The notes beneath the pieces are model-generated. The model saw nothing but the letters and a program-made list of their open reading frames with translations. It did no database searches and had not been told where the DNA came from. A program made the translations under genes and the position numbers. DNA of 37,427 nt from a virus, in IMG/VR virus record IMGVR_UViG_3300025543_000082, positions 1-37,427 of that record, one strand, 5' to 3'. Shown here one piece after another: positions 1-37,427 of this stretch (positions are counted from its first letter, which is position 1; every line of letters starts with the position of its first letter).

Positions 1-43
1 TATTTGAAATGCTGATAGTGCGTCTGCTTCACCTTCTGTGATG
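1..43. repeat. Terminal overlap, left copy
   Basis: Bases 1-43 match 37385-37427 except at two positions (22 and 27). The repeat lies inside the primase-helicase Toprim codons and keeps the reading frame, which fits a circularly closed assembly rather than a functional terminal repeat. Confidence 0.9.
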
Positions 44-438
44 ATAACTGTATTACCTACTTCATGGTTCTTCGCCTTGGACATGGTGTGGATACCAAAC
101 ATCTCTGACTCAGTAAAGTCTCCCTTAGTCTTAAAGTTTTTTTGAGAGTCTCTATATTTTGTTGCTACTTGCAAACCCTCGAAAAAATAAGGGAACTCTA
201 CTGAATCATAAGTAACCTGTACATCGTAAAAATTACTCACAGCTTTAGATATTTTACGGTCTGCCCATTTAAGACTAGGTTTTTTAACCTTGGGTTCCAT
301 TGGTATAACTTCTGCTTCCACAGTCCACTTCCTCTCAAAACAACTAAAACAATACGTGTGATCAGAATAGATAGCTAAGGCATCACTAGACTCACAATCT
401 GGGCAAGGTTGGTGATCTTTGATAGCTTTCTCTTCCAT
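1..438 (-). CDS. Primase-helicase, N-terminal part (zinc finger and start of Toprim); continues at right edge
   Basis: This is the 5' part of a T7 gp4-like bifunctional primase-helicase. It starts at ATG 438-436, in a TAATG overlap with the stop of the upstream gene, and is still open at base 1. The first residues hold a primase zinc ribbon: CPDC at residues 12-15 and CFSC at 30-33, the same C-x2-C...C-x2-C layout as the template-recognition finger of T7 primase. The last visible residues, VIITEGEADALSAFQI, are the Toprim glutamate motif. The same codons reappear at 37427-37385, so the rest of the gene is the minus-strand CDS ending at 36209. Joined, the protein is about 537 aa (T7 gp4 is 566). 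It would synthesise primers and unwind DNA at the fork together with the DNA polymerase encoded directly downstream. Confidence 0.9.
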   Translation of the reverse strand, partial: MEEKAIKDHQPCPDCESSDALAIYSDHTYCFSCFERKWTVEAEVIPMEPKVKKPSLKWADRKISKAVSNFYDVQVTYDSVEFPYFFEGLQVATKYRDSQKNFKTKGDFTESEMFGIHTMSKAKNHEVGNTVIITEGEADALSAFQI

Positions 439-662
439 TAGTAAGACCTACTTTTGTAAGTGACAGTTAACTCCACTGCCTCATGCTCAAATAATTCTTC
501 TTCTATCACAGTGGTGAGCTTTTGTAAAGACTTAAAACTTGTGCAGTAATCAATTTTAACTGATCCTATTCTGTCACGTTGTTCTTGGTACTTTACCTTT
601 TTACGTTTGTCTACTTCATTGAACCAAACTGAGTCAATTAAAATTTCTAAGTCATCAATCAT
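438..662 (-). CDS. Hypothetical early protein, 74 aa
   Basis: I do not recognise this protein. It is a soluble, charged 74-residue product in the early minus-strand operon. Its ATG lies inside the end of the upstream DUF6378-like gene (8-base overlap) and its stop overlaps the start of the primase-helicase (TAATG). It is thus translationally embedded between two conserved genes. The C-terminal half (about residues 50-74) alternates acidic and beta-type residues. No motif suggests an activity. Its position makes a role in replication or early takeover possible, but that is inference. Confidence 0.75.
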   Translation of the reverse strand: MIDDLEILIDSVWFNEVDKRKKVKYQEQRDRIGSVKIDYCTSFKSLQKLTTVIEEELFEHEAVELTVTYKSRSY

Positions 663-930
663 TCTTCTTCTCCTTTGCTAGTTCATTAGCTATAGCAGAA
701 TAACCACAAATGTCAACATAATTATCTTCATGTTTTGGACTACTGATTGTTCTGGCTACTTTTACCAACGTCATCAACATTGCCACTTCTAGCTTATTGA
801 TGTCTATTCTGAGATAAGCAGACCACAATTTAGATATATTACCAAAGTTGTCTTCTGCTTTACCATACTGGTTAGCTCTGTCGTTTGTGATACAATCCAG
901 AGCAGTCATTAAAACTTCTTCTCTGTTCAT
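655..930 (-). CDS. DUF6378-like conserved phage protein, 91 aa
   Basis: The core pattern RANQYGKAEDNFGNISKLW, followed by hydrophobic helices and the signature SPKHEDNYVDICGYSAIA (residues 63-80), matches my recollection of the DUF6378 family common in phages. The family is small and helical, with conserved Asp/Glu/His residues; I do not know an established function. The fold pattern (E-D-N and D-x-x-D-I-x-G-Y) is reminiscent of all-alpha nucleotide pyrophosphohydrolases, which is only inference. The start ATG 930 overlaps the stop of a 20-codon upstream mini-ORF (ATGA). The gene sits just upstream of replication genes and beside other short early genes. Confidence 0.8.
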   Translation of the reverse strand: MNREEVLMTALDCITNDRANQYGKAEDNFGNISKLWSAYLRIDINKLEVAMLMTLVKVARTISSPKHEDNYVDICGYSAIANELAKEKKND

Positions 931-989
931 GGTAGGCGTTTCTCCAAGTTATTGATTAATCTAAGTATCATTACAATTAAACTACTCAT
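927..989 (-). CDS. Possible 20-aa hydrophobic mini-protein
   Basis: A 21-codon ORF encodes MSSLIVMILRLINNLEKRLP. Its ATG overlaps the end of the upstream zinc-ribbon gene and its TGA overlaps the ATG of the DUF6378-like gene, so it exactly fills the gap between two genes. The N-terminal half is hydrophobic and the C-terminal half basic. The perfect fit suggests it may be translated, at least as a coupling peptide, but 63 bases can be open by chance. Confidence 0.35.
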   Translation of the reverse strand: MSSLIVMILRLINNLEKRLP

Positions 990-1128
990 CTTCTGGTTCC
1001 TTATACAAAGTGTTCCAAGTTGTCTCCAGATCGCTCTCCAGTGCTTGCTTGACTGCATCAGAGCACTCTGGGCATATGTCTAACTTTCTGGATAATTCTA
1101 ACCTAACATCACAAATAATACAGCGCAT
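982..1128 (-). CDS. Small zinc-ribbon protein, 48 aa
   Basis: This ORF starts at ATG 1128-1126 and ends in TAG. The N-terminal half has two Cys pairs, MRCIICDVRL (C3-x2-C6) and DICPECSDAV (C18-x2-C21), a typical single zinc ribbon. The remainder is acidic (LESDLETTW...EPEDE). It begins three bases after the stop of the upstream 43-aa gene and is followed with an overlap by the 20-codon mini-ORF. Proteins of this type in phage early regions often bind nucleic acid or host proteins. The specific role is unknown. Confidence 0.75.
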   Translation of the reverse strand: MRCIICDVRLELSRKLDICPECSDAVKQALESDLETTWNTLYKEPEDE

Positions 1129-1130
1129 AA

Positions 1131-1262
1131 TTATACCTTTATATCAATTTTATGTGGTATAACAGGTTTCTTTTCATATGTCAAGACTCTTTTGTCAAGT
1201 TGTACATTCCTGTAAATCTTTTGTAGCAAGCGTTGCTTGTGTATCAAGGGTATATTACTCAT
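1131..1262 (-). CDS. Small basic hypothetical protein, 43 aa
   Basis: I place the start at ATG 1262-1260 (MSNIPLIHKQ...). This ATG overlaps the stop of the preceding 45-aa gene by eight bases. A longer reading from 1364 is possible in the same frame, but it would run antiphase through most of that 45-aa gene and its first 34 residues look unlike coding sequence. The product is basic (several KR/KK pairs) with no cysteines or membrane segment. Function unknown. Confidence 0.6.
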   Translation of the reverse strand: MSNIPLIHKQRLLQKIYRNVQLDKRVLTYEKKPVIPHKIDIKV

Positions 1263-1392
1263 CAGCTTCCTCCTTCCATACTCTAAGTCGGATATAAAAT
1301 CCATCTTCTTCACTGTCCCAATTATAGTCAAAGTTTTTACCATAGTGTTCTTGTAGTACACCAATTAACTCATGTTCAAATTCTTCAGGCAT
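1255..1392 (-). CDS. Small acidic hypothetical protein, 45 aa
   Basis: This ORF runs MPEEFEHELIGVLQEHYGKN... to ...VWKEEADE. It is strongly acidic and amphipathic. Its ATG overlaps the stop of the upstream 70-aa gene by eight bases, and its stop overlaps the next start by eight bases. This chained overlap is the best evidence that it is real. The middle (NFDYNWDSEEDGFYIRLR) looks like a beta hairpin. I do not recognise the family. Confidence 0.7.
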   Translation of the reverse strand: MPEEFEHELIGVLQEHYGKNFDYNWDSEEDGFYIRLRVWKEEADE

Positions 1393-1597
1393 CTTCTTCC
1401 TCCTCTACATAAACAATCTCTACTGATCTTGGCTCTTCTACTGGGTCAATCCAATCTGGGACATGATCCATTATTTCCCTGTCATCTTCAAACCAGTTGA
1501 TACATTGATCCATTGCTGATGCCTGATCTTCAGCTTTAACACAATGATTTAATTCAAACAGAACAGACCTATACGTCTTTACATTATATGTTTTCAT
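1385..1597 (-). CDS. Hypothetical early protein, 70 aa
   Basis: The start is chosen at ATG 1597 (MKTYNVKTYRSVLFEL...) because AAAGGAGAAAG lies just upstream; an in-frame ATG at 1624 has no such site. The fold pattern is a beta strand followed by helices, with a conspicuous DQASAMDQCINWFEDDREI segment and an acidic C-terminus rich in glutamate. Such a pattern (strand, 'ED..A...A..W' helix, strand) is common in small phage proteins of unknown role. It overlaps the zinc-ribbon gene upstream and the 45-aa gene downstream. Confidence 0.75.
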   Translation of the reverse strand: MKTYNVKTYRSVLFELNHCVKAEDQASAMDQCINWFEDDREIMDHVPDWIDPVEEPRSVEIVYVEEEEDA

Positions 1598-1739
1598 CTT
1601 CTTTCTCCTTTGGATAATAGACATCTACTATACTCTCACATTTAGGACAAGTCAAGTTAGTAACCATGGCATAAAACTCATCATCTATATCTTGGTCACC
1701 ACCCCAAATTAACTCAGTGTTACAGTGCCAACAGTTCAT
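1584..1739 (-). CDS. Zinc-ribbon protein, 51 aa
   Basis: It begins MNCWHCNTELIWGGDQD and later has TCPKCESIVDVYY: two C-x2-C pairs (C3/C6 and C31/C34) about 24 residues apart, with GGD and an acidic stretch between them. I recall proteins of this type (NCWHCNTELIWGGD...) from many phages. The C-terminal codons carry the Shine-Dalgarno and start of the next gene. Probably a structural zinc-binding protein; the partner is unknown. Confidence 0.8.
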   Translation of the reverse strand: MNCWHCNTELIWGGDQDIDDEFYAMVTNLTCPKCESIVDVYYPKEKEDENI

Positions 1740-1813
1740 AACCACCCCATTACTCTAGCGTTTCCTATGCAGATCATTACACACGTAACAATGTGCATAA
1801 TGATCCACAACAC
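1736..1813 (-). CDS. Possible 25-aa hydrophobic mini-protein (GTG start)
   Basis: A 26-codon ORF fills the gap between the 168-aa gene and the zinc-ribbon gene. It starts with GTG two bases after the upstream stop, and its TGA overlaps the next ATG (ATGA). The product is very hydrophobic (LWIIMHIVTCVMICIG...) and could span a membrane once. No clear ribosome site is visible, so translation would rely on coupling. Compare the 29-aa membrane peptide ending at 3028. Confidence 0.4.
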   Translation of the reverse strand: MLWIIMHIVTCVMICIGNARVMGWL

Positions 1814-1814
1814 T

Positions 1815-2321
1815 TTACCCGACTGCTTCAACTTGCCACCAATCTGGTGTAGCAGAGTGCGCCCACTTAGCAAAACTGTTCTTAGCACCCATGTAGTAGT
1901 TACGATATGCTGTGACAGTATCTTCGTGTTTGTACTCTTCTGGCATACACTGTGGTGGTGGGATTAACTCAGCGTCCCATGCAGAAAACTCTATGTTCTC
2001 TGGATAGCTAAGTAAAAAGGGTAACAGTCTGGAAGATTTGTGTACCTTGTCGTACCTTCTTGTATACTCTTTACAAAGTCTCTCAAAAAGCATGAATGTC
2101 CACTGATAAGCACCTTGGTTAGAACGTACCCAGACAGCAGAAGGATGGTTCTTGTGTGTACACTTGTACAATCCTACTATGTCTGCCTTAGCGTCACCAT
2201 CTAGTACACGGTGTGCAGTGGATAACAGTTGGGCAGTCTCTAAGATCATCTTGACAACGTGCTTGTCGCAATGATACTCCGCTGATTTGGTGAAGCTTTT
2301 GTCTAGGTAAAAGATGTTCAT
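1815..2321 (-). CDS. Conserved phage protein, 168 aa
   Basis: The N-terminus (MNIFYLDKSFTKSAEYHCDK, then HVVKMILETAQLLSTAHR) is a pattern I remember from uncharacterised proteins of cyanophages and other marine phages. The CDKHVVKM motif is followed by an LST-AHR helix. Mid-protein conserved-looking residues are NHPSAVWVR (52-60) and the aromatic C-terminal segment AYRNYYMGAKNSFAKWA. The abundance of His, Arg and aromatics suggests a nucleic-acid or enzymatic protein, and a DNA-glycosylase-like role has crossed my mind, but I cannot support it from motifs. It is translationally coupled to the signal-peptide gene upstream (ATGA overlap). Confidence 0.75.
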   Translation of the reverse strand: MNIFYLDKSFTKSAEYHCDKHVVKMILETAQLLSTAHRVLDGDAKADIVGLYKCTHKNHPSAVWVRSNQGAYQWTFMLFERLCKEYTRRYDKVHKSSRLLPFLLSYPENIEFSAWDAELIPPPQCMPEEYKHEDTVTAYRNYYMGAKNSFAKWAHSATPDWWQVEAVG

Positions 2322-2497
2322 TTTAACTTCCAGTACACTTTGTCTTCTACAAAGATTTGTTTAGCTTCTGGGTCTGGTGATTGACCACCTTCTATGTAAT
2401 GCCACTCAGCACCATTATTGTAATCTTCTTCTATTTGGTTCAAGTAGTCTGATTGTGTGGCTGTTGCCATTGTTAAGAAAATTAATATTGCTAACAT
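2318..2497 (-). CDS. Small exported or membrane-anchored protein, 59 aa
   Basis: It starts at ATG 2497 with AATAGGAG upstream. Residues 1-15 (MLAILIFLTMATATQ) form a short signal peptide or membrane anchor. The mature part is acidic (SDYLNQIEEDYNNGAEWHY...). It is the first gene after the minus-strand promoter at 2585-2613 and overlaps the 168-aa gene (ATGA). A phage early protein sent to the envelope might act in exclusion or host modification, but there is no direct evidence for either. Confidence 0.7.
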   Translation of the reverse strand: MLAILIFLTMATATQSDYLNQIEEDYNNGAEWHYIEGGQSPDPEAKQIFVEDKVYWKLK

Positions 2498-2584
2498 TTT
2501 AACTCCTATTTGTTGCTACACTTAGTACACTATGTAAAGAAACCTCTATTGTAGTACTATGTGTAATAAGTGTACTAAGTGTAT

Positions 2585-2613
2585 AAAATAGCATAAGACA
2601 AAAGTATTGTCAA
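2585..2613 (-). promoter_or_regulatory. Sigma70-like promoter for the early minus operon
   Basis: On the minus strand, TTGACA (2613-2608) is followed after 17 bases by TATTTT (2590-2585). Immediately downstream is a run of short related blocks (ACACTTAGTACAC, TTACACATAGTAC, GTACTAAG-like) between about 2580 and 2520 that resemble operator half-sites. It would drive the 59-aa gene and probably the whole replication block. Confidence 0.65.
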
Positions 2614-2616
2614 GTG

Positions 2617-2802
2617 CTAATGTAAAACTGTTGGAATATTTTCAAAATAATTCTGACTATATTCCTCGATTGCCTCGTTTACAAGATACATTGGCTCACG
2701 TTGGTTATATATAGCAAGATCAACCAAGTGTTCAATGTCTTCACGTCTTGCACCCTTTTGTATTAATAGTTCAATTAAAATTATTGTATCGTTATCAATC
2801 AT
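2617..2802 (-). CDS. Small hypothetical protein, 61 aa
   Basis: The start at ATG 2802 (MIDNDTIILIELLIQKGARR) is supported by GGAGG eight bases upstream. A longer in-frame start at 2829 lacks a ribosome site. The product looks helical, with an IEHLVDLAIYNQ helix and an acidic middle, consistent with a small helical-bundle regulator. It overlaps the end of the 78-aa gene upstream. It lies between the two early promoters. Not recognised. Confidence 0.65.
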   Translation of the reverse strand: MIDNDTIILIELLIQKGARREDIEHLVDLAIYNQREPMYLVNEAIEEYSQNYFENIPTVLH

Positions 2803-3031
2803 AAGAAAAACCTCCGATGTACAGATCATATCTTTTTTGTCTCTCAGAAGTGGATTTAAACCAATATGGTAACATATCGTATTTACGTTCTATCATATCA
2901 CAAAAATCTATGTAGCTAAGTGGTTCTTCAATGTGAAATTGAACATTTATGGCACCATTGCCTTCGTTGCTGATGAAATAATTAGTATAGCCTAATTGTT
3001 CCAAGTGTTTTAAAAGTTCTTTTTTTGTCAT
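2795..3031 (-). CDS. Hypothetical protein, 78 aa
   Basis: MTKKELLKHLEQLGYTNYFI... opens with a helix followed by beta-rich sequence with many aromatic residues and a YDLYIGGFSYD end. It starts inside the stop of the 29-aa membrane peptide (ATGA overlap) and overlaps the 61-aa gene at its end. I do not recognise the family; no Cys, no membrane segment. Its position, second in the transcript from the promoter at 3172, makes it one of the first genes expressed. Confidence 0.7.
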   Translation of the reverse strand: MTKKELLKHLEQLGYTNYFISNEGNGAINVQFHIEEPLSYIDFCDMIERKYDMLPYWFKSTSERQKRYDLYIGGFSYD

Positions 3032-3117
3032 ATCAAGTTTATTGTTGGTAGTGACAAAAGAAATAACATAGTTGCCAAGAATATGGCAAATATTATATAG
3101 TCGTAAAAGCTTTTCAT
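3028..3117 (-). CDS. Membrane mini-protein, 29 aa
   Basis: It starts at ATG 3117 with GAGG seven bases upstream and ends in a TGA that overlaps the ATG of the 78-aa gene. After MKSFYDY come about 18 hydrophobic residues (IIFAIFLATMLFLLSLPTI), a single transmembrane helix. It is the first ORF after the promoter at 3145-3172. The ribosome site and coupling make translation likely. The role is unknown; early phage membrane peptides often act in exclusion or energy-state sensing. Confidence 0.6.
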   Translation of the reverse strand: MKSFYDYIIFAIFLATMLFLLSLPTINLI

Positions 3118-3137
3118 TTTTAACCTCATTTGTTTTA

Positions 3138-3172
3138 AGTGTACACTATAGAAGAACTATTTATTATGTCAA
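3138..3172 (-). promoter_or_regulatory. Early minus-strand promoter with palindromic operator
   Basis: TTGACA (3172-3167), 16-base spacer, TATAGT (3150-3145). The perfect palindrome AGTGTACACT (3138-3147) overlaps the -10 box, an ideal place for a repressor. It is back to back with the plus promoter at 3196, forming a divergent control region. Confidence 0.7.
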
Positions 3173-3195
3173 GTAAATAAAAATAAAAAAAGTAG

Positions 3196-3224
3196 TTGAC
3201 CATGTGTTTTAAGTGTGCTATGTT
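3196..3224 (+). promoter_or_regulatory. Plus-strand promoter for the 85-aa gene
   Basis: TTGACC (3196-3201), 17-base spacer, TATGTT (3219-3224). The spacer contains TTTTAAGTGTGC, a near copy of the TTTTAAGTGTAC block of the divergent minus promoter, so both may answer to the same regulator. Confidence 0.65.
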
Positions 3225-3258
3225 GATCTTGTCTTAAACAAAGTAATGGAGAAAAACA

Positions 3259-3516
3259 ATGAGAATAGAAACATTAGAACTTAGTGACGGAACTATCGGG
3301 TTTCGTTTTACCGTAAAGAATAGCAAGAATAAAGTTCTTATTGCTGGTATTGTTAGAAACCACGTAACCAAAAATAAATGGTTACAAGTAAAGTCTTTAA
3401 AAACTTTCAATAAATTTAGTATCGGTTATTATACCATGTATGTACAAAAAACCATTAGCAAAACCAGAAAGTTATCGGACGGTTTTACTACTCCGAGATA
3501 TTTTTTCAACGTCTAG
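3259..3516 (+). CDS. Hypothetical protein, 85 aa
   Basis: MRIETLELSDGTIGFRFTVK... is a basic, beta-rich 85-residue product with the core KWLQVKSLKTFNKFSIGYY, many Lys/Arg and no Cys. It stands alone between a promoter (3196-3224) and a strong terminator (3526-3562), so it is a monocistronic unit. ATG 3259 follows AATGGAGAAAAACA, a good ribosome site. The charge and fold pattern suggest a small RNA- or DNA-binding protein, but I do not recognise it. Confidence 0.75.
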   Translation: MRIETLELSDGTIGFRFTVKNSKNKVLIAGIVRNHVTKNKWLQVKSLKTFNKFSIGYYTMYVQKTISKTRKLSDGFTTPRYFFNV

Positions 3517-3525
3517 TAAAAAGGG

Positions 3526-3562
3526 CAAAGTGGTAATTAATTTTACCACTTTGTATTTTTTA
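3526..3562 (+). terminator. Rho-independent terminator
   Basis: A perfect 11-bp stem (CAAAGTGGTAA paired with TTACCACTTTG, loop TTAATT) is followed by TATTTTTTATTT. It closes the 85-aa unit just before the next promoter. Confidence 0.9.
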
Positions 3563-3563
3563 T

Positions 3564-3593
3564 TTGACATTGTTTTATTTATCTATATATTAT
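3564..3593 (+). promoter_or_regulatory. Plus-strand promoter for the 58-aa/GP88 unit
   Basis: TTGACA (3564-3569), then TATATT or TATTAT at 16-18 bases (3586-3593), followed by GTGTATAA. It begins directly after the terminator's T-tract. Confidence 0.65.
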
Positions 3594-3625
3594 GTGTATA
3601 AATTAATAAAACAAAGGAGAATATA

Positions 3626-3802
3626 ATGGATTTAATTTTTAAAACTAATGCAGAAATGCGTAGATATATAAACTTTCAACATAGTACTAATAAAGATGCA
3701 CCGACATTGTTAAAAGATCGATATGCAACTTATGTTTCATGTGTTGGGTTTGATGTACAAACAAAACAAATTAAAAGTTTTAATCAATGGTTAGGGGAAT
3801 AA
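3626..3802 (+). CDS. Hypothetical protein, 58 aa
   Basis: ATG 3626 follows AAAGGAGAATATA, an excellent ribosome site. The product, MDLIFKTNAEMRRYINFQ... ending in FNQWLGE, is mixed alpha/beta with one Cys. It ends one base before the start of the GP88-family gene, so the two are co-translated from the same transcript. I do not recognise it. A partner or regulator of the GP88 protein is a reasonable guess from this spacing only. Confidence 0.7.
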   Translation: MDLIFKTNAEMRRYINFQHSTNKDAPTLLKDRYATYVSCVGFDVQTKQIKSFNQWLGE

Positions 3803-3803
3803 G

Positions 3804-4499
3804 ATGCTAGTAAAAGACGCAATAGAGTTCGGTAAAATCTCAAACGGTAATACTAAGATGCCCGGAACCACATTTTCAATTGATGCGTTTGCGTGTCAAA
3901 CGGGTTCTAAATTGGCTAAGATAAAAGGCACAAGTTGCAACAGTTGCTATGCACGCAAATTGCAAAAGCTTCGTCCATCGGTTGACATGGGTTACAAGTT
4001 AAACCTAGCAAAGTACAACAAGGCATTGTCAGAAGACAAATTGTTTACGTGGGTTTCTGCAATGGTATTTCAAATTGAGAGACAAGCTAAAAAGACTAAT
4101 GTTTATTATCATCGCTGGTTTGACGCTGGTGACTTACAAAGTGAACAAATGTTCAAAGCAATTTGTCTTGTTTGTGAGCGTACACCGAATATAAAGCATT
4201 GGTTGCCAACACAAGAGCGTAAATATATAAATGTTTATGCAATACCTAAAAATTTATGCGTTCGTATTTCTGGTACAAAAGTAAACGGTAAACCTAATTA
4301 TTTACGTAATTTTCAAAGTGATTACGGATTTTATAATAAAAGTTTTTCTTTTGATAACATTTGTACGAGTACCGTACACACAAAAGACCACGAACCAATA
4401 GGCAAAGAATGTAAAGCTTATACCCGTGAAAATAATTGTGGTACTTGTCGCGCTTGTTGGGATACTACTGTTAAGAATGTATCATACAAAAAACATTAG
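3804..4499 (+). CDS. GP88-family Cys-rich phage protein, 231 aa
   Basis: The N-terminal motif MPGTTFSIDAFACQTG (19-34) followed by SCNSCYARK (44-52), then HRWFDAGDLQS (103-113), CLVC (121-124), WLPTQERKY (133-141) and the C-terminal CGTCRAC cluster (212-218) match my recollection of the GP88 family (named for mycobacteriophage gene product 88). There are 11 cysteines in 231 residues, three in C-x2-C arrays, so metal or Fe-S binding is very likely. The order CxxCYA, 'R.x.D.GD', 'LPT..R' and 'L.VRISG' resembles a reduced version of radical-SAM-like TIM-barrel phage proteins such as DUF5131, which is inference. It is the second gene of a transcript closed by the terminator at 4520. Its cellular role is unknown. 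Confidence 0.8.
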   Translation: MLVKDAIEFGKISNGNTKMPGTTFSIDAFACQTGSKLAKIKGTSCNSCYARKLQKLRPSVDMGYKLNLAKYNKALSEDKLFTWVSAMVFQIERQAKKTNVYYHRWFDAGDLQSEQMFKAICLVCERTPNIKHWLPTQERKYINVYAIPKNLCVRISGTKVNGKPNYLRNFQSDYGFYNKSFSFDNICTSTVHTKDHEPIGKECKAYTRENNCGTCRACWDTTVKNVSYKKH

Positions 4500-4519
4500 A
4501 GTTTATTCTCCCAAACTTG

Positions 4520-4558
4520 GCAAGGTGTTATTAATTTAGCACCTTGCATCTTTTTGTT
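4520..4558 (+). terminator. Rho-independent terminator
   Basis: Stem GCAAGGTGTTA/TAGCACCTTGC (one G-T pair), short loop, then ATCTTTTTGTTT. It follows the GP88-family gene and abuts the next promoter. Confidence 0.88.
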
Positions 4559-4587
4559 TGACATTCTTTTAAAAAAAATAGTACACT
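4558..4587 (+). promoter_or_regulatory. Plus-strand promoter for the 55/68-aa unit
   Basis: TTGACA at 4558-4563, overlapping the terminator T-tract, then an A8 run and TAGTACACT. The -10 is TAGTAC (15-base spacer) or TACACT (18). The weak -10 overlaps a GTACACT operator-like block, so activity may be regulated. Confidence 0.55.
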
Positions 4588-4624
4588 ACTGATGCAGAAA
4601 CTTTAAAAATAAAGGGAATATAAA

Positions 4625-4792
4625 ATGATTAAAGTAATTGCTTATGATATTGATAATAAAATACTAGAAATTCATATTTTCGAGAATCAACATAGTCTTG
4701 ATATGCATGAACAAAACAGTATTTCTAGGTTTAAAGAAGTAGCAAAAGAAAAAAATACCGTTTTTGATTCAGTCGAGATTAAACAAACCTAA
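4625..4792 (+). CDS. Hypothetical protein, 55 aa
   Basis: ATG 4625 follows AAAGGGAATATAAA. MIKVIAYDIDNKILEIHIFE... reads as two beta strands followed by a charged helix (SRFKEVAKEKN) and a final strand. It ends 12 bases before the next gene, whose ribosome site overlaps its stop (TAAAGGAG). It is the first gene of a two-gene unit with its own promoter and terminator. Not recognised. Confidence 0.7.
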   Translation: MIKVIAYDIDNKILEIHIFENQHSLDMHEQNSISRFKEVAKEKNTVFDSVEIKQT

Positions 4793-4804
4793 AGGAGAAT
4801 ACTA

Positions 4805-5011
4805 ATGTCAGTACATATGTGGACTAAAAAAGAAACTCAAGAAACTATTAAAGAATTGCGTAAAGCCGGATATGTCATCGAGAAACCAAACGGTATTTAT
4901 AAAATCATGTACAAAGGCAAGCCTTGGATGATCGATGGAAAGCCTTTGTTTTCTGCAATGATAGGCATGGGAGGTTATCTAGTTAACTATCACGAAAGAC
5001 TAATGTCCTAA
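4805..5011 (+). CDS. Hypothetical protein, 68 aa
   Basis: ATG 4805 has AAAGGAG eight bases upstream. The N-terminal helix WTKKETQETIKELRKAGYVI followed by strands (KPNGIYKIMYKGKPWM) resembles small winged or beta-hairpin nucleic-acid-binding proteins, but that is only a pattern. The C-terminal LFSAMIGMGGYLVNYHERLM is amphipathic. It is the second gene of the third plus-strand accessory unit. I do not recognise the family. Confidence 0.75.
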   Translation: MSVHMWTKKETQETIKELRKAGYVIEKPNGIYKIMYKGKPWMIDGKPLFSAMIGMGGYLVNYHERLMS

Positions 5012-5031
5012 CAATTAAACAAACTCAAATT

Positions 5032-5066
5032 AAAACCCGATGTGTAACAGCGTTGGGTTTTTTTTT
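5032..5066 (+). terminator. Rho-independent terminator
   Basis: AACCCGATGT pairs with GCGTTGGGTT (some G-T pairs), loop GTAACA, followed by nine T. It ends the third accessory transcript. Confidence 0.88.
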
Positions 5067-5314
5067 GTCTCATACAATGCGCTGCTCTTTTGATACAGTT
5101 TATATCAATATTAGCGTTTTAAGAACTTCTTAGCACGTGTTTAATACATTTATATACTAACATACTAGCCAACTAATAAAACGATTGTAACAAGCTTAAA
5201 ACAGCGTACAGCGTATATTGTAAATAATACCATTAATAAATTAAATATATCAATCAAATGTATATCTATTGAACACACATGCTAACACCTAGATTTTTTA
5301 AACCACACTGTACC

Positions 5315-5332
5315 ACAATGTAAACACATTGT
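5315..5332. repeat. Inverted repeat ACAATGT-aaac-ACATTGT
   Basis: Perfect 7-bp inverted repeat with a 4-base spacer inside the non-coding region upstream of terminase. The same word recurs at 5425-5431 and, in part, inside the repeat at 5390-5406. Confidence 0.75.
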
Positions 5333-5389
5333 AATCAATAGCTTACCAATACTGTTACACATGAAACACGGGCCTATGTGTACCATAAA

Positions 5390-5406
5390 TGCAACACATT
5401 GTTGCA
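5390..5406. repeat. Inverted repeat TGCAACA-cat-TGTTGCA
   Basis: Perfect 7-bp inverted repeat with a 3-base centre. Too short and not T-flanked for a terminator, so more likely a protein-binding site. Confidence 0.7.
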
Positions 5407-5523
5407 ATCTGGACACAAACTGGTACAATGTGTGATATATATGTAACAGCAGACCCCCCCGTGGTGTAGCATAATGTTAATTGTTGTCTGTCCACATTTT
5501 TTGGGGTATTTTAAAATACGCTA

Positions 5524-5552
5524 TTGACTTTAGTGCTACACTATGATATAAT
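5524..5552 (+). promoter_or_regulatory. Strong late promoter for terminase/head genes
   Basis: TTGACT (5524-5529), exactly 17 bases, perfect TATAAT (5547-5552). The spacer contains TAGTG-cta-CACTA, an inverted repeat that resembles the AGTGTAC blocks of the early promoters. Its TTGACTTTA and TGATATAAT ends are shared with the promoter at 15463, suggesting a common late class. Confidence 0.85.
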
Positions 5553-5574
5553 TTAGTTAACATAGGAGTACCCC

Positions 5575-6030
5575 ATGCGTTTCGAAGACTACAAGAATCC
5601 AAAGACAATAGATAAAAAGCTTACCAAACGTGAGCAACAATTTGTACAATACCTCGTAGATGACAAGATGGATGTTGTCTTAGCCTACGAGAAAGCTGGG
5701 TACACGGGGAAGAACAAGGGTGTATTTAAACACCGTGCAAACAGAACACAAAGATACCTTTGGACACACATAGAAGCTAGGATCAAGGAGAAGGTATCTG
5801 AAACAGCTACCACTGCTCTAGGGGTACTAGAAGAACTACTTGGTTCAGAGTCGGACACAGTGAGACTAAACGCAGCTAGGGACATCCTCAGCAGAGCAGG
5901 ATACGATGCTGTACAGAAGCAAGAAACCACTTTGAAAGATGTCATAGAGCTTACAGACGAAGAGATAGACAAGCAGATACAGAAGCTGGTAAAAGACAAC
6001 GTGGTAAAGTTTCCAAAGGAAGTAAAATAG
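5575..6030 (+). CDS. terS: Terminase small subunit, 151 aa
   Basis: The N-terminal region LTKREQQFVQYLVDDKMDVVLAYEKAGYTG is the helix-turn-helix typical of phage terminase small subunits (Terminase_2-like), which bind the packaging site. A long helical centre (about 75-110) would form the oligomer ring and the acidic/basic tail (TDEEIDKQIQKLVKDN) would contact the large subunit. ATG 5575 follows CATAGGAGTA. It stops one base before the TTG start of the large subunit gene and is the first late gene after the promoter at 5524. Confidence 0.88.
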   Translation: MRFEDYKNPKTIDKKLTKREQQFVQYLVDDKMDVVLAYEKAGYTGKNKGVFKHRANRTQRYLWTHIEARIKEKVSETATTALGVLEELLGSESDTVRLNAARDILSRAGYDAVQKQETTLKDVIELTDEEIDKQIQKLVKDNVVKFPKEVK

Positions 6031-7464
6031 TTGGACAGAGGTAAAGTCTTAGAGCTTCTCAAAGAGAAACAACGTAGGATAGAAGAAAACAGAATTAAAA
6101 ATTATGAGTCCTACGACTACCAAAAGAAGTTTCACTCTGAGGGCAAGGGAAGCGCACAACGTATTCTGATGGCAGCTAACAGGGTGGGGAAAACATTCTG
6201 TGGAGCAGCAGAAACAAGCTACCACATGACAGGGGTGTATCCTAAGTGGTGGGAGGGTAAAACATTTGACCACCCGGTAAGAGTTTGGGCAGCAGGTGAG
6301 AGTAACGATACCACCAGAGATATTATACAAAGAGAATTATTTGGAGTACCACAAGACCCTACCAAGTTAGGACACGGTGCAGTACCCAAAGAACACATAG
6401 TAAACACAGTACGTAAACCCGGAGTACCCAACGCCTTTAGTTCTGCACTTGTCAAACACAAGTCAGGGGGTAACTCCAGCATAAGTTTTAAAGCCTATGA
6501 ACAGGGGTTCGAGAAGTTCATGGGCGAGGCCGTGGATGTTGTCTGGCTTGATGAGGAACCTAAACAGGAAATCTTCAGTCAGTGTATAACCAGAACAGCA
6601 GACACAGGGGGTATTGTCTATATGACGTTTACCCCGGAAAAAGGGATGACTCAGGTAGTAAGTTCTTTTTTAAACGAACTGAAACCGGGTCAATCTCTAA
6701 TAACTGCTACTTGGGACGATGTGGATCACTTAGACCCAGCTACCAAGGAACAGTTATTGTCAGTTTATAGCCCTGCTGAGAGGGATATGAGATCAAAAGG
6801 TATACCTGTATTTGGCTCAGGTTTGATCTTTCCTGTATCAGAAGAGGACATCACTTGCGAAGACTTTGAGATACCTAAACACTATCTTGTCTTAGCTGGT
6901 ATAGATTTTGGATATGATCACCCCACGGCACTCAGTTGGGTAGCACTTGATCCAGATAACGATATAATATACGTCTACGATGAATACAGGAGAAGCAAGG
7001 AAACACCTATAACACACGCAGCAGCGTTGAACTCTAGGTCTAGGGGTATCCCGGTAGCTTTTCCTCACGATGGTTTACAACACGATAAAGGTTCTGGAAT
7101 ACAGTTAGCACAGCAATACAGAGACTTGGGGGTCTATATGCTCCCTGAGCACTTTTCTAATCCACCAGCAGAAGGGAAAATAAATGGTAATAATTCAGTT
7201 GAAGCTGGTATCAGCGAAATGCTACAAAGGTTTGAAACAGGCCGTCTACAAATTTTTGAGTCCTGTCAGGAAACTCTTGAGGAACTTAGGTTGTACCATA
7301 GAAAAAATGGGAAAGTGGTTGCAATCAAAGATGACCTAATCTCATCAATGAGGTATGCTGCTCTTTCCGTAGAACGGTTCGGAGAGAAAATGACGAGTAA
7401 CACCGTTTACAAGAAGTACAACTTTGATGCTAAAATTGAGTATAACCATAGGGGTATAGTATAA
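6031..7464 (+). CDS. terL: Terminase large subunit, 477 aa (TTG start)
   Basis: This is the DNA packaging ATPase/nuclease. Visible motifs: Walker A AANRVGKT (48-55), Walker B DVVWLDEE (169-176), coupling motif TFTPEKG (199-205), and the RNase H-like nuclease start AGIDFGYDHPTALSW (289-303, D292), with a second acidic site near FPHDG. The start is TTG 6031, immediately after the terS stop, with AAGGAAG upstream; the first internal ATG lies within one residue of the Walker A motif and would remove the N-terminal packaging-adenine region. Length is short but within the podovirus range. It works with the terS product and the portal encoded next to it. Confidence 0.93.
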   Translation: MDRGKVLELLKEKQRRIEENRIKNYESYDYQKKFHSEGKGSAQRILMAANRVGKTFCGAAETSYHMTGVYPKWWEGKTFDHPVRVWAAGESNDTTRDIIQRELFGVPQDPTKLGHGAVPKEHIVNTVRKPGVPNAFSSALVKHKSGGNSSISFKAYEQGFEKFMGEAVDVVWLDEEPKQEIFSQCITRTADTGGIVYMTFTPEKGMTQVVSSFLNELKPGQSLITATWDDVDHLDPATKEQLLSVYSPAERDMRSKGIPVFGSGLIFPVSEEDITCEDFEIPKHYLVLAGIDFGYDHPTALSWVALDPDNDIIYVYDEYRRSKETPITHAAALNSRSRGIPVAFPHDGLQHDKGSGIQLAQQYRDLGVYMLPEHFSNPPAEGKINGNNSVEAGISEMLQRFETGRLQIFESCQETLEELRLYHRKNGKVVAIKDDLISSMRYAALSVERFGEKMTSNTVYKKYNFDAKIEYNHRGIV

Positions 7465-7520
7465 TGACAAAATACACGAAATACAGTAAACCTAAGAAGA
7501 AGAGTAAAAAAGGGAAGTAG
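7464..7520 (+). CDS. Lysine-rich micro-protein, 18 aa
   Basis: An ORF begins at the last base of the terL stop (TAATG) and encodes MTKYTKYSKPKKKSKKGK: nine lysines in 18 residues. It ends three bases before the portal start. The tight fit and strongly non-random composition argue that it is translated. It may bind DNA or RNA; compare the basic small proteins at 30281 and 30430. Confidence 0.5.
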   Translation: MTKYTKYSKPKKKSKKGK

Positions 7521-7523
7521 TGT

Positions 7524-9539
7524 ATGTCTAAATTATCTGACGAGCAAGTCCTTTCTATTGTAGATAGTGAGGTAGAGGAGAGTTCTTCTTTTATAGACTC
7601 TGAAGTAAGTACCCAGAGAGAGACAGCAATAGAGTACTTCTACGGTGAACCATTTGGTAACGAAGAAGACGGACGATCTCAGGTAGTTGTCACGGACGTT
7701 CAAGATACAATAATGTGGATGATGCCTAGCTTGATGCGTATCTTTACAAGTGGTAAAGACGTTGTACGTTTTGCACCACATGGCCCAGAGGACGTGCAAG
7801 TAGCAGAACAGGCTACGAACTATGTGAACCATGTGTTCTACAAACAGAACAATGGTTTTGACATACTGTACAACTTCTTCTTTGATGCTCTCTTACAAAA
7901 AGTAGGCATCGTAAAACACTACTGGGAAGACGTAGAGAAGACAACCACAGAGTCCTACGAGAAGCTGACAGAACAAGAGTTTAGCCTGTTACAGCAGGAC
8001 GAAGAACTAGAGATAGTAGAACACACAGAAGACATAAAAGTAATAGAGATACCTGATCCACAGACAGGGGAGATGGTAGAAGTAGAAGAAATAAGCCATG
8101 ATGCTATATTTTCGCGCACAAAGATAAGTGGTAAAGTAAGCATAGAAAATGTACCACCAGAAGAATTTCTGATAAATCGTGGAGCTAAAAGCCTAGAAGA
8201 TTTCAGGTTTGTTTGTCACAGATCGCACAAGACCCGTGGCGAACTTATAGAAATGGGGTTTGATGAAGATATAGTAGAAAACTTAGCAGGTTCTGGATCA
8301 AGTGCAGACGGTATTACCACAAGCCAAGAGTACATGGCTAGACACGCTTACGACAACACAAACGTAACAGACATAGGCTCTATGTCCAAGTCTGAAGACA
8401 CAGTTGAAGTATTCGAGTCGTACACCAGACTAGACATGGAGGACAATGGTGTAGGTGTACTCTACAAAGTGATACACGCTGGTAATGAAATCTTAGAGAA
8501 AGAGCCAGTAGATACCATACCATTTAGCTCTATCTGTCCTATTCCGATTCCACACAAGTTCTATGGTCTATCGGTAGCAGAGACAGTACAAGACATACAG
8601 TTAGTACGCAGTACACTTACAAGGAACCTCTTGGATAATATGTACCTTGCTAACAACGGACGATTCCAGATAGTAGAAGGTCAAGTTAACATAGACGACT
8701 TGTTAACCAACCGTCCCGGTGGAGTTGTGCGTACCAGATCACCTAATGCTCTACAGCCTATACAAACACCTGCCTTGCAGCAGTACAGTTTTGAGATGTT
8801 AGACTACTGGGACAAATTAAAATCCGGGCGTACAGGCGTAAATCCTGCTACACAGGGGCTACCTGCTGACATTCTAAAGTCACACGTAACTCAAGGTGCT
8901 GTACAAGGTGCTCTTAGTAACGCACAAGGCAGAGTAGAACTTATAGCTAGAATCTTTGCTGAAACAGGTGTTAAAAGTATGTTCAAAGCTATCTACAACC
9001 TTATACAAAGGTATGAAGATGGTAAAAAGGTAATGAGATTAAACAACAGCTACTATGAGGTTGACCCATCAAGTTGGATAGAAGACTTAGATGTAACCGT
9101 AGAAGTTGGTTTAGGATATGGAGATCAGGATGTTAGGCTTAATAATTTATCTAGTTATGCAGGTCTTATAGAAAAGATTGCACAGCAAACACAAAACATA
9201 GTTTCACCGGATAACATATATAACTTAGCTAAAGAAATTGGTGCAGAGATGGGTATAAAAGATACTGATCAGTATATTACACCACCTCAGCCAGTAGAAC
9301 CTCAGCCAAGTCCACAAGAACAGCTTGCACAAGCACAGGGACAAGCTATGATCATGGAAGCTGAGACTTCTAGAATGGAAGCAGAAATAAAAGCTAACGA
9401 ACTACAAATAAAAGCTGGTAAACTAGAGTTAGAAAGATTAGAACTAGAAAATAACATTAACCTCAAAAAAGAAGAGATCAAGTTAAAAGGTGTAGAGCTT
9501 GGATACGAGATGTCTTCTCAAAGAAATGTAAAGGCATAG
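7524..9539 (+). CDS. Portal protein (P22-type), 671 aa
   Basis: The N-terminal segments RSQVVVTDVQDTIMWMMPSL and MRIFTSGKDVVRFAPHGPED are the signature of P22-type portals, not of the T7 connector family. It follows terL as expected. The portal forms the 12-subunit ring through which DNA enters and leaves the head. Residues 595-671 are Gln/Glu/Lys-rich (AQGQAMIMEAETSRMEAEIK...) and should form a long coiled coil, like the P22 portal barrel that extends into the capsid. Length matches P22 gp1 (about 725) within normal variation. It is followed by a decoration-like gene nine bases downstream. Confidence 0.9.
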   Translation: MSKLSDEQVLSIVDSEVEESSSFIDSEVSTQRETAIEYFYGEPFGNEEDGRSQVVVTDVQDTIMWMMPSLMRIFTSGKDVVRFAPHGPEDVQVAEQATNYVNHVFYKQNNGFDILYNFFFDALLQKVGIVKHYWEDVEKTTTESYEKLTEQEFSLLQQDEELEIVEHTEDIKVIEIPDPQTGEMVEVEEISHDAIFSRTKISGKVSIENVPPEEFLINRGAKSLEDFRFVCHRSHKTRGELIEMGFDEDIVENLAGSGSSADGITTSQEYMARHAYDNTNVTDIGSMSKSEDTVEVFESYTRLDMEDNGVGVLYKVIHAGNEILEKEPVDTIPFSSICPIPIPHKFYGLSVAETVQDIQLVRSTLTRNLLDNMYLANNGRFQIVEGQVNIDDLLTNRPGGVVRTRSPNALQPIQTPALQQYSFEMLDYWDKLKSGRTGVNPATQGLPADILKSHVTQGAVQGALSNAQGRVELIARIFAETGVKSMFKAIYNLIQRYEDGKKVMRLNNSYYEVDPSSWIEDLDVTVEVGLGYGDQDVRLNNLSSYAGLIEKIAQQTQNIVSPDNIYNLAKEIGAEMGIKDTDQYITPPQPVEPQPSPQEQLAQAQGQAMIMEAETSRMEAEIKANELQIKAGKLELERLELENNINLKKEEIKLKGVELGYEMSSQRNVKA

Positions 9540-9548
9540 GAGTTAAAC

Positions 9549-9854
9549 ATGGCAAGACAAAATAGTTACTACAGAGTAAATTCAAGCGAGAACCTAGCAG
9601 CAACTACAACTTCAGGAGCTACCAGATCAGGTGCGTGTCCTGCACAAGTAACTAAAGTAAGAATATCTGTAACTGGATTAGCTTACGTGGCAGTCAAAGG
9701 TGGTCAAGGAGCTACACCTACAGCAACTGTAGCTGCTGGAGTACAACTAAACGCAGGTGGCCCAGAGATTTTTACAGTAGTTGAAGGTGATAAAATAGCA
9801 GCAATAACTGCATCAGGTACAGCTACAGTTAATGTAACTTGGCTAGAAGGCTAA
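9549..9854 (+). CDS. Small beta-rich virion protein, 101 aa (decoration/fibre accessory candidate)
   Basis: MARQNSYYRVNSSENLAATT... is rich in Thr, Ala, Gly and Val in alternating patterns (VRISVTGLAYVAVKGG, TATVNVTW) typical of beta-sandwich surface proteins. It has no long helices. AGGAG is nine bases upstream of ATG 9549. It lies between the portal and the fibre genes, so a head decoration or tail-fibre accessory role is likely; the composition alone cannot distinguish these. Conserved family not recognised. Confidence 0.65.
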   Translation: MARQNSYYRVNSSENLAATTTSGATRSGACPAQVTKVRISVTGLAYVAVKGGQGATPTATVAAGVQLNAGGPEIFTVVEGDKIAAITASGTATVNVTWLEG

Positions 9855-9869
9855 CACGGGGAGGTTCAC

Positions 9870-10895
9870 TTGGCTACTAATAAAAAGATAACTGCTCTTT
9901 CAGAATTATCTGAAATAAATCTTGCGGATGACGATGTTCTTGCTGTAGTAGATGTTAGTGCAGGTACAACCCACAAAGTAAGAAAATCAACCTTGGCATC
10001 TGCCTTAGCTGGTGTTGCTTCTATATCAGCAGATAGTCCATTAGCTGTAAGTGCATCCACGGGATCAGTTACTGTAAGCACAGGAACCATACCTGTTTCC
10101 AAAGGGGGTACAGGTGCTACTTCACTGACAGACGGTGGTGTGCTATTAGGTTCTGGTACAGGTGCTGTAACTGCTATGGGTGTGTTATCTGATGGTCAAA
10201 TGATCGTAGGAGATGGTACAACAGACCCGGTAGCTGAGAGTGGAGCTACACTGCGTACCTCTATAGGTCTTGGGTCTATTGCTACTCAAGCTTCTGACTC
10301 CGTAAGTATTTCAGGAGGATCAATAACAGGTATTACTGATCTAGTTGTAGCAGACGGTGGTACAGGTGCATCTAGTTTAACTGATGGTGGAGTTTTGTTA
10401 GGATCAGGTACAGGAGCTATTACAGCAATGGCTGTACTAGGTGACGGTGAGATGATCGTTGGTGACGGTACAACTGATCCAGTTGCAGAAAGTGGAGCTA
10501 CTCTTAGGACTTCTATTGGCGTAGCAATAGGGTCTGACGTACAGGCTTTTGATGCAGACACCTTAAAAGCTGATACCGCAGACAATCTTACTGCTGGTTT
10601 TTCCACAACGGTACACGATGCTGGAACTAAATCTTCAGGAACTTACACACCTGACCAAGATGACGGCAACATACAAAAAGCTGTCAATGGAGGAGCGCAC
10701 ACATTAGCTCCAACAGTCGATGATTGTGCAGTAATAATTCAATACACCAACAACGCTAGTGCTGGAACAATCACAACGTCTGGTTTCACATTGGTCGATG
10801 GTGATGACATTAGCACAACTAACGGAGATGATTTCTTTTTCTATCTAACTAAAGCAAACGGATTTTCCCTTTTGACAGTGAAAGCTCTCCAATAA
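9870..10895 (+). CDS. Tail-fibre-like protein with internal repeats, 341 aa (TTG start)
   Basis: The start is TTG 9870 with GGGGAGG upstream. The N-terminus (TALSELSEINLADDDVLAVVDVSAGTTHKV) matches the short 'ITALSEL...DDVLAVVDVSA' modules that begin many phage fibre proteins. Two nearly identical 55-residue units (79-133 and 163-217) start GGTGATSLTDGG / GGTGASSLTDGG and end TLRTSIG, giving an 84-residue period that includes a variable linker. Such GGTGA repeats build trimeric fibre shafts. The C-terminal part (about 270-341) is a beta domain that could be the tip or the attachment point for the next protein. It overlaps the adhesin gene by one base. Confidence 0.75.
   Translation: MATNKKITALSELSEINLADDDVLAVVDVSAGTTHKVRKSTLASALAGVASISADSPLAVSASTGSVTVSTGTIPVSKGGTGATSLTDGGVLLGSGTGAVTAMGVLSDGQMIVGDGTTDPVAESGATLRTSIGLGSIATQASDSVSISGGSITGITDLVVADGGTGASSLTDGGVLLGSGTGAITAMAVLGDGEMIVGDGTTDPVAESGATLRTSIGVAIGSDVQAFDADTLKADTADNLTAGFSTTVHDAGTKSSGTYTPDQDDGNIQKAVNGGAHTLAPTVDDCAVIIQYTNNASAGTITTSGFTLVDGDDISTTNGDDFFFYLTKANGFSLLTVKALQ
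10104..10268 (+). repeat. Fibre repeat unit 1 (55 codons)
   Basis: Codes for the GGTGATSLTDGG...TLRTSIG unit. Its partner at 10356-10520 is 252 bases away. The two differ at scattered synonymous sites, so the amino acids are better conserved than the DNA. Confidence 0.8.
10356..10520 (+). repeat. Fibre repeat unit 2 (55 codons)
   Basis: Second copy of the GGTGA fibre unit (GGTGASSLTDGG...TLRTSIG). See unit 1. Confidence 0.8.
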
Positions 10896-13800
10896 TGTTC
10901 GCTTCTATCTACTCAATGCAGGGTGGCTCTAGTCTCTTTGGTGGGGACTTCTTTGCCACAGGTGGTAACACCATTACAGGTGCTGGGTTGAATATTGTCC
11001 ACACATTTACAGGTAGTGGTACGTTTGCCGTTGTTAAAGGTTCAACTGCGGTTAGCTATCTCGTGATTGCTGGAGGAGCAGGTGGTGGTGGTTATGCAGG
11101 TGGAGGTGGTGCTGGAGGTTATCGAGCATCTTTTAATAACGAAGCATCTGGAGGTGGAGCATCAAGCGAAACTAGTCTTACCTTGGGTACAGGAAGTTAC
11201 ACCTGCACAGTTGGAGCAGGTGGTGCTGGTGGAGGTAACGCAAGTACTGTAGGCGCAAACGGTGCAAATTCAGTCTTTAGTTCAATTACATCTATAGGCG
11301 GAGGTGGCGGAGGTTCTACTCTTAGCGGATCGGGAACTGCTGGAGCTAATGGTGGTTCTGGCGGTGGCGGTTCGTGGGGAGGTTCTCCTATGTCAAACGC
11401 AGGTGCTGGAACTTCAAACCAAGGTTTTGCTGGTGGAGTTGGTGATCCTATTGATAACGGAGGCGGTGGTGGAGGCGGTGGCGCAAGTGCCGTTGGAACC
11501 AATGTTTCTGGAACAACCGCTGGAAATGGTGGTGCTGGCGTAGCGTCTACAATTACTGGGTCATCTGTTACTCGTGCTGGCGGTGGCGGAGGCGGAATGG
11601 GATTAAGTGGTGGATCAGGATCAGGCGGATCAGGTGGAGGAGGACATGGAGGAGACAGAGGATCATCTAACCCAAATTCTGTTGCTGGAACTACAAACAC
11701 AGGAAGCGGAGGAGGTGGTGGAGATGGAACATCTAATTTTGGCTCTGCTGGTGGTTCAGGCGTAGTCATAGCAAGTTACAGACCAACATTAGAAGCCGCT
11801 ACAGGTGGAAACACCATTGCAACACTAGGCAACTACACAATACACACATTTACAAGTTCTGGCACATTTACAATACCAGAGAACAAAAGAGTACCAATTC
11901 AATACCTTGTTATTGCTGGCGGTGGCGCAGGTGGTGGAAAGAGTGGCGGTAACGGTGCTATAAGTGGCGGTGGTGCAGGTGGTTACAGAAATTCTACTCT
12001 TGGCGAAACATCGGGTGGAAGTAGTAGCACTGAAGCAACATTATCATGTGTTGGTGGCAATTACACAGTTACAGTTGGTGCAGGAGGTACAGGTGATACA
12101 GGCAGTGATAATCATGGTAGTGACAGTGTATTTGGATTAAATCCATCAGTCGTTCTTCCAACTGTAACTTTTGATGGTACTAATGATTATTTATCTTATA
12201 GTGGAACTCCAATGCCTGACGGCCCTGCGGGTACTTTTTCATGCTGGTTTAGATTTGATGAGGCACTATCTGGAGTGGCGGATTATTTTTATCAGTCAGG
12301 TGGAACGCACTTTGATATTCGAAGAAACGAATACAACCAAATATCTATAATAGGATATACCTCATCAAATGGTTTTCTTTTTAGCGTATACAGTTCTTCA
12401 ACAACTTTTGGTACAGTTAGCACTGATTGGCATCATGTTGTTATCAGTTGGAATTTAGTTTCTAGTCCAGTGTGTCATATGTACATTGACGGAGTAGCCG
12501 ATGTTGATATTCAAGCTATAAATGCTGGGAATATTAATTATTCTGGGAGTGGCAATACTCAAAAACTTGGCGCAGGTATTGATGGATCAGATAAATTTCC
12601 GGGTCAAATGGCTCAATTTTATCTAACCAATGAATATATTGATATTACGCAAGCCTCTAACCTAGCAAAATTTATAACTACGGGAGGTCGCCCTGTAGAT
12701 ATGGGGTCTGACGGAGCTACACCTACTGGTACAGCCGCAAAGTTATTCTTTAATAGCGCATTAGATTCATGGCACACCAATGATGGTACTGGTGGTGGTA
12801 TGACTGAGGTAGGAGCTTTAACTGCTGGTTCACCAATTCTTTTTACCCCTACTGTACTTAGTATTGGTGGTGGAGGTGGTACTGGAGGAACGTCAGCAGC
12901 ATCTGGAAAAGGTTCTGCTGGTGGTAATGGATACGGTGGTGGAACAGGCACTGCTGGTACGACAGGCCAAGGTTCTGCTGGAGGAATTGGTTTTTGGTCT
13001 GGAACAAACGGTGCATCAGGTGGCGGAGGGGGTGCAGGTGGTGCAGGTGTTGGAACGTCAAATACTACAGGCGGAGCAGGTGGAGCAGGTTTATCTTCTA
13101 GCATTACAGGTTCAAGTGTAACTCGTGCAGGTGGAGGTGGAGGTGGTTCTATGAACTCTACTCCGGGTGCAGGAGGTTCTGGAGGCGGTGGTGCTGGTGT
13201 AACTGGTTCAAATAACGGTGTTGCTGGAACAGTTAACACAGGTTCTGGGGGTGGTGGAACTGGAAATGTTCATGCTACGTCAGGTGCAGTCAATGGTGGA
13301 AGCGGTGGATCAGGCTTAGTTGTTCTTAAATACCGATCTTCAAATAATTTCACAGAGGCTACAGGAGGTACAATTACTTTCGATGGTGACTACGCAATAC
13401 ACACATTTAACTCTAGTGGAACCTTTTCTGTTAACACTGTTGGCGTTGCTGATAGTACTCTTGATTATCTTGTGATTGCAGGTGCAGGTGGAGGAGGAAA
13501 AGGTGCGGCAAATGAAGGTGGAGGCGGAGGTGGCGCAGGAGGTTATCGAGCTAGTTGGAACTCTGAAGCATCTGGTGGAGGTGGGTCTAGCGAGACAGGG
13601 CTAACAGCCTCTATTCAAGATTATACTGTAACTATTGGTGCTGGTGGTGCTGGAGATACAAGCACTGGCGGTACAGGAGCCAACGGAGCCAATTCAGTTT
13701 TTGGATCAATTACGTCAACTGGAGGTGGTGGAGGTGGTTCAGCTACAAACGGTGGAAATAATCCCGGAGCCGCTGGCGGTTCTGGGGGTGGTGCTAATTA

Positions 13801-14194
13801 TTCTGGTGCAGGTGGTGCTGGAACTTCTAATCAAGGATTTGCGGGTGGTACTGGGGGAGGTGGTTCTCCCGTAGCGGCATACTCAGGCGGTGGAGGTGGA
13901 GCAGGTGCAGTCGGTGCAAATACTAGTAGCGGAAATGGCGGTGCTGGTGGTGTTGGAGTAGCGTCTACTATTTCTGGTAGTTCAATCGTCAGAGCGGGAG
14001 GTGGCGGAGGTGGAGATGATGCCAGTTCAGCAGGAGGCGCAGGTGGAAACGGTGGCGGTGGACAAGGAGAGGTTTCTAGTTCTTCCGCTGGAACAGCGAA
14101 TACTGGCGGTGGCGGAGGCGGTGGAAATGGTGCTGGCGGAAATGGTGACGCAGGCGGTTCAGGTGTTGTAATCATTAGATACAAATATAAATAG
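10895..14194 (+). CDS. Giant glycine-rich adhesin with embedded LamG-like domain, 1099 aa
   Basis: The protein has three related modules. Each opens with a T-G-G-x-T-I...(I/V)HTF-x-x-SGTF strand pair and a YLVIAGxGGGG motif, runs through long GGGGG stretches with GGAGGYRAS, TVGAGG, RAGGGGGG and VNTGSGGGG blocks, and closes with a hydrophobic strand (VVIASYR, LVVLKYR, VVIIRYK). The modules start near 10965, 11790 and 13355. Such sequences form polyglycine-II sandwiches, as in the gp38-type receptor-binding adhesins of T4-like phages. Module 2 is interrupted by a roughly 240-residue domain (TVTFDGTNDYLSYSG, FSCWFRFD, WHHVVISWN, YIDG) of the concanavalin/LamG type, a probable sugar binder. It overlaps the fibre gene by one base and is the best candidate for the host-range determinant. 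Confidence 0.8.
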   Translation: MFASIYSMQGGSSLFGGDFFATGGNTITGAGLNIVHTFTGSGTFAVVKGSTAVSYLVIAGGAGGGGYAGGGGAGGYRASFNNEASGGGASSETSLTLGTGSYTCTVGAGGAGGGNASTVGANGANSVFSSITSIGGGGGGSTLSGSGTAGANGGSGGGGSWGGSPMSNAGAGTSNQGFAGGVGDPIDNGGGGGGGGASAVGTNVSGTTAGNGGAGVASTITGSSVTRAGGGGGGMGLSGGSGSGGSGGGGHGGDRGSSNPNSVAGTTNTGSGGGGGDGTSNFGSAGGSGVVIASYRPTLEAATGGNTIATLGNYTIHTFTSSGTFTIPENKRVPIQYLVIAGGGAGGGKSGGNGAISGGGAGGYRNSTLGETSGGSSSTEATLSCVGGNYTVTVGAGGTGDTGSDNHGSDSVFGLNPSVVLPTVTFDGTNDYLSYSGTPMPDGPAGTFSCWFRFDEALSGVADYFYQSGGTHFDIRRNEYNQISIIGYTSSNGFLFSVYSSSTTFGTVSTDWHHVVISWNLVSSPVCHMYIDGVADVDIQAINAGNINYSGSGNTQKLGAGIDGSDKFPGQMAQFYLTNEYIDITQASNLAKFITTGGRPVDMGSDGATPTGTAAKLFFNSALDSWHTNDGTGGGMTEVGALTAGSPILFTPTVLSIGGGGGTGGTSAASGKGSAGGNGYGGGTGTAGTTGQGSAGGIGFWSGTNGASGGGGGAGGAGVGTSNTTGGAGGAGLSSSITGSSVTRAGGGGGGSMNSTPGAGGSGGGGAGVTGSNNGVAGTVNTGSGGGGTGNVHATSGAVNGGSGGSGLVVLKYRSSNNFTEATGGTITFDGDYAIHTFNSSGTFSVNTVGVADSTLDYLVIAGAGGGGKGAANEGGGGGGAGGYRASWNSEASGGGGSSETGLTASIQDYTVTIGAGGAGDTSTGGTGANGANSVFGSITSTGGGGGGSATNGGNNPGAAGGSGGGANYSGAGGAGTSNQGFAGGTGGGGSPVAAYSGGGGGAGAVGANTSSGNGGAGGVGVASTISGSSIVRAGGGGGGDDASSAGGAGGNGGGGQGEVSSSSAGTANTGGGGGGGNGAGGNGDAGGSGVVIIRYKYK
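12137..12859 (+). other. LamG/concanavalin-like domain inserted in adhesin module 2
   Basis: In modules 1 and 3 the sequence NSVFSSITSIGGGGGG / NSVFGSITSTGGGGGG is continuous. In module 2 it is split after DSVFG and resumes at SIGGGGG. About 240 residues between hold LamG hallmarks: FDGTNDYL, FSCWFRFD, WHHVVISWN, MYIDG and GQMAQFYLTNEYID. The insertion looks precise at a surface loop. Confidence 0.7.
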
Positions 14195-14202
14195 GAATTA
14201 AT

Positions 14203-14436
14203 ATGAAAAAAAGTTGCGGTACGTGCAGTCATTCAATGGAGAGTCAGGCGGAAGGAGAAGTCCTTTGCATGGCAAACCCTCCTGTTCCGATTGTAACAAT
14301 CCAAGGTCAGATCATAAGTATTTTTCCCTCAATGATGGAATGGGGAAAGTGCGATGCTTTCATTAAAGGTAAAACTCAAAAACAAAACCCACAACCTCCA
14401 GAAATACTGGAGCCAGAACTAAAGGTGATTAAATAA
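14203..14436 (+). CDS. Small Cys-containing protein, 77 aa
   Basis: MKKSCGTCSHSMES... has C5-x2-C8, then C22 and C50, a likely zinc site. The middle NPPVPIVTIQ and a Pro-rich tail (PQPPEILEPELKV) follow. Short proteins of this layout (CxxC...C..NPP...C) are frequent in phage fibre neighbourhoods, and I think they are accessory, but I know no established function. It starts eight bases after the adhesin stop with AGGAATTAAT upstream, and its stop overlaps the next start (TAATG). Confidence 0.7.
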   Translation: MKKSCGTCSHSMESQAEGEVLCMANPPVPIVTIQGQIISIFPSMMEWGKCDAFIKGKTQKQNPQPPEILEPELKVIK

Positions 14437-14801
14437 TGGCACACTACGCTCAAGTAAATTCAGATAACATTGTTGTTCAAGTCTTAGTGATGGACAATGA
14501 CATGGAAACCAATGACGGTGAGCAAGCGTGTATCGATTGGCTACAGGCTAACGTCCACGCAGATGATTGGGTAAAGACCAGCTACAATAACAACATCCGA
14601 AAGCAATATGCTGGCATTGGATTTACATACGATGCTGACAAAGACAAATTCATTGCACCACAACCTTTTGGATCATGGTCATTAGACTCTAATGATGACT
14701 GGCAACCACCTGTTGCACACCCAGACGATGACAAAATGTATCTTTGGGATGAAGATGTATATCAGGCCGACAATTCTAAAGGCTGGGTTGAAGTAGAGTA
14801 A
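14436..14801 (+). CDS. Conserved phage protein near fibres, 121 aa
   Basis: MAHYAQVNSDNIVVQVLVMDNDME... then WVKTSYNNNIRKQYAGIGFTYDADKDKFIAPQP, SWSLDSNDDWQPPVAHPDDDKMYLWDED and WVEVE. I remember this pattern from proteins of marine phages, where they are virion or fibre-associated and of unknown function. The repeated Trp/Pro aromatic motifs (W-P-P) suggest a beta-rich binding protein. It overlaps the upstream Cys protein by one base (TAATG). Confidence 0.75.
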   Translation: MAHYAQVNSDNIVVQVLVMDNDMETNDGEQACIDWLQANVHADDWVKTSYNNNIRKQYAGIGFTYDADKDKFIAPQPFGSWSLDSNDDWQPPVAHPDDDKMYLWDEDVYQADNSKGWVEVE

Positions 14802-14806
14802 CCGAA

Positions 14807-15157
14807 GTGGAGATAGATGCAAGGTTAATAATGACTATAGGTGGTATGCTTATATCAATAGTGTCAGCAGCTACTATAGTCAAACAAAAGTTATCTTCTG
14901 TCATAGAGCAGCTAAATGATATTAAATCTGATTACGAATCTAGACTAAGAGACTTGGATAAACGGACAGACGCACAAGAAAACGCTATTGATCTAAACGC
15001 ACAAAAGACTACTGTGTTATCAGGAATAATGTCTCCTGATCGTTTGGAAAAAAACAATAGAGAACTAGAAAGAATACTTGTGATGGCTAGTTCTAACGGA
15101 GAAAGGATTTCAAAACTTGAAAAAATGCACAATGGTAAGCATCCTCCAATTACTTAG
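14807..15157 (+). CDS. Single-TM coiled-coil protein, 116 aa (possible inner spanin)
   Basis: The start is GTG 14807, five bases after the upstream stop. Residues 7-23 (LIMTIGGMLISIVSAAT) are a membrane anchor. From about 28 to 75 the sequence is heptad-like and charged (SSVIEQLNDIKSDYESRLRDLDKRTDAQENAI), followed by another helix (DRLEKNNRELERILVMASSNGERISKLE). The N-in anchor with a long periplasmic coiled coil is the layout of an Rz-type inner spanin. The next gene, an exported protein, overlaps its end, again Rz/Rz1-like. However, that partner lacks a lipobox, so a structural or holin-accessory role is equally possible. Confidence 0.6.
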   Translation: MEIDARLIMTIGGMLISIVSAATIVKQKLSSVIEQLNDIKSDYESRLRDLDKRTDAQENAIDLNAQKTTVLSGIMSPDRLEKNNRELERILVMASSNGERISKLEKMHNGKHPPIT

Positions 15158-15479
15158 TATACTTGCAATATTATTGTATACTTCTAGTGCCAAAGCTGAG
15201 AACAAAAAAGGTGAACCTTTGATGACAAGTTTTGCCTGTAAGACACCCCATTTTTTAGTCATGTTAGAAGAAGCTACAAGTCAAGAAGAAATAGACAGTG
15301 CTGTTTATATTGCTCTAAGTAACCAAGAATGTTTTTATAGTTCTAATAAGTTTGTATTTTACCTAGACTATAAGATACACGAATTTAAATCTTTTATAGG
15401 TCATAGTCAAGTGTGGGCTACTAAAGAAGGAGCTTATATTTTAATAGATCAAGAAAAAACGCTTGACTTTACACTTTAA
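15117..15479 (+). CDS. Exported protein, 120 aa (TTG start)
   Basis: From TTG 15117 the product begins MKKCTMVSILQLLSILAILL and continues YTSSAKAENK: basic n-region, hydrophobic core and a signal-peptidase I site after AKA (residues 25-27). TTG is preferred to ATG 15132 because it restores the Lys pair of the signal peptide and has AAGGATTT upstream. The mature part is acidic, with cysteines (SFACKT, QECFYS) that could form a periplasmic disulfide. It overlaps the coiled-coil gene by 41 bases. Possible roles are lysis or superinfection exclusion. The last gene before the promoter at 15463, which lies within its 3' end. Confidence 0.6.
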   Translation: MKKCTMVSILQLLSILAILLYTSSAKAENKKGEPLMTSFACKTPHFLVMLEEATSQEEIDSAVYIALSNQECFYSSNKFVFYLDYKIHEFKSFIGHSQVWATKEGAYILIDQEKTLDFTL

Positions 15480-15491
15480 CTTTGATATAAT
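15463..15491 (+). promoter_or_regulatory. Second strong late promoter
   Basis: TTGACT (15463-15468), 17 bases, TATAAT (15486-15491). It sits inside the last codons of the exported-protein gene and would drive collar, scaffold and capsid. It shares TTGACTTTA and TGATATAAT(T) with the promoter at 5524. Confidence 0.85.
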
Positions 15492-15507
15492 TAAGTAAGG
15501 ACGGACA

Positions 15508-15996
15508 ATGACAGTCGAATCAGCAAGTTTTATTTCCCAATTAGTCACGGCTAATCCAGCAGCAAGTGATAACATTTCTGAAGGTGATGACCACATACGC
15601 CTTGTCAAGAGTGTTCTAAAATCACAATTCCCCAACCTAGCCACAACAGCAGTTAGTCAATCATCTGCACAAATGAACAAGTTAGGTTTCGAGCCGGGGC
15701 ATATAGTAATGTTTGGTTCAAACACTACACCAACAACTGAAACTATTTCGGGTATTAAAGATTGGCTACTGTGCAACGGAGATGCTTTTAGTACTTCTAC
15801 CTACTCAGCATTGTACGCTATAATAGGTACTACATTCGGTACATCTGGATCAGATTTTAAAGTACCAGACTTTAGATCATTCTTGCCCATAGGTGTAGGT
15901 GGTTCTAATAGTTTAGGTACATCACAATCAGCAGTAGCTGGCAGTGGTTCAGCAGTTGTAGCACAGATTCCGATTAACTTTTTAATTAAAACATAA
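15508..15996 (+). CDS. Phage tail-collar domain protein, 162 aa
   Basis: Residues 84-130 hold the tail-collar signature: DWLLCNGDAFSTSTYSALY, then IIGTTFG and FKVPDFRSFLPIGVGG. This short beta domain sits at the tip or collar of many tail fibres. The N-terminus carries NPAASDNISEGDDHIRLVKS, a module seen at the start of short phage fibre proteins. With 162 residues it is a minimal fibre or fibre tip. ATG 15508 follows AAGGACGGACA. It is the first gene after the 15463 promoter and overlaps the next by one base (TAATG). Confidence 0.82.
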   Translation: MTVESASFISQLVTANPAASDNISEGDDHIRLVKSVLKSQFPNLATTAVSQSSAQMNKLGFEPGHIVMFGSNTTPTTETISGIKDWLLCNGDAFSTSTYSALYAIIGTTFGTSGSDFKVPDFRSFLPIGVGGSNSLGTSQSAVAGSGSAVVAQIPINFLIKT

Positions 15997-16217
15997 TGAC
16001 GGATGTAAGAGAAAAGTCAGCCCAAGCCTCAAGTATTTTAGATAACGAAGTATTTCAGGAAGTGGTTGCAGATATTGAACTATCACTGATAGAGCAATGG
16101 AAACACGCTGATAAACAAGAAGACAGGGATCATTACTGGTACAAAGTGCAAGCATTGAAATCTATTCTTGACGATTTACAAGCGTGTATGGATAACAATT
16201 TAATAGAAAATTCTTAG
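15996..16217 (+). CDS. Small helical protein, 73 aa
   Basis: MTDVREKSAQASSILDNEVF... is predominantly helical and acidic, with ELSLIEQWKHADKQEDRDHYWYKVQALKSILDDLQACM as a likely antiparallel pair of helices. Small proteins with the 'A..iL.n..f......e' and 'W....d...re..w..v.Al..i' pattern are common just upstream of phage scaffold genes. I do not know their function; a head-assembly accessory is the natural guess. It is coupled to the collar gene (TAATG) and lies ten bases before the scaffold gene. Confidence 0.75.
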   Translation: MTDVREKSAQASSILDNEVFQEVVADIELSLIEQWKHADKQEDRDHYWYKVQALKSILDDLQACMDNNLIENS

Positions 16218-16226
16218 GAGTTACAC

Positions 16227-17201
16227 ATGGAAGAGAAAGAGACTAATCCTTCACAGGAAGTCGCTGGAAGTAAGCAATTAGAAATGTACGATGTCATGTT
16301 TGGAAGTCAAGGTACTAATCCAGAGCAAGCATCTAACGAGCAACCTACGGAAGAAGAAGAGTCACTTGTTTTGTCTGAACAGACACAGGAAGAAGACTAC
16401 GTGGAAGAGGTTGAAGAAGTAGAGGTATCCGAAGAAGAAGAGATTCAAGAAACTTCCCCAAGCTATACCGTAAAGGTAGATGGCGAAGAATTTGAAGTTG
16501 ACCTTGATGAACTTAGAAACGGTTATCAAAGGCAGTCTGACTATACCAAGAAATCTCAGTCTGTAGCTGAAATGCGAAAAGCATACGAAGCAAACCTACA
16601 ATCTGTTCAACAAGAGCGAGATCAGTATCAACAAGTCTTAGCTAATATGGAGAACTATCAAAATCTTGAACTTAAAAAGTATCAAGAGTTAGATTGGTCT
16701 TCTCTCAAAGAAGATGATCCAGTAGAATACATGGAGAAACGAATTGAGTTCCAAGACGCTAAAGACAAAGTTAATCAGGTCAAACAAGAGCAGATGGCTG
16801 TTCAACAGAAAACCCAACAAGAAGTTTACCAGAATATTCAACACAAGGTACAGGAAGAAGCTGAGTTGTTAGCTACTGCCTTACCAGAATACTCTGATCC
16901 TAGTTCTAATCTAAAAACTGAACTAAGAGACTTTGCTATTAATATGGGTTTTAGTGAACAAGATGTTAATGGAATTACTGATCACAAGGTTGTACTTGTA
17001 TTACACAAGGCAATGTTGCAAGAGAGAGCTAACTCCTCAACATCATCTAAAGTCAAAAAGGGGCCAGCTAAGGTAATTAAAGCAGGTGTCCCGGTGACTA
17101 AGAAGCAAAGGGTTGCTAGAGATGTTCAAGCAAAACGCGATAGACTAAGAAAAACGGGTAACGTCAATGATGCTGCAAATGCGTTTATGGATTTAATTTA
17201 A
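16227..17201 (+). CDS. Head scaffolding protein, 324 aa
   Basis: Position directly before the capsid gene, strong acidity in the first 80 residues (long Glu runs), a short folded unit SYTVKVDGEEFEVDLDEL followed by RNGYQRQSDYTKKSQSVAEM (about 75-112), a long Gln/Glu coiled coil (115-215), and a basic C-terminus (KVKKGPAKVIKAGVPVTKKQ) all fit a podovirus scaffolding protein. The VDGEE..VDLDELRNGYQRQSDYT unit is a pattern I associate with phage scaffold proteins. The basic tail would bind the inner capsid surface. AGGAG precedes ATG 16227. Confidence 0.83.
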   Translation: MEEKETNPSQEVAGSKQLEMYDVMFGSQGTNPEQASNEQPTEEEESLVLSEQTQEEDYVEEVEEVEVSEEEEIQETSPSYTVKVDGEEFEVDLDELRNGYQRQSDYTKKSQSVAEMRKAYEANLQSVQQERDQYQQVLANMENYQNLELKKYQELDWSSLKEDDPVEYMEKRIEFQDAKDKVNQVKQEQMAVQQKTQQEVYQNIQHKVQEEAELLATALPEYSDPSSNLKTELRDFAINMGFSEQDVNGITDHKVVLVLHKAMLQERANSSTSSKVKKGPAKVIKAGVPVTKKQRVARDVQAKRDRLRKTGNVNDAANAFMDLI

Positions 17202-17218
17202 CAAAAAGGACTTGAACT

Positions 17219-18175
17219 ATGGCACAACCAACAGGTGTGACTGTCACGTTTTCCTCAGTAGGATTACGTGAAGACTTAGAGAATGTTATCTATGACATTT
17301 CTCCAACTGAAACTCCATTTATGTCTATGGGTGGTCGCTCAGATGCGATTGCCGTAAACCACGAATGGCAAACTGACTCACTTGCTGCTGCTGGTGACAA
17401 CTTCAACGAGGAGGGATCAACTCTCACCGCTGCTGAAGCTGCTGCTACAACGCGAGTTGGAAACATATGTCAGATTTCTTTGAAAACAAGCTTGATTTCT
17501 GGAACTCTTGATGCTGTTTCTAAAGCAGGACGTAAGCAAGAATTAGCTTACCAAATGTCTAAACGAGCTAAAGAGCTAAAGCGAGACATGGAACGTGCTC
17601 TCGTTGGTGTTAATATTGCTAAAATACCAATGGCAGGTGATGGCACTGTGCGTAAACTAGGTAGTCTTCCTACTTGGGTTAACACAAACATCAGTAAAGC
17701 TAGTAACGGTGCTAACGGTGCTGGAGCAGGTGCTGCTGCACGTACAGATGGTACTCAGCGTGCATTTACTGAAACTTTGTTGAAAGCTGCTATTGTAACA
17801 TCTTACGACAGTGGTGCAGACATAAAGTACCTAATGATGGCTCCTAGTCAAAAGCAAACCTTTTCCAGCTTTGTTGGTGTAGGTGGTGCAAGTGGAGTAT
17901 CTAACTTTACGGACACTTCTGATCAACGTATCATTGGTGGTATGGACATCTACGTAAGTGACTTTGGTGAGATGGCTGTTGTTCCTAACCGCTTTCAGCG
18001 TTCTAGGGATGTATGGTTACTTGACCCTGAGTACTACGGTGTAGCTTACCTACGTCCGTTTGAGCAACGTGAAGTAGCAAGTACTTCTGATGGTGAGCAA
18101 AGAGCTATCATCTGTGAGTACACACTCGTTTGTAAAAACGAAGCTGCTCTAGGTGCAGTATACGACTTATCATAA
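17219..18175 (+). CDS. Major capsid protein (SU10/DUF5309 type), 318 aa
   Basis: The N-terminal signature FSSVGLREDLENVIYDISPT, ETPFMSMGGRSDAIAVNHEW, QTDSLAAAGDNFNEEGS, then SLISGTLDAVSKAGRKQELAY and KELKRDMERALV, matches the SU10 major capsid family (formerly DUF5309). The C-terminal LDPEYYGVAYLRPFEQREVA is also family-like. The fold should be HK97-type. It follows the scaffold and is followed by a strong hairpin at 18185, so it is probably the most expressed gene. Ala/Gly-rich loop residues 160-175 may be an exposed surface loop. AAAGGAC lies upstream of ATG 17219. Confidence 0.92.
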   Translation: MAQPTGVTVTFSSVGLREDLENVIYDISPTETPFMSMGGRSDAIAVNHEWQTDSLAAAGDNFNEEGSTLTAAEAAATTRVGNICQISLKTSLISGTLDAVSKAGRKQELAYQMSKRAKELKRDMERALVGVNIAKIPMAGDGTVRKLGSLPTWVNTNISKASNGANGAGAGAAARTDGTQRAFTETLLKAAIVTSYDSGADIKYLMMAPSQKQTFSSFVGVGGASGVSNFTDTSDQRIIGGMDIYVSDFGEMAVVPNRFQRSRDVWLLDPEYYGVAYLRPFEQREVASTSDGEQRAIICEYTLVCKNEAALGAVYDLS

Positions 18176-18184
18176 ACTATCGGT

Positions 18185-18218
18185 GTAAGGTGGGGGAGAA
18201 ATCCCCTGCCTTTACTTT
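18185..18218 (+). terminator. Strong hairpin after the capsid gene (partial terminator or mRNA stabiliser)
   Basis: A long stem (GTAAGG...CCTTTAC outer; GGGGA/TCCCC inner) closes on a GAAA tetraloop at 18198-18201. Only a weak T-tract (TTTACTTTA) follows, so it is likely a leaky terminator or a 3' mRNA-protecting structure, as after the capsid gene of T7. Confidence 0.7.
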
Positions 18219-18229
18219 ATGAGGTACAA

Positions 18230-18532
18230 ATGAACGATCCAATTAAAACACAATTTAAGTATGATGAAGCTGAGGATAAAGTCTTACTTACAAATAGTCA
18301 AGACATAGAGCCTTTGCTTAAACTAAACAAAAAAGAATTTAACGGAGATGCACAGTTTGGTTCTCCCGGTAAAGATATGCGTAAAGTTGCAAGCATACCT
18401 TTAATCATAATAGAAAAGTGGAAGCGTGAGCTAGGTGTAGACGTGATGAATAAAGATCATATGCCTAAAGTTAAAAAGCTTCTTAATGATCCTGAATGGC
18501 GTTATCTTAGGACACACGAAAGTAATATATAA
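18230..18532 (+). CDS. Head-neck region protein, 100 aa
   Basis: MNDPIKTQFKYDEAEDKVLLTNS... is charged. Its centre contains GSPGKDMRKVASIPLIIIEKWKRELGVD and its end DPEWRYLRTHESNI. I do not recognise a named family, but short proteins with the 'D...vasIP..v.e.W..e.G.d' and 'Ln.p.w..lRt' pattern sit between capsid and neck genes of many podoviruses, and I believe they assist head completion. ATG 18230 follows TGAGG, and the stop overlaps the start of the next gene (TAATG). Confidence 0.75.
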   Translation: MNDPIKTQFKYDEAEDKVLLTNSQDIEPLLKLNKKEFNGDAQFGSPGKDMRKVASIPLIIIEKWKRELGVDVMNKDHMPKVKKLLNDPEWRYLRTHESNI

Positions 18533-19149
18533 TGGCATTATCCACTTACTCTGAGTTACAGACAAGTATTGCAAAGTATCTAAACAGAAACGATCTGACA
18601 GATAATATACCTGACTTTATCACCTTAACTGAAGGTAAGTTAAACAGAGATTTACTTATCAGAGCAAGTGTAGTACGAGCAGAAACTACGACAACTTCTG
18701 GTACAGCTTTCTACAACCTACCTAGTGACATCATAGAGCTAAAGAACATCACCAGAGATACCTCTAGTGCAAGTTTTGCTCTGTCCTATTTATCACTAGA
18801 GTCTGCTTCTAGAGAGTACGGTGGTGTGTCTTCTGGGTTCCCAAGAGCTTACTCAAGTGTAGGTGATACTATTAAGTTACTACCTACACCTGATGCAGCG
18901 TATACAATAGGAATTAACTATTATCAAAAGTTAACTGCTTTATCAGATTCTAACACAAGTAATATTATTTTAGAAAACTATCCTGACTTATATTTGTTTG
19001 GTAGTTGTTTTGAAGGGGCATTGTTTTTAAACGACACAGAGCAATCTCAAAGGTTCGGTGGAATTTACGCTAAGGTACTACAAGACGTAATGCTCTTAGA
19101 AGACAGAGCAGAATATAGTGGAACCGTATTAACTATGCAGGGTACATAA
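18532..19149 (+). CDS. Head-tail adaptor protein, 205 aa
   Basis: MALSTYSELQTSIAKYLNRNDLTDNIPDFI..., then LTEGKLNRDLLIRA, TTTSGTAFYNLPSDIIELKNI and YLFGSCFEGALFLND, is the pattern of the phage adaptor family placed between portal and tail (SU10-adaptor type). These proteins are helical at both ends with a beta insertion (residues 50-125) and form a ring under the portal. Length is typical. It is coupled to the upstream gene (TAATG) and to the 48-aa gene downstream. Confidence 0.82.
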   Translation: MALSTYSELQTSIAKYLNRNDLTDNIPDFITLTEGKLNRDLLIRASVVRAETTTTSGTAFYNLPSDIIELKNITRDTSSASFALSYLSLESASREYGGVSSGFPRAYSSVGDTIKLLPTPDAAYTIGINYYQKLTALSDSNTSNIILENYPDLYLFGSCFEGALFLNDTEQSQRFGGIYAKVLQDVMLLEDRAEYSGTVLTMQGT

Positions 19150-19295
19150 TGGCTGATACTAACTGGGTTATAGAAAAGTTTAATCTGATACAAGAATCAG
19201 GTGGTAACATACAGACTGAGGATGGTATAGATATAGCTTTACAAGAATTTAACAATACTATTTGGACAACAGATACGGAAACTGGCAGTGGTTAA
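19149..19295 (+). CDS. Small acidic protein, 48 aa
   Basis: The ATG overlaps the adaptor stop (TAATG) and the TAA overlaps the GTG start of the next gene by eight bases. The product runs MADTNWVIEKFNLIQESGGN to ...TWTTDTETGSG-like acidic/Thr-rich end. Its perfect interlocking with both neighbours supports it. Function unknown; probably a tail or neck accessory. Confidence 0.65.
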   Translation: MADTNWVIEKFNLIQESGGNIQTEDGIDIALQEFNNTIWTTDTETGSG

Positions 19296-20856
19296 AGAAA
19301 TATTTGACATAAGTGGGTTACAAACAGGTTTTACCTTTAACTCTGATCTATCTCCTTATGATATGCCATCTAATATGTTTTCATCTGTTGAAAATGTTCG
19401 CTTTAATGACAAGCAAGCAGGTAGTATAGAAGGACACATAGCAGCTTTAGGAAACCCTACAGTTGCTCCCTACTGGACTACAAGTTGGAGACAGTCTTCT
19501 ACTAACCTTTGGATATACGGGGGCTTAACTGCTTTACATAAGATTACAGGAACTACTCACGCAGATGTCACGAGATCAAGTGGAGCCTATACAACTTTGG
19601 CAGACACCGGGAAAAATTGGCAAGGGGATGCTCTTGGCGGTGTTCTTGTTGTTAATAATGGTATAGACGTACCTCAGAGTTACCTACAAAGTGGTTCTAG
19701 GTTTGTTGACCTAGCTCATTGGCCTAGTACTCTTAGGTGTCAAGTTATCGTACCATTTAGAAACCACCTAATAGCTCTGAACTTAACTGACAACGGTACA
19801 GCATTGCCATACTCTATACGTTGGAGTGATGCTATTCCTGAAGGAGCTTCTAACAACGGTTCTACAACATGGACAACTGCAAGCACAGCGTCAGAATCTA
19901 ACCAGATAACTGTGGGTGGTACTAAAGGTCACTTGTTAAACGCAATACCTCTAGGTAATGACTTACTAGTTTACAAAGAAGACAGTATTTACTCACTGAC
20001 ATTTACAGGGGGTACATTTACTTTTGCCTTGAGAGAAAGATTTAAAGACATAGGTTTATTCGCCAGAGATGCAGTTGTACAGATAAGCAATAACGAACAC
20101 GTACTTGTATCTACCAACGATGTTGTTATGCACAACGGTAGTACTCTAAAGAGTGTCATAGACGATCAAGTACGTACTTATCTCTTTAGCCAGATTGATT
20201 CTGCATCTGCTTCTAAGACTTTTCTTGTACATAATAAAGTTAGAAATGAAGTATGGATATGCTATCCCAAGACAAACGCTACAAACGGTTTTCCTGATGA
20301 AGCTTTAATCTGGAACTACCGTGATAACACATGGTCTATACGTGCTCTACCGGGTGTTAACTACATAGCCAGAGGTATAGTAAACCCTGATCTAGCTAAC
20401 ACATGGACAGCTACAAGCACCACTTGGGCTGCTGATACTCTTACTTGGGCGCAACAACCTTACAACCCTACAATCGACTCACTACTGATGTGTGGTACAA
20501 ATGATACTAAACTTTATCTTGCAGACTCAGGAATTACATTTGATGGTACTGCTATTACTTCTCGCATGGAACGAATAGGATTAACAGCAGGTAGTCCTAG
20601 TGCAGTCAAGAGTATTACAAAAGTGTTTCCAAGAATAGAAGGTACGGGAACAGTTAACATAAGTGTAGGTGCAGAGCTACAAGCTAACCAAGGTGTATCT
20701 TACTCTGACCCTGTTTCTTTTACCATAGGTACTGATAGTGAAATAGACTGTAGAGTACGTGGTAGATACTTAGCTTTAAAGTTTGAAAACACAACAGGTA
20801 ATCAGTTTAATATGTCAGGTTACGCTGTTGAATCAGAAGCGGTATCGGATAGATAA
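19288..20856 (+). CDS. Tail nozzle / stabilisation protein, 522 aa (GTG start)
   Basis: The protein is almost entirely beta, with propeller-like blades: SWRQSSTNLWIYGG, PYSIRWSDA, LLVYKEDSIYSL, HVLVSTNDVVMHNG, NEVWICYPK and ALIWNYRDNTWSI. The N-terminal VKEIFDISGLQTGF...YDMPSNMFSSVENVRF is the usual opening of podovirus nozzle, tail-tube-B or P22 gp10-like stabilisation proteins. It would form the distal tube of the short tail. The start is GTG 19288, inside the end of the 48-aa gene; no ATG occurs before residue 26. The stop overlaps the next start (TAATG). Confidence 0.8.
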   Translation: MVKEIFDISGLQTGFTFNSDLSPYDMPSNMFSSVENVRFNDKQAGSIEGHIAALGNPTVAPYWTTSWRQSSTNLWIYGGLTALHKITGTTHADVTRSSGAYTTLADTGKNWQGDALGGVLVVNNGIDVPQSYLQSGSRFVDLAHWPSTLRCQVIVPFRNHLIALNLTDNGTALPYSIRWSDAIPEGASNNGSTTWTTASTASESNQITVGGTKGHLLNAIPLGNDLLVYKEDSIYSLTFTGGTFTFALRERFKDIGLFARDAVVQISNNEHVLVSTNDVVMHNGSTLKSVIDDQVRTYLFSQIDSASASKTFLVHNKVRNEVWICYPKTNATNGFPDEALIWNYRDNTWSIRALPGVNYIARGIVNPDLANTWTATSTTWAADTLTWAQQPYNPTIDSLLMCGTNDTKLYLADSGITFDGTAITSRMERIGLTAGSPSAVKSITKVFPRIEGTGTVNISVGAELQANQGVSYSDPVSFTIGTDSEIDCRVRGRYLALKFENTTGNQFNMSGYAVESEAVSDR

Positions 20857-21116
20857 TGGCAAGAGAATTTTTAAGATTTGCTCCTGAGTTACCTACTTCT
20901 GATGCGGAAGATTTAACTAGTCTTTTGACAAACAACCTGTTTGCAATACAAGGTATTTTAGACTCAGTACAAGATGGTCATTTAGATGTAGTGTTCGTAG
21001 AACCAACTAAACCAAGTCAAGGTGATATAAGATATGCAGATGGAACAGTATGGAATCCCGGATCAGGAGAAGGTATTTACTTTTTCAATTCCAGCGGAGC
21101 GTGGGTTAAGTTATAA
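20856..21116 (+). CDS. Small tail protein, 86 aa
   Basis: MAREFLRFAPELPTSDAEDL... ends with QGDIRYADGTVWNPGSGEGIYFFNSSGAWVKL. The last 30 residues are a small beta unit ('P.pG...yADG..WnPG.G.G.Y...g..w..l') frequent at the end of phage fibre-attachment or tail-tip proteins. The N-terminal part is helical. It is coupled to the nozzle gene by TAATG, and the next gene starts within its 3' third in another frame. Probable tail appendage connector; this is inference. Confidence 0.72.
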   Translation: MAREFLRFAPELPTSDAEDLTSLLTNNLFAIQGILDSVQDGHLDVVFVEPTKPSQGDIRYADGTVWNPGSGEGIYFFNSSGAWVKL

Positions 21117-21516
21117 AAAAGTCAATAGAGAATACAAGAATAAATTTCTAGTCCTAAGTGAGTGTTGGGATTTTATAGACAAGTCTGTAGCCAAGGGCGA
21201 TAGAGAGCTAGTAGACACAGAAGATATAGTCAAGCGTGTCTTAAATAACATCTCTGATCTCTGGATTTCTGTTAAAGACGGTGATGTAGTCGGAGCTTTT
21301 GTTGTAGGAGTTATCGCGTATCCTAAAGCAGATGTAATAAATTTTGAGGCAATTAGCGGTAAGTTTAATTTTAAGTATGCTTTACCTAAAGTAGAGGATC
21401 ACTACATAAGTTTAGGTTATAAGCATTTTCAAATGATAGGGAGAAAAGGATGGCAGAAAGTTATGTCATCTCAAGGTTACATCCCTAAGAGTACAACAAT
21501 TTTTAAAAAGGTGTAG
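21034..21516 (+). CDS. GNAT-like phage protein, up to 160 aa; start uncertain
   Basis: The body (from about residue 27, KKVNREYKNKFLVLSECWDF onwards) reads as a compact acetyltransferase-like fold: LWISVKDGDVVGAFVVGVIAYP, FEAISG and the end GYKHFQMIGRKGWQKVMSSQGY, recalling phage GNAT-like proteins with a GRxGW motif. The first 27 residues lie over the 86-aa gene in a different frame and do not look conserved, so the true start may be downstream, yet no ATG or GTG follows near 21116. Initiation at ATG 21034 or 21040, or coupling to the upstream stop, are the options. Role in the tail region is unknown. Confidence 0.65.
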   Translation: MQMEQYGIPDQEKVFTFSIPAERGLSYKKVNREYKNKFLVLSECWDFIDKSVAKGDRELVDTEDIVKRVLNNISDLWISVKDGDVVGAFVVGVIAYPKADVINFEAISGKFNFKYALPKVEDHYISLGYKHFQMIGRKGWQKVMSSQGYIPKSTTIFKKV

Positions 21517-21518
21517 TT

Positions 21519-22397
21519 ATGGGAAGTGTCTTTAAATCTAAACCAACGGTGGTACAAGTACCTAGCTCTCAAAGAGTTGCAGGTTCTAGCGAGGTTAAAC
21601 CTTACGCAGAGGTAGAACCGTTCATAAAAAACTATCTACCTACGTTGGAATCAGTGTTTACAGAAGACCCTGCGCTATACACAGGTGCTCTTACACCCGG
21701 TCAATCGACTCAGACACAACAAGCTTTGTCGGGATTTGGTACACTTGCTAACCAATTAGGTACAAGCACTGCTGAAGGTGGTGTGGGTTTACCAGACAGT
21801 ATCCAACAAGCTTACCAACAAAGGTTTTTAACTGCTACACAAGACCCTTTAGCTGACCCACTGTACCAAGCACAAATAGGAACAATAGCAGATCAAGCTA
21901 GAGCAATGACAGAGCGTGACAAACGTCTTGCTCAAGAACAAGCTATTAATGCTGGACAATTTGGTGTAGGTTCTACTGCACTAGGTGAGTTACAGGAGCT
22001 ACAAAGACAAAAGAGAGAAGAATCTACACGTTCTGGTTTAGTTGGGGCTTTACAAGGTGCAGAGCAACGTCAAACACAAGCACTAAGTGATTTACCTGCT
22101 TATGCACAAGGTGTTGCACAAACCTCAGCGTTGCCTTTTCAAATACAGGAATCTATAGGTAAAGCTCAAGAAGGGTACACACAAGCTGGTCAAGTAGATG
22201 CAGCCAGACTAATTCAACAAGAGCAAGAAGCTGTTAGAAAACAAGCAATCAACTATGCAAACATTTTAGGTAGTCTTGCTGGTCTTGGTACAAGCACCGC
22301 TTACCAAAGTTCTGCACAAGGTCTAGGTGGTCAAGCATTTCCTACTCCTAGTGTTGCTTCTCAAGTTGCTGGTGGACTAGGATTGCTAAGGGGATAA
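21519..22397 (+). CDS. Probable internal/ejection virion protein, 292 aa
   Basis: MGSVFKSKPTVVQVPSSQRV... is rich in Gln, Ala, Gly and Ser. It has an alpha-helical middle (RAMTERDKRLAQEQAINAGQ, ELQELQRQKREESTRS) and a glycine-rich hydrophobic C-terminus (ILGSLAGLGTST, VAGGLGLLRG) that could insert in membranes. Proteins like this lie after the tail genes of podoviruses and are ejected with DNA. No enzymatic motif is visible. ATG 21519 follows AAAAAGGTG two bases after the previous stop. Confidence 0.65.
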   Translation: MGSVFKSKPTVVQVPSSQRVAGSSEVKPYAEVEPFIKNYLPTLESVFTEDPALYTGALTPGQSTQTQQALSGFGTLANQLGTSTAEGGVGLPDSIQQAYQQRFLTATQDPLADPLYQAQIGTIADQARAMTERDKRLAQEQAINAGQFGVGSTALGELQELQRQKREESTRSGLVGALQGAEQRQTQALSDLPAYAQGVAQTSALPFQIQESIGKAQEGYTQAGQVDAARLIQQEQEAVRKQAINYANILGSLAGLGTSTAYQSSAQGLGGQAFPTPSVASQVAGGLGLLRG

Positions 22398-22399
22398 TT

Positions 22400-22876
22400 A
22401 TGGGAACTACATTTGATAACACTATTGGAAAAATTGGTGATTCTATATCAGAAAGTTTAAGCTCCACAGCAACTGATATTTTTGAAACAGAAGATTACAA
22501 AAATGACCTTGAAGATTATGTAAATGATATTGAAATGGCTGGTGGTGATTTTACACCAGATATGGAAGAATCTTTTAAAAGAAAATACTACAAGGATAAT
22601 ATTTCTAAAACTACTAAGAAAGCTCAAATGCTTGCAGCTTCACCCCCTTCTGGAAAACAACAAGCAACTAGACAATTTGCTACTAAAGCACCTACAGTAC
22701 AATCTGGTCGCTCTAACTTTAGAAATATTGATCCAAGATCGTACAATCAAGTACAAAGAGGGGTAGACGTAGCTTCTTTAGAGGGTCTGTTAAATCAATC
22801 TAACGCTAATATTATGTCAGGTAAAGCTAAACAAGGTGTATACAGTAGAATATTTGGAAGTAGAGGATTATTATAA
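22400..22876 (+). CDS. Hypothetical virion protein, 158 aa
   Basis: The N-terminal half is acidic and helical (FETEDYKNDLEDYVNDIEMAG, MEESFKRKYYKDNISKTTKK). The C-terminal half is basic and disordered (Gln, Ser, Arg, Asn). No family recognised. ATG 22400 has AAGGGGATAATT upstream, two bases after the preceding stop, and its own stop overlaps the next gene (TAATG). The arrangement within the ejection-protein block suggests a small internal protein or chaperone. Confidence 0.65.
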   Translation: MGTTFDNTIGKIGDSISESLSSTATDIFETEDYKNDLEDYVNDIEMAGGDFTPDMEESFKRKYYKDNISKTTKKAQMLAASPPSGKQQATRQFATKAPTVQSGRSNFRNIDPRSYNQVQRGVDVASLEGLLNQSNANIMSGKAKQGVYSRIFGSRGLL

Positions 22877-23913
22877 TGGCTGATGTTTTTCCAAGAATAT
22901 ATGACACAAGCTTTACAGACTTTTTTAAAGGACTTAGGGATGACGCAAGACGAAGAGCAGTAGAAAGACAGGGTAATATAGTTTCACCTACTACTGGTGA
23001 TATTAGAAACCAAAATAAACGTATTCCACCTTTACCACCTGCACAAAATGTACCTTTTGCTGATAAAGCTCAACAGATAGCTGCACAAGCTATGATGAAT
23101 ACACCGGGATTAATTGCTCAAGCTAATGCTCAACAAGGTGCTGGTGTACCGGGACAAGACTACAATAGACCAGCATCTTTTGGTGAAGAAGCTATAAACA
23201 AAGGAGCACAGGCAGGGTTACTTACCCGTAATATTGATAATGTAAAAAATCTTTTTGATCGTGTACTTGACAGAGGTGTGCAATCAATTGGACAAAGAGA
23301 CCCTGCACAGTTTGGTGGTAATTTTGTCACAGAACAAGCCAGAGGTGAGTTAATTCTACAGGCTAATGAAGCAGCAACAGCTAAAGCACAACAAGAAGCA
23401 GCGTTAAAAGCTGCTGAAATAGCAGGAAAGAACGCTCCTAAACAAGGAAAGTTAACTTCTGAAGTAAACAATTTATATAGTAAAGTTCAGGGAGCAATAC
23501 GTAGAGTAGACGCTGCTAATGAAATTAAAAAGATACTTAGTTCAAGTGGTGCAGCTACAGGTAGTGTAGGTGCAGCTAAAACTGCTCTTGTAAACATAGC
23601 AGCAGCTTTTAATATTAACTTAGGTAAAACTGAGGAACAAGATGTTAAATTTTTACTTGCTAAGTTAAAAAGACAGATGATTGCTTCTAGAATTTTTGGT
23701 AGAGAAACAAATAAACAAGAGCAAGAGCTTATAGATAAGTTACTCCCCGGCCCCGGATTTTTAACAAACATTGATATGATAGCAGAAGCAGCAGATTCTG
23801 AAATACGTTCTGCTCAACAAGATGCTAAAGATGCTTCAGGTGTACTAAGAAACTTTGGGTATAACTTACCATCTCAGTTTAAAAGTAGAAATTATGAGTA
23901 TAGACAAGATTAG
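22876..23913 (+). CDS. Internal virion protein, 345 aa
   Basis: MADVFPRIYDTSFTDFFKGL... continues into Ala/Gln/Lys-rich helices: LQANEAATAKAQQEAALKAA and a coiled coil near 170-200, then a helical domain with SRIFGRETNKQEQELIDKLL. The PFADKAQQIAAQAMM helix and the long central helix fit podovirus internal core proteins that assemble on the portal and are ejected. No lysozyme or other catalytic motif is seen. It is coupled to the previous gene by TAATG and followed eight bases later by the 1037-residue protein. Confidence 0.65.
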   Translation: MADVFPRIYDTSFTDFFKGLRDDARRRAVERQGNIVSPTTGDIRNQNKRIPPLPPAQNVPFADKAQQIAAQAMMNTPGLIAQANAQQGAGVPGQDYNRPASFGEEAINKGAQAGLLTRNIDNVKNLFDRVLDRGVQSIGQRDPAQFGGNFVTEQARGELILQANEAATAKAQQEAALKAAEIAGKNAPKQGKLTSEVNNLYSKVQGAIRRVDAANEIKKILSSSGAATGSVGAAKTALVNIAAAFNINLGKTEEQDVKFLLAKLKRQMIASRIFGRETNKQEQELIDKLLPGPGFLTNIDMIAEAADSEIRSAQQDAKDASGVLRNFGYNLPSQFKSRNYEYRQD

Positions 23914-23921
23914 GAAATAAT

Positions 23922-26900
23922 ATGGGTAAAGTAGTATTTGACGATGGTACTGAAATACAAAATGTACCTAATGGTCTAGAGCAAGGTGAGTTAGAAAACT
24001 TACTAGCACAAAAGTTTCCTAGCAAAATGATAGAGATGGGTATAGGGTACGACATAGAACGTGAATATAATATTAGGGACGGTGTACCAGATTTAGAAGC
24101 TCGTTTTGATAATGCTTTAGCTAGGGGAAACCCTGATGAAATAGCAGCAGAGTTTAACGAAAGATTTGGTAAGGGTAACTGGGGTGTCACTGAGTGGGGT
24201 AATCAACCTTATGTAACACCTGAAGGTCTTAGAGCTATTGGTGTAGAGCCTAAAGACGAAAGAAATGTCTTACTAGACGGTACAAGCACAGACAGGTATG
24301 ATTTTTCAGCAGACATTGTACCAGAGTTAGCTATAGGTGCAGGTGCTGTAATAGGTGAACTTATAACACTTCCTACTCCAATCAAAGGTCTGGGGGGAAG
24401 AGCAGGTGCAGGTATAGCAAGTGGTATGTTATCAGCTTTAACAGGACGTGGGCTTTTAGCACGTTCAGTAAGGTCAGGTATAGGCGGTGGAGCAGGTAGT
24501 GCAGGTGTAGAAGGTTTACAAGCTTTTACAGGTACACAAAAAGATTCGTTTTTAGATGTTCTTCAAAGTGCAGGTACAGAAGGAGCAATTATAGGAGTAG
24601 GTAGTCTTTTACTAGGAGCACCCTTTGCTCTAGGTGGTGCTGTAAAAGGTTCTGCAAAAAATATAGCTGATAGGGTTAAACAAGTTGCTGACGAACTTCC
24701 TGCTAAAGAAAGAGGTGTAAATACCGTAACTTTAGATCAATTTAAACAAGCACAGCAAAGGTTTTCTCAAACTCTTGGAGAAGATGACGCAATTTTACTT
24801 AGTCTTAAAACGCTAACTAGTGACAAAAAAGGTGGTGTCTCTTCTTTGTTTTTTAGTAAACTAGAGGGACAAGGTTTTAAAGTTGCTGGTGATAAATATA
24901 TAGAGAAAATGACTTTTGCTTTAGATAAATATAAAGCTATAATGGATGAATCTATAAAATTAGGTGATAACGCTGTTACCATAGCAAGTAAGTTAAAATC
25001 TAACTTGAGTAAAAAAGAAAGAGACTTGCTAGTCAACACTGTTAAAAATATGGGTAAGATAAACGAATCTGCTTTAGGTAAACTTAGCGCAAGTGCTGTT
25101 ACTGTACGTGGTCTTAAAGATACTGCTGGTAAAAAACTACAATCTATGTACACTCAAGGTATGAAATTATTTGCTGGTGAAAAGTACTACGGTTCGCCTA
25201 TAATATCAAATGCTAAAGCAAAAACAATTACTCCTATAAAAGCAGCTAATTTTATGAACCGTTTGTCTAAAGATTCTGATATGCTGTCTCCTGCTTTGGT
25301 CTATCAAGCTTTACCTTCAAGATTAAAAAATAAAGTTAAATTTGACAGGGATACAGACACCTTTAAACCTTTAGAATCTAACAAACCGGGTTTTAAGCAG
25401 GTAACAGCAGGTGATTTATTTGAGTTTGATAAACTTGTAAGAAACCAAGCTTACAAAGTAGGTAAAACCAGTAACCAAGGTAAAGCAGAAAATCTTGAGT
25501 TATCTAATGCTATTGTTAAAGAACTAGGAAGAATGAAAAATAAAAAGAATAGAGCGATGATTGGTACTGCTCCTCTTAAACAATACAAATTTGCTAATAA
25601 AGAGTTTTCTAAATTTGCCAATATATACAGAGGAAAGAACGGCTTGTTTAATCAAATAGAAAAAGCTCGTAGCACCACTTCTCAAAAATATTTAGATGAC
25701 TTTGTAAAAGGTACTGAAGGTGCAGAACTTACAACTTTGTTACAAAAAGTAGATGAAGCTTTTGGCCCTAAGTTTAAAGCAAGCGAAGAAGCTATGCTAA
25801 AAGGTTTACAGTCCAGAGAAGAACTTATAGGATCAATAGGTGTAAACTACATCAGAGAAAACAATGTTGACTTAGCTAGGGCAGTAGCTCAAGGTGCAGA
25901 TCAAGCTAAGTCAGTGGCTAAAGCTACTTTGAAAAAAATTGAAGGCGTAGAAAATACCATACAAAAACAATTTAAAAGTAAAAAAGCAGGTCAAAAAGCT
26001 CTTGACGATATATTTAAGTTACAGTCTTTAACTGATTATAAAAAAGTACTAAGAGACATTGCAGACGGTACACCTGAGCAATTTGCAAAAGCAAGTCGTA
26101 AAGCTCAGTCAATACCTAACTTTAAACAAGCACAAGAATTTGTAGATGCAATGAGTAAAACTGTTACTCGCTTAGGAACTGATGATCTAAGTGGTGCAGT
26201 GTCGATGTTACAAGGTTTAAAACAACTAGACCCCGACTCTGCTAAGTTTGCACAAGACTTAATGTTCACAGAGTACTGGGGAACTTTAATCACTGCTTCT
26301 GGTAAGAATGATGCTGCCAGAGCACTTACATATAAAAACTGGGCTGATAGTTGGGCTAACGCTAAACTTAAACCTAATGGAAATAGTAATCTTAAAGAGT
26401 TGTTTGGTGAAACATATAAAGGTCTTGATGACTTAGCTCTAACTATGAAGGGTGCTTTAGACATAGACCCTGTTTCTGGTGCTTTGTCTATCGCTGAGAT
26501 TGTACCGGGATTTATGAGGCGAATCTTAGCCCGTGATCCTAAAGGTGCTATGAAACCTTTGTCTTTTATGTATATGACAAAACAATTTGCACCCGGATCA
26601 ACAAACTGGACAAATATAAATAAACAACTTTCTAAAGGTGATAGTGTAGACGATCTGTACAAAAGTAATAGTAAAGTTGCTGGCGCAAAAGCTAAAATTA
26701 ATAAAATGTACGATGGAGCACAAAAGTATTCAGATAGATTACTAGCAGGTAGAAACGGGTTATGGGCAGCATCTGTAGCAGACTATATGGAAGAAGCTAA
26801 TCAAATCTTTCCTATGGAAGATGAAGTAGATGCACAACCTGTAAAAGCATATAACCAAGCACCTGTACAACCTGAACCACCTGTACAAGATCAAGCAATG

Positions 26901-27035
26901 ATGCAACAACAGATAGGTCAAAATATAATGAACCTAATGCAGACTGCTCAGGCAATGCCCACAACTACCGCTGAACCTACACTTGGCCCTAGTGGTCTAG
27001 CAGAGGGTAAAGCGATAGCCGAAGGAGTAGCATAA
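23922..27035 (+). CDS. Large internal virion/ejection protein, 1037 aa
   Basis: This is the second-largest protein of the genome. The N-terminus (KVVFDDGTEIQNVPNGLEQGE) and YVTPEGLRAIGVEPKDERNV look like a small folded domain. Residues about 135-250 are a glycine/alanine-rich hydrophobic region (LAIGAGAVIGELITLP, GAGIASGMLSALTGRGLLA, IIGVGSLLLGAPFALGGAV) suited to membrane insertion. The long remainder is helical and Lys-rich, and the Gln/Pro-rich C-terminus (from 965) is probably flexible. Size, position and hydrophobic block match ejection proteins that build a trans-envelope DNA channel, such as T7 gp15/gp16. I see no peptidase or transglycosylase motif. Confidence 0.7.
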   Translation: MGKVVFDDGTEIQNVPNGLEQGELENLLAQKFPSKMIEMGIGYDIEREYNIRDGVPDLEARFDNALARGNPDEIAAEFNERFGKGNWGVTEWGNQPYVTPEGLRAIGVEPKDERNVLLDGTSTDRYDFSADIVPELAIGAGAVIGELITLPTPIKGLGGRAGAGIASGMLSALTGRGLLARSVRSGIGGGAGSAGVEGLQAFTGTQKDSFLDVLQSAGTEGAIIGVGSLLLGAPFALGGAVKGSAKNIADRVKQVADELPAKERGVNTVTLDQFKQAQQRFSQTLGEDDAILLSLKTLTSDKKGGVSSLFFSKLEGQGFKVAGDKYIEKMTFALDKYKAIMDESIKLGDNAVTIASKLKSNLSKKERDLLVNTVKNMGKINESALGKLSASAVTVRGLKDTAGKKLQSMYTQGMKLFAGEKYYGSPIISNAKAKTITPIKAANFMNRLSKDSDMLSPALVYQALPSRLKNKVKFDRDTDTFKPLESNKPGFKQVTAGDLFEFDKLVRNQAYKVGKTSNQGKAENLELSNAIVKELGRMKNKKNRAMIGTAPLKQYKFANKEFSKFANIYRGKNGLFNQIEKARSTTSQKYLDDFVKGTEGAELTTLLQKVDEAFGPKFKASEEAMLKGLQSREELIGSIGVNYIRENNVDLARAVAQGADQAKSVAKATLKKIEGVENTIQKQFKSKKAGQKALDDIFKLQSLTDYKKVLRDIADGTPEQFAKASRKAQSIPNFKQAQEFVDAMSKTVTRLGTDDLSGAVSMLQGLKQLDPDSAKFAQDLMFTEYWGTLITASGKNDAARALTYKNWADSWANAKLKPNGNSNLKELFGETYKGLDDLALTMKGALDIDPVSGALSIAEIVPGFMRRILARDPKGAMKPLSFMYMTKQFAPGSTNWTNINKQLSKGDSVDDLYKSNSKVAGAKAKINKMYDGAQKYSDRLLAGRNGLWAASVADYMEEANQIFPMEDEVDAQPVKAYNQAPVQPEPPVQDQAMMQQQIGQNIMNLMQTAQAMPTTTAEPTLGPSGLAEGKAIAEGVA

Positions 27036-27520
27036 TGGATTTATTTAGTTTCATAGGAGATACTCTAAGATCAATACCTACTAATGATACTGCTAAGATG
27101 GAACAGGTGATAGATTTAGCAGAGGACAAAGCTGAAAAAGGTGCTATGGGTGCTATGGGACTTACTCTAGGTCAGGACAGAGTAGATAACATAACAGGAT
27201 TAGCAGAACAGGGTAATCAAATGGTAGCTGACTTACCCGGTCAAATGCCCGAAGGTATGAGCATACAGCCTAAAATAAATGGTGTAAATATGGGATATGA
27301 AACTGGTCTTGGGGGAGGTCTGTTAAGTGGAGATATTGATTATCGTACAAATGCTCCTACACGGATGCAAGCTGAGTTTACAGCACCTAATCCAATGGGT
27401 ATACAAAATAGCCAAATGTCTTTGCAAGGTTCCACAACTACTGCTAATGGCGTACCTAATAGCTTTGATAACCTTATGGGCAACGCACAGTTTCAGTTTA
27501 AATTTACAAAGAGATTTTAA
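27035..27520 (+). CDS. Hypothetical virion protein, 161 aa
   Basis: MDLFSFIGDTLRSIPTNDTAKM... has a helical N-terminal third and then Gly/Met/Asn/Gln-rich sequence (MGAMGLTLGQDRV, GLGGGLLSGDIDY) ending in FKFTKRF. The phrase GGLLSGDIDY recurs as GGLLSGDISG in the 350-aa protein at 28990, hinting at a shared small motif among the virion proteins here. It overlaps the large internal protein gene (TAATG) and lies one base before the lysozyme-like gene. Not recognised. Confidence 0.6.
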   Translation: MDLFSFIGDTLRSIPTNDTAKMEQVIDLAEDKAEKGAMGAMGLTLGQDRVDNITGLAEQGNQMVADLPGQMPEGMSIQPKINGVNMGYETGLGGGLLSGDIDYRTNAPTRMQAEFTAPNPMGIQNSQMSLQGSTTTANGVPNSFDNLMGNAQFQFKFTKRF

Positions 27521-27521
27521 G

Positions 27522-28520
27522 ATGGAAAGTATTTGGGGAAACATACAAGGGTTACTAGGTCTTAACCAACCTGAGATTAACAAACCTAAACGTAGAAGTG
27601 GGCCACAAATAGACTTAGATAGTATACCACAGACACAGATAGAATTACCTCCTGAAAGGATGCCAAATGATAGGGGAATTATACCAGTAACTGAGCAAAA
27701 CCTTGCACCACCTGTACCAGAAATTCCTTTTAATGCTAATGAAATAGGGTTACTTACAGACAGTAATAGAGTTATTCAGAATATAGTAGGCCAAGAAGGA
27801 CTTTTACCAAAACAAGAAGTGGTGTACCCTCCTAATAATGCTATGATGCAACAAGAAATAAATGAAGGACTTTTACCAAAACCTGTTGCACCTGTTAAAG
27901 AGGAACCTGTTGCACCATTTAACCTAAGGAAAGCAATATTTAATACATTAAAAGGTTTTGAAGGGAGTGGGGATAAAGTAAGAACTGATGTAAAAACTGG
28001 TGAATTTGGTCTTACAGAAGATCGTGAATATGACATTTTAAAACAGTATCCCCTTTTAAATTTAGATAATGTAGAAATTATTGATAAAGTCATAGAAGAA
28101 GATTTGACTAATTTACGTACACTTAAAGGTTTTACTGATTTACCTAATAATGTAAAAGTAGTACTAGGAGATTTATCTTATAATTTACACAGTAAAAATG
28201 TTATTAAATTTCCAAAATTAAAAAAAGCAGTAAAAGAAGGAAACATCCGTGAAATTTTAAAACAAACTCTTGATACCGCTGTTGTTAAAGAAAACGGTAA
28301 AAATAAAAATGTAAGAGGTATAGCAATAAGAAGAGCAAAAAACTTTAACAATGTTGAACAAGACCCTGCAAGAAAAATATATAAAGTTACACAAAATAAA
28401 AACGGTAAACTTTTTTACTATGGTAAAGGTAATAAACTAATTTTTAAAACAAAATCTAATGCAAATGTTAAACACTCAAAAAGTAAAGTTGGAACTACTG
28501 TATTAATAAAAGAAAAATAG
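27522..28520 (+). CDS. Lysozyme-like virion protein, 332 aa
   Basis: The start is ATG 27522 (MESIWGNIQGLLGLN...), one base after the upstream stop; a longer in-frame reading from 27327 would lie over the 161-aa gene. The first 130 residues are Pro-rich and contain twin EGLLPKQ / EGLLPKP motifs. From about 138 there is a helical domain: NTLKGFEGSG, GEFGLTEDREYDIL, VVLGDLSYNLHSKN, KFPKLKKAVKEGNIREILKQ and RGIAIRRAKNF. This order recalls T4/P22-type (GH24-like) muramidases: catalytic E near 'FEG.', the 'sf.fN.G...F.kLkkaln.gd' helix and the final 'Gl..RR..E'. So a virion-borne or lytic peptidoglycan hydrolase is plausible. The catalytic residues are not certain. Confidence 0.6.
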   Translation: MESIWGNIQGLLGLNQPEINKPKRRSGPQIDLDSIPQTQIELPPERMPNDRGIIPVTEQNLAPPVPEIPFNANEIGLLTDSNRVIQNIVGQEGLLPKQEVVYPPNNAMMQQEINEGLLPKPVAPVKEEPVAPFNLRKAIFNTLKGFEGSGDKVRTDVKTGEFGLTEDREYDILKQYPLLNLDNVEIIDKVIEEDLTNLRTLKGFTDLPNNVKVVLGDLSYNLHSKNVIKFPKLKKAVKEGNIREILKQTLDTAVVKENGKNKNVRGIAIRRAKNFNNVEQDPARKIYKVTQNKNGKLFYYGKGNKLIFKTKSNANVKHSKSKVGTTVLIKEK

Positions 28521-28529
28521 GAAGTAATA

Positions 28530-28997
28530 ATGTTATCAATACTAGGATCACTAATAGGCTTTGGTAGTTCTATTGTACCAGAGGTGCTAGGTTTCTTTAA
28601 GCAGAGCCAAGCAAACAAACAAGAGTTAGCAATGCTGGAAGCTAGAGCTAAGTACGCTGAGTCTCTCAGTGAACTTAAAATAGAAGAGCTAGATGCACAG
28701 GCTGACATAGCTGAAACAAAAGGCATCTACGATCATGATCGATCTTTAACCTCTGATGGATTTGTCTCGCAACTACGTGCATCAGTTAGACCAGTGATAA
28801 CCTATTTGTTTTTCACACTGTTTGCAACTGTTAAAATATCTTCACTTGTTGCAATTATGTCACAGGAGGGAGCTACATTTACCACGTCTATTATGATCGT
28901 GTGGGATTCGGAGACACAGGCCATATTTGCAGCAATCGTGAGTTTTTGGTTTGGGTCGAGGGCTTATAGTAAAGCAAAGGGGAAGAAGAATGGCTGA
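28530..28997 (+). CDS. Holin, 3-TM (GTA-holin type), 155 aa
   Basis: The sequence opens with a hydrophobic segment (MLSILGSLIGFGSSIVPEVLGFF), then a coiled helix (ELAMLEARAKYAESLSELKI), then RASVRPVITYLFFTLFATVKIS and AIFAAIVSFWFGSRAYSK. The 'R.svRP..tY.ff' and 'SFWFGSR' motifs are those of the 3-TM holin family first defined in gene-transfer agents. Such holins make the lesions that end the infection cycle. ATG 28530 follows TAGGAAGTAATA. It lies just after the lysozyme-like gene, a usual lysis pairing. The 3' end overlaps the next gene by eight bases. Confidence 0.82.
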   Translation: MLSILGSLIGFGSSIVPEVLGFFKQSQANKQELAMLEARAKYAESLSELKIEELDAQADIAETKGIYDHDRSLTSDGFVSQLRASVRPVITYLFFTLFATVKISSLVAIMSQEGATFTTSIMIVWDSETQAIFAAIVSFWFGSRAYSKAKGKKNG

Positions 28998-30042
28998 AAT
29001 AACTTTTCGTGATTTAGCTCATGCCAGAGAAGTCCTAGCTACTCAGACAGGGGCTAACTTTAATCCTAGTATAGCCAATGCTGCTCAAACTGCCATAATG
29101 GATTTCCAACAAGATGTTTCTCCACTTAGTCCTATAAATAGTTTTCAGAACTTATTTGGAATGGGTAAAACTTACCCCATAGATGCTCCGTTTGAGGAAA
29201 CAGTTGTTATAGATAGTACAGGAGAAAGAACTTTACCTGCTGTACGTATGGACAGCCCTGCAATGACTAATACTATTCCAGAATCGTCACGATTAAACGC
29301 AGAAGCAACGGAAGCTATTCAAAACATAGGTAAAGACCCTTACGATTTAACACAGTACTATGAAGAAAACACTAATCCTAATTATGCAGGTATTTCAAAT
29401 ATAGACTACAACCCTCAAGATGTAGGACTACTAAGTTCTACAGGGCCAATTAACTTTTCAAATACTTTAGAAGGAGTACCCGGTTCTGTGTCTGATCCAG
29501 AGGTAAACCTAAACGTAGCAGACTTAACTGAAGGCGCGATTCTAGGTGGCCCTACTGCTTCCTCTTTTGGTTTAAGTAACAATCCAAATGCAACAGACGG
29601 GCAAAGAGTAGGGGGTGTGTTAGGAACTATAGGTTCTTTAGCAGCAGGTGCTACCATACCCGGATCAAGTATCATAGGATTGTTAGGTGGTATGTTTAAC
29701 GCTATGGGAGCTTACCAAGACCCGTCCGAAGTTACTGGAAATATTGTAAGTCAAGGTGGTTTACTATCAGGTGATATTAGTGGGCCGGGTGGTAGTTTTA
29801 CTCAAACTGGTGGATTAAATAACTATAACTTTTTTGATGATTTAGCCTCTACTAATCCTAACCAAGCTGTAACTTATAACGGTATGGTAACTAATGCTGC
29901 TGGAGCACGTAACCTATCTGGATTAGATAATTACTACGGAGAAGGTTCCACAGGTGACGCTACTGCTGAAGGAGATGCTACAGGTGGTTGGGGAAGTTAC
30001 TCTAGCGACATGGATGCAGACAGTTACGGAGGATACTATTAA
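28990..30042 (+). CDS. Probable virion protein, 350 aa
   Basis: The start chosen is ATG 28990 (MAEITFRDLAHAREVL...), preceded by AAAGGGGAAGAAG. An in-frame ATG at 28951 would overlap the holin by 47 bases without a ribosome site. The protein is rich in Asn, Gly, Ser and Thr. A glycine-rich hydrophobic stretch (GTIGSLAAGATIPGSSIIGLLGGMF) and the GGLLSGDIS motif shared with the 161-aa protein are followed by a Gly/Asp/Ser/Tyr-rich tail. It may be an internal or surface structural protein. Function not recognised. Its stop overlaps the next start (TAATG). Confidence 0.65.
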   Translation: MAEITFRDLAHAREVLATQTGANFNPSIANAAQTAIMDFQQDVSPLSPINSFQNLFGMGKTYPIDAPFEETVVIDSTGERTLPAVRMDSPAMTNTIPESSRLNAEATEAIQNIGKDPYDLTQYYEENTNPNYAGISNIDYNPQDVGLLSSTGPINFSNTLEGVPGSVSDPEVNLNVADLTEGAILGGPTASSFGLSNNPNATDGQRVGGVLGTIGSLAAGATIPGSSIIGLLGGMFNAMGAYQDPSEVTGNIVSQGGLLSGDISGPGGSFTQTGGLNNYNFFDDLASTNPNQAVTYNGMVTNAAGARNLSGLDNYYGEGSTGDATAEGDATGGWGSYSSDMDADSYGGYY

Positions 30043-30287
30043 TGGAGTATAGGGGAGAACGTTTCTCTGGGTATAACAAGCCTAAGAGAACACCCGGCAA
30101 GTCTAAGAAGTTTGCTGTCTTAGCTAAGAAGGGTGACAAAGTAAAGTTGGTACGCTTTGGTGATCCTAATATGACAATCAAAAAGGATCAACCTAAGCGC
30201 AGGAAAAGTTTCCGTGCAAGACACAGGTGCGATACTAGTCCACCTGATAAACTAAGTGCTAGATATTGGAGTTGTAAGAAATGGTAA
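30042..30287 (+). CDS. Conserved basic phage protein, 81 aa
   Basis: MEYRGERFSGYNKPKRTPGK, SKKFAVLAKKGDKVKLVRFG, DPNMTIKKDQPKRRKSFRAR and HRCDTSPPDKLSARYWSCKKW. I recall the 'VRFGDPNM.IK...P.RRKSFRARH.C......ARYWSCK.W' pattern from proteins of many marine phages; it is strongly conserved and basic, with His and two Cys possibly binding zinc. No function is established as far as I know. It begins in a TAATG overlap with the 350-aa gene, and its stop lies within the ATGGTAA start of the next small gene. Confidence 0.82.
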   Translation: MEYRGERFSGYNKPKRTPGKSKKFAVLAKKGDKVKLVRFGDPNMTIKKDQPKRRKSFRARHRCDTSPPDKLSARYWSCKKW

Positions 30288-30433
30288 AGAAGGGTTTATA
30301 CTATAATATCAACAAACGCAAAAAAGCCGGGACTTCTAGGAGCAAGGCTAAATCAACTATCAGTGCTAAAGCTTATAAGAACATGAAAGCCGGGTTTCCT
30401 AAAAAGAAGAGTAGAAAGAAGAGTAAAGCATGA
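30281..30433 (+). CDS. Lysine-rich small protein, 50 aa
   Basis: MVKKGLYYNINKRKKAGTSR... with STISAKAYKNMKAGFPKKKS. The 'GLY.NIN.RKKAGTSRSK..STIS...Y..MK.GF' pattern recurs in phage genomes as a small conserved protein of unknown function. It overlaps both neighbours (ATGGTAA and ATGA). Very basic, with no Cys; possibly binds DNA or mRNA. Confidence 0.75.
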   Translation: MVKKGLYYNINKRKKAGTSRSKAKSTISAKAYKNMKAGFPKKKSRKKSKA

Positions 30434-30579
30434 AAAATAAACCCCACTACACAAAAGCTGGTAAACTATACACAGGAAAAACACATAAAATGTCTGATGG
30501 TAAATTACATACTGGAGCCAAGCATACAAAAAATTCTCAGCTATTAACTCATAAAAAACCTAAGAAAAACCGTGCTTAG
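30430..30579 (+). CDS. Lysine-rich small protein, 49 aa
   Basis: The ATG overlaps the preceding stop (ATGA). Two similar halves are visible, HYTKAGKLYTGKTHKM and LHTGAKHTKNSQLLTHK, with frequent 'H.T..' and 'GK' words. Strongly basic, ending in KKPKKNRA. It resembles small phage proteins of unknown role that lie beside the preceding type. The next ORF starts with GTG inside its last codons. Confidence 0.7.
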   Translation: MKNKPHYTKAGKLYTGKTHKMSDGKLHTGAKHTKNSQLLTHKKPKKNRA

Positions 30580-30673
30580 TAAATTTATCTGCTGGATACT
30601 TTGGCACAAGCTTGATCCTGACTCTCTCAAGTGTTCAAGGTGTGGTATGATAATACTAAACTTTAAGAAATAA
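30572..30673 (+). CDS. Small CxxC protein, 33 aa (GTG start)
   Basis: From GTG 30572 the product reads LSKFICWILWHKLDPDSLKC-SRCGM..., a hydrophobic N-terminus followed by a C-x2-C knuckle. This is a familiar mini-protein pattern in phages ('K.iC...gHk..p.slkC.rCG'). It is the last plus-strand gene, and its 3' end overlaps the end of the convergent minus-strand gene by about 11 bases. No terminator separates them. Confidence 0.55.
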   Translation: MLSKFICWILWHKLDPDSLKCSRCGMIILNFKK

Positions 30674-30896
30674 GATAAGCAAACAAACCATTTGTCAGTA
30701 TAGCTATAGCCACACTATTGACCACTATGAGTGCTCTGTCGTTCCAGTTAATAGACACAATCAACCAACCTAGTATCCCTATAAAATGAAAAAACAAATT
30801 ATAGGGATACACGTTCTGTGCAGTCAGAATCATTGCAAACATAAGAGTAATAGAGGAAGCCCACTTTAGCTTCCATATTTTATCTTTGTCTTGCAT
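30663..30896 (-). CDS. Small membrane protein (DUF6552-like), 77 aa
   Basis: MQDKDKIWKLKWASSITLMF... has two to three membrane segments: about 14-28, 34-50 (LFFHFIGILGWLIVSI) and 56-75. The sequence 'W.lKW.aS......iltA.NvYP.NlfF.fiGilGWl.v...WnDRAli' fits what I remember as DUF6552, found in phages and bacteria. It starts at the last base of the RNR stop and is the final gene of the replication transcript. The role is unknown; an early membrane protein at this position could regulate lysis timing or exclude other phages. Confidence 0.75.
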   Translation of the reverse strand: MQDKDKIWKLKWASSITLMFAMILTAQNVYPYNLFFHFIGILGWLIVSINWNDRALIVVNSVAIAILTNGLFAYLIS

Positions 30897-32578
30897 TACT
30901 CACACTCTTTCTGACCTGTTGCTGGGTCTATAAAACAAGCTTCTGCTTTAGGTTCTTCCTTGACTTCATTGAGGATACCGTAGCGTTTACCACTAGCTCT
31001 AAACGTGGTAATACCCTTGCACCCTTGCTTCCAAGCATTGTAGTACAACTCTTTGAACTCCTCGTAAGTTACGTTGTCTCCTACGTTGCACGTCTTACTG
31101 ACAGCACTGTCAATATACTTAGATGTCAGAGCTAGTACTGCTAAGTGTTCTTCAGCAGTGATCTCATTAGCAGTCCTACCATTCACACCCAATCTGTAGG
31201 CGTAGTCCTCTACTCTCTGTATCTGATGACCATCGAACTCTTGTATAGTCCTGTCGTAGAACAAACTAAACGGTGGTTCTATTCCAGAGCTTACGTTGTC
31301 AGCAGTCAGGCTGATTGTACCAGTAGGTGCAATAGAGGTCAAGTGAGAGTTACGTAACCCGTTCTCTTTGATCTGGTCTTGCACCCAGTTAGACAAAGTT
31401 TTAAAGAACTTACCCTGTGTGTACTTATCCTTATTATACAATGGAAAGCTACCCTTCTCCTTAGCCAACAGAGCACTTGTACCATAAGTGTGATCTCTCA
31501 TCGTCTTTAGAACCTTGGTGGTAAACTTCATAAACTCTGGTGAAGCATACGGCATACCACACATCTCACCTGCATTAGCTAGTCCTGTGATACCTAAACC
31601 CATCCTACGTTTACTCTGAGCCTCTAATTGCTGTTGCTCAAGTGGGTAAATGGTTCTGTCTATCACGTTGTCCATAGCTCTGACTACATGGTGTATGTCA
31701 CCAGTGAACAATCCATAGTCGAACTCTCCTGCCCCCACGTACTTAGTCAGGTTAAAACTACCTAGCAAACAAGCACCGTAAGGTGGCAGAGGTTGCTCAC
31801 CACATGGGTTTGTTGCCTCTATGTTCTCACAGTAGTACAGGTTGTTCATGTTGTTAATGGTATCTATGAACAACACTCCCGGCTCTGCCCAATCCCATGT
31901 GCTACGCATAACCATGTCCCACAGGGCTACAGGGTCTACCTCTTCGTGTACCCTACCGTCAAACCGTAGAGGGAATGGTTCTTTCTTCTCTAGGCATCTC
32001 ATGAACTCATCTGTTACACCTACTGAAATGTTGAAACCAGTTAAGGCTGTACCGTTGTTCTTAGCGGTGATAAACTGTTCAATGTCAGGGTGGTCTATGC
32101 GTAAGACACCCATCTGTGCTCCTCTACGATGTCCACTAGATGCTATGGTTTGACAAACAGAATCATAAATTTGCATAAAGCTAACTGCACCTGATGCCCT
32201 AGAGTCCAAAGACTTTATTCTGTCTCCTCTAGGACGTAGCCTTGAAAAGTCATAGCCTATACCACCACCTCTACGCATTGTCTCAGCAGCTTCTGTAGCT
32301 CTACCCATGATAGAGTCCATGCTATCTTCTATAACTCCACTGACAAAGCAGTTATAAGCGGTGGTTTGTCTTGCAGCACCCATAGCGTTCTGTACCCTAC
32401 CAGCAGGTAGGAACCTCATGTGTCTAAGCGCATCCTTGAAGTTCTCAAAGTGGTCTGGGCTATCTTTCAAGGATTCAGCTATGCGTACCACCTTGCTATA
32501 AAAGTCCTCACCAGTTTGTCTGTACTTAACGGTATCTATTTCTTCTGATATTGGTAGTGTCATTCCATATTTATTCAT
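30896..32578 (-). CDS. nrdJ: Class II (adenosylcobalamin-dependent) ribonucleotide reductase, 560 aa
   Basis: This enzyme makes deoxyribonucleotides using coenzyme B12. From the start I favour, motifs are: first redox Cys in YNCFVSG (C77), FNISV substrate-loop region, catalytic NPCGEQPLPPYGAC (about 257-270: N, thiyl Cys and Glu of the NxCxE triad, with the second redox Cys in GACLLGSFNL), GLGITGLANAG, the APTGTIS phosphate loop (417-423), and a C-terminal Cys pair in ACFIDPATGQKEC for thioredoxin reduction. This set without NrdE-type features indicates class II. ATG 32578 overlaps the stop of the 62-aa gene (ATGAATAA); an in-frame ATG at 32608 would overlap more. It is short for the class, lacking an ATP-cone. 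It requires host B12. Confidence 0.92.
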   Translation of the reverse strand: MNKYGMTLPISEEIDTVKYRQTGEDFYSKVVRIAESLKDSPDHFENFKDALRHMRFLPAGRVQNAMGAARQTTAYNCFVSGVIEDSMDSIMGRATEAAETMRRGGGIGYDFSRLRPRGDRIKSLDSRASGAVSFMQIYDSVCQTIASSGHRRGAQMGVLRIDHPDIEQFITAKNNGTALTGFNISVGVTDEFMRCLEKKEPFPLRFDGRVHEEVDPVALWDMVMRSTWDWAEPGVLFIDTINNMNNLYYCENIEATNPCGEQPLPPYGACLLGSFNLTKYVGAGEFDYGLFTGDIHHVVRAMDNVIDRTIYPLEQQQLEAQSKRRMGLGITGLANAGEMCGMPYASPEFMKFTTKVLKTMRDHTYGTSALLAKEKGSFPLYNKDKYTQGKFFKTLSNWVQDQIKENGLRNSHLTSIAPTGTISLTADNVSSGIEPPFSLFYDRTIQEFDGHQIQRVEDYAYRLGVNGRTANEITAEEHLAVLALTSKYIDSAVSKTCNVGDNVTYEEFKELYYNAWKQGCKGITTFRASGKRYGILNEVKEEPKAEACFIDPATGQKECE

Positions 32579-32759
32579 TTGTATAAGCATCCACAGGTAT
32601 GTTTTCAAATTTTTCTAAGTTTTCTTTGATCTCGTCTGCTAACAGCAGAGCTAAATCGTGAGGTAACATTCCAATATTATCTAGTATCTCATCAACACTA
32701 TACATATCAGAAATGTCTTTTAAAACCTCTTCAGATAAGTAATTAGAAGTCAACTTCAT
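32571..32759 (-). CDS. Small acidic helical protein, 62 aa
   Basis: MKLTSNYLSEEVLKDISDMY... is acidic and helical (SVDEILDNIGMLPHDLALLLADEIKENLEKFEN). It starts 17 bases before the end of the upstream exonuclease gene and overlaps the start of the RNR gene. It has no cysteine or membrane segment. Being wedged between exonuclease and RNR suggests a regulator or accessory of nucleotide metabolism, but I do not recognise it. Confidence 0.75.
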   Translation of the reverse strand: MKLTSNYLSEEVLKDISDMYSVDEILDNIGMLPHDLALLLADEIKENLEKFENIPVDAYTNE

Positions 32760-33567
32760 GTTCTTGTTTCCCTACGTAAAATACAGGTCTACTACTTTTA
32801 AACCCTAGTGTCAAGCCTTTGTCTTCCCAACAAGACTGCTTGTGAGAACAGTAAGAGCAGTTTATACCTAGCTTGGCTTTCTTAGTATTACGCTCAGGTA
32901 CAGTACCAAACGCTCTCTCTGGTGGCTCCTCTTGAGAAGTATCAGACAAAACTTGCTTTATCTTTTTATTGGAATCATCTATATCATCATGTTTGTATAC
33001 TGCAATTTCTCCTGCACTTTTATCAAAGGCTAAGAACGTACCAGACTTCTTACCCAAAGCAGTAGCGTACCCACTTATCTGACCTATGTAACCAAATGGA
33101 TCATCTTGTGGTAATGTCCCTTCTTTGAACTTACGCATACCGTAAGAGCTTGAGGATTTTACATCAACTAACTCACCGTCTATCACAGCGTCAATATGCC
33201 CTTTAATACCTTGCAACTCTACTTCTTTTTGTTGGTCTGTGACTGTGTGACCAGACTCTTTAACCAAGTATAGTATGACAGATTCTACTATGTCACCAAC
33301 GATAAACTTTAACTTAGTCTGAGGTGTAAGTCTTTCTGCTTTCTCATCACCGTTTATGTCATACCACAGTGCTCTTGTGCAAGGCTTACCTATATTAGAC
33401 ATACGTAACTTACCTTTTTTAGAGGGGGTAGTACCTGTCCACAACTGTTTCTTCATTGAGTCTACAATTTCAGATGCCATTGCAAACAAGTGTTCTTGCT
33501 TGGGAGATTTAGTCCCATTTTCTAGCAAGTCGTATATATCATTAGCTAATGTGTCAATCTTTTTCAT
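32743..33567 (-). CDS. Cas4/RecB-like Fe-S exonuclease, 274 aa
   Basis: A PD-(D/E)xK nuclease core is visible: IKGHIDAVIDGELVDVKSSS, with G123-H-x-D126 and D135-x-K137, followed by the Q163-x3-Y167 (QISGYATAL) motif typical of RecB/Cas4 nucleases. Cys63 (GKPCTRALWY) and Cys237, 240 and 246 (NCSYCSHKQSC) form the four-Cys cluster seen in Cas4/AddB that holds 4Fe-4S. It probably degrades DNA ends for recombination or host-genome recycling, in the place of T7 gp6 exonuclease. It overlaps the GIY-YIG gene by 14 bases. Confidence 0.85.
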   Translation of the reverse strand: MKKIDTLANDIYDLLENGTKSPKQEHLFAMASEIVDSMKKQLWTGTTPSKKGKLRMSNIGKPCTRALWYDINGDEKAERLTPQTKLKFIVGDIVESVILYLVKESGHTVTDQQKEVELQGIKGHIDAVIDGELVDVKSSSSYGMRKFKEGTLPQDDPFGYIGQISGYATALGKKSGTFLAFDKSAGEIAVYKHDDIDDSNKKIKQVLSDTSQEEPPERAFGTVPERNTKKAKLGINCSYCSHKQSCWEDKGLTLGFKSSRPVFYVGKQEHEVDF

Positions 33568-34171
33568 TTACGTATTCCAATCCAATTATATCTTTATGGG
33601 TTTTTTGCCTATTATGTATTATATTAAAAAGACATCTTCTATTGTAGTTGTTTTCTTCAGCAAAATCCTTGATGGTAACATTTTTAATTAAGTTAGTAAT
33701 ACCACCTTTGTAAGTTACTATAAACATTCCTCTGTATCTACCGTTTTTAATGCCTTTAATTTTATTCTTAAAATCGGTTCCGTAACTTTTGACAGGTCTA
33801 TAGAATCTTTTACCACCTACATTAGCATTGTAGTACTCTTCGGATTCTATAACACCTAGCTCTATCTGTATCTTCATCTCGTTATAGTAGAGATCACGCT
33901 TGTTAGCACATAATAAAAGTATTCTAAATTCAAAGTTTTGTTTCCCTAATTCTTCTATGTCTGGTTTAAGATACTTACTGCTACTACAGTAATCTCTCCA
34001 TTCACTAGCCTTTATTGGTTTACCTTTACTGTACTTCATTAGGTGTTTACAACCTATGTAAGACCTGTCATTTGTAAGATTAGTAATCTGGTAGACGAAT
34101 CCAAAGTGTTCGTCAGGGTTAAACTCGCCTACCAGATCAACATCCCAATGACCGTAATCAGTCTCAGGCAC
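33554..34171 (-). CDS. GIY-YIG endonuclease, 205 aa (GTG start)
   Basis: GFVYQITNLTNDRSYIGCKH (residues 24-43) is a GIY-YIG motif (GFVY...YIG). It is followed by W58-RDYCSSS, the probable catalytic Glu in NEMKIQ (E98), and Asn in YYNANVGG (N115). The C-terminus (TIKDFAEENNYNRRCLFNII, then HNRQKTH) is a small helical DNA-binding unit like the NUMOD elements of homing enzymes. Start GTG 34171 overlaps the SSB stop by one base. Its place between ssDNA-binding protein and exonuclease corresponds to endonuclease I (gp3) of T7-like phages. It may therefore resolve branched DNA, although homing is the other possibility. Confidence 0.82.
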   Translation of the reverse strand: MPETDYGHWDVDLVGEFNPDEHFGFVYQITNLTNDRSYIGCKHLMKYSKGKPIKASEWRDYCSSSKYLKPDIEELGKQNFEFRILLLCANKRDLYYNEMKIQIELGVIESEEYYNANVGGKRFYRPVKSYGTDFKNKIKGIKNGRYRGMFIVTYKGGITNLIKNVTIKDFAEENNYNRRCLFNIIHNRQKTHKDIIGLEYVNEKD

Positions 34172-34584
34172 TAAAACTCAGTGTCTGACGCAGACTGAAA
34201 CTCATCATCGGTGGGGGGTATCCAAGCGACAGGATTAGTTATCTTAACACTGTCTATATACGTGGTAACTCCTTTACCAAACTTGTTATCATACGGCTTC
34301 TGAGTAAGCTTGACCGTTGCCTCCGTACCAGTTGCCAACCTAGTAGGCCCATCGTACACGTTACTATCAGCATCGTACAGCTTAGGTGGCATGGTGGTCT
34401 TCAGAGAAACGTAAGGTGCTCCATTAAACTTCTCTTCAACTTGGTTTATTTTTAACCCAAGTTTCTTAGCTTGTTTCATCTGATCACCTTCTAAGAGCAG
34501 TACCGTGCTCCAACGATCAAACATATCTTTTTGATCAAACAACATTGCGTATTCTAGTTTACCTTCTATATAATGAAAAGTCAT
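34171..34584 (-). CDS. ssDNA-binding protein (gp2.5-like), 137 aa
   Basis: MTFHYIEGKLEYAMLFDQKD... has the OB-type beta pattern with a mid segment AKKLGLKINQVEEKFNGAPY, and the C-terminal tail is acidic and ends in Phe (TDDEFQSASDTEF). An acidic tail with a terminal aromatic residue is the hallmark of T7 gp2.5 and other SSBs and contacts the polymerase and helicase. The order primase-helicase, polymerase, this protein, endonuclease, exonuclease supports the call. ATG 34584 overlaps the polymerase stop (TAATG-type junction). Confidence 0.82.
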   Translation of the reverse strand: MTFHYIEGKLEYAMLFDQKDMFDRWSTVLLLEGDQMKQAKKLGLKINQVEEKFNGAPYVSLKTTMPPKLYDADSNVYDGPTRLATGTEATVKLTQKPYDNKFGKGVTTYIDSVKITNPVAWIPPTDDEFQSASDTEF

Positions 34585-36209
34585 TAGTGTATTTCACTCC
34601 AGTTAGTTCCAAAATTAATATCACAATCCAACGCACATCTAATATCAAATTGTTTGTTTACCTGTGATATACCTAGTTTAACAGACTCTGCTACGATGTC
34701 AACATCTTTTTTACCAGATTCTAAAATAATTTCATCGTGTACCATAGCAATAACTCTACCATTGGTATTCCTCCTTTTCATGTCCATTGCGGTGTTCATA
34801 AACCAGTTCTTCATCAAGATAGCTGAACTACCCTGTATCAAAGTGTTCAAACTGGCGTGTGGACTACGGACGGTTAATATTCTCCCGTCTATAGCTTTTA
34901 GTTTGCCTTGTGTTTCTCCTTTTCTTATTACTGCTTGACTAAATCTTCTGAAAGCTGGTATTTTGTCAAAGAAACTTGCTCTTAACTGAGCACCATCTTT
35001 CGCGTTACCACCTACAACCGTACCTAACTTGGCATCTCCTGCTCCGTAGCACAAGGCGTAGATAAATGTCTTAGCTTGATCTCTGGAGGATAACCCTGCC
35101 GCTTTTTGATTAGCAGTATGCACGTCACCCTCCAGTACCTCTCTAGTGTACTCTGGATCGTTTATGTAATGAGCGAGGACACGTAGCTCCAGACCCTGTG
35201 CATCAGAGCCTATGAGCCTATTACCGGGTGGACAAGACCACAACTTTCTACAGTCTTCTCCGTAAATTTTACGATTACTAGGGACTTGTTGCAAGTTAGG
35301 ATCAGAACAAGACATTCTGTTTGTCACTGCACCTAGCGAGTGGTAGTAACAACGTACTCTAAAATCAGGTTCTGTTGCTTTTATCCAAGATTTTAGCATT
35401 GCTGTGCGTTTATTTAGCGTAAAATGCTCAGAAATGATCTTAGATTCCCTAGAATCGAACTTTCCTAGCTGTATTTCATCAACTTTAGGCTTACCAGACG
35501 GGGTAAAGACAGAAGGTTTCCAGCCTATTGCCATTAATCTCTTGGCTATCTGATCTCTACTGTTGATGTTAAACGGTATTTCTTTTGTCTTAGTTTTTAG
35601 TTGTATTACCTCTGGTAAAAATACCTTGTCGATTTCTTGCCTTATTTCTGCCTTAATTGTCTCTAACTTTTCTAGCAACTCTACTGCTTCTTGCTCTTTG
35701 AAGTAGAATCCGTTGTCTCTGACCTTGTTTATCAGTCGTTGCATCATAAATTCTGACTGAATTGACTCTTTTGAGAACTTTTTTAGGTTTAATTGCACCT
35801 CTTTGTACAATAAATGGCACACTTTTACATCTATTTTGCAATATTCTAGCATTTCAGGTGTAAAAACCTTCCAATCTTCGGGCTGAGGTAGCTTAGGAAA
35901 GCCTAAACGGTTGCCCCAAGCTTCCAAACTGTGTCCACCTTCCAAATCTGGCTTGATTAACCTAGAACCAATCAAGGTATCAAACTGTTTTTTAGCAGGA
36001 ACTGTAACATCCCACATCATTTTAAGCATGGGAAAGTCAAATTGTATCGCATTGTGACCTATAACTAAGTCGTATTGTGCCAGATAATCTTGCAAGTTAT
36101 CGGGTTTATAAAATACCCTCTGTTCTGCATGATGATCTTCACAGACAACACAGTGTATCACACTAGCGTCAAAACCATCCGTTTCTATGTCTAAGATAAC
36201 ATATGACAT
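34584..36209 (-). CDS. DNA polymerase family A with 3'-5' exonuclease, 541 aa
   Basis: Exonuclease motifs: LDIETDG (D7, E9), GHNAIQFDFP (51-60) and YCKIDVKVCH (123-132). Polymerase motifs: RMSCSDPNLQQVPS (298-311), motif A SDAQGLELR (335-343), motif B RDQAKTFIYALCYG (376-389) and motif C MVHDEIILE (489-497). The residue equivalent to E. coli Pol I Phe762 is Tyr384, as in T7. At 541 residues it is shorter than T7 gp5 (704), so the thumb or thioredoxin-binding region must be reduced. It starts at ATG 36209, overlapping the helicase stop by one base. Replicative polymerase of the phage. Confidence 0.94.
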   Translation of the reverse strand: MSYVILDIETDGFDASVIHCVVCEDHHAEQRVFYKPDNLQDYLAQYDLVIGHNAIQFDFPMLKMMWDVTVPAKKQFDTLIGSRLIKPDLEGGHSLEAWGNRLGFPKLPQPEDWKVFTPEMLEYCKIDVKVCHLLYKEVQLNLKKFSKESIQSEFMMQRLINKVRDNGFYFKEQEAVELLEKLETIKAEIRQEIDKVFLPEVIQLKTKTKEIPFNINSRDQIAKRLMAIGWKPSVFTPSGKPKVDEIQLGKFDSRESKIISEHFTLNKRTAMLKSWIKATEPDFRVRCYYHSLGAVTNRMSCSDPNLQQVPSNRKIYGEDCRKLWSCPPGNRLIGSDAQGLELRVLAHYINDPEYTREVLEGDVHTANQKAAGLSSRDQAKTFIYALCYGAGDAKLGTVVGGNAKDGAQLRASFFDKIPAFRRFSQAVIRKGETQGKLKAIDGRILTVRSPHASLNTLIQGSSAILMKNWFMNTAMDMKRRNTNGRVIAMVHDEIILESGKKDVDIVAESVKLGISQVNKQFDIRCALDCDINFGTNWSEIH

Positions 36210-37427
36210 TAAAATTCTTCCTTAACTACCTCTAATCTACCATTTATTTTGTTGTAGTACAACCTACCAGCTACTCCAGCATCTCCAGTGTATCTACATT
36301 TTAGTACTCGCATTGTAGTAGTGTTAGCTTCTCGTTCTTCGTCAGCCTGAGTATCTCGTTCCAAGGCTATCACGGTGTCGCTTATCTGACTTATACCATG
36401 ACTGCCTCTAAGATGACTTAGGTTTATCTCTGCACCATCTTCGTGTGACCTATCAGAGTTCATACGTCTAAGGTGCGTTACCAAGTGTATAGCACATCCT
36501 GTTTCTTCTGTCAACTGTCTTAACATAGTCATTGTCTTGTCTATTGCCTTACGCTCGTCTTGTATGTCAAGACCACTTACTAAAATACTCAAGTGGTCAA
36601 TAAAGATAACCTTACAGTCTAAGCCAACAACCATATATCTGACTCTGTTCAACAAGTCTTCACAGTTCATTGATCCGAAATGATCATACAAGTAAACTCT
36701 ACCTGTACCCAAGGTGTTATCAAAGTGTTTCTTTATCTCTTCCTTAGAGTACTGACTGAACACTTCGTTCAAGTGTAGCTTGTCGTTAGCTTCTATGGCT
36801 AGTATTCCACGTCTGGTACGATCTACTGACTCTTCTAGGGCAATGATACCTATGTTCATATCGGTGCTCTGTAAGTAGAAGTGCTGTAGTTCGCGCATAA
36901 AACTAGACTTACCCACGCCTGTACCAGCAGCCCAAGTGATTATCTCTCGCTGTCTTATACCGTAGGTTCTGTCTTGTAAAGCTTTCCAAGGGAAGTCTAT
37001 GCTCTGTAGGTTCTGCTCAGACCATAATCGGTCAAAGTCATTAGAAGCGTTCTCAATACCACTAGGTGTATAGACAGTCGCGTCTTTTAAGTGAGACATA
37101 AACTCATCTGTCATTGACTTAGAGGTGTACTCACAGGCATCTTTTAACTCTAGGTTAACAATCCTAGCTTTAGAAGGGCTAAACAACTTAGCAACCTTAC
37201 GCGAAGCTAACTTACCTTGATCATCAGAGTCAAAGCAGATAAAAATACGCTCAAACTTCTCTAGCAAGACAAGATTAGCCTTTATGTCTCTCTCTGCACT
37301 GGACACACCCGACTTGATTGAGAACACCGGTACTAATGTTTTCTTTAGTGCTATGTGTTCTGCATCGGGTTTAATACGGTTAGCTATTTGAAATGCTGAT
37401 AGTGCATCTGATTCACCTTCTGTGATG
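36209..37427 (-). CDS. Primase-helicase, Toprim end and DnaB-like helicase part; continues at left edge
   Basis: This is the 3' part of the gene whose 5' end is at 438-1. It begins mid-codon in the Toprim glutamate motif (ITEGESDALSAFQIA). It then shows the Toprim metal site FICFDSDDQGK and the RecA/DnaB-type helicase: Walker A GTGVGKSS (about 340-347 of the joined protein), IALEE, Walker B KVIFIDHLS, and HLRRM...SHLRGSHGISQIS sensor/arginine-finger region. The protein ends EVVKEEF, an acidic tail with terminal Phe like that of T7 gp4, which contacts the polymerase. The stop overlaps the polymerase start. Reading from 37327 alone (an internal GTG) would remove the whole primase part. Confidence 0.92.
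   Translation of the reverse strand, partial: ITEGESDALSAFQIANRIKPDAEHIALKKTLVPVFSIKSGVSSAERDIKANLVLLEKFERIFICFDSDDQGKLASRKVAKLFSPSKARIVNLELKDACEYTSKSMTDEFMSHLKDATVYTPSGIENASNDFDRLWSEQNLQSIDFPWKALQDRTYGIRQREIITWAAGTGVGKSSFMRELQHFYLQSTDMNIGIIALEESVDRTRRGILAIEANDKLHLNEVFSQYSKEEIKKHFDNTLGTGRVYLYDHFGSMNCEDLLNRVRYMVVGLDCKVIFIDHLSILVSGLDIQDERKAIDKTMTMLRQLTEETGCAIHLVTHLRRMNSDRSHEDGAEINLSHLRGSHGISQISDTVIALERDTQADEEREANTTTMRVLKCRYTGDAGVAGRLYYNKINGRLEVVKEEF
37385..37427. repeat. Terminal overlap, right copy
   Basis: Repeats bases 1-43 with two differences. One is synonymous (GAC/GAT) and one changes Ala to Ser in the Toprim motif (EGEAD versus EGESD). Confidence 0.9.

Follow-up and report, generated by a model that had tools for sequence, protein, structure and literature searches.

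Promoter-early stem-loop (PeSL) elements are known from T4-type phages (Arbiol 2010 and Comeau 2014, as cited in PMC4503421). In the haloarchaeal tailed virus HGTV-1, a repeated TATA-like region with an inverted repeat lies before many ORFs and has been proposed to function like a PeSL (PMC3950731). The SAS/ESAS of cluster K mycobacteriophages are short conserved repeats found before a subset of genes, and about half of them include inverted repeats (PMC3203893). The term moron is used of lambdoid phages and has also been applied to genes of the lytic phage SPP1 (PMC6316719).

The DNA examined here (the window), a virus record of 37,427 bases, comes from a marine phage. An initial annotation described three plus-strand units at 3196-5066, opposite the early operon, each with a promoter, one or two genes and a terminator, and the analysis confirmed three such units at 3196-5061. 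The best explanation of the region, to which we assign a probability of roughly 0.68, is that it is the inverted head of an early operon, divided into terminator-insulated units with PeSL-like exchange junctions.

Genome and setting of the region

The ends of the window (1-43 and 37385-37427) overlap imperfectly over about 40 nt, with a few mismatches and no exact end repeat, and contigs of relatives read straight through the junction. The imperfect overlap places the window close to a whole genome and suggests that the record is near-complete. Comparison of the window with the phage collection at the DNA level gave no match. By full-length terminase, its best relatives are about 50 kb Vibrio phages and one 39 kb Pelagibacter phage; judged on this protein, the phage is unrelated to T4.

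The leftward genes are of early type and include those for a DnaB-like helicase, DNA polymerase A and a pyrimidine-dimer glycosylase, along with small genes. A perfect 15-nt inverted repeat, TACACTTAGTACACT, lies inside this operon (2517-2531 and 2569-2583, 37 nt apart). The rightward late genes begin at 5575 with terS and include terL, portal and virion genes; a long gene for a glycine-rich repetitive protein of 1099 aa (10895-14194) is among them. The gap between the early and late genes holds the three units, whose features and flanks are listed below.

3145-3172, minus strand: promoter-like site, TTGACA-16-TATAGT, for the leftward early operon; back to back with P1 (consensus scan)
3196-3224, plus strand: P1, weak promoter-like site, TTGACC-17-TATGTT, 9/12 consensus matches (consensus scan)
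3259-3516, plus strand: unit 1 gene, 85 aa, of the DGT family (DGTxGFRF motif; homologs, dN/dS)
3525-3554, plus strand: T1, predicted intrinsic terminator, 12-bp stem, loop TTAATT, T-tract
3564-3593, plus strand: P2, promoter-like site, TTGACA-16-TATATT or 18-TATTAT, 11/12, abutting the T1 T-tract
3626-3802, plus strand: acc58, first gene of unit 2, 58 aa
3804-4499, plus strand: second gene of unit 2, GP88-family protein (PF17338), 231 aa (Pfam)
4520-4547, plus strand: T2, predicted intrinsic terminator, 11-bp stem, loop TTAATT, T-tract
4558-4587, plus strand: P3, promoter-like site, TTGACA-18-TACACT, 10/12, abutting T2; left-hand boundary of the exchange slot
4588-5016, plus strand: unit 3 cargo slot, with unrelated genes in relatives
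4625-4792, plus strand: u3a, unit 3 gene a, 55 aa, no recognised family
4805-5011, plus strand: u3b, unit 3 gene b, 68 aa
5032-5061, plus strand: T3, predicted intrinsic terminator, 12-bp stem; fixed right-hand boundary of the slot and final stop ahead of terS
5062-5574, no strand: AT-rich non-coding region adjoining terS
5524-5552, plus strand: promoter-like site of terS and the late operon, TTGACT-17-TATAAT, with TG ahead of the -10 box (consensus scan)
5575-6030, plus strand: terS, terminase small subunit, the anchor for comparisons (phrog_2538, E=4e-10)

Terminators T1 to T3

T1, T2 and T3 are the only strong plus-strand terminators found in the whole 37 kb window by a uniform detector (minimum stem 7 bp). 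Stems of 10 bp or more followed by a T-tract occur three times in the 2 kb of the region and not once in 300 Markov shuffles of it, and the 9 kb scanned for terminator-like sites yielded 13 against 4.5 expected by chance. The RNA folding z scores are -5.2 (T1), -5.1 (T2) and -5.0 (T3).

The stems are conserved through compensatory changes. Ten distinct T1/T2 sequences were compared, with the T1 of L008 left out because its different loop was misplaced by the aligner. Double-changed cells number 29, where shuffles give 9.1, and pairing is kept in 100% of cells; since two paralogous hairpins are pooled here, the count shows maintenance of the hairpin, not the frequency of change in each. The signal collapses once the partner is slid by one column. 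The five T3 sequences, a set that excludes the shorter form of L009 and L023, have 11 paired changes against 4.2 in shuffles. T1 to T3 each combine a G+C-containing stem-loop, a T-tract and a stem under selection, the features by which an intrinsic terminator is predicted, and they probably terminate transcription in vivo.

Conservation as RNA structure would equally be expected of processing or stability elements located at the 3' ends of one continuous message. That reading is very unlikely, however, in view of the T-rich tract directly after each hairpin and the -35 box at near-fixed spacing after T1 and T2.

Promoters and terminator-promoter junctions

Promoter-like matches as a class do not clearly exceed chance (35 found against 27.0 expected, s.d. 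5.9), so the individual promoter calls rest on position and conservation. Of 12 junctions compared across relatives, 11 have a -35 box that begins about 6-10 nt past the stem; in L014 the spacer is longer and the promoter matches the full consensus. A TTGAC box also occupies the P1 position in L006, L007, L027 and L023, and P1 itself and the P3 of some relatives are weak promoter matches. P1 to P3 are likely to be active promoters. The T1-P2 and T2-P3 composites are 72% identical across 50 nt and form direct repeats within one genome. A candidate operator motif near the promoters, AAGTGTACACTA, was rejected, its 48 matches comparing with 69 expected.

According to the initial annotation, each T-tract abuts the next TTGAC box. 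This is correct for T1 and T2 but not for T3, beyond which lie about 510 bp of non-coding DNA with the terS promoter-like site (5524). Just ahead of that promoter, at 5450-5560, is a terS-proximal motif consisting of a C-run, GTCCA and a G-run. By eye, the motif recurs ahead of terS in the sister clade described below, and it is a possible packaging or replication site. The terS-proximal non-coding element as a whole resembles its sister-clade counterpart by eye, and the BLAST matches between the two are short.

The window clade and the unit 3 exchange slot

Relatives were found by scans with terS, GP88, DGT and u3b and by mapping the window proteins onto all loci. L003/L018, L004 and L005/L019 are about 99.6-100% identical to the window over shared stretches and are counted as the same virus; about 72 bp of the early operon (1743-1815) is missing from the otherwise near-identical L004. 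L006, L014, L020 and L021 have about 93-95% identity over terS and beyond, and L007, L008/L027 and L009/L023/L025 are about 75-80% identical to the window.

Exactly three terminators are present, in place, in all five distinct phages whose sequences span the region (the window, L006, L007, L023 and L027), and T2 and T3 are present in L014, L020 and L021, whose contigs start inside GP88. The initial annotation had proposed comparing relatives for presence or absence of each unit as a block: whole-block gain or loss was not seen, and two or four units occur in none of the relatives. The first two units are largely stable. The unit 1 gene is retained across the clade at 27-85% identity and GP88 is retained in unit 2; acc58 is absent from L006 and L009/L023, and L006, L020 and L021 have an extra 190 bp or so between GP88 and T2. 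Nor are the units invariant across relatives, an outcome that the annotation had named, together with transcription as one message, as counting against it, since the cargo of unit 3 differs.

Unit 3 is a real exchange slot: it holds at least four unrelated cargoes, and its edges coincide with the T2/P3 and T3 signals. Its cargo is u3a and u3b in the window, genes of 58 and 98 aa in L006/L020, a single gene of 127 aa in L014, of 109 aa in L021 and of 113 aa in L027, and a u3b homolog alone in L007 and L023. Similarity to the window ends at 4555-4587, at T2-P3, and resumes at 5013-5017, just before T3. Within the slot, a 28-nt linker around the u3b ribosome-binding site (4780-4807) precedes different genes in L006 and L021 and is still about 96% conserved there, which suggests that ribosome-binding-site linkers may serve in swaps as well. 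u3a is confined to the near-identical contigs. Homologs of u3b are found in L007, L023, L059 and L115; the last (L115:3001-3228) lies about 300 bp past a strong terminator on a contig otherwise without a match to the window. Searches for other homes of the alternative cargoes of L014 and L021 found no relatives elsewhere.

These patterns bear on whether the composites are kept for shuffling itself, as a PeSL-type recombination system in which transcription control is secondary. The 50-nt direct repeats, the replaced segments that stop at T2-P3 and T3 and the additional short shared linkers around ribosome-binding sites within the slot all fit such a system. It is nevertheless unlikely: only a single slot shuffles, with no unit duplicated, deleted or relocated among the relatives, and searches for mobility of the terminator-promoter composite matched the pattern in this clade only, always in the same place. 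Recombination via the composites is suggested by the breakpoints at T2-P3 and T3, but selection on the signals alone would also predict conserved signals and swapped genes, and the two would look alike.

Orientation of the block in the sister clade

A sister clade of 14 contigs has GP88 in the same gap adjoining terS, but on the early strand. GP88 is usually accompanied there by DGT and sometimes by acc58, and the order DGT, acc58, GP88 is the same as in the window. The block heads the early operon, with the remaining early genes directly after it. GP88 and terS are thus divergent in the 14 sister-clade contigs and co-directional in 8 window-clade contigs, and the orientation changes once on a terS tree that is rooted on a very long branch. 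GP88 is also located beside early replication genes in CRP-4, L013, L059, L065 and L072, and in CRP-4 the terminase is on the strand opposite to them; the association of GP88 with early replication genes in these distant phages polarises the flip.

The genes of units 1 and 2 are widespread at the head of the sister-clade early operon, in the same order, which argues that these units are old early genes and not recent additions. This affects the interpretation of the region as three classical morons, foreign genes added successively, each with its own promoter and terminator. The promoter-gene-terminator layout, the cargo swaps in unit 3 and the two alternative cargoes without relatives elsewhere are what morons would produce, yet the long-standing presence of DGT, acc58 and GP88 in the same order and gap, together with the constant number of units, makes such a series of additions quite unlikely. 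Of the moron reading in the initial annotation, the autonomous-unit layout stands and unit 3 fits as an exchangeable accessory slot; units 1 and 2 do not fit as recent additions.

The simplest history would be an inversion of the DGT-acc58-GP88 block in the lineage of the window, with the terminator set present afterwards. Inversion and independent re-insertion are not fully separable across the distance to the sister clade (terS about 55% identity to the window clade), and among the repeats listed there is no convincing inverted pair at the flip boundaries. Strong terminators are absent from 9 of the 11 sister-clade regions scanned; L082 has one and L030 has two weaker ones, so hairpins can arise in that clade. 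Since the inversion would have happened once, in a single clade, the association of terminators with orientation counts as one observation and not as repeated evidence.

Gene products

The GP88-family protein matches Pfam PF17338 with E=3e-20 and 73.3 bits (curated cut-off 24.4). Its AF2 model has a pLDDT of 90, and the structural matches are to viral GP88 proteins in BFVD and, weakly, to a Gp37/Gp68-like protein. No PDB entry matches the model at E<=0.001. Radical SAM enzymes were considered as fold relatives: viperin scores E=0.08 with TM 0.26, and matches to viral radical SAM proteins are weak (E about 0.2). Two conserved cysteine clusters (C31, C45, C48 and C203, C212, C215, C218) would suit metal or Fe-S binding. 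DGT homologs are present in the clade and in many marine phages. The DGT product is predicted to be mostly beta, in a fair model of moderate confidence, and a fold search gave no match and no close solved structure.

The genes common to the lineages are under purifying selection, with dN/dS values of 0.09-0.27 for DGT, 0.05-0.12 for GP88 and 0.14-0.24 for u3b. As the initial annotation stated, none of the small products is recognised except the GP88-like one: PF17338 is the sole Pfam match, and the other small proteins have no significant match in Pfam, PHROG or PADLOC, which covers defence genes and not anti-defence genes. The suggestion that they act in anti-defence or host takeover gains nothing from these searches beyond the presumed early expression of the genes.

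A model for the region

Ancestrally, the genes for DGT, acc58 and GP88 would have led the early operon and been transcribed away from the terminase genes. The block would then have been turned around without leaving its position, with the remaining early genes on one side and the terS-proximal non-coding element on the other, and its transcription now runs toward the late genes. It would form three short transcription units, each running from a host-type sigma-70 promoter to an intrinsic terminator, with predicted transcripts of about 330, 960 and 480 nt. Early timing and use of the host RNA polymerase are suggested by the sigma-70-like promoters and by a search for a phage RNA polymerase that gave no match, a search that was silent in control genomes too (its positive control failed).

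Early genes aimed at the late operon and left unstopped would cause premature transcription of terS and terL. T3 above all would block early transcription from entering terS and the late operon; T1 and T2 would prevent read-through between units and keep them independent. Insulation of the late operon needs T3 alone and by itself leaves T1 and T2 unexplained. The conserved T2-P3 and T3 flanks may make the gene in unit 3 exchangeable by recombination with its neighbours undisturbed. A fuller sequence of events, in which the flip was followed by terminators at the unit boundaries and then by a PeSL-like slot, in a small phage and independently of T4-type phages, is tentative and falls somewhat short of even odds.

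If the model is true, the window clade is a natural experiment in phage gene order and makes it possible to test how a small marine phage could come by an accessory-gene slot through a flip, insulation and then cargo exchange. The interval from T2-P3 to T3 would also serve as a fixed site at which to collect, from environmental contigs, new genes that are presumed to be early and mostly lack known relatives.

Comparison with known systems

The closest likeness is to the PeSLs. In these, a composite of stem-loop terminator and early promoter lies between small variable genes and bounds their exchange. At the sequence level the window has a stem-loop followed by a promoter, a composite that recurs, and shuffled genes, the last in unit 3 only. 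PeSLs occur at high density in T4-type phages; the window, at 37 kb, has two composites only and one active slot, and its composites sit inside an apparently inverted early-operon block. The region seems to work like PeSLs, but we do not file it as a PeSL member.

HGTV-1 has similar repeated promoter and inverted-repeat motifs ahead of ORFs, but its promoter is of the archaeal TATA type and the motif precedes the majority of ORFs on the left-hand side of a large genome. The SAS/ESAS are alike in being short, conserved and partly associated with inverted repeats before some genes; they differ in being tied to translation starts, whereas the composite in the window joins a terminator to a promoter. 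Morons resemble the units in that a gene has its own promoter and terminator, here as read from the DNA, and in carrying accessory cargo. They differ in that a moron is present or absent as a block between genes that adjoin each other in relatives, whereas here units 1 and 2 are early genes of long standing and the unit count is constant. Exchange is confined to unit 3, which is replaced rather than absent.
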